Below are positions 1-64,000 of a stretch of DNA of 64,000 nt, one piece after another. A program made the position numbers and the translations under genes. The stretch's first letter is position 1. Each line of letters opens with the position of its first letter. Below the pieces are notes generated by a model. That model did no database searches. It saw nothing but the letters and a program-made list of their open reading frames with translations, and was not told where the DNA came from. Source of the stretch: SAR86 cluster bacterium AG-422-O05 (lineage in GTDB: Bacteria > Pseudomonadota > Gammaproteobacteria > Magnimaribacterales > D2472); contig QCMW01000001.1 in assembly GCA_003213495.1 (NCBI GenBank), positions 496,001 to 560,000 of the forward strand, given 5' to 3'.

Positions 1-3
1 TTT

Positions 4-1215
4 TTGGCAAATAAGAATAAACAAGCTGAAATTCTTGCTGCTGAAAAAAGAGAACTTGCAAGACAAGAAAGAATAGCTGATCAGCTAGAAGCTGAATACA
101 AAAAGAATGAGGAAATCCTTAGGGTAAAAGAAGAGGCCTATCAAAAAGAGCTAGGCTCATTAGTAGAACTTTTTGGTCATCTTCAGAGCTCAGCTGGAGA
201 GGCTGCTGTTCAATTTTCTGGATCTTTAACAAGTGCACAATTTGGAACTGAACGTGTTGATTTCTTAAACAATTTAACTTCTAAAATGTCAGAAACAACT
301 GAATTACCTACAATTAGAGAAATTGAAGGTCTGTGGTTTGAATTACAAAGAGAAATGGCTGCTAGTGGTGAGGTTGTCTCTTTTGATACAACTGTTGTAG
401 ATGTTGATGGAGAAACATCTACTTGTAATGTTACTAGAGTTGGACTTTTCAACGCTGTTTGTGATGGAAAATATCTTGAATATGTTGCTGCTACTGGACA
501 ATATGCGTTTTTACCAAGGCAACCCGCTGGTAGATACACTAAAACTGCTAACAAGGTTGGTGACGCAGAGGTAGGTGAGCAGGTTAAATTTGGAATAGAT
601 CCTACTGGACCTACAGGTGGAAGTTTATTAGCAAATTTAATACAGACACCTTCTTTAGCGGAGAGAGCTGCGCAAGGAAGAGAGGTTGGGTACGCAATTA
701 TTTTTGTTGGTTTAATAGGTATAGGTTTGGCTTTTTGGAAATTATGGAGCCTATATGTGTTAGGTAAAGCTGTAAGAGCACAGGCTGGATCACAAACATT
801 AGATGTTAGAAATCCACTAGGTAGAGTTCTTAAAGTAGGAGAGGAAAACTTCAAGAAAGATATAGATACTTTGGAGCTAAAGCTAGCTGAAGCAATTATG
901 GCAGAGAGACCTTCTATTGAAAGAGGTATAGGTGCTGTTAGGATAATCTCAGTTGTAGCGCCTTTAGCAGGATTACTTGGTACTGTGACAGGTATGATCG
1001 TAACGTTCCAGATGATTACTTTGTATGGAACAGGAGATCCAAAACTGATGGCTGGTGGTATATCGCAAGCTCTTGTGACTACCGTATTAGGATTATTGGT
1101 TGCTATACCTACTACTCTTTTACATTCATTTACAGCATCATCTGCTAAAGGAATTATTAGTGTTTTAGAAGAACAAAGTACAGGAATTCTCGCTGAGAGA
1201 GCTGAGGGTAGTTAG
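4..1215 (+). CDS. ExbB/TolQ-like proton channel with N-terminal coiled coil (TtpC-like component of TonB2 system), probably 5'-truncated by window edge
   Basis: C-terminal MotA/TolQ/ExbB core (ISVVAPLAGLLGTVTGMIVTFQMI...LVTTVLGLLVAIPTTLLHSF); followed by exbB-exbD-tonB; frame open to base 1. Confidence 0.85.
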   Translation: MANKNKQAEILAAEKRELARQERIADQLEAEYKKNEEILRVKEEAYQKELGSLVELFGHLQSSAGEAAVQFSGSLTSAQFGTERVDFLNNLTSKMSETTELPTIREIEGLWFELQREMAASGEVVSFDTTVVDVDGETSTCNVTRVGLFNAVCDGKYLEYVAATGQYAFLPRQPAGRYTKTANKVGDAEVGEQVKFGIDPTGPTGGSLLANLIQTPSLAERAAQGREVGYAIIFVGLIGIGLAFWKLWSLYVLGKAVRAQAGSQTLDVRNPLGRVLKVGEENFKKDIDTLELKLAEAIMAERPSIERGIGAVRIISVVAPLAGLLGTVTGMIVTFQMITLYGTGDPKLMAGGISQALVTTVLGLLVAIPTTLLHSFTASSAKGIISVLEEQSTGILAERAEGS

Positions 1216-1224
1216 TAACTAATT

Positions 1225-1755
1225 ATGTGGTTTGCGATCACTGAAACATTCTCTTCCATAAGAGATTTCATGGAAGCAGGCGGCAGTGTATTATGGCTAA
1301 TAGCTATTTTGGTATTTTTTATGTGGGCGATGATTTTTGAGAGAATTTGGTATTTTTCTCATGGTCATGAGTTTTATGTTCAAGATCTTTCTAGTAAATG
1401 GAACAACAGAAGTGATAAAACATCTTGGCATGCTCTTCAAATAAGAGAAAAAATGCTTTCACAAGCTAAAGTAGAAATAAATCGAAATTTATCAATCATA
1501 CAGACTTGTGTTGTTCTGGCTCCATTGTTTGGACTATTAGGTACCGTCACTGGGATGATTGAAGTTTTTCAGGTTATGGCATTTAACGGAGGGGGTGATG
1601 CAAGAGCAATGGCAGGAGGTGTATCGAAAGCAACTTTACCAACAATGGCTGGAATGGTTGTAGCTTTATCTGGAGTTTTTGCAAGCATATATTTAAATAG
1701 TGCCTCTGACAGACACACAAATGACTTAAGAGATTTAATTAAAAGAGAGTTATAG
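1225..1755 (+). CDS. exbB: Biopolymer transport protein ExbB (MotA/TolQ/ExbB family)
   Basis: APLFGLLGTVTGMIEVFQVMAFNGGGDARAMAGGVSKATLPTMAGMVVALSG motif; operon context. Confidence 0.92.
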   Translation: MWFAITETFSSIRDFMEAGGSVLWLIAILVFFMWAMIFERIWYFSHGHEFYVQDLSSKWNNRSDKTSWHALQIREKMLSQAKVEINRNLSIIQTCVVLAPLFGLLGTVTGMIEVFQVMAFNGGGDARAMAGGVSKATLPTMAGMVVALSGVFASIYLNSASDRHTNDLRDLIKREL

Positions 1756-1765
1756 GAGAAAATTT

Positions 1766-2176
1766 ATGAGAAGAAATGCAATTAGCAGCGCAGTTAAAGA
1801 TGAAGAGAGTGAGATAAATTTAACTCCAATGCTTGATGTTGTTTTCATCATGCTTATCTTCTTTATTGTCACTGCAAATTTTATCAAAGAGCCAGGACTC
1901 GAAATTAATAGGCCTGATTCAGATACTGCAGAAACTCAAGAAAACGCAGCCATTTTAATAGCTGTTGGCCCAACAGGGGAAGTCTGGATGGATGGTAGAA
2001 GAATTGATGTTAGACAGGTAAAAGCTAACGTAGTCAAGATGCTTGCCGACAATCCTCAAGGATCTGTTGTTATCCAAGCAGATGAAAAGGCTGTGGCAGA
2101 TACAATTATTAAAGTAATGGATGGAGCAAGAGAAGCAGGTGTTAGCGCAATATCATTAGCTTCAGAACCAAAATAA
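1766..2176 (+). CDS. exbD: Biopolymer transport protein ExbD
   Basis: INLTPMLDVVFIMLIFFIVTANF N-terminal TM motif; operon context. Confidence 0.93.
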   Translation: MRRNAISSAVKDEESEINLTPMLDVVFIMLIFFIVTANFIKEPGLEINRPDSDTAETQENAAILIAVGPTGEVWMDGRRIDVRQVKANVVKMLADNPQGSVVIQADEKAVADTIIKVMDGAREAGVSAISLASEPK

Positions 2177-2179
2177 TTT

Positions 2180-2881
2180 ATGAACCAAGTTCTCTCAGCA
2201 ATAAGTATCGTTACGAAACCTATACATAGTGTGTATGTGAAAGCCTTTGATGCAAATAAATACGCTGCGGGGATTGGCTTTTCTTCTGCAATAACATTAG
2301 CTCTTTTCTTTGTAATGGTGATTTTAATTTCTTTAGGTGACAGTGGTTTGAGAGAAGACACTTCTGTAAAGCTTGCTGACGTTGTGATGCCAGAGAGACA
2401 AATAGATACTTTTTTAACTGAAGTAGATAAACCAGACAAACCAGAAGAACAACCAGAAGACATAGCCCAACCAGAGCTTGATTTAGCTCCACTCACAGGT
2501 CTTGATGTATCTATTGCTAAGCCAAAGGCAAACTTTAAAGCTGGTGGTTCATTCTTCAGAGATGGAGAATATATACCTCTTTTCAAAGTAGTACCCATAT
2601 ATCCTAGAAGAGCACAAGAAAGAGGAACTATGGGATATGCCTTAGTTGAATTCACTATTACAGATACTGGCAGTGTTGAGGATGCTAAAGCAATTGAAGG
2701 TTATTGCTCTAACTCAGATCCAAATGATCCAAACACAGAGTTTAGGCCTTGTACAATGTTTAATAGCGCATCAGCAAGAGCTGCTTTAAAATTAAAATAT
2801 AAACCTAAAATTGTTGATGGCAAAGCTGTTCCTGTTGAAGGCGTATTACACAGATTTACCTATGTTTTGGACGATGCTTAG
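2180..2881 (+). CDS. tonB: TonB family protein
   Basis: N-terminal TM, Pro/Glu-rich linker, C-terminal PIYPRRAQERGTMGYALVEFTITDTGSVEDAKAIEG. Confidence 0.9.
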   Translation: MNQVLSAISIVTKPIHSVYVKAFDANKYAAGIGFSSAITLALFFVMVILISLGDSGLREDTSVKLADVVMPERQIDTFLTEVDKPDKPEEQPEDIAQPELDLAPLTGLDVSIAKPKANFKAGGSFFRDGEYIPLFKVVPIYPRRAQERGTMGYALVEFTITDTGSVEDAKAIEGYCSNSDPNDPNTEFRPCTMFNSASARAALKLKYKPKIVDGKAVPVEGVLHRFTYVLDDA

Positions 2882-2884
2882 ATT

Positions 2885-4306
2885 ATGAAAAAAGATTTAC
2901 AAAAATATTTTATCGCTTTTATATCTATATTTTTTATTACTTTTACTTTTAATATTGAGGCACAAAATCAATCCTCAGATAGAGAAGTAAGAAAGACTAA
3001 CATCAAATATAAAAAAGCTAGAGCATTGCAAGCAAGTACTGCAAAAAAAATGGCTAAAGTTTATGAGGCTTTAGAGGTAGTAGATGATAAAGGTGAGCCT
3101 AATCCTGACATGGAAACCGTTTTATCAATTCTTAATGAGCTAAGAAGAGATATGGCTAACCTTAAAAGTTATGATAGATCAGTGATGTGGAATGCATGGG
3201 CTTTTGTCTATTTTAGCGATGGTAAATACGATCAAGCCATGGATGCATATTATAATTTAATTAACGAACCTGAAGTAACAATTGGTCTTAGGGTTGGAGC
3301 GCTTCTTTCACTTGCTCAGCTACATCTAGTTCAAGAGAATTATAAGGAAGGCATTGAACTTATATTGCAATGGATGAATGAGGTTGAAAAGGTAACAGCT
3401 CAGTCATACTCGTTACTTGGCCAAGCTTATTATCAGACAGGAGACTTTAGAAAATCTTTATCATCAATGGAGACTGCGGTAACTATGGCAGAGGAAGAGG
3501 GCTACAAACCAAGAGAAAATTGGTATGTAATCATGGCTGCGAGTATTGGTGAGCTTAAAAAAGAAATTGGTGAAAAGGAATCTCTTTTAAGACAAATAGA
3601 TATATATGAAATCCTTGTAAATTTATATCCTAAAAAACAATATTTTATTCAACTCGGTGGTTCATATGGTCAATTAGGAAGAGAAAGAGATTATATGATT
3701 ACACTTAAAGCTGCACATCAAAAAGATTTCTTAAATAAAGAATCTGAATATTTAGCATTAACTCAACTATTACTATTGAATCAAAATCCCTACTGGGCAG
3801 CACAAGTTTTTGTTTCTGGACAAAAGAAAATGATTACGATAGTTGATGAGAAAACTGAAGAAGAAAAAGTTGTTCCTGTTGTCAAAGATACAGAAAAAAA
3901 TCTTAAACTCCTTGCAGATGCATGGAGAATGGCTCAAGAAATTGATAAAGCAATTCCGGTTTTAGAAAAAGCAGCAAACATGTCAAAAGATGGAGAATCG
4001 TTTGTTCTGTTAGGAAATCTATATCTATCTGAAGATAGAGTTGAAAAAGCAGTCGAAGCTATAAATAAAGGACTTGAAAAAGGTAAAGTAAAAAAATTAT
4101 CCCAAGTATATCTAACTCTTGGACAAGCATATTTTGAGCTTGAGAAATTTGAAGAAGCAAAAAAGAATTTTAGAATTGCAGCGAGAGATAAAGATAAAAA
4201 GATTAAACAACAGGCAAATAATTGGATCAAATATACTGAGAATGAAGAAATAAGAGTAGCCAATTTAGCATTGAGAAGAGATTATATTCAACAAAATTCT
4301 ACCTAA
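2885..4306 (+). CDS. Tetratricopeptide repeat protein associated with TonB2 system
   Basis: Signal peptide, multiple TPR-like repeats; last gene of TonB cluster. Confidence 0.8.
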   Translation: MKKDLQKYFIAFISIFFITFTFNIEAQNQSSDREVRKTNIKYKKARALQASTAKKMAKVYEALEVVDDKGEPNPDMETVLSILNELRRDMANLKSYDRSVMWNAWAFVYFSDGKYDQAMDAYYNLINEPEVTIGLRVGALLSLAQLHLVQENYKEGIELILQWMNEVEKVTAQSYSLLGQAYYQTGDFRKSLSSMETAVTMAEEEGYKPRENWYVIMAASIGELKKEIGEKESLLRQIDIYEILVNLYPKKQYFIQLGGSYGQLGRERDYMITLKAAHQKDFLNKESEYLALTQLLLLNQNPYWAAQVFVSGQKKMITIVDEKTEEEKVVPVVKDTEKNLKLLADAWRMAQEIDKAIPVLEKAANMSKDGESFVLLGNLYLSEDRVEKAVEAINKGLEKGKVKKLSQVYLTLGQAYFELEKFEEAKKNFRIAARDKDKKIKQQANNWIKYTENEEIRVANLALRRDYIQQNST

Positions 4307-4806
4307 TTTTTCTCAAGAACAATTACATTAAAATCGTACTCATTTTCTGAATCTTCTTCATACTTTACAGAGCTTGTCTCTTTCCAATCTTCTAGATTAA
4401 TCTCAGGATAATATACATCACCATCAATATCGCAGTTAACTCTTGTTAAAACTAGCTTGTTTACAACATCTAATGTTTCCCTAAATAAATATCCGCCACC
4501 AATAATCACGATTTCTTTATATTCATTTTCAACACACAAGTTGTTTGCATTTGATAGAGCGTCTTCAGTGCTTGTAAAAACATGAGCACCTTCGATATCT
4601 TTTATAGTTTTTGATACAACAAAATTTATTCTGTTGGGCAACGGACGACCTATAGATTCAAAGGTTTTTCTTCCCATGATTATTATTTTGTTAGTTGTAT
4701 ATTCTTTAAAATGAGCTAGATCTTTTTTTAGATTCCAAGGAAGATCATTATTAACACCTATAACATTGTTATTTGAGAGCGCTACCACATGAGATATAAC
4801 TATCAT
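4303..4806 (-). CDS. folA: Dihydrofolate reductase
   Basis: VVALSNNNVIGVNNDLPWNLKKDLAHFKEYT...IIMGRKTFESIGRPLPNR. Confidence 0.95.
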   Translation of the reverse strand: MIVISHVVALSNNNVIGVNNDLPWNLKKDLAHFKEYTTNKIIIMGRKTFESIGRPLPNRINFVVSKTIKDIEGAHVFTSTEDALSNANNLCVENEYKEIVIIGGGYLFRETLDVVNKLVLTRVNCDIDGDVYYPEINLEDWKETSSVKYEEDSENEYDFNVIVLEKN

Positions 4807-5670
4807 TTATATAGCCATCTCAGCTTTAATTGATGGATGAGGGTCATAGTCAACTAGAATAAAATCATCAATAGTGCAGTTATTTAAATCATTAATTGAA
4901 CTAAGATTTGGTAACTTTAATTTTGGTGATGCTTTTGGTTTTCTAGATAGCTGTTCTTTTACCTGCTCTATAGAATTTTTATAAATATGTGCATCTCCAA
5001 AAGAATGAATAAATCTTTTAGGTTTTAGGTTTAATATTTCTGCAATTATGGAAAGCAGCAGTGCATAACTGGCAATATTAAAAGGAACGCCAAGAAACAT
5101 GTCAGCACTTCTTTGATACATGTGGCAGCTAATTTCATTCTCATGAATATAAAATTGAGACATGACATGACAAGGAGGTAGAGCCATTTTATCAATCTCT
5201 CCTACATTCCATGCTGATAAGATATGCCTCCTGCCATCAGGATTATTTTTAAGATTATGAATTAGATTTTCTAATTGGTCTCTTCCTGACCAATTTCTCC
5301 ATTGCACCCCATAAACCGGACCAAGAATCTTTTTTGTATCTGAATTTTCATATCCTAGCTGCTTACCTTGGTTATCTGCATTATCAGTCCATATTGTTGA
5401 GTATTTGTCGAGATCTTTAAGTTGGTCTCTATGTTTACTAAATCTAATCTCAGCCAATCTTCTCTCATCATCTGAGCCCTCTAAAAACCACAATAATTCA
5501 GACACAACACCTTTCCATGCCAATGACTTAGTAGTAACTGCTGGGAATCCGTCACTTAAATCAAATTCTAGCTGATGACCAAATGAAGAAATAGTCCCAG
5601 TATTTGTTCTGTCTTTTTTTTCTTGACCATTTTCTAGAATAAATTTTAAAAGATCTAAATATGCTTTCAT
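4807..5670 (-). CDS. thyA: Thymidylate synthase (start MKAYLDLLKF chosen inside longer ORF)
   Basis: Thymidylate synthase motifs (LPPCHVMSQFYI, QRSADMFLGVPFNIASYALL); ORF-track start would overlap lgt by 58 nt, internal Met gives 4-nt overlap. Confidence 0.94.
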   Translation of the reverse strand: MKAYLDLLKFILENGQEKKDRTNTGTISSFGHQLEFDLSDGFPAVTTKSLAWKGVVSELLWFLEGSDDERRLAEIRFSKHRDQLKDLDKYSTIWTDNADNQGKQLGYENSDTKKILGPVYGVQWRNWSGRDQLENLIHNLKNNPDGRRHILSAWNVGEIDKMALPPCHVMSQFYIHENEISCHMYQRSADMFLGVPFNIASYALLLSIIAEILNLKPKRFIHSFGDAHIYKNSIEQVKEQLSRKPKASPKLKLPNLSSINDLNNCTIDDFILVDYDPHPSIKAEMAI

Positions 5671-6461
5671 GCTTTTTTTGAATATACCAATATAATGCAA
5701 CCCGCAATAATCATGGGTATGCATAAAATCTGACCCATACTTAATGTATCAAATACAATGTAACCCATGTGAGAGTCAGGCTGCCTATAGAATTCAATTA
5801 TAAATCTAATTGAACCATAAAAAATAAGAAAAAATGAAGAAACAATACCTTTTATATTAGTTTTAGAGTTTATTAAAAATAATAATACAAATAATACTAA
5901 TCCTTCACCAAGACTTTCATATAATTGAGATGGATGTCGAAGTAATCCAAATGGATCAGTTGGAAAAATAAATCCCCACTCACCATTTGTTGGTCTTCCA
6001 TACAGTTCACCATTAAGAAAGTTACCAATTCTTACAATTCCAAGACCAATAGGCATTGCCAGAACAACAGCGTCTGTCAATCGTAAAAAGGCAATATTTT
6101 TTTTCTTACAAAACACCATCAATGCAACAATCACTCCTACTAAGCCACCATGAAAACTCAACCCACCTTGCCAAATATAAAATAAAGATAATGGATCATT
6201 AATTAGTTGTTCAGTGCCATAAAAGAACATATATCCTATTCTTCCTCCACACATAGCACCAAAAAAAAGCCCATACATGAAAACCATATCATTCACATCG
6301 TTTTTACTGAGGCCAATTTCTTTAATGATTTTGTGTTGTTGTAAGAAAAAGTAAATCAATATTGCTGATACAAGCCATGTAACAGCATAATATTGAATCT
6401 TTAATGGACCTATTTCTAATAAGCTAGGATTATTAAAAAATTCTGATAACTCGATAATCAT
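5667..6461 (-). CDS. lgt: Prolipoprotein diacylglyceryl transferase
   Basis: GGLSFHGGLVGVI, GRIGNFLNGELYGRPT motifs. Confidence 0.95.
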   Translation of the reverse strand: MIIELSEFFNNPSLLEIGPLKIQYYAVTWLVSAILIYFFLQQHKIIKEIGLSKNDVNDMVFMYGLFFGAMCGGRIGYMFFYGTEQLINDPLSLFYIWQGGLSFHGGLVGVIVALMVFCKKKNIAFLRLTDAVVLAMPIGLGIVRIGNFLNGELYGRPTNGEWGFIFPTDPFGLLRHPSQLYESLGEGLVLFVLLFLINSKTNIKGIVSSFFLIFYGSIRFIIEFYRQPDSHMGYIVFDTLSMGQILCIPMIIAGCIILVYSKKA

Positions 6462-7249
6462 ATTAAAAACATATAGATTGAAACAATAAAAAACCAGGCT
6501 GCCATTAATTTTCTCAAAACAGATTGAGATAAATAATGAGCAATATCTGCTCCATATTTCGCAGAAAAAATACTTGTAATGGATACTCCGAGTAGGGCAG
6601 GCAAATATATATAACCAAGACTCATCGTAGGTAATATATCTTTATTAATTCCAGCAATAATGTAGCCTAGCGTTCCAAATATTGCTATAGGTACTCCGCA
6701 CGCAGCAGAGGTTCCAATAGCTGAAGTCAAATTAAGTCCTGAAGCTTTAAAATAAGGTACAGAAAAAGTACCACCTCCAATTCCAAGTATTGACGATAGA
6801 AAACCAATAACTGAACCTGCAAAAATAGATTTAGGTTTTGTTGGTGTGAACTGCTTCGATGTTAAGCTAATATTAAAAAGCAATTGAAAGCCAACTAACA
6901 GAATAAATACAGCGATCAAATATTTTAAAAACAAGCCTTTTATTTGAATAGCAAATAATGCTCCTATCAACGCCCCAAAAGTTATTCCAATTGCTACAGG
7001 CTTAAAGTGAATAAAATTAATAGAGTTTTTGTTTTTATGTGCATTAGCGGAAGAAAGTCCTGTAAAAATAATACAAGCTATTGCTGTCCCTATTGATAAA
7101 TGAACAATTACTTCATTATCAAAACCTAGGCTAGTAAATGTACCTATTAAAACCGGAACTATAATTAGTCCGCCTCCTATACCAAACATTCCAGCAAGAA
7201 GACCAGCAAGAATACCAAGAGCACTAAAAATTAATATTTCATCAAACAT
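6458..7249 (-). CDS. TauE/SafE family sulfite exporter-like membrane protein
   Basis: Multi-TM protein with repeated GxxxGIGGGxxxVP motifs (GMFGIGGGLIIVPVL, SSILGIGGGTFSVPYF). Confidence 0.85.
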   Translation of the reverse strand: MFDEILIFSALGILAGLLAGMFGIGGGLIIVPVLIGTFTSLGFDNEVIVHLSIGTAIACIIFTGLSSANAHKNKNSINFIHFKPVAIGITFGALIGALFAIQIKGLFLKYLIAVFILLVGFQLLFNISLTSKQFTPTKPKSIFAGSVIGFLSSILGIGGGTFSVPYFKASGLNLTSAIGTSAACGVPIAIFGTLGYIIAGINKDILPTMSLGYIYLPALLGVSITSIFSAKYGADIAHYLSQSVLRKLMAAWFFIVSIYMFLI

Positions 7250-7727
7250 CACCAAACTCACTACAATATGCATATTTTAGTTCATTTAATGCTTTACGAT
7301 ATACGGCCTCTTTGAAAGAAACTATTACAGCAAGCGGATACCAGTAGCTAACCCATTTAAAATTTTCAAATTCATTATCAGGATCATTTTCAAAAGATAT
7401 TTTTGTATTTTCTTTTAATTTAAATAAAAACCACTTCTGTTTTTGTCCTTTAAATTTTTTATTAACAAATATTTTTCTTCTGCTTCTTGCAGGAACATCA
7501 TATTTGTACCAATCATTTGAAGACTTTATGAGCTCGACATATTTTGAACTAATACCAACTTCTTCAAAAAGCTCTCTCTTCGCTGCCCTAAGAGGATCTT
7601 CATTCTTATCTATCCCGCCCTGAGGAAATTGCCAACTATTCATTCCTTTTCTTTTGCATAACAATAATTCACCAACAGAATTTGCAACCATTATTCCAAC
7701 ATTTAGTCTGTAACCTTCCTCTTTCAT
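7242..7727 (-). CDS. rppH: RNA pyrophosphohydrolase (Nudix)
   Basis: YRLNVGIMVANSVGELLLCKRKGMNSWQFPQGGIDKNEDPLRAAKRELFEEVG Nudix box. Confidence 0.93.
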   Translation of the reverse strand: MKEEGYRLNVGIMVANSVGELLLCKRKGMNSWQFPQGGIDKNEDPLRAAKRELFEEVGISSKYVELIKSSNDWYKYDVPARSRRKIFVNKKFKGQKQKWFLFKLKENTKISFENDPDNEFENFKWVSYWYPLAVIVSFKEAVYRKALNELKYAYCSEFGDV

Positions 7728-9277
7728 TTATCCCGATTGAGATCAATATTTTTATTTATTAGATATACAAAAATCAAACTTATGCTCACTAAAAATAAAC
7801 TTGGTACTGCTGCCATCTCCCATTGACCCTCACTTGTAAAGTTATAAATCTTTGTTGAAAGCGTATCAAAGCCTATTGGACGTAATAAAAGAGTTGCTGG
7901 CTGTTCTTTAATTGATTCAATAAATACAAGCATTAAACTTAAAAAAATTGCAGGCTTCATTTGAGGTAAATAGAAAAGTTTAAATGCCTTAAATGAGTCC
8001 CTAGGAAGAGTTGTCAATGCATGCTCAGCCGATTTTGAGATATTAGACAGAGATGCTGAAATGTAATTAAATGCTGGTGTCATGAATCTTAAGGAAAGAC
8101 ACATAAGCAATCCAAGAATTCCATAAAAAGTTATAGAAGTATCAAATATGTAATCAATACCAACAAGCAGCCCTGCTGATATGACTGAGCCAGGAATAGC
8201 ATAACCTGATGATGAAATTAATATTGAAGATTTAAGAATATTAGAATGCTTGTAACTTAAAGCAAGTGCTATAGCAAAGAATACGGTTATAACCGAAGCA
8301 AGCAAGCCGACAATTAATGAATTAATTAATAATTGTAAATTGGATATTAGATTTAAATTGGAGTCAGCCAAGTTCCAAACTATAAGTTGAGTAGTGGGTA
8401 TGCAAAAAACAATTATAAATATAAGAGAGCAAAATATAAGCATGCCAATTTTTACTATCGGAGTTGTTTCTATTCTTTCGAAAGTCTCTGCCGTTTTTGA
8501 TGCTAGATGAACAGATTTTTCTCCAAAGTATTTTGCAAGAAACATTATTAAGAAAACAAATAACAACAGTAATCCTGCAAGTCTTGTAGCTGAAAAATAA
8601 CTTTGATATCCAAACCAAGCATCGTATATTCCTACTGTGAAGGTGTCTACTCTCAAAGTTGATACTCCACCAAAATCCGCAATAGTTTCAAAAACAACTA
8701 ATGCCATCCCAGCAATTATAGTTGGCCATAACGAGGGGATAATAACTTTTCTAATAGCAGTAATATTAGTATCACCGAGTGACTTTGCTGCTTTAAATAC
8801 TTTTATGCCAACTGAACCAAGATGAGCTTTTGTTAGTAAAAAAATATAAGGAAACAATGCCATCGCCATTATTAGACTAGCACCATAAATGTTCTTAATT
8901 TGCGGAAGTGCAATATTAAAATTTCTTAAATATTCGGAAACTGGACTAGCATATTCAAAAATACCAACATATATGAAGGCGTACACATATGCTGGGAATG
9001 CAATTGAAAGGCTAAGACTCCAACTAAAAAATTTATGTCCTGGAAACTTATAAAATGTGACCAATATAGCTAATGGAACTGCAATTATGGCAGACAAGAT
9101 TGCCGAACCAAAAGACAGAATAATAGTATTAAGGAATAATTTATTTAAGTAATTTCTTGATAAATAAGAACTGTCTACTTCAACTAAAAAAGCCAGTAAA
9201 AAAAATATAACGAAAAATGTTAATGTGAATACTAACCAAGGTATTGAAAGATAGTTCCAGATTTTTAGGTTATGCAT
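7724..9277 (-). CDS. Iron(III)-type ABC transporter permease (FbpB-like, two fused permease halves)
   Basis: ~12 TM, ETIADFGGVSTLRVDTFTVGIYDAWFG and QPATLLLRPIGFDTLSTKIYNFTSEG permease motifs. Confidence 0.85.
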   Translation of the reverse strand: MHNLKIWNYLSIPWLVFTLTFFVIFFLLAFLVEVDSSYLSRNYLNKLFLNTIILSFGSAILSAIIAVPLAILVTFYKFPGHKFFSWSLSLSIAFPAYVYAFIYVGIFEYASPVSEYLRNFNIALPQIKNIYGASLIMAMALFPYIFLLTKAHLGSVGIKVFKAAKSLGDTNITAIRKVIIPSLWPTIIAGMALVVFETIADFGGVSTLRVDTFTVGIYDAWFGYQSYFSATRLAGLLLLFVFLIMFLAKYFGEKSVHLASKTAETFERIETTPIVKIGMLIFCSLIFIIVFCIPTTQLIVWNLADSNLNLISNLQLLINSLIVGLLASVITVFFAIALALSYKHSNILKSSILISSSGYAIPGSVISAGLLVGIDYIFDTSITFYGILGLLMCLSLRFMTPAFNYISASLSNISKSAEHALTTLPRDSFKAFKLFYLPQMKPAIFLSLMLVFIESIKEQPATLLLRPIGFDTLSTKIYNFTSEGQWEMAAVPSLFLVSISLIFVYLINKNIDLNRDK

Positions 9278-9304
9278 ATTTAAATATAAAAAGAATTTTA
9301 ATTC

Positions 9305-10195
9305 TTATTCTAAATTTTCATCGAAGCTTTCATCAGCTTTTTTAAGCTCTTTCCCAAGTACATTAACCCTGGTTTGAATATCTTCAACATGTCCTATAGC
9401 CTGATTTAGATTTCTAACTGCTTTAACTGTTGTATTGTCAAACTTTTTAAATTCTTCGTTCAATATATTTACAGTATTAGCAACCTTCTTTGCATTTTCA
9501 TTCATTTTTATAGCATAGTGGCCGAGCCTAACAGTATCTAAGAAACCGGCAAGTGCATTTGGTCCCAGTATTAAAGTATTTTTATCAGTTAAACATTCCT
9601 GTCTAAGGTTGTCTATTTGAGTAACAAGATCAATAATTTTCTCAGATGCTATATATAGAACTACATAATTGGATGTACTGTTTCTAAGAATATATTTTTC
9701 GGAAATACTTTCAGCATCGCTTAGTATTGTTCTTTTCAAGCTTTGAAGAACTTTATTTCTTTCTGTTTTTGAACCAGCTTCATGATAGTTTTGATATTGA
9801 CCCTGATAAAATTTTGAATCAATTGGTATTATCAGTCCCTCAGAATTTGTGACAGCGCAATCGGCTTTTTCTGTAGTTTCAGGATTTATTTGTGCCTGAA
9901 ATTCATATGTATTTGCAGGAAGCACATCTCGAACAATTGATTCTAGATTCCATTCACCAAGTTTTCCTGTAGAGGTATTTCCACCCAGAAAGCGATTTAA
10001 TTCATTCATTGATGGTTTAAATTCCGACAAATCATTTTCTATTTTGTTTAGATCACTTGAAACTTCAGCTAGTTTATTTTGAAGTAACTCACTCCCACCT
10101 TTTTCAGAACCTTGATTGCTTCTCAAAGCCATCAAGATGTAAAAAAGCATTCCTAAGATAAGAGCAAAAGAAAAAAATATTAGATAATTAATCAT
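9305..10195 (-). CDS. rmuC: DNA recombination protein RmuC
   Basis: N-terminal TM + coiled coil, GKLGEWNLESIVRDVL...PIDSKFYQGQYQNY, LVLGPNALAGFLDTVRLG-type motifs. Confidence 0.85.
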   Translation of the reverse strand: MINYLIFFSFALILGMLFYILMALRSNQGSEKGGSELLQNKLAEVSSDLNKIENDLSEFKPSMNELNRFLGGNTSTGKLGEWNLESIVRDVLPANTYEFQAQINPETTEKADCAVTNSEGLIIPIDSKFYQGQYQNYHEAGSKTERNKVLQSLKRTILSDAESISEKYILRNSTSNYVVLYIASEKIIDLVTQIDNLRQECLTDKNTLILGPNALAGFLDTVRLGHYAIKMNENAKKVANTVNILNEEFKKFDNTTVKAVRNLNQAIGHVEDIQTRVNVLGKELKKADESFDENLE

Positions 10196-10223
10196 ATTGT
10201 TAGTATAAAATGTCCATTATATT

Positions 10224-11435
10224 ATGCACCAAAATATTGAAACAAAGTTTAATAATCTAAAAGAAAGAAATCTCTCTATAGATATAACAAGAGGAAAGCC
10301 TGATAGGAGTCAACTTGACCTTTCAAATGAATTAATTGATATCTCGATACCATCCATATCAGAAGATGGCATCGATCTAAGAAATTATGGAGAACCTTTT
10401 GGTATCAAAGAAGCAAGAAAACTTGGTGCTGAGCTTTTAGATGCCCCAATAGAAAATATTCTTGCCGGTGAGCAATCAAGTTTATTATTAACTTATCAAA
10501 CTGTTCTTTCTAATTTTTTATTTGCAGAGCCTACTCCGTGGAAAGATTTGAAGAATCCAAAGTTTATCTGCCCAGTGCCGGGTTTTGATAGGCATTTTAT
10601 GATGCTCGATGATTTCGGAATAGAAGCAGTTGGAATTCCTTTAAATGAAGATGGGATTGATCTTGATGCTTTTAAGAATCTTTTACAGAATGATGATAAT
10701 TTTGTTGGCATTTTATGCGTGCCAAAGCACTCAAATCCCTCAGGAGAAATATATTCTGATACTAACTTAGAAAAGATGTTTGAAATTGGTTCAGATTATT
10801 CTGACAAATTTCTTTTTCTTTTTGATCATGCTTATTTAATTCATGATTTCTTGCCAACTCCTGAGCAGAAGCCTTTATGGGAAGTGGCAGTAAAAATGAA
10901 TGTACAAAATCAAACTGTAATCACAACCTCATTTTCTAAGGTAACTTTTGGAGGAGGTGGAATTTCATTTATAGCGACAGCAGGCCATTCTTTGGAACTA
11001 ATAAAAAAAGTTAGGACTACTATGATCATCTGTCCTGACAAATTAAATCAGAAAAGACACGTAGAATTTTTTAAAAACGCTGAGTCAGTAAAAAAGCACA
11101 TGCAAAAACATGCTGAATTAGTAAGGCCAAAATTTGAAATTGCTTATTCACATTTAGAAAAATTACCCAAAGAATGTGGAACATTTTCAAGACCAACAGG
11201 CGGCTATTTTATAACCTATAGTACGACTAAACCCATTGCTACAAAAGTAGTTGAATTATGCAAAGAATTGGGCGTTTTAATCACACCTGCTGGATCTACC
11301 TTTCCTAACAATTATGACCCTAATGATAGTGTCATCAGATTAGCACCAACTTATGTATCAAAAGATGAATTAGAGGATGCTATGGAAGTTTTTACTACCT
11401 CTATTCAGATTGCACATTTTGATATTAAAGTTTAA
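10224..11435 (+). CDS. Aminotransferase of the type Ic aspartate aminotransferase family (PLP-dependent)
   Basis: DITRGKPDRSQLDLSNEL, LRNYGEPFGIKEARKLGAELL, VITTSFSKVTFGGGGISF. Confidence 0.75.
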   Translation: MHQNIETKFNNLKERNLSIDITRGKPDRSQLDLSNELIDISIPSISEDGIDLRNYGEPFGIKEARKLGAELLDAPIENILAGEQSSLLLTYQTVLSNFLFAEPTPWKDLKNPKFICPVPGFDRHFMMLDDFGIEAVGIPLNEDGIDLDAFKNLLQNDDNFVGILCVPKHSNPSGEIYSDTNLEKMFEIGSDYSDKFLFLFDHAYLIHDFLPTPEQKPLWEVAVKMNVQNQTVITTSFSKVTFGGGGISFIATAGHSLELIKKVRTTMIICPDKLNQKRHVEFFKNAESVKKHMQKHAELVRPKFEIAYSHLEKLPKECGTFSRPTGGYFITYSTTKPIATKVVELCKELGVLITPAGSTFPNNYDPNDSVIRLAPTYVSKDELEDAMEVFTTSIQIAHFDIKV

Positions 11436-11764
11436 TTTGTAGCTCTTTCGTGAGGTATATAACTCTTTCCATCAAAATGTGAGAATATCATTCTAATATC
11501 GGGATGATTTGCAGCACCATTTTCGACATCATTTAGTAAGTTCTGTTCAGAAACATAGGCTATATAAAAGACTTCTTCGTTCTCTGCGAACAAATGATAG
11601 AAAGGTTGATTTTTGTCGGGTCTAAAATCCTTTGGTATTGCGTTGTACCATTCCTCTGTATTTGCAAAAACAGGGTCAAGATCAAATATAACACCTCTGA
11701 AATTAAGAAATTTATGCTTTACAATATTACCGATTGAGAATTTTGCTTCTACTAAGTCTTGCAT
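11432..11764 (-). CDS. hspQ: Heat shock protein HspQ (hemimethylated DNA-binding YccV-like)
   Basis: KFSIGNIVKHKFLNFRGVIFDLDPVFANTEEWY...QPFYHLFAE. Confidence 0.9.
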   Translation of the reverse strand: MQDLVEAKFSIGNIVKHKFLNFRGVIFDLDPVFANTEEWYNAIPKDFRPDKNQPFYHLFAENEEVFYIAYVSEQNLLNDVENGAANHPDIRMIFSHFDGKSYIPHERATN

Positions 11765-11800
11765 TATATTTATAAATTAAACCATTATTAGGAAAAAGTC

Positions 11801-12025
11801 ATGAACAAAACGGAAAAGATCGCATTGAGAGAGGCAATCATAGTTGTATTAATGGGGGCAATTATTAATTTTCCATTACAAACTTTTCTTTTGTGGTTAA
11901 CCATTGATAATTGGGAATGGGCAAGCCCAATCAAGATATCCCTTTTTGTTCAGCTTATTATTACTTTTGTTGCCTTAATTAGAGTATATATAATTAGGAT
12001 GAGGTTTCAGAGAGGAAAATTTTAA
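11801..12025 (+). CDS. Small membrane protein of unknown function
   Basis: ORF with two hydrophobic segments; compact fit between neighbours. Confidence 0.6.
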   Translation: MNKTEKIALREAIIVVLMGAIINFPLQTFLLWLTIDNWEWASPIKISLFVQLIITFVALIRVYIIRMRFQRGKF

Positions 12026-12393
12026 TCTTTTTTGTCTTTCATTAATTTCTTTTTTTTCTCAGCCATCATTCTCATTTTCATTCTTTGTGCAATCATGTCT
12101 TTACACCAAACATCATATATTTCAGAGTAGTTAGCAGCCATGTCAGCTAAAATAGCTACTTCCATCCATTTTTCATCATTCTCTGGATTTGCCTCAATTT
12201 CTTTCCATACGCTTTCACTTAAAGCTAACAATCCTGCAACACCGTCTTTGGTTTCTTTACATTCTTTAAAGCTTAAAAGATAGTTTGGATTGTTTGCAAA
12301 TCTATCAGTGGATGATTTTTCTGAAGTTTCGTGATCATCTGCAATCAAAACTGATGATACAAAAAGACAAGTTATTAGTAAAAATTTTTTCAT
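12022..12393 (-). CDS. Predicted exported protein of unknown function
   Basis: Signal peptide MKKFLLITCLFVSSVLIA; Lys/Met-rich C terminus. Confidence 0.65.
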   Translation of the reverse strand: MKKFLLITCLFVSSVLIADDHETSEKSSTDRFANNPNYLLSFKECKETKDGVAGLLALSESVWKEIEANPENDEKWMEVAILADMAANYSEIYDVWCKDMIAQRMKMRMMAEKKKKLMKDKKD

Positions 12394-12492
12394 TTATGTT
12401 CCTAAAATTAAATTAATATAATAAAGATTACATCTTTTTAGAAAAAGTTCAAAAAATCTTTACTTTTAAATTTAAGAATTCATAATGCGCCG

Positions 12493-12539
12493 ATATTCAT
12501 ACTAATGAACATATTCTGAATGTTTATTAGTATGAATAT
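12493..12539. repeat. 20-bp inverted repeat with 7-nt loop (one G-U pair)
   Basis: ATATTCATACTAATGAACAT-ATTCTGA-ATGTTTATTAGTATGAATAT; spans the possible start codons of the 12520 ORF. Confidence 0.9.
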
Positions 12540-12783
12540 GATAGAAATAATCCAAATTTTAAGTGTTTTTTTCGGTACTTTAGTAGCCGCACCTCTTATT
12601 GTCTCCAAAAAAGCAAAAAAAAGAATGGTAGGATTATTTGCCGTAATTGTAGGAAGCTTTTTTGCAATGATCGTGCAGATCTATCTTGGGTTGTATTATT
12701 TTGTTTTCGCTAATATGTTTTGGTTATTAAATGCATGCAATGGCATTAAAAAAATAGTTAAAGCCAACAGAAAAGATTCCTAA
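12520..12783 (+). CDS. Small membrane protein of unknown function (true start may be the Met at 12532 or 12538)
   Basis: ORF with three hydrophobic stretches; compact fit; start region lies in palindrome. Confidence 0.6.
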   Translation: MFISMNMIEIIQILSVFFGTLVAAPLIVSKKAKKRMVGLFAVIVGSFFAMIVQIYLGLYYFVFANMFWLLNACNGIKKIVKANRKDS

Positions 12784-13451
12784 TAGTCTTTAAAGTCTTC
12801 ATAATAAAGAATATGTTTACCTTTAGTTTCATTATTCATTATTGATACAAGACTGCTAGCAACTTTTTTTGCATGAACATTTCTAAATTTCTTAAAAGGC
12901 CCATGCAACATATACCCGGTCAAGTTGGTAATTTCCTCAAAAATTAGTACTACAGGATTTATTTTTTCATTTACTCTTTTACCAAGTAAATGACTCGGTC
13001 TAGCTATAACTACTTTTTCATAACCTAAAGATAGTATTTCCTCTTCTATTTTTCCTTTAACATTAAGATATAAATTTTTTGAATTATTATCTGCACCAAC
13101 TGCTGAAATAAGTGCAATTGATTTTGCTCCTCTACTTAAAGCAAATTTTGCAATACTTTTAATATAATCAAAATCTACTTTTTGGAAGCTTCTTTGGTTT
13201 TCCTTTTTGATATAAATAAGTTCAAGTAAAGAAAGTTTTTTACCTATTGCAATATAGACTTCGTCAATAGTTTCTTGATAATTTATTTCTTTAATATCAT
13301 CAAAGTTAGTTATTATTTGTTCAATACCCATCTGATTTTCAAGCTTTTTTCTTGATAGCAATACTAATTCAGATTCATTTTTCTTTAGGACATGAAGTAA
13401 ATTGCTACCAACTAGGCCAGAAGCACCAACTAAAAGAATTTTTTTACTCAT
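12780..13451 (-). CDS. NAD(P)-binding Rossmann oxidoreductase, YbjT/HTATIP2-like
   Basis: ILLVGASGLVGSNLLHVL, ALISAVGADNNSKNLYLNVKGKIEEE, IARPSHLLG. Confidence 0.78.
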   Translation of the reverse strand: MSKKILLVGASGLVGSNLLHVLKKNESELVLLSRKKLENQMGIEQIITNFDDIKEINYQETIDEVYIAIGKKLSLLELIYIKKENQRSFQKVDFDYIKSIAKFALSRGAKSIALISAVGADNNSKNLYLNVKGKIEEEILSLGYEKVVIARPSHLLGKRVNEKINPVVLIFEEITNLTGYMLHGPFKKFRNVHAKKVASSLVSIMNNETKGKHILYYEDFKDY

Positions 13452-13938
13452 TAGAAATATTTAAAACTATATCGATCAACTCATCAATTGATTTTGTACC
13501 ATCAATAGAAAGTTGTGAAAATTGCTCATACAAAGGCTTTCTTTCAGAATAAACTTCTTCTATAGATAAATTTTCAGGCACCGCAAGACCTCGCTCTTGT
13601 CCTTTATCAATTCTTTCAAGAATAGTTTCCAATGGAGTATTAATATATATAATTTTTGAAAATGATTTTAGGTATTTCATAGATTTTACAGAGTAGACTG
13701 CACTTCCGCCTGTTGAAATAACTTTTGTTGATTTATCAAGATTAAGAATTACGTCTTCTTCATACTTTCTAAGTGTTTCATATCCATACTTTCTTTTAAT
13801 CTCTTCTAAAGTAATTTGCCAGCCAGTTTCGATTAACTTATCTGTATCAACAAAACTTAGATTATATTTATCTGCGATAGCACTTCCTAATGTGGATTTT
13901 CCACATCCAGCCATACCAATAAGACTTATATTATTCAT
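13444..13938 (-). CDS. aroK: Shikimate kinase
   Basis: ISLIGMAGCGKSTLGSAIADKYNLSFVDTDKLIE, STGGSAVY; start MNNISLIG preferred. Confidence 0.85.
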   Translation of the reverse strand: MNNISLIGMAGCGKSTLGSAIADKYNLSFVDTDKLIETGWQITLEEIKRKYGYETLRKYEEDVILNLDKSTKVISTGGSAVYSVKSMKYLKSFSKIIYINTPLETILERIDKGQERGLAVPENLSIEEVYSERKPLYEQFSQLSIDGTKSIDELIDIVLNISNE

Positions 13939-14359
13939 TTTTAAATGCGGATGGGAGCTTGTCATGTTGTTTTAGATTATCATTTATTTCGAACCACGAG
14001 GCTTTTGAACCAACAAAGACATGATGAGCTTTTGGTAATTTTGGGCTTCCGTCTATAGCACCAACTGAAACATAATATTTATTTGATTTAGTTCCATCAA
14101 GGAACATTATATTAGAACCACAATACTGACAAAAAATTCTCTGACATAGCTCAGAAGAAGAGAAGGATTTGATATGTTCATGACCAGAATTATATTTAAA
14201 ACAGGATTTATCTACTTCGATAAAACTTGCAAATGCAGAACCATGAGTTCGGCGGCATTGCGAACAATGACAATGTGAGAAATATTTAATCTTTTGATTT
14301 ATCTCAAATGAAACTTTTTTGCATTCACAATATCCCTTAAGTTTATGCATTTTTTGCAA
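13931..14359 (-). CDS. GFA family (glutathione-dependent formaldehyde-activating-like) zinc protein
   Basis: CECKKVSFEI, HCHCSQCRRTHGSAFASF, QRIFCQYCGSNI. Confidence 0.88.
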   Translation of the reverse strand: MQKMHKLKGYCECKKVSFEINQKIKYFSHCHCSQCRRTHGSAFASFIEVDKSCFKYNSGHEHIKSFSSSELCQRIFCQYCGSNIMFLDGTKSNKYYVSVGAIDGSPKLPKAHHVFVGSKASWFEINDNLKQHDKLPSAFKNE

Positions 14360-15305
14360 ATTCCTCAGTAGCTTTAATTAGTTCATGGGTAATTTCTTTT
14401 TCAAAAGCGCTATGACCAGAGGAGGGAGCAACTATCAATTCTGCCTCCGGCCAGTTTTTAGAAAGCTCCCACGCCGTTTCCATTGGACAAACTAAATCAT
14501 ATCTCCCTTGAATAATTTTTACTGGTATATGCCTAACTTTATCAATCGCTTCTTTTGAAATAAGTTGATTTTCATTTTCGAGAAACCCATTATTTATAAA
14601 ATAATGATTCTCAATAAGTGCGAAAGCTAGAGCAAACTTTGGTTCAGAAAAAGATGAAATCATTTCAGGAGCATAACTCAATGTACAGGTCGATCCCTCC
14701 CATTTTGACCATGCAACTGCTGCCTCTAGTTTTTTTTCTTCATTATCGCTAGTAAAAATTTTATGATATGCACCCATTAAATCATTTCTTTCTTCAACAT
14801 TAATAGGCTCAAGAAACTTTTCCCATGCTTCAGGAAATACTCTACTAGCACCATCTTGATAAAACCACTCAAGCTCTTTTTTTCTAAGCATAAAGATGCC
14901 TCTAAGCACAAGTTCACTTATTGATTCAGGATATTTTTGTGCGTAAGCAAGGGATAAAGTACTCCCCCAAGAACCTCCAAATACTAACCACTTTTCTATA
15001 TTAAGTAATAACCTTAGAGATTCGATATCATCAACGAGATTCCAAGTAGTATTATTTTCTAAGCATCCATGTGGCTTACTTCTGCCACAACCCCTCTGAT
15101 CAAATATAATAATTCTATATTTGTCAGGATTAAAAAAACGTCTTACTTGTGTGCTACCCCCGCCGCCAGGACCACCATGTAAAAAAACTGCAGGTTTGCC
15201 ATCAGGATTCCCACACTCTTCGTAATAAATTTGATGAATACCTTTTTTCAAGAATCCATGAGATACAGCTGCACACTCTGGAAATAAATTCAAATAAGTG
15301 TCCAT
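14343..15305 (-). CDS. pip: Prolyl aminopeptidase (alpha/beta hydrolase)
   Basis: FLHGGPGGGGSTQVRRFFNPDKYRIIIFDQRGCGRSKPHG, VFGGSWGSTLSLAYAQKYPE. Confidence 0.95.
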   Translation of the reverse strand: MDTYLNLFPECAAVSHGFLKKGIHQIYYEECGNPDGKPAVFLHGGPGGGGSTQVRRFFNPDKYRIIIFDQRGCGRSKPHGCLENNTTWNLVDDIESLRLLLNIEKWLVFGGSWGSTLSLAYAQKYPESISELVLRGIFMLRKKELEWFYQDGASRVFPEAWEKFLEPINVEERNDLMGAYHKIFTSDNEEKKLEAAVAWSKWEGSTCTLSYAPEMISSFSEPKFALAFALIENHYFINNGFLENENQLISKEAIDKVRHIPVKIIQGRYDLVCPMETAWELSKNWPEAELIVAPSSGHSAFEKEITHELIKATEEFAKNA

Positions 15306-15308
15306 TAT

Positions 15309-17528
15309 TTAGTCATAAAAATTACTCAGAAAATTAGGAGATGTTCCTTCACATACATATGTTGGTTTTAAACAGTTTCCCCTTTTGCCAGAAGCATTTG
15401 ATTGAAAAGGTTGTATAGAAATTTCTTTTTCAAAAAATTCACCATTATTTTCTTCGTTATAATAAGTTAATTTAAAGCACTTATAGATGCCAACCTCCAT
15501 ACCTTTGCTATTAGATGCTCGATTATACTTGATTTCTTTTTCACACTTAATTGGTTGTACTTCTAATAGCAAAACTCCTGAAGGACTAAATTTTTTATAC
15601 TTACCTTGATCGTTTTTTTCTAAAAAAACATCGCCGTTTTCGTAAAATACTTTATAAGGCGCAATTAATTCACCTTCCTCAAAGACACCTTTAATCATAA
15701 GTTGACCATTATTATGATACTTTTCATATGATCCATGAAGATATCTGAAATCAGCATCATCTCTAAAGGGGCTGAAATAGTTTTTTATATTTCCCTTTAT
15801 TTCTAAAACTCCTTCTTGAGAAAAGAAAGTAAATGATTTTTTTTCTCCATTTTCATTTATACCTTCATCCTCGATTTGACCATTTTTGTAGAAGAATTTG
15901 TATTGACCAGTTTTTTCCCTTGCATTAGAAATTTCTTGCTTTAGTCTCTTAATATCTTCTTCATATCTTTGAATTGAAAAATCATTAGCTCCAAATCCGG
16001 AACCCATGCATTCCATAGATCCTCTATTATCCCAGTCATCACATTTATTTATCTTATTATCTAATTCTCGGTCCTTTTCCATCTTTAGCATTGATTCCAC
16101 ACTCCAAAGCTGACTTTTTAGATTATCTATGACTGTTTTAGATGCAGGTATAAATGTCTCTGAGTTAAAAATTTCACCAGAGGAATAATATTTTAAATCT
16201 TCAGATTTTTTTAGTTCTCCTCCTTCATAAAAATTTTTTCTAATTAAAATATTATTACCATCATACCAATTCAAATCTTTTACCTTAACAAGGATTTCCC
16301 TACCTCTACTATAATGATCTACTATAATACCGTCATAAACTCTAAGAGAGTCATTTTTACTAGCGTATTCGAGCTCTTCACCCTCTCTGATCCCATTTCT
16401 ATAATTTGTTCGCAAAGAAATTGAGCCATCATTAAAATAGGTTTCTTTAATTTCATTAAGACCTGAATTGAGTACGCTAATTCTTTCTTCTGAATACTTA
16501 ACCCATTCAGCAGCTATTGATTTGTCGAGGAAATACCTTATAAACCTTCCTTCGTTATTTAATTCCATAAATTTTTCAAGATTTTCTAATTCTAGTTTTC
16601 TATTTGATAACGATTCTTGTCCAGTCCTAGAAGGGGAGTAGTCTTTACTTAATTCATAATAAGCAGGAGCAAAATCTTTATTCTTTTGAATAAACTCTTC
16701 CAGCAATTGTGTTCTTGTGGGAGCGTTATATAGCAGTATTTTTAAGTACTCAATTGTGATCCTATTGTCATTGCTGAAAAGTGAATTATAAACTTCTCTA
16801 GCACCAGCTCTGCCTTCCTGAACCTTTAGAAATGTCTGATACCTAAGATGAGGGTCTATATAGTCAAGCTTAAAAGTAAAATATTGGTTATACATTCTTC
16901 TTGCATTTAGATAATCGCCTCTATCTTCGTACACCCTTGCATTAGTGTAGAATTCTTCTGGTCTTTTAGGATCTGAAATTATGCCGCCTAATTTAGAAAT
17001 TTCTTGAAATGAATCATTAATCTCATCAAGTTTGTTTACGATTGCTTCGTTTGAATCTTTTATTGTTTCGGTCAGTTCTTTGGTTTGTTTAATGTTCTCT
17101 TTAGAATCTTTTGCTATAGATTCAACGAGTTGCTCTGTTCTTAATGTTGATTCTTTGATTTCAGCAATATCTTTTTCCAACATGCCTAAATCTTTTTGAA
17201 GATTTCCAAGCGCTGGAAAGTTTGCAGCCAGCACACCTTTTTCAGAATTAGACTCATCCTGTGCTGTATACAAAAATCCACTTAGAGCCATTAATGTAAT
17301 AGATGCGATAAGATATTTAGTAAACTTCTTTCTTATATCTTTCTTAACAAGATATAAAATTAAGAAAATAGCTGACAGAACTGCGCTCAAAATGAGTACG
17401 TAAAAAGTAATATTTGCCAAAGGCTGAAGAAAATCAGAAATAAAAGATGCTACAACTGAGAACCCCATTGTAAAGATGAGCTCTTTGCTCATTGCGTTAC
17501 GTATAAATTCAGTATTCCTAGCACTCAT
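15309..17528 (-). CDS. Membrane-anchored coiled-coil/TPR-like protein with C-terminal YwqK/MORN-type repeats
   Basis: Two N-terminal TM, coiled coil, repeated YKFFYKNGQIEDEG / GSYEKYHNNGQLMIKGVFEEGEL / YKVFYENGDVFLE. Confidence 0.72.
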   Translation of the reverse strand: MSARNTEFIRNAMSKELIFTMGFSVVASFISDFLQPLANITFYVLILSAVLSAIFLILYLVKKDIRKKFTKYLIASITLMALSGFLYTAQDESNSEKGVLAANFPALGNLQKDLGMLEKDIAEIKESTLRTEQLVESIAKDSKENIKQTKELTETIKDSNEAIVNKLDEINDSFQEISKLGGIISDPKRPEEFYTNARVYEDRGDYLNARRMYNQYFTFKLDYIDPHLRYQTFLKVQEGRAGAREVYNSLFSNDNRITIEYLKILLYNAPTRTQLLEEFIQKNKDFAPAYYELSKDYSPSRTGQESLSNRKLELENLEKFMELNNEGRFIRYFLDKSIAAEWVKYSEERISVLNSGLNEIKETYFNDGSISLRTNYRNGIREGEELEYASKNDSLRVYDGIIVDHYSRGREILVKVKDLNWYDGNNILIRKNFYEGGELKKSEDLKYYSSGEIFNSETFIPASKTVIDNLKSQLWSVESMLKMEKDRELDNKINKCDDWDNRGSMECMGSGFGANDFSIQRYEEDIKRLKQEISNAREKTGQYKFFYKNGQIEDEGINENGEKKSFTFFSQEGVLEIKGNIKNYFSPFRDDADFRYLHGSYEKYHNNGQLMIKGVFEEGELIAPYKVFYENGDVFLEKNDQGKYKKFSPSGVLLLEVQPIKCEKEIKYNRASNSKGMEVGIYKCFKLTYYNEENNGEFFEKEISIQPFQSNASGKRGNCLKPTYVCEGTSPNFLSNFYD

Positions 17529-17557
17529 AAACTAATTAAAATATGATTTAATTGAAT

Positions 17558-18538
17558 TTACAACTTTTCAATCATCATTTCAGTAACTTCCCATAGTCTT
17601 GAAGCTTCGTCAGAATTTATAGCCCAATCAGCTACTCCATGGTATCTTTGAAGAGACTCATCAACTTCAGATTTTCTTTTGGCAATATCACAGTCTTCGC
17701 AGAAAACGCCACCGAGACCATTTAAATCTGGATTTGTAGCACACCAAACAGCTGTAGATGCACCCTGGTTTGTTGATTTAAAGAAATTCTTTACTAGTTC
17801 TGATGGAGATCCATCTTCATCCAGCCAACCCAAGGCAACCATTTCTTCCTTTTCAAGATGCCTTTGAAGCGGGGTGATGATTCCTCCAGGATGAACAGCA
17901 AAACCTTCAACACCTTTATCTCTCATTCTAGTATTAAACTCTATTGCCATTAATGAGCAAGCTGTTTTAGATTGACCATAAGCCATCCATTTATCATATT
18001 GAGCACTTTGAAAGTGAATATCATCCCATAGGATGCTAGTAATAGAATGAGCTGATGAAGAAAGGCTGACAAATCTTGATCCTTTGACATCTGCCATTAT
18101 GTCCATTAATTCATTAGTAAGTAAAAAATGTCCAATATGATTAACAGCGAATTGACTCTCCCAATTGTTTTCAATTCTTGTCTCGGGGCACGCCATTATT
18201 CCAGCGTTATTTATGAGGAGATCTAATGTATTGAAGTTTTCTTTGAAAGAATTTGTAAAGCTTTTAACAGAGTTAAGATTATTCAAGTCCATTTCAATAA
18301 CATTATCTTCGGACACTACTCCACAAAGATTTTGATTTGCTATTTTAGGTCGTTTTGCAGGAATTATTACATTTGCTCCAGCAGCTACTAACGCCTTGGT
18401 TGTTTCAAGACCAATGCCTGAATAACCACCAGTGACTATTGCAACTTTTTTATTAAGGTCAATATTTTTGAGTACGTCTTTAGTCTCAGACTTATTAGTA
18501 AACCCAGAATTTATTGGCTTTTGAACAGCTGAAATCAT
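17558..18538 (-). CDS. Short-chain dehydrogenase/reductase
   Basis: KVAIVTGGYSGIGLETTKALVAAGANVI, LINNAGIM, YGQSKTA. Confidence 0.92.
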   Translation of the reverse strand: MISAVQKPINSGFTNKSETKDVLKNIDLNKKVAIVTGGYSGIGLETTKALVAAGANVIIPAKRPKIANQNLCGVVSEDNVIEMDLNNLNSVKSFTNSFKENFNTLDLLINNAGIMACPETRIENNWESQFAVNHIGHFLLTNELMDIMADVKGSRFVSLSSSAHSITSILWDDIHFQSAQYDKWMAYGQSKTACSLMAIEFNTRMRDKGVEGFAVHPGGIITPLQRHLEKEEMVALGWLDEDGSPSELVKNFFKSTNQGASTAVWCATNPDLNGLGGVFCEDCDIAKRKSEVDESLQRYHGVADWAINSDEASRLWEVTEMMIEKL

Positions 18539-18556
18539 ATGGTTATATGATTGTTA

Positions 18557-19429
18557 TTAAGTATTTTTTTTAGATTCGAGACAGGCTGTTTCTGTATCAA
18601 ATGTCACCTTCATGCCTGCATCTGTAAAGTAACCAGTCCAAAAATCTCTCATTCCGTTATTGAGATTTTTGTTGTACTTACATTGCAGGTAATACACTAA
18701 AACTTCTGGTTTATTGTTACTGTTAAATGCAGGCATTAAAGCTTTTATTTTAGGCGTGTCTTTTATACTGTCCCAAGTAATGCATTTTCCTTTTTTACAA
18801 GAAGTAAATATTGATAAATTTTCAGAATTTTGAATTAAATCAGAAAAGATAATTAGTTTCCTGTTGTTATATCCACTTCCATCAGTGAAATTAAGGCCAT
18901 CTACCCTAGAAATTTCTTTAATGAGTTCCATTATCATTGAAAATTCTCCAGACAGCTCTCCTAATTCATCAAAATGGGTTCTAGCTTTTGCCAAATCCTG
19001 GTTAAAAAAATTGTAAGCTTGTTGCATTTTTTCTTTAGGGTTCCAAAAAGATGGTTGGTCGAGTTTATATTGACTAGATTTCTCACCACTTCTTGGTCTA
19101 CATTTAGAAAAAACTGGTTTCGTTTGGGTAGCTGTAATATTTCTTCCTGTGAGGTCTAAGATACTTATTCTGTCGTACGGCGGTAGTTTTGCAATTGAAG
19201 AATTATTTAGGATTTGATTTTGTAATAATTCATACTGATTTTCATTAAATTTTTCAGTTGTATCAACTATTATTAAGGTGTGGTCATAATTAACTTCTGC
19301 ACACCAATCATGTTTATTGCCAAATTTGTCTTCATCTGCCTGATCGCTTGAAGGTCTTTCAGCATACAATTCAATGCAAAATGAAAACAATAGCGTAACC
19401 AGAAATATATTTTTAATCGTCGCCATCAT
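18557..19429 (-). CDS. Exported protein with divergent vWA-like domain
   Basis: Signal peptide; DHTLIIVDTTEKFNENQ and RKLIIFSDLIQNSENLS resemble vWA MIDAS strands. Confidence 0.6.
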   Translation of the reverse strand: MMATIKNIFLVTLLFSFCIELYAERPSSDQADEDKFGNKHDWCAEVNYDHTLIIVDTTEKFNENQYELLQNQILNNSSIAKLPPYDRISILDLTGRNITATQTKPVFSKCRPRSGEKSSQYKLDQPSFWNPKEKMQQAYNFFNQDLAKARTHFDELGELSGEFSMIMELIKEISRVDGLNFTDGSGYNNRKLIIFSDLIQNSENLSIFTSCKKGKCITWDSIKDTPKIKALMPAFNSNNKPEVLVYYLQCKYNKNLNNGMRDFWTGYFTDAGMKVTFDTETACLESKKNT

Positions 19430-20993
19430 CTATTCCTTTAACAACTTCAAACAATTTATGTTTTTCGGATTCAAAAAACTCCACATACTTATTTTGCATC
19501 TCAGCATATTCTTTTTCAATCTTGTCTGCCCATTGTGTTAAATTTTGCTCAGATTCTTGATCACTCATCAGTTCAGAACTCAAAGCAGGATAATTTTGCT
19601 CGAATGTTTTTATAAAACTAGCATCTACAGCTATTTCAAAATATGCTGGTGCTGGCTCTGTTCTGAATTTAATATTTTGTCTTCTATACATATCAATGCC
19701 AGAAATTAAGGCTTGCTCTAAGCTATCTCTGAAAGTGTCATAGCGACTAGACATAGTTTGCAGCTCATCAATCATGAATTTCCATGCTTCATTGGCATGA
19801 AGTCTTTCTTCATTTCTACGTGTTAGTTTATTATGTTGACTGTGTTCAATTTGAGTGAAAAGTTGAGTATCTTCGAGCTTAATTTTTTCAACTCTTTTCT
19901 CAGCAGCATGTCTTTTTTTACCAAGTTCTCCATACCCTGGAATAGGATCTTTAAAAAAGTAAGCATCAATGAGAGATAAAAATGCAAAAAAGAAGCCAAC
20001 TAACATTAAAAAAGCTCCACCAAAAGTAATACTTCCCATATTATCAAAAGGCATCACAGCTTCTTTTATCGCAGCATCGGTTAACGCCTGAGCCGCAATT
20101 GGATCCATTTGAAGGTCGGCTAATTCTGATAATGCCCTAAATACACCCATCATTGAGTTTATGTAAACTAGTAAAAATGCATACAAGATAAAACTAATTA
20201 TATATACAATTTTTGGCTTACTTGCTCCAACTGGGTTAAAAAAATGAGTTAAAACCAAAATACCAACAGCAAAAGATAGACCAACATTTATAGAGGAAAG
20301 CATAAACGATACAACTATTGCTTCACCGCCACCTACAGCCTTAGCAAGACCAGATATATTTAAACCAACCTCAGTAAAAAATAAGGCAAAAGGCACACAT
20401 ATTTTCAAAAACTGAAAGATTTTGTCATGAACTTGAGGCTGTCTACCAGCTATTAGGTTATTTTGAATCTTAAATTGTCTTACAGCATCTCTTGCTTCAC
20501 GCCTTTGTTTGACTGCCTGACTAACTCTTAATTTGTAACTTTCTAGTTTGGCATTCCATGATGCCACCATTTTATTAAATTCTTGCTGATAGCCATTACT
20601 TTTGACATCTCTTTTGTATTCTCTGAAAGCATCTTGCACATCTTTACTTGAGTCTTTCATTTTAAATCTGCCTATTCTCATCAGCTCGTTATTGTAGTGA
20701 TTCTTCACATAGTCTTTTATATCACCTTCGGTAGCACAAAGTTTTTGCGCTGATGATGATGGAGAATTATTTGATCCTTCATTTCTACCTTTGCTACCTG
20801 GTTTTTGATTTTTTTCTAAGATTGAGAAGATAATCGGATTCCAATATCTATCTGCAAAGCCAGAAGGCATCTTAAGTGGCTTATATTGCTCCCCCACATT
20901 ATTTTTTTCAGCAAAAAAAACCGTGTAAAGCACTATGGCTATTGCCATCATAAGTATGGCAAACATTATTAAATAACTTATATTGCTTAACAT
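19413..20993 (-). CDS. Polytopic membrane protein of unknown function with long coiled-coil C terminus
   Basis: About five hydrophobic segments and long charged helices; 17-nt overlap with the downstream vWA-like gene. Confidence 0.7.
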   Translation of the reverse strand: MLSNISYLIMFAILMMAIAIVLYTVFFAEKNNVGEQYKPLKMPSGFADRYWNPIIFSILEKNQKPGSKGRNEGSNNSPSSSAQKLCATEGDIKDYVKNHYNNELMRIGRFKMKDSSKDVQDAFREYKRDVKSNGYQQEFNKMVASWNAKLESYKLRVSQAVKQRREARDAVRQFKIQNNLIAGRQPQVHDKIFQFLKICVPFALFFTEVGLNISGLAKAVGGGEAIVVSFMLSSINVGLSFAVGILVLTHFFNPVGASKPKIVYIISFILYAFLLVYINSMMGVFRALSELADLQMDPIAAQALTDAAIKEAVMPFDNMGSITFGGAFLMLVGFFFAFLSLIDAYFFKDPIPGYGELGKKRHAAEKRVEKIKLEDTQLFTQIEHSQHNKLTRRNEERLHANEAWKFMIDELQTMSSRYDTFRDSLEQALISGIDMYRRQNIKFRTEPAPAYFEIAVDASFIKTFEQNYPALSSELMSDQESEQNLTQWADKIEKEYAEMQNKYVEFFESEKHKLFEVVKGIDDGDD

Positions 20994-21145
20994 TACATAT
21001 CCCCAGTAACTTTAGAAACAACCATAAAATAAATAAAATAATATAAAAATTGTTTCTTATAATTTTCCGAACCTGAAATTATATACTTATATAAGGGGTA
21101 AGGTCTAATAATTACACATTATCTTCGGTTAGAAATATTGTGATA

Positions 21146-21166
21146 ATATACCCCCCATGGGTATAT
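21146..21166. promoter_or_regulatory. Candidate CsoR-family operator
   Basis: Perfect inverted repeat ATATACCC-CCCAT-GGGTATAT with A/T-rich flanks and C/G tract; the operon encodes a CsoR-family repressor. Confidence 0.6.
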
Positions 21167-21753
21167 ATATTAAAATATTCTTTATCTTTTTATTGGTTTC
21201 GAATACTGAAGCTAGACCTATCTCTTATTCTGGTGGTCATACTCTTATGCATTTCAATGATAATATGAAAGAGTCAATTTACTATCATTACTCACCCAGT
21301 TTCAAATATTCCATTGGTGTTGAAGAGCTAAATAATAAAATTTTTGATCGCTCTGAGACTAATCTAAGATTTACTTATCTTGTAAACAGAAAAAATACAA
21401 AAAATTCTCAAAGAAATTTTTATTTTCAGTCCGCAGTTTCTACAAAAAACAGTAATTTTATTTATGGCGTTCATGGTGACTGGGAAACTAGACGTTATTT
21501 TATTGGATTTGACTATAAAGAAATTAAAAACATAATAGATTATACGGATAAGCATATTCAGCTGGGCTTTGCCCCATATTTAGGTGCATATGGAGATTTA
21601 CATACTTGGTTAATGTTAAAAACAAAAAAAAATTCATTAAGCAAGAAACAAATTACATACCCAGTGGTGAAATTCTTTAAAGGTAACGTCCTGCTAGAAT
21701 TGGGCTACGACAAGAAAACAGATTGGGATATTCATTTAATGTACAGATTTTAG
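21157..21753 (+). CDS. Predicted exported/outer-membrane beta-barrel-like protein
   Basis: Signal peptide, beta-rich alternation, C-terminal ...HLMYRF; first gene of metal operon. Confidence 0.65.
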   Translation: MGIYIKIFFIFLLVSNTEARPISYSGGHTLMHFNDNMKESIYYHYSPSFKYSIGVEELNNKIFDRSETNLRFTYLVNRKNTKNSQRNFYFQSAVSTKNSNFIYGVHGDWETRRYFIGFDYKEIKNIIDYTDKHIQLGFAPYLGAYGDLHTWLMLKTKKNSLSKKQITYPVVKFFKGNVLLELGYDKKTDWDIHLMYRF

Positions 21754-21762
21754 GATAAACAT

Positions 21763-22158
21763 ATGATTAGATTATTATTTATTACTATATTTTCGATTAA
21801 TTTGATTTCTTCTGACGAAGATCATCATATGCATCAAAATTCTCATAATCATTATGTTTATGTTCAAGGAGAAAAATTAGAGGTTGATCAAGATCGTTTC
21901 AAAAGCTTTCTTGATGGGCTCAGTAACTCTCAAGTAGCTGTTGTTAATGTAAATGGCATGGTGTGTGATTTTTGTGCTCGAGGTATTGAAAAGACTTTTG
22001 TGAAAGACAAAGCTGTTAAAAGAATTGATGTTGACCTTGAAAGAGGTAAGGTATTAATTGCCTATACAAAAGAGAAAGAAATTGATTTTGATGAAATCAA
22101 AAGCAAAATCCTAGCAAATGGACAAAATGCAATTGATTTTTCAATTTTAAACATTTGA
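21763..22158 (+). CDS. Exported heavy-metal-associated (HMA/MerP-like) domain protein
   Basis: Signal peptide, His-rich segment, VNVNGMVCDFCARGIEKTFVKDKAVKRIDVDLERGKVLI. Confidence 0.85.
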   Translation: MIRLLFITIFSINLISSDEDHHMHQNSHNHYVYVQGEKLEVDQDRFKSFLDGLSNSQVAVVNVNGMVCDFCARGIEKTFVKDKAVKRIDVDLERGKVLIAYTKEKEIDFDEIKSKILANGQNAIDFSILNI

Positions 22159-22168
22159 TAATAATTAC

Positions 22169-22534
22169 ATGCAAGACAAAACTGCTAATTTTTTCTCGCT
22201 ATTTGCTTCTTCATCAACACTTATATGTTGTGCCTTACCAGCAATTTTTGTTTCAATTGGAGCTGGAGCAACCTTTGCAAGTCTAATAACATCTTTTCCT
22301 TTGCTTATAACCCTTTCAAAATATAAGCTTTATATAACTTTTTTCGCTTTAATAACGATAGCGATAGCGGGTTATTTTAATTACAAAACATATTATATGC
22401 CTTGTCCTGCAGACCCTGAATTAGGCAGAATGTGTTTACAGACAAGAAGACGTTCTAGAATTGTCTATTATATATCTGTAACTATATTTGTTTTTGCCAC
22501 TGTATTTACCTATATCATCCCACAAATAATTTGA
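22169..22534 (+). CDS. MerT-like small metal transport membrane protein
   Basis: TM1 CC pair (STLICCALPAIFVSIG), CPADPELGRMC loop, 3-4 TM. Confidence 0.72.
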   Translation: MQDKTANFFSLFASSSTLICCALPAIFVSIGAGATFASLITSFPLLITLSKYKLYITFFALITIAIAGYFNYKTYYMPCPADPELGRMCLQTRRRSRIVYYISVTIFVFATVFTYIIPQII

Positions 22535-22797
22535 TTATGAGTCATCCATGTCACAGAGATAAAATTGCAAATATTAGGCGAATAAAAGGTCAATTAGAGG
22601 GCATTGAGCGAATGATAAATGAAGAAAAATACTGCATAGATATACTTAATCAAATGAAAGCTATCAAAAATGCGTTGACTTCTGTTGAGGCTAAGATTTT
22701 AGAAACTCATCTCAAAGAGTGCGTTAAGGATTCTCTTGATACAGCACAAGATAATCAAGCCAAAATAGATGAAATTATCAATGTCTTAAAAAGATGA
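22531..22797 (+). CDS. CsoR/RcnR/FrmR-family metal-sensing repressor
   Basis: RIKGQLEGIERMINEEKYCIDILNQMKAIKNALTSVEAKILETHLKEC; C33-H58-C62 spacing matches Cu(I)-CsoR. Confidence 0.9.
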   Translation: MIMSHPCHRDKIANIRRIKGQLEGIERMINEEKYCIDILNQMKAIKNALTSVEAKILETHLKECVKDSLDTAQDNQAKIDEIINVLKR

Positions 22798-23453
22798 AAT
22801 TAATTGTCAGAAATATACACAAATATTTAAGTTTTTTTATCTCTGTTCAATTACTTTTATGGACAGTGTCAGGAATTTATTTTGCTTTTAACAAGATTGA
22901 GCTTGTAAGAGGGGAGCAATATCGTTTAACTAATTTTTCAGATATTAATTTAGGAGAAATAGAGTTTGATATTCCAAAAACCTCAAATCTTGAAATAAAA
23001 AAACGACTAGATAAAACAATCTTAATTTTATCTTCTGACTCAGGAAGCTTTTATCTAAACTCAGATGGAACTCCTTTAGATAAAATCTCTTCTGAAATGG
23101 GAATGCTTTTAGTACAACAAAACACAACATTAACCCCCATAGAGGCAGAAGAAATCACATCTTCAAAAAAAGGTTCAGAATATAGAGGAAGAACCTTGCC
23201 TTTGATGAAAGTAATATCCAAGAATGAAAAAGATAAACTTATAAATGTATATTTAAATGTTTACTCTGGTGAAGTCACTGCAATTCGATCAATGCAATGG
23301 AAGATTTGGGATTTAATGTGGGGATTTCATATTATGGATTGGCAGGAAAGAGATAATATAGATAATCTTTTCTTAAAAATCTTTTCAATTCTTGCGCTAG
23401 TCAGTTCAATATCAGGAATTTTGTTATTTTTTAAGATTGACTTCAAAAAGTAA
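22794..23453 (+). CDS. PepSY-domain/PepSY-associated TM protein
   Basis: IHKYLSFFISVQLLLWTVSGIYFAFNKIELVRGEQYR; C-terminal TM. Confidence 0.75.
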   Translation: MKLIVRNIHKYLSFFISVQLLLWTVSGIYFAFNKIELVRGEQYRLTNFSDINLGEIEFDIPKTSNLEIKKRLDKTILILSSDSGSFYLNSDGTPLDKISSEMGMLLVQQNTTLTPIEAEEITSSKKGSEYRGRTLPLMKVISKNEKDKLINVYLNVYSGEVTAIRSMQWKIWDLMWGFHIMDWQERDNIDNLFLKIFSILALVSSISGILLFFKIDFKK

Positions 23454-23575
23454 TTGAATTTTTTGAATATAACCCCATATAAATAAGTGTAAAGAAAGAA
23501 ATATATTCCTTATTTCAGATTCCGTTACTCACCTCAACTCACCTAATTTTGGGTGTGTTATTTATGGAGAAAAAT

Positions 23576-23878
23576 ATGCAAGTATTTAAATGTGAATTTA
23601 ATCATCCTAGTGGAAAAATTAATCATAATGTTCATTGTGATTGGGATGACCAAGGTAACTTACATTTTTGTGAACATGATCTTGGAAAGGGCGTTAAAGA
23701 ATTTTGGGGAACTGACGAATACGAATATTTCATGATGATTCCTCAAAAAGATGTAGCAAAATTTATTCTTTGTTCTTTCTGGAAAGGATTTACTTTTGAA
23801 GAAAGATTTACAGTCGCAGAACTAAGAAAATTATGTGACGAGTATAAAATTGATTATCAGACAGATAATTGGATTTAA
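23576..23878 (+). CDS. Hypothetical protein flanking the tRNA-Phe island
   Basis: ORF with GGAG upstream of ATG 23576; Trp/aromatic-rich soluble sequence. Confidence 0.6.
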   Translation: MQVFKCEFNHPSGKINHNVHCDWDDQGNLHFCEHDLGKGVKEFWGTDEYEYFMMIPQKDVAKFILCSFWKGFTFEERFTVAELRKLCDEYKIDYQTDNWI

Positions 23879-23888
23879 TTTATATTAA

Positions 23889-23934
23889 TGGTGCCCAGAG
23901 GTGGGATCGAACCACCGACACAAGGATTTTCAGT
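23889..23934 (-). repeat. Partial tRNA-Phe duplicate (distal attachment-site-like repeat)
   Basis: 46 bp identical to 30147-30192, the 3' part of tRNA-Phe including CCA; lacks the 5' half. Confidence 0.92.
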
Positions 23935-23982
23935 TCTTGACTCGAGAATAGAAACCCTATAACAGTGCATGTTTCAGAGGTT

Positions 23983-24047
23983 ACTGTTCAAAATACTGTT
24001 CAAAATTAATCTTATTTTGAAACAATTTTGTATGAATATTGAACAGT
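23983..24047. repeat. Left-end iterons of the hsd island (ACTGTTCAAAAT x2 in tandem plus inverted and degenerate copies)
   Basis: ACTGTTCAAAAT at 23983-23994 and 23995-24006; TTGAACAGT at 24039-24047; ATTTTGAA at 24014-24021. Confidence 0.85.
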
Positions 24048-24082
24048 TATTTATATATTTTGAGTAACTGGCATAATAAGGT

Positions 24083-25642
24083 ATGTCAAAAAATAACGCA
24101 GATTTTAAACAAACTCTTTGGAAGACAGCAGACTCACTTCGTGCTCAGATGGATGCTGCTGAATATAAACATATTGTTTTAGGTCTTATCTTTCTCAAAT
24201 ATATTTCCGACTCCTTCACAGAACAAAAAGAAAAAATCAAAGAGATGGTTACCAACCCTGACTCTGATTTTTTTATCAGTGAAAACTTATCAGACATCAA
24301 TGAACAAGATCTAGAGGATAGAGACTACTACACACAAGATAACGTTTTCTGGGTTCCGGAGTCTGCCAGATGGGAAACACTCAGAGATCAAGCAAAGCAA
24401 CCAGATATTGGTGCCATTATTGATCGCGCAATGGGAGATATAGAATCTGAAAACCAATCACTGAGAGGAAAACTTGATAAACGTTTTGGTAGAACTCAAC
24501 TATCAGAAGGTAAATTGGGTGAACTTATTGATCTTATCTCAACCATAGGATTTTCAGACGATCAAAAAGCAGGAGACATGTTAGGAGAGGTCTATGAATA
24601 CTTCTTGGGTCAATTTGCATCTGCAGAGGGCAAGAAAGGAGGGCAGTTCTATACACCAAGACATGTTGTTAAAACTCTAGTTGCAGTTCTCTCACCACAT
24701 AAGGGCAGAGTCTATGATCCATGTTGCGGTTCAGGCGGAATGTTTGTGCAAAGTGAAGAGTTTGTAAGATCTCATGGTGGAAGACGGGATGACATTTCTA
24801 TTTATGGACAAGAAAGCAATCCAACCACTTGGAGATTGGCAGCAATGAACTTAGCAATAAGGGGTTTTGCAGCAGATCTAGGTAAAGAACCTGGCGATAC
24901 CTTTGCAAAAGACCAACATCCAGATACTAAATTTGATTACGTTATTGCCAATCCACCTTTTAATATCTCTGATTGGGGTGGAGAGAAATACGAAGACGAT
25001 CCTCGTTGGATTTATGGTAGACCTCCAGTGGGTAATGCCAATTATGCATGGTTACAACATATGTTATGGAAACTAAGACCAGGTGGACAAGCAGGGGTGG
25101 TGCTGGCAAATGGTTCCATGAGTTCAACTACTTCCGGTGAAGGTGAGATCAGAGAGGCAATGATCAAAGGTGATGTGGTTGAAGTGATGATTGCACTTCC
25201 AGGACAATTATTCTTAAACACTCAAATTCCTGTTTGTTTGTGGTTTTTAACAAATGATAAAACTGCAAATGGTAGAAATAGAAAAAATGAAACCCTTTTC
25301 ATAGATGCAAGAAACCTTGGAACTATGGAAACAAGAGTTCTTAAAGTTTTAACAGATGAAGATATTAAGAAAGTTCAGGATACAGTTTCTTCTTGGAGAA
25401 CTGGAGATGGATATGAAGACATTGAAGGTTATTGCAAAAGTTCAACTACTGAAGAAATTGAAAAGAATAGTTTTGTCTTAACCCCTGGAAGATATGTTGG
25501 TTTTGCAGAGGAAGATGACGATGGGATCCCCTTTGAAGAAAAGATGAAAATATTAAAACAATCACTTGATAAGTTAAGAGATGAATCTAACCAACTAGAT
25601 ATTAAATTAAAAGAAAACTTGTCAAAAATTGGATATGAATAA
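24083..25642 (+). CDS. hsdM: Type I restriction-modification system DNA methyltransferase subunit
   Basis: LWKTADSLRAQMDAAEYKHIVLGLIFLKYISD, GQFYTPRHVV, DPCCGSGGMF, NPPF. Confidence 0.97.
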   Translation: MSKNNADFKQTLWKTADSLRAQMDAAEYKHIVLGLIFLKYISDSFTEQKEKIKEMVTNPDSDFFISENLSDINEQDLEDRDYYTQDNVFWVPESARWETLRDQAKQPDIGAIIDRAMGDIESENQSLRGKLDKRFGRTQLSEGKLGELIDLISTIGFSDDQKAGDMLGEVYEYFLGQFASAEGKKGGQFYTPRHVVKTLVAVLSPHKGRVYDPCCGSGGMFVQSEEFVRSHGGRRDDISIYGQESNPTTWRLAAMNLAIRGFAADLGKEPGDTFAKDQHPDTKFDYVIANPPFNISDWGGEKYEDDPRWIYGRPPVGNANYAWLQHMLWKLRPGGQAGVVLANGSMSSTTSGEGEIREAMIKGDVVEVMIALPGQLFLNTQIPVCLWFLTNDKTANGRNRKNETLFIDARNLGTMETRVLKVLTDEDIKKVQDTVSSWRTGDGYEDIEGYCKSSTTEEIEKNSFVLTPGRYVGFAEEDDDGIPFEEKMKILKQSLDKLRDESNQLDIKLKENLSKIGYE

Positions 25643-26942
25643 CTGGAATCAAGTTTCTCTTCAAGAAGTTTGTAAAATTACGAGAGGTGCTTCACCTCGT
25701 CCAATAAAAGACTGGATTACTGAAGACCTAAAAGGAATACCATGGGTAAAAATTAGTGATGCAACAGCATCTAAAACAAGATTTATAAAACATACTTCAG
25801 AAAGGATCAAACAAGAAGGCATATCAAAGAGTGTTTCAGTTGTTCCAGGTGATTTGATAGTCTCAAATAGTGCAACACCCGGTCTTCCAAAATTTATGGA
25901 TATTAATGCTTGTATTCACGACGGATGGTTATTGATTAGAGAATTTGAAGGCATTGATAAAGAGTTTTTATATTATCTATTAATTAATGATAGAAAATAT
26001 TTGGTTTCTCAGGGGACTGGAACAGTTTTTACAAATCTAAAGACCGATATTTTAAAAAATCACATTATTCAACTACCAACTATTAATGTTCAAAAAACCA
26101 TTGCAAGTTTTTTATCAAAATTAGATTCAAAAATAGAACTCAATCAAAAAATGAATGAAACTCTTGAAGAGATTGTAAAGACACTCTTTAAATCTTGGTT
26201 TATAGACTTTGATCCAGTAAGAGCAAAAGCAGAAGGAAGACCTACAGGACTATCAAAAGAAATAAGTGATTTATTTCCTGATTCTTTTGAAGATTCTGAG
26301 TTGGGTGAGATACCTGAGGGATTTAAAGTTGATAGTGTAGATAACCAATATGATATTTCTATTGGCAAAACACCACCAAGGAAAGAACCTCAGTGGTTTT
26401 CTGAGAACCAACAAGATATTCCATGGGCATCCATTAAAGATATGGGTGATACAGGTGTATACATCAATAAAACTTCAGAGTTTTTAACTAACGAAGCAAT
26501 AGAAAAATTTAATATTCGTGTGATACCAAAAAATAATGTCATTCTTAGTTTTAAATTGACAGTAGGAAGAGTTTCAATTCTTCAAAAAGATATGTGCACA
26601 AATGAAGCAATAGCACACTTTGTTCCAAAGGATAATGATCTAAGTAAGGTTTTTACTTATTGCTTATTAAAATCAATAAGGTATGAATCTCTATCCAGCA
26701 CCTCCTCTATAGCAACCGCAGTTAATTCAAAGATCATTAAAGCAATGAAGTGCATTTTTCCTAGTAAAGCACTTTTAATTGCATTTAATGAGTTTTGTCA
26801 TCCCATTTATAAAAAAATTGAAACAAATACTAATGAAATTGAAACACTATTATCTCTTAGAGATGCTTTGTTACCAAAACTAATATCTGGAGAATTAAAG
26901 ATTCCAGACGCAGAGAATTTCGTTGATGAGGTAGGTATCTAA
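25629..26942 (+). CDS. hsdS: Type I restriction-modification specificity subunit
   Basis: Two target-recognition domains and central conserved region LFKSWFIDFDPVRAKAEGRPTGL; C-terminal RDALLPKLISGEL. Confidence 0.96.
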   Translation: MDMNNWNQVSLQEVCKITRGASPRPIKDWITEDLKGIPWVKISDATASKTRFIKHTSERIKQEGISKSVSVVPGDLIVSNSATPGLPKFMDINACIHDGWLLIREFEGIDKEFLYYLLINDRKYLVSQGTGTVFTNLKTDILKNHIIQLPTINVQKTIASFLSKLDSKIELNQKMNETLEEIVKTLFKSWFIDFDPVRAKAEGRPTGLSKEISDLFPDSFEDSELGEIPEGFKVDSVDNQYDISIGKTPPRKEPQWFSENQQDIPWASIKDMGDTGVYINKTSEFLTNEAIEKFNIRVIPKNNVILSFKLTVGRVSILQKDMCTNEAIAHFVPKDNDLSKVFTYCLLKSIRYESLSSTSSIATAVNSKIIKAMKCIFPSKALLIAFNEFCHPIYKKIETNTNEIETLLSLRDALLPKLISGELKIPDAENFVDEVGI

Positions 26943-29900
26943 TGTCTTTAATTACTGAAGAACAAGTTGAACTACAAAGTATAGAGTGGTTTAAGGAACT
27001 TGGATATCAGTATAAAGATGGTTATGACATTGCTCCTGAGGGAGTAAATCCTGAAAGGGATGATTTTAGAAAAGTTATTCTTGAAGAAAGACTTAAGTCA
27101 GCACTTATTAGAATAAATCCTGATATTCCTAATCAGACTATTCAAAATTCTATACCTCAAATATTAAATCCTAATATTCCAGGATTGCTTAACTGCAATC
27201 GTGAGATACATAAGTGGGTTACAAAAGGATTAAAAGTATCTTTCATGGAAGACAATCAGGAGGTTGGAAGACAACTTAAGTTAATAGACTTTGAAAGCAT
27301 TGATAACAACGATTGGTTAGTTGTAAATCAGTTTGAGATACAAGGTGATCAAAGACTTAGAAGACCTGATGTTTTGGTTTTTGTAAATGGATTGCCTTTG
27401 GGAGTTATTGAACTCAAGAATCCTGCAGATGAAAAAGCAGATATATGGTCTGCCTATAATCAATTGCAAACTTATAAAGAAAATATACCCGATTTATTTA
27501 ATACCAATGGAGTATTAGTTATCTCTGATGGTATTCAGGCAAGAATGGGTTCTTTAACTGCACCGCAAGAAAGATTCATGAGGTGGAGAACTATAGATGG
27601 TGAGACCACAGATCCTTTAGGCGCTTATCAAGATTTAGAAACCCTAATAAGAGGACTTTTTGACAAAGAGACTTTCCTAAACTTTATTAGATACTTTTGT
27701 ATTTTTGAAGACGATAAAACTATTATTAAAAAGGTTGCTGGATATCATCAGTTTTATGCAGTCCAAAAAGCACTTGAGAAAGTAGTTGAAGCATCGCAAG
27801 TTGATGGTAGTAAGAAAGGTGGTGTTGTTTGGCATACGCAAGGAGCAGGTAAGAGTATTGAAATGACTTGTCTTGCGGGAAGAATTATTTCTGAACCAAG
27901 ACTAGGCAATCCTACTATTGTCATGGTCACTGATAGACAAGATTTAGACGGACAACTCTTTGGAGTATTCAATGATTCAGGAGAATTATTAGGAGAAGCA
28001 CCAAAACAAGCAGAGACGATTAAAGAACTTAAAGACTTACTTGCAGACAGACCTTCAGGTGGAATTATTTTTACCACTATTCAGAAATTTAAACCTGAGA
28101 AAGGTGAAGACAAGTTCCCTGTCTTAACTGATAGACATAATGTTATTGTCATGTGTGATGAGGCACACAGAACTCAATATGGATTTAAGGGAGTTGTTGA
28201 TCAGAAAACAGGACAGATCAAATATGGTCTTGCTCGTGCTTTAAGAGATGGACTTCCCAATGCGACATTTCTTGCCTTCACTGGAACTCCAATATCTCAA
28301 GATGATAGAGATACTCAGGCAGTTTTTGGAGAGTATGTTGATGTCTATGATATTCAACAGGCAGTGGAAGATGGTGCAACAGTTCCAATCTACTTTGAAT
28401 CAAGATTAGCAAAAATTGAGATAGACGAATCTAAATTACCTACTATCGATGATGAAGTTGAAGACATCTTTGAGGATGGTATAGAAAGTGATGAACAACA
28501 AGAGAAAGCAAAATCTAAATGGTCACAAATTGAAGCATTGGTTGGTGCACAACCAAGATTAAAAGAAGTTGCAGAAGACCTTATTCAGCACTTTGAGACT
28601 CGACAAAAGACTCAACCTGGTAAAGCAATGATAGTTGGAATGAGTAGAGACATCTGTGCAAGACTTTACGATGAGTTAATCAAAATCAAACCAGAGTGGG
28701 ATAGTGAAGATCACAGATCTGGAGCAGTTAAAGTGGTTATGACTGCATCTGCAAGTGATGAAGAACATTTACAAAAACATCACACCTCAAAACAACAGAA
28801 GAAAGATTTAGAAAAACGATTTAAAGATCCATCTGATGAACTGCAAATAGTTATTGTCAGAGACATGTGGTTAACAGGATTTGATGCTCCTTGTTTGTCA
28901 ACTATGTATGTTGATAAACCCATGCAAGGTGCAAACTTGGCACAAGCAATAGCAAGAGTAAACAGAGTCTTTGCCGATAAACCAGGTGGTCTAATCGTTG
29001 ATTACATAGGAATTGCTCCTCAATTAAAAGAAGCACTAGCAACTTACAGTGCAAGCAAAGGAAGAGGCAAACCAACCATAGATGCTAGTGAGGCATTAAA
29101 AATTCTGGAAGAAAAGTTATCGGTGGCACGTGACTTGTTACATCCAGTTGATTGGTCTGATTATAAAACCAAAGCATTGCAACTTTTACCAGAATGTATT
29201 GATCATGTTTTGGAATTAGAAGATGGCAGGAAAAGATATTGTGATGTTGTCTTACAAATGACAAAAGCATTTGCATTATGTGGTGCAATGGATGAGGCAT
29301 TAATTTTTTCAGAAGAGGTAGCATTCCATCAGGCAGTCAGAGCACCTTTGATAAAAACTAACAGAAAGGGTGGAAGAGGAGAGTTTAAAGATACTGATTT
29401 TGAACTTAAACAACTTGTTTCAGAATCTCTTGTTTCTGGAGGTGTTTCAGATATCTTCCAAATTGCAGGTCTTGAATCTCCAGATATATCTATTCTTTCT
29501 GATGAATTTTTAAAAGAAGTGCAAAACATTAAACATAAAAATATTGCAGTTGAATTATTAGAAAAACTTCTTAACGATGAAGTGAAATCAAAATTTAGAA
29601 CAAATGTAGTAAAACAAAGAAAATTTAGTGATCTTCTTCAGAATGCGTTATCAAAATATCAAAACAGATCTATTGAAGCAGCACAGGTAATTGCAGAACT
29701 AATTGAGATGGCAAAAGAGTTTAAAAATGACATAGAGAAATCTAATTCCTTGAATTTAAACTCTGCTGAAAATGCTTTTTATGATGCTTTATCGAATAAC
29801 AAATCTGCAGAGGAGTTGATGGGAGAAGAGGTCTTAGTTCAAATTTCTAGAGAGATTGCAGAAAAGTTAAGAAAAAATGTCACAGTTGACTGGTCAGTAA

Positions 29901-30040
29901 GAGAATCAGTTAGAGCAAGACTTAGACTTTTAGTCAAAAACCTTTTAAGAAAATACAAATATCCGCCTGATCAGCAAGCAGAAGCAACCGAATTAGTTCT
30001 TTCACAGGCAGAAGTTATTTCAGAAGAATTAGTTGCCTAG
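26942..30040 (+). CDS. hsdR: Type I restriction endonuclease subunit R
   Basis: [24 protein letters not shown] nuclease motif, [10 protein letters not shown] Walker A, [9 protein letters not shown], C-terminal domain. Confidence 0.97.
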   Translation: [1032 protein letters not shown]

Positions 30041-30046
30041 TGATAC

Positions 30047-30098
30047 ATTTTGAACAGTTTAGGTGCTGTTCAAGACGATAAGCATTTTTTGAACAGTT
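30047..30098. repeat. Right-end iterons of the hsd island
   Basis: ATTTTGAACAGT at 30047-30058 (exact reverse complement of left 12-mer), CTGTTCAA 30066-30073, TTTTGAACAGTT 30087-30098. Confidence 0.85.
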
Positions 30099-30146
30099 CT
30101 AAAAAAAGACATAACTACTCAATAGATTGATTTTAAAGGGTTTGAG

Positions 30147-30222
30147 TGGTGCCCAGAGGTGGGATCGAACCACCGACACAAGGATTTTCAGTCCTTTGCT
30201 CTACCAACTGAGCTATCTGGGC
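30147..30222 (-). tRNA. tRNA-Phe (anticodon GAA)
   Basis: GCCCAGATAGCTCAGTTGGTAGAGCAAAGGACTGAAAATCCTTGTGTCGGTGGTTCGATCCCACCTCTGGGCACCA; full cloverleaf and encoded CCA. Confidence 0.97.
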
Positions 30223-30278
30223 CTAAATTGAACTTTGGATTATAGGCAAGTTTGTAAATATTGTCATTAAGTAAAAGC

Positions 30279-32882
30279 TTAAGAACGAACTCTTTCGTTA
30301 TTCGGATCATATAAAGATCCCTTACCAACAATTTGCACAGTGATTGGATAAATTCCATCACCATCTTCGTTGAAGTACTCAATTAACAATTGTTTGCCTT
30401 GAATAGCCAGTTCTTTTGGTAAGTAACCCATAACTACAAATTTTTTGATAGAAGGGCAGTAAGACATTCCAGTTGTATACGATCTTCTGCCTTTGCTGTC
30501 GATAGGTACTTCACCTGTTGCAGGATCAATTATTGGGGAGATACCAACAGGATATCTTGGAACACCTGATACGTTTAAATCATCTAAAGTCATAGTACAT
30601 AGAATGGCGCATGGATCCTCTTCTCGATGTGACAGATGAGCAGCTTTACCATGGAAGTCAGCTTCTTTTACTAGCGGTCTTTGAATGGCTGCCTCAATAG
30701 CAGTATATTCTGTTTCTAGATCAGCTCCTTGCAGTCTAAAACTTTTTTCAAGACGTCTGCTATTTGCATATGTTTCGATACCAACTGGGACTACTCCAAC
30801 TTCAAGTAGCGAATCATAAAGCGCTAAACCATCATCTTTGTTATTGTTAAAGTAAATTTCCCATCCACTTTCTCCAACATATGAAATTCTTGCTGCCCAA
30901 ACGTCAACTTTTTTACCACCCGATAAATTAAGTGTTAAATTTTTTGCGGTAACAAATGGAAAATTTTGAATATCAATTTCATTAGGATCTATAAAATTAC
31001 CTAATGCATTAACAGCTTTTGGTCCCCAGAGTCCTAGTGTTGCTATATCATGAGTTCTAATATTTATGTCGGCATTCAGTCCGTTGTCATCTCTGTAATT
31101 ACGTAAAGTGACCCAGTCACGATTTCCATCAGCACCACCGGTTACAACTCTATAGCTATCGACTCCCAAGCGAGAGATAGTAAGATCAGCATGCACTCCA
31201 CCATCTTCATCTAAAAAGTTCGTATAAATAACTTTTCCTTCCGGAGTATTGCCTCCAACTTTAGCAACTGAAAGGTATTCCAGCATACGCTCAGCATCTG
31301 GACCTTTTATATCCATGATAGGGAAGTGAGATAAATTAATCATGCCAACTGAGTCACTCATAGCTAGGTGTTCAGCATTAGCAACATCATAGGGTACATG
31401 GCGCGTATCCCATTCGTTTTCTCTTAATGGAACTTCCTTCATATATCGTTCAAGTTTTTCTCTGTTAGTCGTATAAGCTAGAGCTCTTTCCCATCCTGCA
31501 ACCTCATTTTCAAAGTGGCCACCCAGCTCTTTTTCTCTTTCATAAAATGGGCTTACAAACATTTCTCTTTGGGTAATATATGGTTCTCTAGGATGAACAG
31601 CAGGTGTATAGATAGTTTGAGAGTTTTCAAATGCTCTTGTTTTTACATATTCTTTTTCTTTTTGATGTGGATAGAATCTTGATATGTCGAATGAATGCAT
31701 ATCCACTTGAGTTTTACCATTGACCATCGCTTCAGCACATAATCTGGCGCAACCAGGGCCATCTTTTACCCAAACAGCTTCACACAACCAAAATCCTCTT
31801 ATTTCAGGACTTTCACCAATTAAAGATCCTGCATCAGCTGTTACGGAAAGAAGCCCATTAAATGAACTTTTTTCATCCCAACCTAATTCACTAAGGATTG
31901 GTGTTGTTTCAAAAGCTTTTTCAAGAGGCTCTGCAATTTCTTCGAGTTCTAAATATCTCATAGAATCAGAAAGCATGGTTTTATCAGGATTTCCTATATC
32001 TTCAGGATCAACCAACCTTGGATTTTTATCTTCATAAAATCCCCATTCGAGCATGCCGCCATGAAATTTTCCAGTATCTCTAACATATGCTGAATTACCC
32101 TGATCTCTTAATAGGGGATAAACAAGCATTTCTTCAGTATTTTGAATTTCTTCATATGGTCCAAAAAACAAGAGTGGATGTTCTACAGGCATTAATGGAA
32201 CACCAACTCCTGCCATATCACCCATCAATGGTCCCCAGATTCCTGAAGCAATAACAACTTTATTAGTTTTAATAGTTCCTTTATCAGTTTTGACTGCAAC
32301 AATTTTTCCGTTATCTGTTTCAAAACCAGTAGCTGGAGTATTTGTAAATGTTTTTAGGGCGCCTTTTTCTTTTGCAGTTTCTACAGCAAAATTAACTACC
32401 TCTTGTGATCTTGGAACAACAAGACCTGCGTCCGGATCCCACATAGCACCAATCATAGAATCTTCTTCAAGCAATGGTAACTTTTCAACTGCTTCTGCCG
32501 CTGATATTAATCTAACATTTGTACCAAATGCTTTTCCTGATGCAACTTTTCGTTTAAGTTCTTCCCATCTCTCTTCATCACCTTTACGACAAATTTCAAG
32601 GCCGCCCTTTTTTAAAAAGAACCCATTATCCTCATAAAATTTTCTGCTGAATGCAGTAGTCCAACAGCCTAATTTGTCATGAGTAGTGTTATAGACAAAA
32701 TCAGACGCATGAGCAGTTGAAGCAATGTCAGAGGGGATAATAGTAGACTTCTCTAATCCAACAATATTTGTTTCGCCAAGCTCTGCTAGCCAGTATGCCA
32801 ACATAGATCCAACAATGCCGCCCACCCCAACAATAACTACATTTGCTTCGTTAGGAAATTTTGATTTTGTATCGTTGCTCAT
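30279..32882 (-). CDS. FAD-dependent oxidoreductase fused to GcvT-like aminomethyltransferase (dimethylglycine/sarcosine dehydrogenase-like)
   Basis: ANVVIVGVGGIVGSMLAYWLAELG FAD-binding N terminus; C-terminal GcvT-like region (VGESGWEIYF, VGIETYANSRRLEKSFR). Confidence 0.87.
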   Translation of the reverse strand: MSNDTKSKFPNEANVVIVGVGGIVGSMLAYWLAELGETNIVGLEKSTIIPSDIASTAHASDFVYNTTHDKLGCWTTAFSRKFYEDNGFFLKKGGLEICRKGDEERWEELKRKVASGKAFGTNVRLISAAEAVEKLPLLEEDSMIGAMWDPDAGLVVPRSQEVVNFAVETAKEKGALKTFTNTPATGFETDNGKIVAVKTDKGTIKTNKVVIASGIWGPLMGDMAGVGVPLMPVEHPLLFFGPYEEIQNTEEMLVYPLLRDQGNSAYVRDTGKFHGGMLEWGFYEDKNPRLVDPEDIGNPDKTMLSDSMRYLELEEIAEPLEKAFETTPILSELGWDEKSSFNGLLSVTADAGSLIGESPEIRGFWLCEAVWVKDGPGCARLCAEAMVNGKTQVDMHSFDISRFYPHQKEKEYVKTRAFENSQTIYTPAVHPREPYITQREMFVSPFYEREKELGGHFENEVAGWERALAYTTNREKLERYMKEVPLRENEWDTRHVPYDVANAEHLAMSDSVGMINLSHFPIMDIKGPDAERMLEYLSVAKVGGNTPEGKVIYTNFLDEDGGVHADLTISRLGVDSYRVVTGGADGNRDWVTLRNYRDDNGLNADINIRTHDIATLGLWGPKAVNALGNFIDPNEIDIQNFPFVTAKNLTLNLSGGKKVDVWAARISYVGESGWEIYFNNNKDDGLALYDSLLEVGVVPVGIETYANSRRLEKSFRLQGADLETEYTAIEAAIQRPLVKEADFHGKAAHLSHREEDPCAILCTMTLDDLNVSGVPRYPVGISPIIDPATGEVPIDSKGRRSYTTGMSYCPSIKKFVVMGYLPKELAIQGKQLLIEYFNEDGDGIYPITVQIVGKGSLYDPNNERVRS

Positions 32883-33007
32883 AGAATTTCACCCAAGCCC
32901 TCTGTAAGAAAATTAAACTCTATTTTATACCCTTTGTAAATCAAAAAATTTTGTGTGTTTTTAATAATATTGACAGCTAATTTTGAAGCGTCTATCTGGC
33001 TTTTTTA

Positions 33008-33277
33008 TTAATCCAAAGACTTGAAACCAGCAGCTGATTCATAGTCTTCATTATTAAAGAATTTATCCATTTGTTCTTGAAGCCATTTTCTATTTTCATG
33101 ATTAGACATGTCTAAATGTTTTTCATTAATTAGGGTTGTTTGATGTGATTTCCACATTTCCCAAGCTTCTTCTGAAACTGAATTCATTATTTCAACACCC
33201 TTAGGACCCGGCATCGGCGGTATTTCCAAAGCAGGAAGCTCTTTGTTGAGCTTTTTACATAAAATTTTCTTAGACAT
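33008..33277 (-). CDS. yggX: Fe(2+)-trafficking protein YggX
   Basis: ILCKKLNKELPALEIPPMPGPKGVEI, WEMWKSHQTTLINEKHLDM. Confidence 0.93.
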   Translation of the reverse strand: MSKKILCKKLNKELPALEIPPMPGPKGVEIMNSVSEEAWEMWKSHQTTLINEKHLDMSNHENRKWLQEQMDKFFNNEDYESAAGFKSLD

Positions 33278-34274
33278 AATTTTCTATTATAGTCTTTATA
33301 GGTTTTGGTAAACCATAATTATTAATATCATCCTTACTAACCCAACGATGTATAAGATTTGTCTTTACCTTAAATGGTGCACTATATTCACAAATTTCTA
33401 TAGTAATATCTAGATTAAGATGTGATAAAGCATGATTAATATTTTTTATTTCTGTTTTATTTGGTTTTTTAAAAATTATGTCTTTTTTTGAATCTTTATT
33501 ATCAAATGGAACCCATAAGCTTTCCCAAAAAGTTTTTTCTTCTTTTTTAAATAAAAGGAAAGATTTTTTAGAGTGAGCAAGAGTAAAATTTATTTTTTTT
33601 ACTAATTTTTCTTTATTTTTTTTAGGATTTTGAACGGAAGTGTGAAAAGCACTGTTGCAAATTTTTACAATAGGACAACTTTGACATTCTGGTTCTCTTA
33701 CAGAGCAAGTAGTAGCTCCTAGATCCATAATTCCTTGAGTATAAGCAAAAATATTATTATTAGGAGTAAGCTTTTCTGAAAGCTTCCAAAGTTTTTTTTC
33801 ATCCCTCTCTATATTCTTAAATCTTGCTATAACTCTTTTAACATTTGCATCTAATATAGGATATGATTCTTGATAAGCAAGGGACATTATTGCACCTGCA
33901 GTCGACTTACCAATTCCTGGCAAAGCCACTAATTCTTCATATTTTTTAGGGAATATATTTTTATAATCATGCTTAATGATTTCCTTTGTTTTGTATATAT
34001 TTTTAGCTCTTCTATAAAATCCTAAACCGGTCCAAAGTGCCAAAATCTCATCTTCAGAGGCAACAGATAAAGATTTTAAGTTTGGATACTTTCTAATAAA
34101 TCTTTTAAAGAATGGGATAACAGTTTGAACTTGAGTTTGCTGAAGCATGATTTCAGAGATCCAAATTCGATATGGGGTAACTTGTTTCCTCCAAGGCAAA
34201 TGCTCTCTTCCATTAACATGATACCAATCAGAGATAAGTATAGAAAATTTATTATTTTTAGTTGCGTTATTCAA
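33270..34274 (-). CDS. mutY: A/G-specific adenine glycosylase
   Basis: LPWRKQVTPYRIWISEIMLQQTQVQTVIPFF, LPGIGKSTAGAIMS, 4Fe-4S C-x6-C-x2-C-x5-C. Confidence 0.95.
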   Translation of the reverse strand: MNNATKNNKFSILISDWYHVNGREHLPWRKQVTPYRIWISEIMLQQTQVQTVIPFFKRFIRKYPNLKSLSVASEDEILALWTGLGFYRRAKNIYKTKEIIKHDYKNIFPKKYEELVALPGIGKSTAGAIMSLAYQESYPILDANVKRVIARFKNIERDEKKLWKLSEKLTPNNNIFAYTQGIMDLGATTCSVREPECQSCPIVKICNSAFHTSVQNPKKNKEKLVKKINFTLAHSKKSFLLFKKEEKTFWESLWVPFDNKDSKKDIIFKKPNKTEIKNINHALSHLNLDITIEICEYSAPFKVKTNLIHRWVSKDDINNYGLPKPIKTIIENYV

Positions 34275-34890
34275 TTAAGCTTTTCTTATACATGACCTTG
34301 CCATCTTCATTAAATCGATAATGTATTGGTGCGCCAGTTGGTATTTCTAACTTTACTATATCCTCATCAGAAACTTTATCTAAGTATTTTATTAATGATC
34401 TAAGTGAATTTCCGTGAGCTGCAACGATAACATTCATATCCTGCATAAGCATTGGATGAATTTCACTTAAATAATAAGGGAGAACTCTTTCTCCAGTTTC
34501 TTTCAAAGTCTCTCCTCCAGGAGGGCCAAGTTCATATGATCTTCTCCAGGTTTGAACTAACTCTTCACCCCATTTTTGTCTACATTCATCTTTATTCATA
34601 CCCTGAAGATCGCCGTAAAACCTCTCATTAAGAGCTTTATTTTCTATAATCTTGGTATTATTTTGATTAATTGCTTTTAAAATAATTGTTCCTGTTAATT
34701 GGGCTCTAATAAGTGCAGAAGTAAATAAACAATCAAAGCTAATACCTAAATTATTGATTAGATTTCCTGCATTTTGTGCTTCTGTTTTTCCCGTTTCAGT
34801 TAAACCAGGATTTTCCCATCCAGTGAAAAGATTTTTAGCATTCCATTCACTTTGACCATGACGAACTAAAATAAGATTTCTTTTTTTCAT
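34267..34890 (-). CDS. gpmA: 2,3-bisphosphoglycerate-dependent phosphoglycerate mutase
   Basis: LILVRHGQSEWNAKNLFTGWENPGLTETG, AHGNSLRSL. Confidence 0.95.
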   Translation of the reverse strand: MKKRNLILVRHGQSEWNAKNLFTGWENPGLTETGKTEAQNAGNLINNLGISFDCLFTSALIRAQLTGTIILKAINQNNTKIIENKALNERFYGDLQGMNKDECRQKWGEELVQTWRRSYELGPPGGETLKETGERVLPYYLSEIHPMLMQDMNVIVAAHGNSLRSLIKYLDKVSDEDIVKLEIPTGAPIHYRFNEDGKVMYKKSLIE

Positions 34891-34922
34891 AATTTTTATT
34901 CATTTTAATAGATAATATACAA

Positions 34923-35327
34923 ATGGAACTAATTAATTTTTTAATAGATCGTTTTTATCTTTCTGTACCGTTATTAGTAGTAATAATTTTATTATTTATT
35001 TCTAGCTCTAAAAAAGGAGGCTTAAAAATATCATCACAAAAATTAATTCTTTTAAGTAATCAAGATGAATCACTTATTGTTGATCTCAGAGATTCGGAGT
35101 CATTTAATGCTGGTCACATAACCGCATCTATTAACATTCCACTAGGCGATTTACCAAGAAGAATAAATGAGATTAATCATAATGAAAAATCTATTATCCT
35201 AGTTTGCGAAACGGGCGGCTCATCCCCGAATGCTGGCGAAACTCTAAAAAAAGAAGGCTATAAAGATATTTATATATTGAGAGGAGGGATTAATCAGTGG
35301 AAAATGGACAATCTTCCATTAGTCTAG
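34923..35327 (+). CDS. Rhodanese-like domain membrane protein
   Basis: N-terminal TM; LIVDLRDSESFNAGHITASINIPLGDLPRRI, VCETGGSSPNAGETL. Confidence 0.85.
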   Translation: MELINFLIDRFYLSVPLLVVIILLFISSSKKGGLKISSQKLILLSNQDESLIVDLRDSESFNAGHITASINIPLGDLPRRINEINHNEKSIILVCETGGSSPNAGETLKKEGYKDIYILRGGINQWKMDNLPLV

Positions 35328-36700
35328 ATACCATGCTCTTTCATCTTTTTCGATAAAGTATTTCTACCCCATCCTAAAATTTGTGCAGCATCATTTTTCT
35401 TTCCATTAGATCTCTCTAATGCAATTTTGATAAGCATCTTTTCAATTTTTGTGATTGCAATTTCTGAAAGACCAGAATCAATATTCATAGAAACATTTTT
35501 TAGCCAATTTTGCATGCCATCTTCCCATGATGATGACGGAACATCACTAATTTCAAATTCTTTAACTTCAGTTGGTAAATCTTGAACCTTTACATTTTGT
35601 GATGGAGACATAAGTGTTAACCAATAACAAACATTTTCTAATTGTCTTACATTGCCAGGCCAGTCGTATTTATTCATTATATTCATAGCTTCGTCTGATA
35701 TTACTCTTAAATCTTCATCAAGAGAGTCTGAATAATTTTTAAGGAAATATTTTGATAAATCTGATATATCATCTTTCCTATCTCTCAAAGGAGGTACTTC
35801 AATCTTGATAACATTCAATCTATAAAATAAATCTTCTCTAAAGTTCTTTTGTGAAACCAAGTTATTAAGATTTTGATGAGTTGCAGCAATGATTCTGACA
35901 TCTACCTTTATTGGCTTGTCTCCGCCAACTCTATAAAATTCTTTATTAGACAGCACTCTTAATAATCTTGTTTGAGAATCAAGGGGCATGTCTCCAATTT
36001 CATCTAAAAAAAGCGTACCACCATTAGCTTGTTCAAATCTTCCAATTCTTTTATCAACTGCACCAGTGAAAGATCCTTTCTCGTGTCCAAAAAGCTCTGA
36101 TTCAACTAATTCTTTTGGAATATCTGCCATATTTAAAGCAATAAAAGGCATGTCATATCTTGGACTGTTCTTATGGAGAGATTTTGCGATTAGTTCCTTA
36201 CCAGTTCCCGATTCTCCTTGAATTAGAACGGTAGCAACAGTACTTGAAAGTTTACCTATTGCCCTAAAGACATTTTGCATTGCTTGAGACTCGCCAATGA
36301 TATCTAATTTATTATCAGCTTTTAGACCTTTTGTCTTTGGTTTATCTTCAAGTGCACGGTTGATAATCTCAGTCGCCTCTTCTAAGTCAAAAGGTTTCGG
36401 AATGTATTCGAACGCTCCTCCACCAAAGGATTCCACAGCAGCTTGCATGTCTGCAAACGCCGTCATCACTATGACAGGTATATTTTCGTAATTATTATTT
36501 ATATGTTTTAGCAAGTCATAACCAAGCATGCCTGGCATTTGCACATCTGTAATTATTAAATCCGGCTGTTCTTTATCAATATTTTCTAACAGATCGTCAG
36601 CAGAACTAAAACTTTTGGTCTTAAAGCCAGCACTTGATAAACTCTCTTCTAAGACAAGTCTGATAGCTTCATCATCATCTGCAATCCAAATATTATGCAA
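35324..36700 (-). CDS. ntrC: Nitrogen regulation response regulator NtrC (sigma54-dependent)
   Basis: Receiver domain, IQGESGTGKELIAKSLH, ELFGHEKGSFTGA, Fis-type HTH; next to ntrB. Confidence 0.93.
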   Translation of the reverse strand: MHNIWIADDDEAIRLVLEESLSSAGFKTKSFSSADDLLENIDKEQPDLIITDVQMPGMLGYDLLKHINNNYENIPVIVMTAFADMQAAVESFGGGAFEYIPKPFDLEEATEIINRALEDKPKTKGLKADNKLDIIGESQAMQNVFRAIGKLSSTVATVLIQGESGTGKELIAKSLHKNSPRYDMPFIALNMADIPKELVESELFGHEKGSFTGAVDKRIGRFEQANGGTLFLDEIGDMPLDSQTRLLRVLSNKEFYRVGGDKPIKVDVRIIAATHQNLNNLVSQKNFREDLFYRLNVIKIEVPPLRDRKDDISDLSKYFLKNYSDSLDEDLRVISDEAMNIMNKYDWPGNVRQLENVCYWLTLMSPSQNVKVQDLPTEVKEFEISDVPSSSWEDGMQNWLKNVSMNIDSGLSEIAITKIEKMLIKIALERSNGKKNDAAQILGWGRNTLSKKMKEHGI

Positions 36701-37775
36701 TTTTAGCCTCTTTATTATCGATTTTCATTGGTAGATTGATGGCGAATTTAGTTTCTCCAGGTTTTGATTCAAAAGTTATACTGCCTCCATGGATTCTAAT
36801 AATATCTTGAGCGATAGTAAGACCTAAACCTGAACCATTTTCTTTTACTGAAACCATTGGAAAAAAAACTTGATCATGAAGTTCACTTGGTATGCCCGGA
36901 CCATTATCAATTATCTCTATGCTGCATATAGTTTGATGAATTATCCCGTTTATTGGCCTTCCATAATGTATTCTAGATCTGATGCAGATTATAGGATTCT
37001 TTGTATCTTTCATGGCTTGTTGTGCATTTTTTACAATATTTAAAACTGCTTGTACAAATAAGTTTTCATCTCCATTAATTTCAGGAATGCTAGGGTCGTA
37101 ATCTCTGCTTAGAGACATCTCAATATCTTTATCAGCCTCTGCAAGAGCGTAGACTTTTTCTAATGCGGAATGAATATTAAATAAGCCTAAGCTTGGCTTC
37201 GATGGTGGCGTAAGTATTTTCGTAACAATTGAATTAAGCCTATCTGTTTCATCTATTATTATTTTGAGAAACTTTGAGGAATAGTCGTCATCTAATTTTT
37301 TATTTAAAATTTGTGCACTTCCTCTAATGCCCGATAATGGATTCTTTACTTCATGAGCAAGTGTTCTTGCAAGATTGGCTGCAATTTTCTGTGTCGAGAA
37401 TGTTTTGGTTGAATCAATTATCTTATTCAAGTTATCAACACATAAAATTTCAAGAATCAAACATTCAAATTCATTACTCCAAGAGACAGTTATATCTATT
37501 ACTCTTTTTGTAGAAACGGATGTAATAAGTTCAAAATCTCTTTTTGTTTTTGTTCCATTTTGTTCAATTGTTTTTTTCAAAAGACTTATCAATGCTCCAT
37601 TTGTTTCTTCGGAAAATTGATCAGTTATATAGTTGTTGTCGTTATTTTTATTTAAAACCCATCCTTTATTAAGAGCTGAATCATTTAACCATATAATACT
37701 TAAATCTTTATCAAGTAATATTACTTCTGAAGCAAGTTGATTCAAAAAGGACAGATTCTCTTTATTTATATTCAT
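36693..37775 (-). CDS. ntrB: Nitrogen regulation sensor histidine kinase NtrB
   Basis: LARTLAHEVKNPLSGIRGSAQIL H-box, GNDGPGIP/GSGLGLTIAQDIIRIHGG-type ATPase motifs. Confidence 0.93.
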   Translation of the reverse strand: MNINKENLSFLNQLASEVILLDKDLSIIWLNDSALNKGWVLNKNNDNNYITDQFSEETNGALISLLKKTIEQNGTKTKRDFELITSVSTKRVIDITVSWSNEFECLILEILCVDNLNKIIDSTKTFSTQKIAANLARTLAHEVKNPLSGIRGSAQILNKKLDDDYSSKFLKIIIDETDRLNSIVTKILTPPSKPSLGLFNIHSALEKVYALAEADKDIEMSLSRDYDPSIPEINGDENLFVQAVLNIVKNAQQAMKDTKNPIICIRSRIHYGRPINGIIHQTICSIEIIDNGPGIPSELHDQVFFPMVSVKENGSGLGLTIAQDIIRIHGGSITFESKPGETKFAINLPMKIDNKEAKIA

Positions 37776-37783
37776 TTTTAGGA

Positions 37784-37811
37784 ATCTGCCCCGTTTTTAA
37801 GCAGGGCAGAT
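37784..37811. repeat. Stem-loop between GSII gene and ntrB
   Basis: ATCTGCCC-12 nt-GGGCAGAT perfect 8-bp stem; no clear T-tract on the minus strand. Confidence 0.7.
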
Positions 37812-37826
37812 CAAATTGAACCAAAA

Positions 37827-38798
37827 TTATTTTGTTAGAGTACCAACAATATGAGATACGATTTTATATGGATCGGCATTTGAGGCAGGTCTTCTATCTT
37901 CAAGATAACCATTCCAATTATGCTCAACTGTGTATACAGGAATTCTTATACTTGCACCTCTATCACTAACTCCATAAGAGAATTTATCAATGCTTTGTGT
38001 TTCATGAAGACCAGTTAGGCGCATGTCATTATCAGAGCCATATGAAGCAATACCTTCTTCATGAACTTCACCGAGCTTATCGCACATCGATGTAAATAGT
38101 TCTTCAGATCCTGCTGTTCTCATGGCTTCATTAGAAAAGTTACAATGCATTCCTGAGCCATTCCAGTCACCAGTTTTTGGTTTAGGATGAACATTTACTC
38201 CAACCCCAAACTCTTCAGCAACCTTATAAAGTAGATATCTACTAACCCAAAGATCATCTGCAGCTTTAATTCCTTTACCAAAGCACTGATACTCCCATTG
38301 GCCTAGTGCTACTTCTGCATTAGTTCCTGTAAGAGTTATTCCCATATCCAGGCATGCTTGTAAGTGCACATCAGAAACTTCTCTTCCAACAACATTACCT
38401 GCACCAACTCCGCAATAAAACTCACCTTGCTCTCTAGGCTCACCATCTTCCCATCCAAGTGGCTCGCCTGTAGTAGGGTCAGTTAAAAAGTATTCTTGTT
38501 CAAAACCGAACCACCATTCATCGGTTACAACTTCTGCAGCTGCAGCTCTAAAGTTTGAAGGGTGAGTTGTATGATCAGCTGATTGAACTTCAGTCATGAC
38601 CAAATCATGTCCATCTGGATTAGAATAAGTTTGAACAGGTATTAGTAAACAATCAGAGCTACCTCCTTCTGCTTGTTGAGTAGATGAACCATCGAAAGAC
38701 CATTCAGGTGGAGTATCATCTTCAGTTGCTTTCACTTTACTTCTCATCATTGGCTCAGGCTTATAACCATCCAGCCAAATGTATTCATATGTTTTCAT
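37827..38798 (-). CDS. Glutamine synthetase type II (eukaryotic-type, GSII)
   Basis: EYIWLDG, WSFDGSSTQQAEGGSSDCLLIPV, GNVVGREVSDVHLQACLDMG, SMHCNFS-like, EDRRPASNADPY. Confidence 0.93.
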   Translation of the reverse strand: MKTYEYIWLDGYKPEPMMRSKVKATEDDTPPEWSFDGSSTQQAEGGSSDCLLIPVQTYSNPDGHDLVMTEVQSADHTTHPSNFRAAAAEVVTDEWWFGFEQEYFLTDPTTGEPLGWEDGEPREQGEFYCGVGAGNVVGREVSDVHLQACLDMGITLTGTNAEVALGQWEYQCFGKGIKAADDLWVSRYLLYKVAEEFGVGVNVHPKPKTGDWNGSGMHCNFSNEAMRTAGSEELFTSMCDKLGEVHEEGIASYGSDNDMRLTGLHETQSIDKFSYGVSDRGASIRIPVYTVEHNWNGYLEDRRPASNADPYKIVSHIVGTLTK

Positions 38799-38834
38799 TA
38801 ATTTCTCCTTAAAAAAAATATTTTTTAATTTTGA

Positions 38835-38850
38835 TGCAATTTCGACGCTC
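38835..38850 (-). promoter_or_regulatory. Possible sigma54 (-24/-12) promoter of GSII gene (weak)
   Basis: Minus strand GAGCGTCGAAATTGCA; -12 TTGCA good, -24 element AGCG degenerate. Confidence 0.35.
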
Positions 38851-38889
38851 TAAAAATAACAAGCAAATGCACAAATATTGATATTATTA

Positions 38890-38906
38890 TGCATTATTTC
38901 TGTGCA
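38890..38906. promoter_or_regulatory. Candidate NtrC binding site upstream of GSII gene
   Basis: Minus strand TGCACAGAAATAATGCA, 17 bp, compared with NtrC consensus TGCACYN5RGTGCA. Confidence 0.5.
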
Positions 38907-38938
38907 AAATAAAGAATTTTGTTCAATATAAGTTCAAT

Positions 38939-39514
38939 TTAATAGATTTCTATAAAATTAATTATATTTTTTAGCTTTTCATCCAAAGATTCATATGAAT
39001 GTGAACCCCCATAGATAACATCTATATATGAACCGCTAAAGTATTTAGCTGTCTCTTTAAAGTTTAATACTTCATCACCTGACTCTAAAAGCACATAAGT
39101 ATTTTCTGCATTTGCATATTTTTTAAATGACATTTTTCTTATAAATCTAATATCTTCTGGAGTAATTAAAAATTTTTCACCTGTTGAGTAGTTTTCATTT
39201 TCTCCAAGGTATATTTCAAAATCTTTTAAAGGAGGTATTGCAGGATTTATTAATACAGATTTTGTTTTCAGTTTAGATGAAAAATAAGAGGCATAATAAC
39301 CTCCCAATGAACTTCCCATGAATACAATAGGATATTTAGCACTATTAATGAGTTCATGTATCTGACTTACAGCTAACTTAAAATTATTATCTAGATCTGG
39401 AATTAGTATTTCAGCAGTCTTATAGTTTTTAGAAATATATTTTTTTAGAACTACTGCTTTGTTTGAGTTTGAAGAAGATGCAAAGCCATGAAAATAAAGG
39501 ATAGATTTACTCAT
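38939..39514 (-). CDS. YqiA/YcfP-family esterase
   Basis: ILYFHGFASSSNSNKA, VFMGSSLGGYYASYFS, LINPAIPP. Confidence 0.88.
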   Translation of the reverse strand: MSKSILYFHGFASSSNSNKAVVLKKYISKNYKTAEILIPDLDNNFKLAVSQIHELINSAKYPIVFMGSSLGGYYASYFSSKLKTKSVLINPAIPPLKDFEIYLGENENYSTGEKFLITPEDIRFIRKMSFKKYANAENTYVLLESGDEVLNFKETAKYFSGSYIDVIYGGSHSYESLDEKLKNIINFIEIY

Positions 39515-39935
39515 TAAATTTTATTTCAGAGCAAATACCGCTACAAAATATACTTTCTAGCCATTCTGTAAGAAATCTATTTTGTTGAATTTTTTCATCT
39601 TTGGATTGTGTTCTCGAGATTCCCATAAAGTATGGAATTGGCTTCTCACCTTGATATGATATAACTTCAGCTAACTTTGCATCAAGGCACAACTGAATTC
39701 TTATTACGAAACTGTTCAAATCATTTTCTTTAACTTTTTGTTTGGCCTCAATTATTAAAGTATGCTGCGTTCTTTGAATAACTTTGAATAAAATTGGATT
39801 AGATGTTTGATTAGGATTAATAGTTTCAAATATGTATTTATCTTTTTTAAAATTTTGTAAAACTTTCTTTAAACGTAAAAAATTACTCTCACAAATGCTA
39901 AGCTGAAGACTTGTTTTGGGCAATATTTTTAACAT
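39507..39935 (-). CDS. DUF1249 family (YqiB-like) protein
   Basis: VIQRTQHTLIIEA...IRIQLCLDAKLAEVISYQ; partner of YqiA. Confidence 0.8.
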   Translation of the reverse strand: MLKILPKTSLQLSICESNFLRLKKVLQNFKKDKYIFETINPNQTSNPILFKVIQRTQHTLIIEAKQKVKENDLNSFVIRIQLCLDAKLAEVISYQGEKPIPYFMGISRTQSKDEKIQQNRFLTEWLESIFCSGICSEIKFNE

Positions 39936-39937
39936 TC

Positions 39938-41074
39938 CTAAATTTTATATTCTTTCTTAAACGGTGTATATCTCTTACAAGCCTCTATGTAGTTTTTAAT
40001 CTCAATACTTTCTCTCAAACAGAAATCTTTAATTGCATTCCTAAAATCTAACTCTTTTAAATAATGGAATGACTTTGTAAGCTTAGGTTCGAATCCTCTT
40101 CTTATTTTATGCTCACCCTGAACACCAGGATCAAAAATTTCTAGACGATTATGGATGCAATATTCAATACCTTGATAATAGCAGCACTCAAAGTGAAGAG
40201 AATCAATATTATATGTTGAGCCCCAATGTCTCCCATATAGAGCATTATTATTTTTGAAACATAGAGAGGCTGCAATTCTTTTTTTCTCATGAACCGCAAA
40301 AAATATTATGGGGCTTAGTTCTTTTTTATTTTGATGAACATGATAAAAGAAATCTTTGTTTAGATAAGGCGGCTGAAATCTTTGATCATATGTATTTTTA
40401 TAAAAAATATAAAAATCATCCCAGTCGTCTTCCTTGAGGTTGTTTTTATCCTTAACTTCAAAAGTAATACCCAGTTTGCTGATCTTTTTTCTTTCATTTT
40501 TGATATTTTTTCTTTGTCGAGATTTAAAAATATTCAAATAATCATCAAAATCATGATATTGCTTATTTTTCCATACAAATTTGTAACCAATTCTTTCAAC
40601 AAATTTATTTTTTTTAAGAAAAGCGCCTAAATCGTTATCAGGAAATAGGATATGCCAGCTTTCAATATTTTTTTCTTGCATAAAAGATAATACTTTCTCT
40701 ATAAAAGGCAATTTTTGATCATTTGTAATTACTTTTCTTGTTTCGCATGGAGTAAATGGAATTGCAGTTAAAAGTTTTGGATAATATTTTCTCCCAGCTC
40801 TTTCTAATGCATATGACCAAGAGTGATCAAAAACGAATTCACCATAACTATTATTTTTAAGATAGATTGGCAAAAAACCATCCAAGGCCTTATCTTTTTT
40901 TGATAATAGGTGGTTAACCTTCCATCCTTTAATATCAGAAACACAACCAGAGGTTTCTAATGCTTCTAAAAAAGAATGCTTTATAAAAGGAGAGTCATTT
41001 GCGTTTAAAAGCCTTTCATACGCACTTTTGTCAACCGAAGATATATCTTCAATAAAATTTAAATTTGTTTTCAC
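39938..41074 (-). CDS. GNAT/FemAB-like N-acyltransferase (DUF482-type)
   Basis: GFLPIYLKNNSYGEFVFDHSWSYALERAGRKYYPKLLTAIPFTP; LYGRHWGSTYNIDSLHFECCYYQGIEYCI, GVQGEHKIRRGFEP. Confidence 0.88.
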   Translation of the reverse strand: MKTNLNFIEDISSVDKSAYERLLNANDSPFIKHSFLEALETSGCVSDIKGWKVNHLLSKKDKALDGFLPIYLKNNSYGEFVFDHSWSYALERAGRKYYPKLLTAIPFTPCETRKVITNDQKLPFIEKVLSFMQEKNIESWHILFPDNDLGAFLKKNKFVERIGYKFVWKNKQYHDFDDYLNIFKSRQRKNIKNERKKISKLGITFEVKDKNNLKEDDWDDFYIFYKNTYDQRFQPPYLNKDFFYHVHQNKKELSPIIFFAVHEKKRIAASLCFKNNNALYGRHWGSTYNIDSLHFECCYYQGIEYCIHNRLEIFDPGVQGEHKIRRGFEPKLTKSFHYLKELDFRNAIKDFCLRESIEIKNYIEACKRYTPFKKEYKI

Positions 41075-41075
41075 T

Positions 41076-41933
41076 TTATTTTAGTAGAATAATTTCAAGT
41101 ATAAATCCAAGAACAACAATAATGCCCACTAGGTTATTAATTTTAAATGCATCCAGGAATTTAGATTCACTTATTAACTTTTTTTGGTAAATAAAAACTA
41201 ATAAAAGCAAAATAATAACCAATAAGAATATATAAGAAAATTTATTTAATATTGCTATTAATATTAAGGAAGCATAAAAAAATAGATGTAAGATTCTCGC
41301 ATATTTAATTGCATTTTCTCCCCACATGATAGCTGTAGAATTAATATTAATTTTTAAATCGTCCTCTTTATCTTCAAGCGCGTAATATGTATCAAAACTT
41401 ATAATCCAAGCAACGATACCTGTATATAAAAGCATTAGAGAAACAGTGAAATCATTAGATTGAAGTGAGTAAGCAATTAATGAACCTGAGCCAAATGTAA
41501 TTCCTAAAATAAATTGGGGTGCCGGAATGAATCTTTTGGAAAGTGGGTATAGCACTATTAATGATGCAAAGAATATCGATATCTTGATCGTCAGTGTATT
41601 AGTAAGTACTAAAAGACAAATAGAGAGCAAACCCAAAACAAAGAAGAATATCCATGCCTCGAAGATATTCAATGCGCCAGTAGCAAGAGGTCTTCCTGCA
41701 GTTCTTTGGACAAGCCTATCTATCTTAGAGTCACTTATATCGTTAATAACACATCCACAAGAACGCACCAGCAAAGAACCAAGTATGACAATTGATATAT
41801 TCTTTAGACTAATATTTGAATTTAAGCCAGCTAAAAAAAGTCCTAAGAGCGATGGCCACAAAAGAAGATATATACCAATTGGTTTATCGATTCTAGCTAA
41901 CTCTATGTAAGCTTTAAGTTTTTTCATGGGCAT
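41076..41933 (-). CDS. ubiA: 4-hydroxybenzoate octaprenyltransferase
   Basis: RIDKPIGIYLLLWPSLLGL, CVINDISDSKIDRLVQRTAGRPLATG; next to ubiC. Confidence 0.95.
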   Translation of the reverse strand: MPMKKLKAYIELARIDKPIGIYLLLWPSLLGLFLAGLNSNISLKNISIVILGSLLVRSCGCVINDISDSKIDRLVQRTAGRPLATGALNIFEAWIFFFVLGLLSICLLVLTNTLTIKISIFFASLIVLYPLSKRFIPAPQFILGITFGSGSLIAYSLQSNDFTVSLMLLYTGIVAWIISFDTYYALEDKEDDLKININSTAIMWGENAIKYARILHLFFYASLILIAILNKFSYIFLLVIILLLLVFIYQKKLISESKFLDAFKINNLVGIIVVLGFILEIILLK

Positions 41934-42451
41934 TAATCTTTAAATTTGATGTGTTCTATGAGAAATACTTCCATAACAGAAAAGGGCAGTTTATTTACAA
42001 GGTATTTTGTTTTTCTGCCCCAATAATGTTTGAGAAACTCTCCACGAAATGATGAATAGAAGACCTCCTTTTTTTTAAAAACATCTTTTTCAAACAGAAT
42101 ATCACCTAGTGGTTTATTTCCAAGTTCACCTAGTGATGAAAGCCCCTCTTTAATTGTTTTCAAAGGAATGCATGATCGTGCCCATACTTTTGGTTTATTA
42201 TTTTCACGCAGAAATACTTCTCTTACTTTTATTCTCCCACCTATATTATCTAAAAAACTTTTCTCATCATCACGAACAAAATCAACCTTATCTTTTACAA
42301 GTTCTAACTCAAAATCTCCATTGGATTTAATTCGTTCTGTAATTGGACCTTTTTCTAAAAGCCAAGATTTAATTTCTTTATCTTCTTTATCACAAAGCAA
42401 AAAATTCATTTCTTCAAATGAAATCCATTCTCTTGTATGCATTAGGTTCAT
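41933..42451 (-). CDS. ubiC: Chorismate lyase
   Basis: REVFLRENNKPKVWARSCIPLKT; LGNKPLGDILF; next to ubiA. Confidence 0.88.
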   Translation of the reverse strand: MNLMHTREWISFEEMNFLLCDKEDKEIKSWLLEKGPITERIKSNGDFELELVKDKVDFVRDDEKSFLDNIGGRIKVREVFLRENNKPKVWARSCIPLKTIKEGLSSLGELGNKPLGDILFEKDVFKKKEVFYSSFRGEFLKHYWGRKTKYLVNKLPFSVMEVFLIEHIKFKD

Positions 42452-42519
42452 TAATATTACTAAATAAATCTGATATTATAGCTCGTTGCTATTAATCTAA
42501 TTGTTAAATTTTAAGATAT

Positions 42520-42693
42520 ATGAAATATAAAAAATGGGAATGTATAGTTTGTGGCTTGATATATGATGAGGAGCTTGGATGGCCAGAGGATGGTATTGAG
42601 CCTGGAACTGCTTGGGAAGATGTTCCTGAAGATTGGTTATGTCCAGAATGTGGTGTAGGCAAAGAGGATTTTGATATGATAGAGATCACATGA
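42520..42693 (+). CDS. Rubredoxin (57 aa; absent from the supplied ORF track)
   Basis: [57 protein letters not shown] with two CxxC; ATGA overlap with next gene. Confidence 0.95.
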
Positions 42694-43946
42694 GTCAGCT
42701 AGATCCTCCAAAGAACTTAACTAAAAATGTTTTAGTTGGAATGTTGGCGGGTGTATTCATAGCCTCTCTTTGTTTTTATTTTCAAGACTTTATATCTGAA
42801 TCAGTTTTTTTAGGCATCGAAAAATATCTATTTAATCTTGGTGGCCAAATATTTAAAAACTTATTGTTATTAATAGTAGTTCCTCTCGTGTTCTTTTCTT
42901 TAGTATCAGGCATATCTTCTTTATCAAATATGGTAAAGCTAGGATCAATTGCTTCAAAAACTGTGTTGCTTTATTTATTGACTACCGCTTTTGCAGTCAT
43001 GATAGCTATCTTTTTTGGATGGGTTTTTAATATTTCTGGTTACGAAGGTGAAGTTGCATCATTCAATGCACCTGCTGGTGAAGCCAGTTTATACGACACC
43101 GTGTTAAGAGTTTTCCCTAATAATATTTTTGGGGCATTTGTTGAAAATAATATGTTAGGAATAGTTTTTATAAGCATATTATTTGGCATCGCTTTAAATC
43201 TTACTGACAATCTTACCGATAATCTATCTAAAAATTTTGAAAGATTAAACATAGTTTTTATGAAAATAGTTTTAATCATAATGAGTTTTGCACCCATTGG
43301 GGTTTTTTGCTTGATGGGCAGTTATGTAATGGATCATGGTTTGAATATATTCGGAGATTTAATTCAATATGTCCTTATATTAATTTTTGTCTTACTGTTC
43401 CATTTATTTTTTACATACTCATTAGTATTAAAATTATTTGCTAATTTAAATCCAATTATTTTTTTTAAAAAAATGAGAAATGTTGCTTTATTTGCATTTA
43501 CAACATCATCCAGTGCAGCAACCATACCAGTAACTCTTAAGACTGTAACTGATGAGCTCGGAGTTAAAAAAGACGTATCATCATTCGTAATTCCAGTTGG
43601 AGCTACAATAAATATGGATGGGACTGCAATTATGCAGGGGTTAGCAACAATGTTTATTGCAAGTACTGTTGGTGTAGATCTATCTATGATTGAATATATT
43701 CAGATAGTCCTTCTTGCAATGGTGGCTTCAATTGGAGCAGCTGCTGTTCCGTCTGCTGGAACTATTACATTGGCTCTTATTTTGAGCTCCTTAGGACTTC
43801 CTTTGGACGCAATTGGCTTAATTTTGGCAGTTGATAGAATTCTCGACATGATTAGAACTTCAGTAAACGTTTCTGGTGATGCAGCTGTGGCATGTGTAGT
43901 TGCTAATTCAGAAGAACTTTTAGACAAAAACTTATTTAATAAATAA
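42690..43946 (+). CDS. Dicarboxylate/amino acid:cation symporter (DAACS family)
   Basis: [58 protein letters not shown]. Confidence 0.94.
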
Positions 43947-44009
43947 AAAAAATACGCTTTTATTTCAAATAATTTGCTAGAATGCGTTAATTAAAATAAG
44001 GGGTTCTAT

Positions 44010-45992
44010 ATGGATAATTTAATCATTCCACCAGCACTTGGAATATTGGGTATGGTAATGGCATTTGTTGTTTATAAGCTTGTCATGAGATATCCCGATG
44101 GTGAAGATAAAGTAAAAAAAATAGGTGATCAGATTCATTCTGGAGCACTTGCTTTCATGAAAACAGAGTACAAATATTTATCCATATTTATTGCGGTAAT
44201 AGTATTACTAGCATGGTATGCGTTAGGGCCTTACACCGCAATTTCTATAATTGTAGGAGCTATATGCTCATCTGTAGCTGGTTTTATTGGTATGTATGCA
44301 GCAACTAAGGCAAATGTAAGAACGGCAACTGCAGCACAAAAAGATGGCCCAGCAGCAGCTTTATCAGTCTCATTTTATGGCGGTTCAATAATGGGTCTAT
44401 GTGTTGCATCATTGGGTCTGATAGGTTTAGGCGGCCTATATTATTTTTATATACCAGCTGAAATTGATCCTCATAAACTTGAAGGTTTTGCTATGGGAGC
44501 ATCTGTTGTTGCCCTTTTTTCTAGAGTAGGTGGAGGAATTTTTACAAAAAGTGCAGATGTTGGAGCTGATCTTGTTGGTAAGATTGAAGCTGGTATACCT
44601 GAAGATGACCCAAGAAATCCAGGTGTTATAGCAGACAATGTTGGTGATAATGTTGGGGACGTTGCTGGAATGGGATCGGACATATTTGAGTCATATTGTG
44701 GTTCAATGATTGCATCAATAGCTATAGCTTATACTCTAGGCAACCAGGATATGATGATGCTTCCTTTAGCCTTAGCAGCAACTGGCTTAATAGCATCAAT
44801 AATTGGAATATTTATAGTTAAACTTCAATCTGCAAAGGCACCTGCAAGTGCTTTGAGATCTGGAACACTTTTAGCGCCAGTAATATTTGTAGCTATGGCT
44901 TATTTCATTATTGATTCCTTTGATGGGGTTGGAATGAATGTATGGTGGTGTGTTATTGCTGGGGCTGTTGGCGGAGTACTAATTGGACTTATAACAGAAT
45001 ACTATACAGGTGGAGGCCCAGTTAAAAAAATTGCTGAATCAGGAGAAACTGGTTCTGCAACAGTGATGATTTCAGGATTATCAGTTGGAATGCAATCAGT
45101 TGTAATACCTATTGTTATTTTAGCCGGCATTATTCTTACCTCGACTCAATTATCAGGTATTTATGGTGTTGGAATCGCAGCTGTTGGCATGCTCGCTACT
45201 GTTGGGATAACAATGGCTATTGATGCATATGGACCGGTCGCTGATAATGCTGGTGGCATCGCTGAAATGTCAGGCATGGGTGAGGAAGTTAGAGAAATTA
45301 CCGACTCTCTTGATGAATTAGGAAATACTACTGCTGCAATTGGGAAAGGTTTTGCAATTGGAGCTGCAGCCTTAGCTGCCCTAGCAATAATTTCAGCTTT
45401 TTCAGCCGTGGTCGGTGTGGCAAATCCTGAATTTTCATTAGCACTTACTGAACCGATTGTCCTAGTTGGAATGTTTGTTGGAGTTTGTATACCTTTTTTA
45501 GTTTCTTCAATAACTATGACAGCTGTGGGAGATGCTGCTTTTGAAATGATTAATGAAATAAGAAGACAATTTAAAGAGATAATCGGTCTAATGGAAGGGA
45601 CTGCAGAACCTGATTCAGAAAAATGTGTTGAGATTGCTACTAAAGCAGCTTTAAAAAAAATGATGTTACCTGGAGTGATAGCAGTATCAATGCCAGCTAT
45701 TGTTGGCTTTGGTCTTGGTGCGCAAGCTTTAGGAGGCATGTTAGCTGGAGGACTACTTGGCTGCGTTTCACTTGCACTCATGATGGCCAATGCTGGCGGT
45801 GCTTGGGATAATGCAAAGAAATATGTTGAAAAAGGTAATTTGGGAGGAAAGGGTTCTGATACTCATGCAGCCGCCGTGGTAGGAGACACAGTTGGAGATC
45901 CATTTAAGGACACCTCTGGACCGTCGATGAACATACTTATTAACGTGATGGCTATTGTTAGTTTAGTTATAGCTCCTCTTTTGAGCATTTAA
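44010..45992 (+). CDS. hppA: Membrane-bound cation-translocating pyrophosphatase
   Basis: [68 protein letters not shown]. Confidence 0.97.
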
Positions 45993-46009
45993 TAAAGGAA
46001 TTCATAAAA

Positions 46010-46038
46010 ATCCAGGGTTGTATCCCTGGATTTTTTTT
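46010..46038 (+). terminator. Rho-independent terminator downstream of hppA
   Basis: ATCCAGGG-TTGTAT-CCCTGGAT followed by T run. Confidence 0.9.
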
Positions 46039-46055
46039 GGCTACACTTAAAAAGG

Positions 46056-46784
46056 ATGAAAAAAAATATTTTAATAATTGGATATGGAAATATTGCAAGC
46101 AGATTGCATGCAATCTTATGCAAAGATAGTTATAAGATATATGGAATTTCGAGAAGTAAAAAAAGAGGATTAAAAAATTTTATTAAATGGGACTGGTTAT
46201 CGAAAGATCTTCCAAATATTCAATGCGATAATTTTGATAGCATTATTTTTATTCCTAAACCCACCAATAGTTATCAAGCAGGATATCAAGAGGGATTTCT
46301 TAAATCCTCTGAAAATACTTTTAATTTTTTAGAGGCATCAGAAAAAATTTTTTATAAAAAATTTATTACTATTTCTTCAACTGGCGCATATGGCCTTACA
46401 ACAAGACAAGAATCATATTTAGATGAATCTTCAAATATAGTCCCTATGTTTACAGAAGAAAATCCATATCCTGGAGATGAAGTTGATTTAGGACAATACA
46501 TTATTCGAAAATATGAGCAAAATCAGATGCGAAGGTATAGAAATAAATTAATCATTTTAAGACTTTCAGGTTTGTATACTTCCAAACCAATTTCAAAAAA
46601 TCATTTACACAGAGACACTGCTGCAAAGATAATAAAATTTTTTATTGAAAATGATTTCGACTTTTCCTCTCCTGAAATTTTCAATTGTACAGAGGATGCA
46701 AGTCTATTTGTTGGAGAAAAAAAATCATCATATGGAAATATATCTAATGAAAAAATAAAAAAACTTGGCTTTATTTTTGATTGA
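46056..46784 (+). CDS. NAD-dependent epimerase-like protein (YeeZ-type)
   Basis: ILIIGYGNIASRLHAILC, ISSTGAYG, IILRLSGLY. Confidence 0.75.
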   Translation: MKKNILIIGYGNIASRLHAILCKDSYKIYGISRSKKRGLKNFIKWDWLSKDLPNIQCDNFDSIIFIPKPTNSYQAGYQEGFLKSSENTFNFLEASEKIFYKKFITISSTGAYGLTTRQESYLDESSNIVPMFTEENPYPGDEVDLGQYIIRKYEQNQMRRYRNKLIILRLSGLYTSKPISKNHLHRDTAAKIIKFFIENDFDFSSPEIFNCTEDASLFVGEKKSSYGNISNEKIKKLGFIFD

Positions 46785-46825
46785 TATCACTAGAACTTAT
46801 ACCATTTGCAAAATACAATGATTGA

Positions 46826-47674
46826 ATGATTAGAAGTATGACAGGCTTCGGCTTATCAAAGTCATTAAAAAAAGATTCCGAAGTATTTATTGAAATCAAA
46901 GGAGTTAATCACAGGTTTTTAGAAGTTTCTATTAAACCAAATGATCTGGGTAATGAGTTAGATCAATATATAAGAAACTCTATTACAAAATCTGTAAATC
47001 GTGGAAAGGTCGATGTAAGAGTAAAATTAAAATCAGCCGCTCAAACGAATTATGTAATCGATGCCCTTTTGATTAAAAAACTCGAGAACACATTGAAAAA
47101 AAACACTTCTCTTAAGAATAAAATTAGCTTTAGTGATATCAAAGATGTTCCAGGAATATTTAATGCTGAGGTTACACATAAATTAAACATCAGTACAGTT
47201 AAACAGGAGTTTAACAACGCACTTAAAGATTTTTTAGATTCAAGATCAAAAGAAGGCATCAAGATAAAAAAGACCCTTAAAAAAAAGATATTAAAATCTG
47301 AGAGCCTTATAAAAAATATATCGAATAGTTGTAATAAAAACTTAGAAAAGCGTATGAGCTTATTTAAATCAAAAGTATCAAAATTTACTCAAGGCTATGA
47401 TGAATCAAGAATTAATCAAGAGATTACTCTTCTAGCTTTAAAACAAGATGTTTCTGAAGAGTTAGACCGCATTCTTTTTCATGTAAATTCTTTAAAAAAA
47501 GAAATTAATAAAAAAGACTGTAGCGGTAAAAAAATAGATTTCATTCTTCAAGAATTTTTTAGAGAAGCTAACACACTCACTGTGAAGCTTGATAATCCTT
47601 CAATGATGAATAAAGCTATTGATGTAAAGATTTTAATTGAAGAAATGAGAGAACAAACTCAAAATGTTGAATAA
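46826..47674 (+). CDS. yicC: YicC family protein (endoribonuclease-like)
   Basis: MIRSMTGFG...IKGVNHRFLEVSIK; DILEEMREQTQNVE-type C terminus; next to gmk. Confidence 0.95.
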   Translation: MIRSMTGFGLSKSLKKDSEVFIEIKGVNHRFLEVSIKPNDLGNELDQYIRNSITKSVNRGKVDVRVKLKSAAQTNYVIDALLIKKLENTLKKNTSLKNKISFSDIKDVPGIFNAEVTHKLNISTVKQEFNNALKDFLDSRSKEGIKIKKTLKKKILKSESLIKNISNSCNKNLEKRMSLFKSKVSKFTQGYDESRINQEITLLALKQDVSEELDRILFHVNSLKKEINKKDCSGKKIDFILQEFFREANTLTVKLDNPSMMNKAIDVKILIEEMREQTQNVE

Positions 47675-47678
47675 TGAT

Positions 47679-48284
47679 ATGAAACAATTAATAATTTTTG
47701 CTGCTCCATCTGGTTCAGGAAAATCATCCTTAATAAATAAGATTATTGAACAAGGTGATAACAAGGTTCAGTTATCTGTTTCTGCAACAACTAGACCCGC
47801 CAGAAAGGGTGAAATTAATGGCAAGGATTATTTTTTTATATCCAAAGAAGAATTTGTTAACTTGCAAAAAGAAAATGCCTTTATAGAAAGTGCAGAAGTT
47901 CATGGCTATATGTATGGCACCTTAAAATCTTATGTAAATGAAAAAATTAATGAGGGAGTTCAGGTGATTTTAGATATTGATGTTCAGGGATTTAATCAAA
48001 TCAGAAATTCATTGCAAAATTATGTTTCTATTTTTATCATTCCACCATCTTTCGAGGAATTAAAGGAAAGACTTTTCACAAGAGGTCTTGATTCTAAAGA
48101 GGTCATCGAGAATAGATTAATTAATGCAAAAAAAGAGCTAGAATACGCAAGTTCATTTGATTATGTGGTGTTAAATGATGACTTTAATGAGGCGTTTGAG
48201 CAAATTTCTTCTATAATATTTGGTAGAAAGGTTATAGATAACAAACATGCCAATCTGAATAAATTACAAGATTTATTGGATTAA
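47679..48284 (+). CDS. gmk: Guanylate kinase
   Basis: FAAPSGSGKSSLINKII, VSATTRPARKGEINGKDYFF. Confidence 0.95.
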   Translation: MKQLIIFAAPSGSGKSSLINKIIEQGDNKVQLSVSATTRPARKGEINGKDYFFISKEEFVNLQKENAFIESAEVHGYMYGTLKSYVNEKINEGVQVILDIDVQGFNQIRNSLQNYVSIFIIPPSFEELKERLFTRGLDSKEVIENRLINAKKELEYASSFDYVVLNDDFNEAFEQISSIIFGRKVIDNKHANLNKLQDLLD

Positions 48285-48326
48285 TAGGACAATTGGAATA
48301 GAATACACCTCCCAGGAGATAACAAA

Positions 48327-48599
48327 ATGGCAAGAATTACAGTAGAAGATTGTTTAGAAAAAATACCAAGTAGGTTTGATCTTATTATTATGGCATCAAA
48401 AAGAGCTAGGCAACTCTCTACAACAAGTAGAGAGCCATTAGTAGAGTGGGACAACGATAAGCCAACAATAGTAGCACTAAGAGAAATTGAAGAGGGTTTA
48501 CTTGATAATGAAACTCTTAAAGAATGGCTCGATCAAGATATTCTGAGTAATGAATTTAGTGCAGAACCAATTAATCAAGAAGGTGAAAATATAGGATAA
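48327..48599 (+). CDS. rpoZ: RNA polymerase omega subunit
   Basis: [30 protein letters not shown]. Confidence 0.96.
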
Positions 48600-48618
48600 A
48601 TGATTATGGGGGACTATC

Positions 48619-50802
48619 TTGAGTGAACATGCACTCCCAAGTATTCTAATTAATGATTTTTCTGAAAATGATATCTTAAGACTTCCTCCTGATTTTTATA
48701 AAAAAGCATCATCATATTTAAATAAATCAGACATCAAAAAAATACAAAAAGCCTATACTTTGGCTTTTTACGCGCATGAGGGTCAATTAAGAAGAGATGG
48801 CTCAAAATATATAACACATCCTGTAGCAGTCTCGAACATTCTCTTAGATCTAAAGATGGATCCAGATTCAATATGTGCAGCATTAATGCATGATGTACTT
48901 GAAGACTGTGATGTAAATAAGAATAATTTAAAAAAACTATTTGGGGATAGTGTTGCTGAAATTGTTGATGGAGTTAGTAAGCTTGGAAAATTAGATATAA
49001 CCAGTAAGAATGATCGAGATGCTAATAACCTTCAAAAGATGATGTTAGCAATGTCGAAAGATGTTAGAGTAGTTTTAGTTAAGATTTGTGATCGTTTGCA
49101 TAATATGAGAACGATTGAACACCTTCCTCGCTCTAAACAAATAAAAAAATCTAAAGAGACAATTGAATTATATGGTCCATTAGCTCTAAGAATTGGAATG
49201 CAGGATATTCGAGCAGAGCTTGAAGATTTAGCTTTTAGATGCATTCATCCTCTGCGAGCTTCAATGCTTGAAAGTGCAATAAAAAAATCCAGTGGCGGAC
49301 GAAAAAGAATTGTTTCAAAGATAAGGAGAGAGCTAAAGCGACATTTAAAATCTAATGGTGTTGAAAATGTAGGAGTAAAAGGTAGAGAAAAAAATATTTA
49401 TAGTATTTATAGAAAAATTAAGTCTAAACATAAACCTTTCTCAGAAATATTAGATGTTTATGGTTTTAGAATTCTTGTAGACTCAATTGATGATTGTTAT
49501 AGATCTCTTGGCATTATTCACAATTACTTCGCTCCAATAGAGAATAGATTTAAAGATTATATTGCTATTCCTAAGAGTAACGGCTACCAAGCATTGCACA
49601 CTAGCTTATTGGCGCTAAATGCATTTCCAATCGAGGTTCAAATTCAAACTAGGAATATGTCAGAAATTGCTAGTTATGGTATTGCTGCACATTGGCAATA
49701 TAAAACTGCAGATGAAGATTCAAATTCTGAATTAAGGGCTACTAAATGGTTATCAGGTCTAATAGATCTTCAAAAAAAATCAAACAATCCAGAAGAATTT
49801 GCTCAATCCATTAAAACAGATTTAGACTCAGATGAAGTATTTTTATTTTCACCAAAAGGAGATGTTTATGCTTTAAGAAGAGGATCAACTCCAATAGACT
49901 TTGCCTACGAAGTCCACACTGATTTAGGGGATACAATCGTAGGCTGTAAAGTCAATCGAAGTGAAGTTCCTTTAAATGTAGAGTTAGAAACCGGACAGAC
50001 TGTAGAAATTATTACATCTAAAAGTGGTTCTGACTTAGATCCATCATGGCTAAATTATGTTGTTACAAGTAAGGCTAGAAGCGCAATCAGATCAAGATTA
50101 AGAAAGCAGAAAGTTTCAGATGCCAGAAAAGCTGGAAAAGTAATGCTAGAAACTGAATTAAAAAGAGGTGGAACTTCTTTAGATGAGTATAGAGGATCAG
50201 CATTAAAGAAGATTTTAGATTCAATAGGCGTTACGTCTTTAAATAAACTTTTAACAGATCTTGGATTAGGTAAAAGAACAGGAAGTATTATTGCTGAGCG
50301 ATTTTATTCTGGACTGCAAATAAGAGAAGGGATTAAAGAGCCTAAACCTGTTCTAATTATTGACAACAAGATTGAAAGCGTGAGGGTAAGGTTTGCTCGT
50401 TGCTGCTTGCCTTGTTATGGAGATAATGTTGTAGCCCATTCAGATACTGAGAGAGGTATGGTTATTCATCATAAAAAATGCAAACAAGTAACTCCTTTTA
50501 TAAAAAAAGATCCCAGATATATGCCAGCAATTTGGGGTGAAAATAAAAAAGATCATTTATATAAAGTTAGGATTGATATCAACACAGAAGATAAGGTGGG
50601 AGTTTTATCGGATGTTTCTTCAGTTTTTGCAAGATCGGGCATTAATATAGGATATGTAAATACAAAAACTATAGATAAAAAATTTGCAGGCTTTGAAATA
50701 CAAATTGAAGTTAAGGACAAACAAGAACTTAGACAAATTATGCAAAAAATTAGAGCTATGAAAATAACAACTAGTTGTAAACGAAATATTAATGAAAAAT
50801 AG
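48619..50802 (+). CDS. spoT: Bifunctional (p)ppGpp synthetase/hydrolase (TTG start)
   Basis: HD domain HDVLEDC, synthetase YGFRILVDSIDDCYRSLG, TGS and ACT domains; gmk-rpoZ-spoT order. Confidence 0.95.
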   Translation: MSEHALPSILINDFSENDILRLPPDFYKKASSYLNKSDIKKIQKAYTLAFYAHEGQLRRDGSKYITHPVAVSNILLDLKMDPDSICAALMHDVLEDCDVNKNNLKKLFGDSVAEIVDGVSKLGKLDITSKNDRDANNLQKMMLAMSKDVRVVLVKICDRLHNMRTIEHLPRSKQIKKSKETIELYGPLALRIGMQDIRAELEDLAFRCIHPLRASMLESAIKKSSGGRKRIVSKIRRELKRHLKSNGVENVGVKGREKNIYSIYRKIKSKHKPFSEILDVYGFRILVDSIDDCYRSLGIIHNYFAPIENRFKDYIAIPKSNGYQALHTSLLALNAFPIEVQIQTRNMSEIASYGIAAHWQYKTADEDSNSELRATKWLSGLIDLQKKSNNPEEFAQSIKTDLDSDEVFLFSPKGDVYALRRGSTPIDFAYEVHTDLGDTIVGCKVNRSEVPLNVELETGQTVEIITSKSGSDLDPSWLNYVVTSKARSAIRSRLRKQKVSDARKAGKVMLETELKRGGTSLDEYRGSALKKILDSIGVTSLNKLLTDLGLGKRTGSIIAERFYSGLQIREGIKEPKPVLIIDNKIESVRVRFARCCLPCYGDNVVAHSDTERGMVIHHKKCKQVTPFIKKDPRYMPAIWGENKKDHLYKVRIDINTEDKVGVLSDVSSVFARSGINIGYVNTKTIDKKFAGFEIQIEVKDKQELRQIMQKIRAMKITTSCKRNINEK

Positions 50803-50875
50803 TAAAAAAATTTTATTTTTTTTATGTACAATTCTAGTTATAGTCATTTTAATTTTTTCAATGGAGTCAAAAAAA

Positions 50876-51262
50876 ATGCCTAAAGAAATAATATCTACTA
50901 CAAATGCACCTCAAGCAATTGGGCCATACTCTCAAGCAGTAAAAACTAAAAATTTAATGTTTATTTCAGGTCAAATACCCATGGATCCTATGACAGGAAA
51001 TTTAGTTGAAGGATCAATTGAAGATGAAGCTAATCAAGTTCTCAAAAACCTTAAAAGTATTTGTGAAGCTGCAGGATATAGTTTAGATGACGCTGTTAAA
51101 ATAACAATTTTCTTAACTGATCTTGGAAACTTTGCAGTTGTAAACGATGTCATGAAAGAGCATTTTTCTGAGCCTTATCCTGCAAGAGCAACAGTAGAGG
51201 TTTCGGGTCTTCCGCTTGGTGTGAACGTTGAAATTGAGGCTATTATTTCAATAGATGGCTAA
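50876..51262 (+). CDS. ridA: RidA family reactive intermediate deaminase (alternative start at 50792 adds a TM-like segment)
   Basis: ISTTNAPQAIGPYSQAVKTKNLMFISGQIP; GGAG 5' of ATG 50876. Confidence 0.92.
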   Translation: MPKEIISTTNAPQAIGPYSQAVKTKNLMFISGQIPMDPMTGNLVEGSIEDEANQVLKNLKSICEAAGYSLDDAVKITIFLTDLGNFAVVNDVMKEHFSEPYPARATVEVSGLPLGVNVEIEAIISIDG

Positions 51263-52160
51263 TAATTTACTATCAATAAATGATTTATCTAAAAAAGAGA
51301 TATTAGAACTTATTGAATTCGCAAATAATTTTTTTAACGATGAGGGTAGTTTTAGAAGAGAAAGTTTATTTCCTGATAAAACTATAGCTAATGTTTTTTG
51401 TGAGCCAAGCACTAGAACTAAATCTTCGTTTGCAATAGCTGCAAAAAATTTAGGATGTTCTGTAATAGACTTCAATATTGAGAATTCTTCTGTGCAAAAA
51501 GGAGAATCAATTTACGAGACTATTGATGCACTTAACTTAATGGGAGTAGATTTATGTGTTCTCAGACATCCTGAATCTATTATTCGAGAATTGGCAGAAA
51601 CATTACCAGAAATGGTATTTGTAAATGCAGGAGAAGGATCTATTTCTCATCCGACACAAGCTCTTTTAGATTTAAAAACAATAATTGATCATAAGGATAA
51701 GTTAGATGACTTAAATATTGTAATCATTGGAGACCTTGATCATTCAAGAGTTACTTCATCTTTTGTAGAGGGCATCTCAAACTTTGATATAGGTTCTTTA
51801 ACATTTTGTGGACATCCTGAAATGTGTACAAAATACAGAGATCCAAAAATAGGCAGATACGAAGCTGACATGGCAACAGCATTGCAAGATGCTGATGTTG
51901 TTATGACATTAAGAATTCAATACGAAAGATTCGAGAAGGAATTAAATTTAGATTTAGAAACTTATAAAAGCGAATATCAACTTTCGTCAGAAAAACTTGA
52001 GAATGCTAAAGGGGATGCAATAATTATGCATCCAGGGCCTGTAAATTATATAGAAATCACCGAGGCTGTGTATGACTCAGAAAATTCTGTTATAAGACAG
52101 CAAATTGCTAATGGTGTCGCAATAAGAATGGCAGTTTTATCGAGATTTTTGGGCAGTTAA
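51255..52160 (+). CDS. pyrB: Aspartate carbamoyltransferase catalytic subunit
   Basis: FCEPSTRTKSSFAIAAKNLG, HPTQALLDLKTI, HPGPVN. Confidence 0.93.
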   Translation: MANNLLSINDLSKKEILELIEFANNFFNDEGSFRRESLFPDKTIANVFCEPSTRTKSSFAIAAKNLGCSVIDFNIENSSVQKGESIYETIDALNLMGVDLCVLRHPESIIRELAETLPEMVFVNAGEGSISHPTQALLDLKTIIDHKDKLDDLNIVIIGDLDHSRVTSSFVEGISNFDIGSLTFCGHPEMCTKYRDPKIGRYEADMATALQDADVVMTLRIQYERFEKELNLDLETYKSEYQLSSEKLENAKGDAIIMHPGPVNYIEITEAVYDSENSVIRQQIANGVAIRMAVLSRFLGS

Positions 52161-52751
52161 GTAGTTTTTTACAGTCTCAACAATTGCTATGGTATTTTGA
52201 TCAATTTCTATATTAACATGATCGCCTTTAACCATGTTTTTAAGATTTGTGATTGATAGCGTCTCTGGAATTAGGTGTAAATTAAAAGAATTATTTTTTA
52301 CTTTTCCAATAGTTAAACTACAACCATTTACCCCAATATAGCCCTTCTCAAGAATATATTGCTTAAATTTTTTTGGGAAACCAATAATAAAATCTTTAGT
52401 ATTTTCTTTAGAAATAATTTCTTTAACCTTTCCAGTAAAATGTATATGTCCAGACATTAAATGACCTCCAATCTCAGTCGAGGCTGTTATCGATCTTTCA
52501 AGATTAACAAGAGAATTTTTTTTAAGTAATTTTAAGTTCGTTCTCGCAAGAGTTTCGTCAATTACATCAAACTTCAATTTTGTTTTTCCAGTATCTAAAG
52601 ATGTTAAGCAAACCCCATCCACTGAAACGCTAGCTCCTTTTTTAAGTCGAGTATTAAAATTGTTGGGAGGTATTATCTCAATTGAAACACAGTCTTTTTT
52701 AGATGTAACCTTAGAAACTTTGCCAGTACCCTTAACTATTCCAGAAAACAT
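52137..52751 (-). CDS. ribE: Riboflavin synthase alpha chain
   Basis: MFSGIVKGTGKV, GASVSVDGVCLT, GGHLMSGHIHFTG, GYIGVNGCSLTI. Confidence 0.95.
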   Translation of the reverse strand: MFSGIVKGTGKVSKVTSKKDCVSIEIIPPNNFNTRLKKGASVSVDGVCLTSLDTGKTKLKFDVIDETLARTNLKLLKKNSLVNLERSITASTEIGGHLMSGHIHFTGKVKEIISKENTKDFIIGFPKKFKQYILEKGYIGVNGCSLTIGKVKNNSFNLHLIPETLSITNLKNMVKGDHVNIEIDQNTIAIVETVKNYLTAQKSR

Positions 52752-53390
52752 TTATGCTCCCCATTCTTCTCTATATTTATTTAAATTTGGCAAGAATTCT
52801 GAATACGTCAAATCATTTGCAACAAAGTTTATCAAAGTATCAAGATTTACAATGGATTCAACTTTTATATTAAATTCAGTACTCAGTTCTGAGCTAGATG
52901 ACATCTCTGAATTGCCTTTTTCTTGTCTATCAAGGCCAACTATAAAACATGCTGGAGAGGCATCTAAATTTAATATTGTTTCAATTGACTCTCTGCCAGC
53001 AGTACCTGCAGATAACACATCATCTATTATTAATACATTTCCATTGGGTTTAGCTCCAATGATATTGCCACCTTCGCCATGGTCTTTTTCCTCTTTTCGG
53101 TTAAACGCAAGAGGGTAATCATTTCCCTGTTCGCTAAAAAGAGTTGCAACAATTGATCCTAGAAATATTCCTTTATATGCAGGACCATAAATACAGTCAA
53201 AATTTAAATTTTTATCCTCGATTGCATCTACATAACATTTTGCAAGTTCATATAAGCTGCATGAGCTAAGCATATTGGCAGCATTAAAAAAATAAGGACT
53301 TGAGCGGCCAGACTTTAATGTAAATTCTCCAAATTGAAGCGATTTTGATTTGATTGCTAATTTTAAGAATGATTCTTGATAATCTTTCAC
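52752..53390 (-). CDS. pyrE: Orotate phosphoribosyltransferase
   Basis: GEFTLKSGRSSPYFFNA, NVLIIDDVLSAGTAGRESI. Confidence 0.95.
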   Translation of the reverse strand: MKDYQESFLKLAIKSKSLQFGEFTLKSGRSSPYFFNAANMLSSCSLYELAKCYVDAIEDKNLNFDCIYGPAYKGIFLGSIVATLFSEQGNDYPLAFNRKEEKDHGEGGNIIGAKPNGNVLIIDDVLSAGTAGRESIETILNLDASPACFIVGLDRQEKGNSEMSSSSELSTEFNIKVESIVNLDTLINFVANDLTYSEFLPNLNKYREEWGA

Positions 53391-54095
53391 TTATTCTATA
53401 CAGGCTTTTTGTTTTTCAATTAATTCTGCAATTGCTGAACTCCCTAATTTAAGCATATCATTAAGTTCATTTTTTGAAAAAGGCACATCTTCAGCAGTTC
53501 CTTGAATTTCAATTAACTCGTCTTTATCGTTCATCACAATATTTAAATCAGTATCTGCTGAACTATCTTCTGAGTAATCTAAATCAAGTAGAACATTGTT
53601 ATCTTTTACTCCAAGTGATACTGCTGCAACATAAGATTTAATTGCTCTTTTATCATCATGATGATTATTAATAGCTGAAAATAATGCCACACATCCACCT
53701 GTTATAGCAGCTGTTCTTGTGCCACCGTCTGCTTGAATTACATCACAATCTATATTTATAGTTTTACCTTTAAGATATTTAAGATTTACTGCTTGACGAA
53801 GCGACCTACCAATTAATCTTTGAATTTCTTGAGTTCTGCCACTCTGCTTTCCTCTTGCGGCTTCTCTACTCATTCTTTCATTTGTAGATCTTGGTAACAT
53901 ACCATATTCCGCAGTAACCCAGCCTTCGTCAGAGTTTTTCATCCACCTAGGAACGTTATGCTCAATTGATGCAGTACAAATCACTTTAGTGTTACCAAAC
54001 GAAACCAATACTGAACCTTCAGCATGAATATTAATATTAATTTCTAGTGAGATTTCTCTGAGCTTATTTAGAGGGCGGTCCTGATTTCTTTTCAT
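53391..54095 (-). CDS. rph: Ribonuclease PH
   Basis: [50 protein letters not shown]. Confidence 0.96.
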
Positions 54096-54109
54096 TATAG
54101 TTTTGAACT

Positions 54110-54553
54110 TTAACTAAGCTCATTTTTAACAACATTACTCACCATTCCCATATCAGCAGTTCCAGCCAATGTTGACTTCAGAATTCCCATAACTTTCCCC
54201 ATATCTGCCATAGAACTAGCATTTACCTCTGCGATTGCTTCTTTAACTTTTACCGCCACATCCTCTTCACTAAGTTGTTCTGGCTTATATTTTGAAAGAA
54301 CGTCTACCTCACTTTGTTCGTTGTCAGCAAGATCATCTCTACCACCATCTCTAAACTGTGAAATTGAGTCATTTCTTTGTTTAATCATCTTGTTAATGAT
54401 TTGCACAGCTTTTGCATCGTCAACTTCTTCTTTATTATCTATTTCAAATCTTTGGACTTCGGCCATAAACAACCTTAGCGTATCTCGAACAAAATTATCT
54501 TTATCAAGCATAGCTTGTTTCAGGTCATTTTTAATATCTGATAAAAGCGCCAA
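54110..54553 (-). CDS. GatB/YqeY domain protein
   Basis: [53 protein letters not shown]; next to rpsU. Confidence 0.93.
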
Positions 54554-54555
54554 AA

Positions 54556-54771
54556 CTATCTAGATCTTTGCCTAGGAAACGAGAATTTTCTATTGGTTTT
54601 TCTTGCTCTTTTTACAGCAGCTGCCATTAGACGCTTTCTTTTCTCAGTTGGCTTTTCATAGAACTCTCTTGCTCTGATTTCAGGAACTATTGCGGCTTTT
54701 TCACAAGCACGTTTGAATTTCCTTAAACCAATATCAAAATGTTCTGTATCTTTTATAATAATTGAAGGCAT
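54556..54771 (-). CDS. rpsU: 30S ribosomal protein S21
   Basis: [48 protein letters not shown]. Confidence 0.97.
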
Positions 54772-54821
54772 AATGTGACGCGTAGTTTAGGCTTTTATTA
54801 ACATTTTTGCAAAACTTTTTT

Positions 54822-55826
54822 ATGAAAACTTTAGGAATTGAGACTTCTTGCGATGAAACAGCAATCGCTATTTACGATTCAGAGAAAGGAATCGTAGGAG
54901 AATCTATTTATAGCCAAATTAATATGCATGCTGAATACGGTGGTGTAGTGCCTGAATTAGCTTCAAGAGATCATTGTTCAAAAATTGTGAAGGTATTAAA
55001 AAATGCGCTTGGAGATCATCCATTAGATAGTATAGATCAAATTGCTTATACCTCAGGACCAGGTCTTTTAGGAGCACTTCTAATTGGTGAAAGTTTTGCT
55101 CAAGGGCTTTCGGAAGCGCTTGATATTCCCTTGATACCAATTAATCATCTTGAGGGACATTTAATGTCACCAATGATGGAGTTTCCAGAGATTAAAATGC
55201 CTTTTATCTGTTTATTAGTATCCGGTGGACATAGCATGATTGTTGATGTTAAAGAAAAGGGCGATTATTCCATACTTGGCCAATCGCAAGATGATGCTGT
55301 TGGAGAGGCATTCGATAAAGTAGCAAAATTATTAGATTTACCATATCCGGGAGGACCACATATTGAAAAACTTGCCTTAGAAGGAGATGAAAATGCTTAT
55401 GACTTTCCAAGACCTATGCTTCATAGTGATACACTTGATATGAGTTTAAGCGGTCTAAAAACCTCAGTTTTATATACTGTTCAAAAGATATCTAATCTGG
55501 ATCAATCTACTAAAGCGAATATAGCTGCATCATTTCAAAAAGCAGTTACAGATGTTTTAGTTGCTAAAATACAAAAGACAGTTAATGAAACAAATAGAAA
55601 CGAAGTGATAATAGCTGGAGGAGTTGCAGCTAATAAATATATAAGAACTAAATTTAAGGATCTTGAGGCAAAGATAGGCATAAAAGTTTATTATCCAGAC
55701 CTTAAATACTGTGGTGATAATGCTGCTATGATTGCTTTTGTGGGATCAATGATGAAACCAAGTAAGCAGGATTATAAAATATCTTCGGCAAGAGCTAGAT
55801 GGCCATTAAATGAGTTAGGAAAATGA
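54822..55826 (+). CDS. tsaD: tRNA N6-adenosine threonylcarbamoyltransferase
   Basis: MKTLGIETSCDETAIAIYD, GGVVPELASRDH, NHLEGHLMSP; divergent from rpsU. Confidence 0.97.
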   Translation: MKTLGIETSCDETAIAIYDSEKGIVGESIYSQINMHAEYGGVVPELASRDHCSKIVKVLKNALGDHPLDSIDQIAYTSGPGLLGALLIGESFAQGLSEALDIPLIPINHLEGHLMSPMMEFPEIKMPFICLLVSGGHSMIVDVKEKGDYSILGQSQDDAVGEAFDKVAKLLDLPYPGGPHIEKLALEGDENAYDFPRPMLHSDTLDMSLSGLKTSVLYTVQKISNLDQSTKANIAASFQKAVTDVLVAKIQKTVNETNRNEVIIAGGVAANKYIRTKFKDLEAKIGIKVYYPDLKYCGDNAAMIAFVGSMMKPSKQDYKISSARARWPLNELGK

Positions 55827-56170
55827 AAGACATTATTTATATAGAAGATTTAAGAGTAAAAACAATCATAGGAATATTCGATTGGGAGCGAGAGACCAAA
55901 CAAGAGGTTAGTATAGATATTGAATTTCTTTTTGATTGCAAGAAAGCCGCTAAAAATGATTCAATAGAAGATACTCTGGATTATAAAAAAATTTGTAAAG
56001 CAGTAATAAAGTATGTTGAAGAATCCTCCTTTCAACTGCAAGAATCACTTATAGAAGGGATAGCAGATTTAATCAAAACAAACTTTGAAGTCGAATCCGT
56101 AAAATTAAGAATTTCAAAACCTGGCGCTTTAAGAGGCGCTAAAGATGTTGGAATTAAAATCGAAAGGTAA
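55823..56170 (+). CDS. folB: Dihydroneopterin aldolase
   Basis: IIYIEDLRVKTIIGIFDWERETKQEVSIDI; KPGALRGAKDVGIKIER. Confidence 0.92.
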   Translation: MKDIIYIEDLRVKTIIGIFDWERETKQEVSIDIEFLFDCKKAAKNDSIEDTLDYKKICKAVIKYVEESSFQLQESLIEGIADLIKTNFEVESVKLRISKPGALRGAKDVGIKIER

Positions 56171-56544
56171 TGAAATATTTTTTGTCAATTGGTAGTAACA
56201 TTGAAGCAACCAAGAATATTGATTCTGCTATAAAAGAACTAGACCTTATTTTTTCCAATATTAATAAATCTTCTACATACCAAACAAAGGCAGTTGGATT
56301 TGAAGGAGATGACTTTCTAAATTTAGTGGTCTCAGGTGACAGCTCACTCAACTTTGATGAATTAAACCTAAAATTAAAAAAAATTGAAGATATGACGGGA
56401 AGGAATAGAAATGCACCAAAATTTAGCGCAAGAACTTTAGATATAGACATTGTTTTACAAGTTGATGATGATGAAATAATTTTCGAGAGCGATGAAATTG
56501 AAAAATATGATTTTGTATCAAATCCACTAAAGGAATTGTTGTGA
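56170..56544 (+). CDS. folK: 2-amino-4-hydroxy-6-hydroxymethyldihydropteridine pyrophosphokinase
   Basis: FLSIGSNIEATKNIDSAIKEL, RNAPKFSARTLDIDIVL; short. Confidence 0.85.
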   Translation: MKYFLSIGSNIEATKNIDSAIKELDLIFSNINKSSTYQTKAVGFEGDDFLNLVVSGDSSLNFDELNLKLKKIEDMTGRNRNAPKFSARTLDIDIVLQVDDDEIIFESDEIEKYDFVSNPLKELL

Positions 56545-57012
56545 ACTATATTTTTTATAGATCTCTTTGAGGAATTTAGTTTCTTCATCTCTAACTTTAA
56601 AAGAAAATCCAGAACTTCTAAATAAACCCTTAGGCACTCTAAACTTAGAAACAATAGGCTCCTTATTCATATTTTCAGTAGATGTGGCAAGGATGCACTT
56701 GTCTCTTGAATAAAAATATTCCCACCATTTATCCATTGTCCAGTTTTCTTTACTAAGTAAAAATCTATTTCTTTTATGCCTAGGAAATATATGGCTTCTG
56801 TTTATACCCATTCCAGATTTATACTTAAAGTCGTATTTCTTAAATCTTATCAAGGCATCTTTGGTTATCCCAACAACACGCCATCCATTAGGGGCCATTC
56901 CAAAAAGAGCACCTAGCATTTTATTTTTTATTGAGTAGGGTACTTCCATTTTTTGAATTTGTAAGAAAGCTTTAAACATTTTATTTTTAATTTGTTTTTG
57001 CTCTATATTCAC
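56527..57012 (-). CDS. Hypothetical protein
   Basis: 161-aa ORF, basic/aromatic-rich, no family recognised with certainty; compact fit. Confidence 0.65.
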   Translation of the reverse strand: MNIEQKQIKNKMFKAFLQIQKMEVPYSIKNKMLGALFGMAPNGWRVVGITKDALIRFKKYDFKYKSGMGINRSHIFPRHKRNRFLLSKENWTMDKWWEYFYSRDKCILATSTENMNKEPIVSKFRVPKGLFRSSGFSFKVRDEETKFLKEIYKKYSSQQFL

Positions 57013-57023
57013 TTTATGGTGTA

Positions 57024-58085
57024 TTAAAAATTCTTTTCAATTGTTGACCATGCAGCCTCTGAAAGAGGGTAAACAGTCATTCCTCTTTCTTCAGCATGTT
57101 TGCTAGCTGCAGTTCCATCTCTAACTCTTCCAAGTATGCCTTGACAAATAGCAGCAATTTTAAACATATTAAATGCCATATAGAACTCCCAATTAGCTGA
57201 AAGGTCTTTGCCGGTGCTTTCAGAATACATATCTCTGTATTCTTGTTCATTAGGCACTCCTAGTTCTTTTAATTTTGCATGATCATAATATGCTTCTTGT
57301 GTTCTCCATGTCAGACAGTGATAACTAAAATCAGCAATTGGATGACCCAATGTTGAAAGTTCCCAATCCAGCACTCCCATCACTTTATTATCTTTTAGAA
57401 TCATATTATCTAAACGATAATCTCCATGTACGATAGTAGTTTCATCATCATCAGGAATATTTTGAGGCAGCCATTCAATAAGGTTATTCATGGCTTCAAT
57501 GTTGTCAGTTTCTGATGCTCGATATTGTTTTGACCATCTAGCGACCTGTCTTGCAACATAGTTTCCAGGTTTTCCGTAATCTTCCAGCCCAATCTTTTTA
57601 TAATCAACGTTATGCAGTTTGACTAACGTATCATTTTTATTTTTGTAAATTTGAATCCTATCTTCTTTTGAGACTGATGGAATCATTGGATCCCAAAAAA
57701 GGTCCCCATCCAAAAAATCCATAACAAAAAAAGTTGTTCCTGCTATATCTTGATCTTCACATAATCCATAAGTTTTTGGTACGGCAACATCTGTTTCATA
57801 CAAAGCGGTAATAACTTTATATTCTCTATCTACAGCATGGGCAGATGGAAGAAGTTTCCCAGGGGGTTTTCTTCTGAGAACAAGATTTATCTTATCTGTA
57901 ATAATTTTATATGTTGGATTTGATTGGCCGCCCTTGAACTGTTCAATTGCATTTATTTTTCCAGCGTCTGGTACATGTGCATCAATCCATGGTTGTAATT
58001 TTGTAGCATCAATTTTAAGACTTTCATCGACTTCTTTAGTTCCAGAGTACTTAGCATCATCAAGAACTTTGCTTGAATCAGTCAT
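57024..58085 (-). CDS. Phosphotransferase (APH) family protein
   Basis: QSNPTYKIITDKINLVLRRKPPGKLLPSAHAVDREYKVI, IVHGDYRLDNMI, GVLDWELSTLGHPIAD. Confidence 0.93.
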   Translation of the reverse strand: MTDSSKVLDDAKYSGTKEVDESLKIDATKLQPWIDAHVPDAGKINAIEQFKGGQSNPTYKIITDKINLVLRRKPPGKLLPSAHAVDREYKVITALYETDVAVPKTYGLCEDQDIAGTTFFVMDFLDGDLFWDPMIPSVSKEDRIQIYKNKNDTLVKLHNVDYKKIGLEDYGKPGNYVARQVARWSKQYRASETDNIEAMNNLIEWLPQNIPDDDETTIVHGDYRLDNMILKDNKVMGVLDWELSTLGHPIADFSYHCLTWRTQEAYYDHAKLKELGVPNEQEYRDMYSESTGKDLSANWEFYMAFNMFKIAAICQGILGRVRDGTAASKHAEERGMTVYPLSEAAWSTIEKNF

Positions 58086-58807
58086 AAAGATCTTCCTCCA
58101 TCCACTCTGATTATTTGGCCGGTAATATACTCGGAGTGAGCAAGAAATTTAACTGTTTCTGCAATATCTTTTTCTGAACCCATTCGTTTTAGGGGAATAT
58201 TTTCTATGACTTTGTTTTTTTGTTCATCAGTCCAAGTTACATCAGGTGGTTCCAGCATAGCTCCAGGAGCAACAGCATTTACTTTAATATCAGGTGCTAA
58301 TTCTCTTGCAAGACCTTTGGTGATCGCCTCAAGGCCTGCTTTTGCAGCTGAGTATATAGAATAATTAGGAACACCTTTTGTTAAATTAGTATCAGTAATA
58401 TTGATAATCGAACCCTTAGAAAGCTTTAATTTATCTTTAAGACCTTGTATTAGAAATAAAGGCCCTTTTAAGTTACTACCAATTAATTTATTCCAATGAT
58501 CCTCTGAAACTTCCTCAATAGGAGTAGGGTAAAAAGTAGAAGCATTATTCACAAGTATATCTATAGAGGGGAACATCTCCTCAACTTCACTCAATATTCT
58601 TTTCACATCATCAGCAATATCTAAATTTCCTTGCACAATTTTTGCCGTATCTGGATTTTTTGAATTAATTTGTGCTGCCAGCTCATCAGCTTCCTGTTTA
58701 GAAGAATTGTAGTGAATAATTATATTCCAGCCTGAATCGCTAAAAGTAAGCGCAATATCTTTACCAATTCTTTTTGCTGCGCCTGTTATAAATATAGTTT
58801 TATTCAT
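58082..58807 (-). CDS. SDR of pteridine-reductase (PTR1/FolM-like) type
   Basis: TGAAKRIGKDIA (TGxxxRxG), LVNNAST, YSIYSAAKAGLE, NAVAPGAML. Confidence 0.85.
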   Translation of the reverse strand: MNKTIFITGAAKRIGKDIALTFSDSGWNIIIHYNSSKQEADELAAQINSKNPDTAKIVQGNLDIADDVKRILSEVEEMFPSIDILVNNASTFYPTPIEEVSEDHWNKLIGSNLKGPLFLIQGLKDKLKLSKGSIINITDTNLTKGVPNYSIYSAAKAGLEAITKGLARELAPDIKVNAVAPGAMLEPPDVTWTDEQKNKVIENIPLKRMGSEKDIAETVKFLAHSEYITGQIIRVDGGRSL

Positions 58808-59820
58808 TTACATTTATTAATAATTGTTCTGTATATTTTAGTCTTTTCTTCTTCAATTTTCTCATTAGAGTACTGAGAAAGTTGTGCGAAGTCAGTATTT
58901 TGCAATTCATTAACAAGCTTAAGTATAAAATTTTTGTTTGCTGCAATATTAGGAAGAGTGCAGAGCAAAGTTATGAGATTAGAATCTCTTGTAAAGTTAA
59001 TTTTTTTAGCAATATTAATTGTATTTTCATCATCAGTTTCAGACATCTTTGATATATTTTCTAGCAACGATGATGCGTTCTTATATTCGTTAGGAATAGG
59101 TAAATTTTTGCCTAAACTAAAGTTATTATTTATCTGAAGTTCTGACCACCTAACAAGACAATTTTTGTGAGTATCGCATTGATATATTTCAAGATTAGAG
59201 AAATATGGTTCTTTTAAATTAAAAGAAATAATTTTTTCAAAATAATTATTAGGATTTGAACTATTTATAGCCCTCATTGTTTCTGCCCAAACTCTATCAG
59301 GGGATAGGTCTGCAATTTCACCAGAATTTACAATTTCAACAATACAATTTCGAGAAGATTCATCAAGATTGAAATCTTTTAGATGATCATAGGTATAAAA
59401 TCTGGCTAATCTTATTGCTCTGAGAGGGTCTTCATAAAAAGCTTCTGTAACGTGTTTAAATAGTTTATTTTTTAGATCATTCTGACCTCCGAAAGGATCA
59501 ATAATATGCCCAGACTCATCTTGCGCCATTGCATTAATAGTAAAGTCTCTTCTAGATAAGTCATCTTCAAGCGTCACATCATCACCATAATAAAATGTGA
59601 AACCTTTGTAGCCAGTTCCTGACTTTTTCTCAGTCCTTGCTAATGCATATTCTTCATTTGTTTCAGGATGTAAAAATACTGGAAAGTTTTTACCAATTGG
59701 TTTAAATCCTTTTGAGATCATTTCGTCCGGAGAAGAGCCCACTACAACCCAGTCGGTATCGGTTGCTTTTATGCCTAATAAAGAATCTCTTACAGCGCCA
59801 CCAACTTTATAAATATTCAT
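58804..59820 (-). CDS. cca: CCA-adding tRNA nucleotidyltransferase
   Basis: YKVGGAVRDSLLGIKATDTDWVVVG, RRDFTINAMA, EDPLRAIRLARF. Confidence 0.95.
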   Translation of the reverse strand: MNIYKVGGAVRDSLLGIKATDTDWVVVGSSPDEMISKGFKPIGKNFPVFLHPETNEEYALARTEKKSGTGYKGFTFYYGDDVTLEDDLSRRDFTINAMAQDESGHIIDPFGGQNDLKNKLFKHVTEAFYEDPLRAIRLARFYTYDHLKDFNLDESSRNCIVEIVNSGEIADLSPDRVWAETMRAINSSNPNNYFEKIISFNLKEPYFSNLEIYQCDTHKNCLVRWSELQINNNFSLGKNLPIPNEYKNASSLLENISKMSETDDENTINIAKKINFTRDSNLITLLCTLPNIAANKNFILKLVNELQNTDFAQLSQYSNEKIEEEKTKIYRTIINKCK

Positions 59821-60617
59821 TTTTTACTAACATGAAATAGTTTTTCATCTTCTAATCTTATAGCTGTTAGCTTATTTCCCCAAACACAACCTGTATCTAT
59901 GCCGATTATGTTATCTAAGTTAGTTTTACCATTGAGTGCAGCCCAATGGCCAAAAATAATTTTTTCATTGTCTTTAAGATTGTTTTTAGTTTGTTCAAAC
60001 CAAGGTATATGATTTTTTTCAGGCGTTAGATCTTTCTTCTTTAATTTTAGCGCACCTTTTTTATCTGTGAATCTCATTCTAGTGAAGTAGTTGATAATAA
60101 GCCTTTGCCTTTTATATTTTTCTAGTTCTAGATTCCATAAGCTTGGAGTATCTCCCCACATATTTTCAAAAAGATTATAAGCATCATTTCTGATAGCAGA
60201 CTGAATTTCTTTTGATAGTTGTTGTGCAATTTTAAAATCCCATAAAAAAGGTATGCCCGCATGAGCTATCCAGTAAATGTTGGTTTTAATTTTAATCTTT
60301 AATAACAATGGCAGTCCCTTAAGCCATTTATTAATTTCATCTAGATTATTTGCCTCAAAAATTTGTTTTAGTGACTTATTCCTTTTTTGATGCTCAATCA
60401 AATATAAGAGATAAAAATCATGATTCCCCAAAACAGCTTTGACAGACTCTCTATTTTCAATACAAAAATTTAGAACTTCCAAAGATTTAGGACCTCTGTT
60501 AACGAGATCTCCAGCAAAAATTAATTTATCTTTTTGAGGTTCAAATTTAACTTTAGTACACAGAGCTACTAGTTCATCGTAACATCCTTGAACATCACCA
60601 ATCACATAATGACTCAT
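59817..60617 (-). CDS. apaH: Symmetrical bis(5'-nucleosyl)-tetraphosphatase
   Basis: YVIGDVQGCYDELVAL, FAGDLVNRGPKSLEVL, VLGNHDFYLL. Confidence 0.95.
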   Translation of the reverse strand: MSHYVIGDVQGCYDELVALCTKVKFEPQKDKLIFAGDLVNRGPKSLEVLNFCIENRESVKAVLGNHDFYLLYLIEHQKRNKSLKQIFEANNLDEINKWLKGLPLLLKIKIKTNIYWIAHAGIPFLWDFKIAQQLSKEIQSAIRNDAYNLFENMWGDTPSLWNLELEKYKRQRLIINYFTRMRFTDKKGALKLKKKDLTPEKNHIPWFEQTKNNLKDNEKIIFGHWAALNGKTNLDNIIGIDTGCVWGNKLTAIRLEDEKLFHVSKK

Positions 60618-61378
60618 TAAGCAGAATATTCCTTTGCAAGACTAATGAATTGGCTTAGAGAAAGTTCTTCTGGTCTTTTAGATGGGTCAATATTTATTTC
60701 GCTCCAATTCACATTAAGATTTTTGAGATTATTTTTAATATTTTTCCGTCTTGAAATAAAAGCTAAATCAACCAGCTTAAATAAATTATTTTTAATAGCT
60801 AAATTAGCAGTGATATTTTGTTTTGGAAGCAATCTAATAAAGCTAGAGTTTACTTTTGGTTTAATGTCAAAAGCATCAGGCGGAACGTCAAATAATACTT
60901 GACTCTCAAAGAATGCAGCAATTTTAATTGCTAATTTGCCCCAATCTTTTGAACCAACTGCACCAGTGATTTTTTCAGCTACTTCTTTTTGAACTAAGAA
61001 GTGCATGTCAACAATACACTCTGCATTATCAATTAAATTTAAAATGATTTGAGTAGAAATATTGTAGGGAAGGTTACCAACAACTCTTTGATTGGTATCT
61101 TTAAGCTGATACTTGAGAATATTTTCTTTAATAAAGTTAAACCGAGCAGGGCCATGAAATTTCTTTTTTAAGTAATTTATATTTTCTTCATCTATATCTA
61201 TTCCAACAATATTTACGCCCTCTAGATTTATTTGATTTGTAAGCGCTCCAAGTCCAGGCCCAATTTCTAGAATATTTTCATATTTTTTTGGATTTATAGC
61301 TCTCCCCATTTGTATTAATATCGCAGGATCTTTTAAATAGTTTTGTCCAAATTTTCTTCTAGTGTCTCTAGATTTCAT
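60617..61378 (-). CDS. rsmA: 16S rRNA dimethyladenosine transferase
   Basis: RRKFGQNYLKDPAIL, ILEIGPGLGALTNQI, VVGNLPYNIST. Confidence 0.96.
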   Translation of the reverse strand: MKSRDTRRKFGQNYLKDPAILIQMGRAINPKKYENILEIGPGLGALTNQINLEGVNIVGIDIDEENINYLKKKFHGPARFNFIKENILKYQLKDTNQRVVGNLPYNISTQIILNLIDNAECIVDMHFLVQKEVAEKITGAVGSKDWGKLAIKIAAFFESQVLFDVPPDAFDIKPKVNSSFIRLLPKQNITANLAIKNNLFKLVDLAFISRRKNIKNNLKNLNVNWSEINIDPSKRPEELSLSQFISLAKEYSA

Positions 61379-62358
61379 TTAATAAGTTTTTTAGCAGTCA
61401 TGATTGCAAGTTCCAGCGAAGACGTATCAGCGTTTTTTGTCCCTGCTATATTAAGAGCTACCCCATGATCAACCGAAGTTCTTATGATTGGAACCCCAAG
61501 AGTTATATTTATTGAGTTGCCAAAACTAAGAGCTTTAAGAACTGGCAAGACTTGATCATGATACATTCCTAAAAATGCATCAGTTTTTTTTAAGTTTTTT
61601 TTCGAAAATGCTGTATCTGCTGATAATGGCATAGAGATGTTTATATTTTTTTTTCTTAAGTTCTTAAGGGCAGGTTTGATATGGAGCTGCTCTTCACTAC
61701 CTATTTTTCCATTTTCACCCGCATGAGGATTTAGACCTAAAACTTTAATATGTGGATTTTTAATATTAAATTTAGTCTTTAGATCATTATTTAGTATTTT
61801 CACTTTATTAATAATTAATTCTTTGGTGATAGTTTTTGCAACATCTTTTATTGGTATGTGAGTAGTTGCAAGGGCTACTCTTAGCTGGTCAGATGCTAAC
61901 ATCATCAGAACACCATTGCTTTTTGTAATTTTTTGGATGTACTCTGTATGACCAGTAAATTTTTTATCAATTGAGATAATAATTTCTTTATTGAGAGGGC
62001 CTGTTACTAAGGCAGTTCTTTTATTATGTAATGTTTCTTTAATCGCATAGTCAAGATTATTTAATACATAGCGAGCATTGCTTTTATAAATTTTCCCAGC
62101 TGCAGTTTTATTACATTTTGCAATATTGATGACCTGTATTAAGTTTTTTTGATTAGTTCTAACTTTGTTTATGGAATCAACTTCATTAATTTCTATTTTT
62201 TTGCCAAGAAGATCGGCTCTATCCAGAAAAAGTTTTGGATCTCCAATACTAACAATTGGAACCTTGAAATCGCACCATTTTTTTGAAGCTGCTAATTTAA
62301 TTATTAAATCTGGTCCAATACCAGCTGGCTCTCCAGGCGAGTAGATAATTTTTTTCAA
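61375..62358 (-). CDS. pdxA: 4-hydroxythreonine-4-phosphate dehydrogenase
   Basis: SPGEPAGIGPDLII, VTGPLNKE, GHTEYI, GLNPHAGENG, GMYHDQVLPVLK. Confidence 0.96.
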   Translation of the reverse strand: MKKIIYSPGEPAGIGPDLIIKLAASKKWCDFKVPIVSIGDPKLFLDRADLLGKKIEINEVDSINKVRTNQKNLIQVINIAKCNKTAAGKIYKSNARYVLNNLDYAIKETLHNKRTALVTGPLNKEIIISIDKKFTGHTEYIQKITKSNGVLMMLASDQLRVALATTHIPIKDVAKTITKELIINKVKILNNDLKTKFNIKNPHIKVLGLNPHAGENGKIGSEEQLHIKPALKNLRKKNINISMPLSADTAFSKKNLKKTDAFLGMYHDQVLPVLKALSFGNSINITLGVPIIRTSVDHGVALNIAGTKNADTSSLELAIMTAKKLIK

Positions 62359-63596
62359 TCTAGATCTTTAAACTCTACAAAAGCTTCAGCTCTCATTGAT
62401 CTGAGAGTATTTTCAAGCTCTTCATCAAATTTTCTTGCATATAGAATTGAATAGGCTCTATCTTTAATTAAATCATCAGTTAATTCATGACTTCTTTTGG
62501 CCAAAACCTCAAGAAAATGGAAACCAAATTCAGTTTGAAATACTGGTGAGATTTCGCCTATTTCCATTTCCAGCATTGTCGCCTCAAACTCTTCAGCTAG
62601 AACACCAAGACCTAACCAACCAAGATCGCCACCTTGTAGAGCTGAGCCTGGATCCTCAGAAAATTCTTTTGCCAGCAATTCAAAGCTTTCTCCATCAATG
62701 ACCCTTTGTCTAATATTATTAAGTTCGAGCTCTGTATCGTCTTCGGTTCTGATTGCTGATGGTATTAATAAGATATGCCTTGATTGCCATTGATCTTCAA
62801 ATTGAACAAATTCACCTCGTTTATCTTCAAGTTGGAGAATATGGTATCCAGATCCACTTTCAAGAGGTTCTGATATAAATCCTATTGATTGATTTACTAG
62901 GGCTTTCTCAAATAACTCTGGCATATCGACTGCTTTTCTCCAATTAAGAAGGCCGCCAGATTGTGCATTTGAGCTAATAGATTTTTCTTTGGCAATTTCT
63001 GCAAAATCTGATCCATTATCTAATAATTCGATTACTTCGTTTGCTGTAGAAAGATTCTTAACAAGTATTTGTCTCACCAATAACTCAGGATCTAGAGCGC
63101 TTAAAGTTTCATCTGTTGCCAAGAAAGATTCAAACTCTTTCTCTGTGATATCTATGCTTGAGTTAACTCTGCCTCTTTGAATTCTTTGAATTCTCATTTC
63201 TCTTCTCATTTGTTCGCGAAGGTCTTCATACGAGTCTCCATTTTCTTCAACAAATACAACAAATTCCTCTAGAGATAATTGATTATTAGCTGCCAATCTA
63301 CTTAAAGTAAGATTAAGTTCAGCATCACTAATTCTTACGCCAGCTCTATCAGCCATTTGAAGCTGTAATTCTTCGATAATTAGCTTTTCTGTAACTTGCT
63401 CAAGTAATATATCTGCAGGTGGCGGTGGTATATTTTGGTCATCATATCTTTTACTTACATCAGCCAACGTCTTGGTGATTTGAGACTCCATTATTACCCC
63501 GTCATCAACTATTACAGCAATACGATCAAGCACTTCAATCTTTGCATATAAGATTGTTGAAGATAACAAATATAGTGTTAGAAATAATTTTTTCAT
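62355..63596 (-). CDS. surA: Periplasmic peptidyl-prolyl isomerase SurA
   Basis: Signal peptide, IAVIVDDGVIMESQI, two parvulin domains (RQILVKN..., RHILLIPS...GGDLGWLGLG). Confidence 0.95.
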   Translation of the reverse strand: MKKLFLTLYLLSSTILYAKIEVLDRIAVIVDDGVIMESQITKTLADVSKRYDDQNIPPPPADILLEQVTEKLIIEELQLQMADRAGVRISDAELNLTLSRLAANNQLSLEEFVVFVEENGDSYEDLREQMRREMRIQRIQRGRVNSSIDITEKEFESFLATDETLSALDPELLVRQILVKNLSTANEVIELLDNGSDFAEIAKEKSISSNAQSGGLLNWRKAVDMPELFEKALVNQSIGFISEPLESGSGYHILQLEDKRGEFVQFEDQWQSRHILLIPSAIRTEDDTELELNNIRQRVIDGESFELLAKEFSEDPGSALQGGDLGWLGLGVLAEEFEATMLEMEIGEISPVFQTEFGFHFLEVLAKRSHELTDDLIKDRAYSILYARKFDEELENTLRSMRAEAFVEFKDLD

Positions 63597-63602
63597 AAAT
63601 CT

Positions 63603-64000
63603 TTAGTAATTCAGAATAGAATTATTCATCAATCTTCCAACTTTTTCAAAGGTTGAGTTCAAACCTTTTAGTTGAAATTCAAAGTTAATTCTACTTTTAT
63701 TTTCTATACTTATTATATTACCCCATGCATCATTAAGATATGCGTAGGAGTCTGATTCTAATCCATCTAAGTATTTAGATAGATTTTTATCCGATGCTGT
63801 GACACTTAAAGCAACGCAACAGTTTTCATAACCTACGCCAAATATGGATTCAATTTTAGTGTTTGAATCATCATCTCTTTTAAATTTGGCAATAAGACTA
63901 AAATTATTTTTGAGTTCTAGATCGGCAAAAAACTCAGAATAATCTAACACAGTATTGAAATCCCCAGACATTTTTGTATATCTTTTTGCATAGCCAATAC
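63603..64000 (-). CDS. lptD: LPS-assembly protein LptD, C-terminal fragment (continues past the window)
   Basis: GVGYENCCVALSVTAS...INFEFQLKGLN; frame open to base 64000 beyond the ORF-track Met; upstream of surA. Confidence 0.88.
   Translation of the reverse strand, partial: IGYAKRYTKMSGDFNTVLDYSEFFADLELKNNFSLIAKFKRDDDSNTKIESIFGVGYENCCVALSVTASDKNLSKYLDGLESDSYAYLNDAWGNIISIENKSRINFEFQLKGLNSTFEKVGRLMNNSILNY

What the first reader, a model, noticed from the sequence alone, without database searches (positions are those of the whole stretch)
21139..21170. Candidate CsoR operator overlapping the -10 element and an apparently leaderless start codon
Seen: perfect inverted repeat ATATACCC-CCCAT-GGGTATAT (21146-21166) contains the ATG (21157) of the first gene in an operon that encodes a CsoR-family repressor three genes later. 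TGTGATAAT (21139-21147) looks like an extended -10, which would place transcription start at or a few bases before the ATG, with no room for a Shine-Dalgarno. Established: CsoR-family operators are C/G-tract palindromes flanked by A/T (TACCC...GGGTA type). Inference: autoregulated, leaderless operon with the operator doubling as coding sequence.
Basis: partly seen in the sequence, partly recalled or inferred. Interest (0 to 1): 0.65.

Follow-up and report, generated by a model that had tools for sequence, protein, structure and literature searches.

The report
Copper-repressor operator containing a start codon
In SAR86 and some other marine bacteria the DNA site where a copper-sensing repressor should bind also holds the start codon of the first gene it controls, so one short sequence serves as promoter end, repressor site, probable transcription start and first codons; the pieces are known, but locking them together this way appears undescribed.

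Summary
ATATACCC-CCCAT-GGGTATAT (21146-21166) contains the ATG (21157) of a five-gene operon whose fourth gene is a CsoR-family repressor. It is the only perfect TACCC-N5-GGGTA in the 1.28-Mb SAR86-type genome, which has one CsoR gene. It matches the published CsoR box (TATACCC-N5-GGGTATA; TAC-N9-GTA).

I located the first gene in relatives by protein homology alone. Of 62 distinct upstream regions, 57 carry a perfect palindrome with the start codon inside it (55 ATG, 2 GTG); one has a 4-nt spacer and one a degenerate box, both still holding ATG. The other three lack the box and no csoR was found nearby; two have a Shine-Dalgarno and all three have a different N-terminus. In the spacer NNN[A/G]T only the start-codon letters are invariant. 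In the perfect boxes that puts the A of ATG 8 nt downstream, the likeliest transcription start.

Leaderless, CsoR-type-repressed operons are known (Bradyrhizobium csoR, Mesorhizobium nreA), but there the operator is described as upstream of the start. This is a new variant of a known kind. Transcript start and repressor binding remain inferred.

The parts
21141..21149 (+). extended -10 element TGA-TAATAT (hexamer 21144-21149); its last four bases lie in the left operator arm
   Evidence: register fixed by relatives: TAnnAT at this place in 54 of 57 perfect boxes, CAATAT in 3; perfect TTGACA 16 nt upstream in L035, L036, L046, L054, L140
21146..21166 (.). CsoR box (operator) ATATACCC-CCCAT-GGGTATAT
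   Evidence: same arms and spacer length as the Bradyrhizobium CsoR-box and the 21-nt Streptomyces consensus
21157..21159 (+). start codon ATG inside the operator; its A is the predicted transcription start
   Evidence: first purine at a usable distance (8 nt) below the -10; ATG/GTG invariant in relatives
21157..21753 (+). gene 1: signal peptide + predicted 12-strand outer-membrane beta-barrel, no Pfam or NCBIfam match
   Evidence: pLDDT 87; porin-type barrels; KdgM TM 0.55/0.62
21763..22158 (+). gene 2: His-rich N-terminal part + heavy-metal-associated (HMA) domain; has an SD-like AGGA
   Evidence: (PF00403, 4e-6)
22169..22534 (+). gene 3: weakly MerT-like membrane protein with a CC pair
   Evidence: below curated cut-offs
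22537..22797 (+). gene 4: CsoR-family repressor with Y32/C33/H58/C62/E79
   Evidence: PF02583 9e-27; solved CsoR structures; ligands invariant wherever aligned
22794..23453 (+). gene 5: PepSY_TM-like protein; found in the closest relatives and L143, not in most of the other loci compared
   Evidence: (just under cut-off)

Best explanation
This is the autoregulatory operator-promoter of a metal (most likely Cu(I)) responsive envelope operon. Without metal, the CsoR-family product of gene 4 binds the 21-bp box, which covers the end of the -10, the start site and the first ten transcribed bases, and so shuts the promoter. When metal occupies C33/H58/C62 the repressor lets go; RNA polymerase starts at the A of the ATG, giving a leaderless mRNA 5'-AUGGGUAU... 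translated without a leader. The right operator arm is at once operator and codons 1-3, so every protein made from such a promoter begins Met-Gly-Ile/Met. Shown: the sequence, its conservation, its association with csoR, and the -10/start geometry. Inferred: repressor binding, metal identity, exact start and leaderless translation.
For: Perfect palindrome containing ATG, unique in the genome, beside the only csoR. Identical to the CsoR-box TATACCC-N5-GGGTATA and matches ATATACCCCTNAGGGGTATAT with TAC-N9-GTA spacing. First gene located by protein homology only: 57 of 62 distinct upstream regions have ATACCC-NNN[A/G]T-GGGTAT with the start codon inside; L021 (4-nt spacer) and L047 (degenerate box) also hold ATG; the other three lack the box, with no csoR found in about 6 kb around them. 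Two of those three have an SD, and they start MK/ML/MR rather than MG. In the spacer, positions 4-5 ([A/G]T) are invariant while their dyad partners 1-2 vary. Two exceptions to ATG are GTG. An unrelated first gene (DUF4396, L146) before csoR carries the same element and also starts MGI. In SAR92 locus L039 the barrel and HMA genes are gone; the arms and -10 remain but the ATG does not. Within the genus the element is 91-95% identical against 33-39% for the 36 nt upstream. CsoR ligands Y32, C33, H58, C62, E79 are invariant wherever aligned.
Against: No transcript 5' end or binding data exist for any member. SD absence is normal in this genome, so a leadered SD-less mRNA is not excluded on that ground. 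The SAR86 promoters mostly lack a good -35. The sequences are related by descent, so 57 regions are not 57 independent observations.
Confidence: 0.85

Rival explanations
1. The box is a true CsoR operator, but transcription starts further upstream and the mRNA has a short SD-less leader, like many genes of this genome.
For: Only 15 of 67 window ORFs show an SD-like motif; the SAR86 promoters have weak -35 hexamers.
Against: Conservation largely ends upstream of the -10; TAnnAT is locked 7 nt from the start codon in the perfect boxes; TTGACA sits 16 nt above it in several relatives; in the window the 7 nt between -10 and ATG offer no purine except directly after the hexamer.
Confidence: 0.09
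2. The ATG is there only because CATG is a symmetric operator centre; the real start codon is elsewhere.
For: CATG is self-complementary, and in L053 a box with a CATG centre lies upstream of a separate SD-led ATG.
Against: The ATG lies off the dyad centre; partner positions vary while [A/G]T does not; changes are to GTG only; no other start would give an intact signal peptide in most members; L039 loses the ATG when the first gene is gone.
Confidence: 0.03
3. The palindrome serves mainly as an RNA hairpin or is bound by another regulator.
For: Any inverted repeat in the 5' region could fold or bind another protein.
Against: With a start at 21157 only the right arm is transcribed; the box was not found where csoR was not found near the gene and it has the published CsoR-box sequence.
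Confidence: 0.03

Closest known systems
Bradyrhizobium liaoningense csoR-cueA divergon (PMC5057107)
   Same: CsoR-box TATACCC-N5-GGGTATA overlapping the -10; csoR mRNA starts at the A of its ATG by 5'-RACE; ligands C33-H58-C62 with the same numbering
   Different: the box is described as lying upstream of the transcription start over a bidirectional promoter, not holding the start codon; different operon (csoR and cueA)
Mesorhizobium nreAXY (PMC12724321)
   Same: CsoR/RcnR-family repressor, compact promoter, leaderless operon mRNA by 5'-RACE
   Different: operator lies in the -35/-10 spacer (-30 to -12), Ni-responsive, repressor gene is first
Streptomyces lividans CsoR type 2 operators (PMC3902906)
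   Same: 21-nt ATATACCCCTNAGGGGTATAT, TAC-N9-GTA
   Different: operators lie upstream of csoR and copZA genes; no start codon inside the box is described
Rhodobacter acuR-acuI-dddL (PMC3017554); lambda cI and Tn1721 tetR, cited in the same paper
   Same: repressor-controlled leaderless mRNAs in Gram-negative hosts
   Different: other repressor families; in acuR the inverted repeat overlaps the promoter; none reported there to hold the start codon within the operator

Membership tests
CsoR/RcnR repressor family | PF02583 fold/sequence | tested here: met
   93.7 bits against a 22.8 cut-off; matches solved CsoR chains
CsoR (Cu(I)) branch | C-H-C ligands plus Tyr/Glu second shell | tested here: met
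   Y32, C33, H58, C62, E79 invariant wherever aligned among 62 distinct sequences; metal not measured; meaning of Tyr/Glu is from general knowledge
CsoR operator (type 2 / CsoR-box) | TATACCC-N5-GGGTATA, TAC-N9-GTA | tested here: met
   window 21146-21166
CsoR operator (type 2 / CsoR-box) | bound by the cognate repressor and released by metal | not testable with these tools
   association of box and csoR only
Leaderless mRNA | transcript begins at the start codon | not testable with these tools
   predicted from -10/start geometry
Leaderless mRNA | -10 element about 6-8 nt above the start codon and no SD | tested here: met
   TAATAT 21144-21149, ATG 21157, no SD; SD absence is uninformative here
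MerT transporter | score above curated cut-off | tested here: not met
   18.9 against 32.9 (PF02411); filed only as MerT-like

The most novel reading that the evidence does not exclude
A conserved 'operator-as-codon' promoter type in marine Gammaproteobacteria and, by MAG labels, some Alphaproteobacteria: -10, start site, CsoR box and codons 1-3 are fused in about 23 bp, so the repressor site dictates the first amino acids (MGI/MGM) of unrelated proteins and makes leaderless translation obligatory for the metal response.
Probability: 0.6. Interest if true: 0.6.

Novelty: new variant of a known kind. Interest (0 to 1): 0.52.

Why it matters
It gives a sequence signature that predicts a regulated leaderless mRNA in abundant, mostly uncultured bacteria, where start sites are hard to measure. 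It is also a clean case of a DNA-binding site constraining protein sequence: the third base of Gly2 (GGT) is fixed by the operator arm while the third base of codon 3, just outside the arm, varies. Natural exceptions (GTG starts, csoR-less relatives with an SD, a SAR92 remnant without ATG) make the link between leaderless initiation and metal regulation directly testable.

Tried and rejected
The simple promoter scan did not report a promoter at the site; the -10 register had to come from relatives. The class- and phylum-wide motif scans show the exact element is rare outside this operon; two class hits are an unrelated wHTH-nucleotidyltransferase gene. A viral-contig scan gave 17 matches, almost all opening no long frame, treated as chance. 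Hits in G010 and G158 lie in coding sequence and are chance. Single-mismatch boxes in the own genome are no more frequent than the reversed control, so no wider regulon is claimed. Literature searches found no paper on leaderless genes in SAR86 and none describing this operon.

Full report
OBSERVATION. The repeat ATATACCC-CCCAT-GGGTATAT lies at 21146-21166, with the ATG of a 198-aa ORF at 21157. By count alone, perfect 8-bp arms with a 5-nt gap are expected about 2.5 times per window, so the repeat itself proves little. What carries the case is its identity, uniqueness and conservation: the motif with up to 3 mismatches is expected 0.02 times per window, and TACCC-N5-GGGTA is found without mismatch only here in 1.28 Mb, at the head of the operon that contains the only csoR gene.

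OPERON. Gene 1 is a signal-peptide protein with no Pfam or NCBIfam match. AlphaFold gives a 12-strand barrel (pLDDT 87), closest to outer-membrane porin-type barrels such as KdgM. Gene 2 is an HMA-domain protein, gene 3 weakly MerT-like, gene 4 CsoR (PF02583, 9e-27), gene 5 PepSY-like. Genes 1-4 travel together in most SAR86 and related loci examined. The nearest named relatives are SAR86 single-cell genomes.

RELATIVES, WITHOUT PATTERN BIAS. I located gene 1 by tblastn of its mature part, then read the DNA upstream. Of 62 distinct regions, 57 have ATACCC-N5-GGGTAT with the start codon inside. L021 has a 4-nt spacer and L047, a distant (about one third identical) locus labelled Alphaproteobacteria, a degenerate TACCCCAATGAGGTA; both keep the ATG in the box. 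The remaining three (L168, L169, L171) have no box; no csoR was found in about 6 kb around them. L168 and L171 have SD motifs, L169 follows a tRNA-like sequence directly, and their proteins start MK, ML and MR rather than MG. In five g15 loci the ATG in the box opens a short frame (see noticed items), so there the link to gene 1 is indirect. Many of these loci were first fetched through csoR or the motif; the homology step removes pattern bias in reading the start, not in how all loci entered the set. The class-wide search with the gene-1 profile was the independent draw: of 10 genomes found, 7 have the box and 3 do not.

START-CODON SIGNATURE. Spacers are CCCAT 27, CCTAT 17, CCAAT 3, TCCAT 3, CCCGT 2, and one each of CTTAT, ACCAT, TGTAT, TATAT, CATAT. 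Only positions 4-5 ([A/G]T) are invariant; their dyad partners vary. Dyad symmetry cannot explain this; a start codon can. The two departures from ATG are GTG (L143, L144). The element also precedes an unrelated DUF4396 gene before csoR in L146, which again starts MGI. In SAR92 locus L039 the barrel and HMA genes are lost and merT truncated; -35, -10 and both arms persist (TACCCTGCTGGGGTA) but the ATG does not. This is a single instance.

PROMOTER REGISTER. In the perfect boxes the hexamer ending at the T of TACCC is TAnnAT in 54 of 57 and CAATAT in 3. Perfect TTGACA lies 16 nt upstream in L035, L036, L046, L054 and L140, and TTGACT in L041 and L042. The first purine at a usable distance is the A of ATG, 8 nt below the hexamer. 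That this is the start is inference.

LIMITS. Upstream sequence outside the element is only 33-39% identical within the genus against 91-95% inside it. The sequences share descent and are not independent counts. Organism labels of metagenome-assembled records may be wrong.

KNOWN WORK. The box equals the CsoR-box of Bradyrhizobium liaoningense (TATACCC-N5-GGGTATA), whose csoR mRNA starts at its ATG by RACE (PMC5057107), and fits the Streptomyces consensus ATATACCCCTNAGGGGTATAT with TAC-N9-GTA (PMC3902906). Mesorhizobium nreAXY is another leaderless operon under a CsoR/RcnR repressor, with the operator in the -35/-10 spacer (PMC12724321). So leaderless mRNA plus CsoR control is known; the operator holding the start codon and codons 2-3, conserved across lineages, is the new part as far as the searched library shows. 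I read passages of these papers, not the full texts.

VERDICT. It is a new variant of a known kind: confidence 0.85 in the mechanism as stated, interest 0.52.

Noticed in passing
L011, L013, L016, L017, L123 (genus g15; ORF1 start, e.g. L011:108): In these SAR86 genomes the leaderless frame stops after MGIRIIFFFA at a T9 run with a TAATG overlap; one extra U would read through to a 200-aa gene 1 with an intact signal peptide. All five sequences keep the T9 run, suggesting transcriptional slippage rather than a random error.
   Followed up: partly
L154 and L161 (start codon at locus position 1514 in the matching strand): An unrelated MarR-like wHTH + nucleotidyltransferase gene has TACCC/GGGTA repeats running over its ATG (TATAATACCCAAAATGGGTATTAAG), possibly an independent case of an operator over a leaderless start.
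   Followed up: partly
L146:1475-1926: DUF4396 gene, then csoR and a probable cation-efflux (CDF-like) gene, under the same operator/start element.
   Followed up: partly
window 24083-30040: A type I restriction-modification-like set of ORFs lies next to the operon; only the own genome and 4 others of the genus gave a csoR match (one of them a weak fragment), so the region may be a variable island.
   Followed up: no
window 1-64000: Only 15 of 67 ORFs of 100 aa or more have an SD-like 4-mer near a start; this SAR86 genome seems to depend little on Shine-Dalgarno.
   Followed up: partly
L047 upstream of gene 1: Tandem boxes: TATACCCTGTATAGGTATA in the -35/-10 spacer plus a degenerate box over the ATG.
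   Followed up: no
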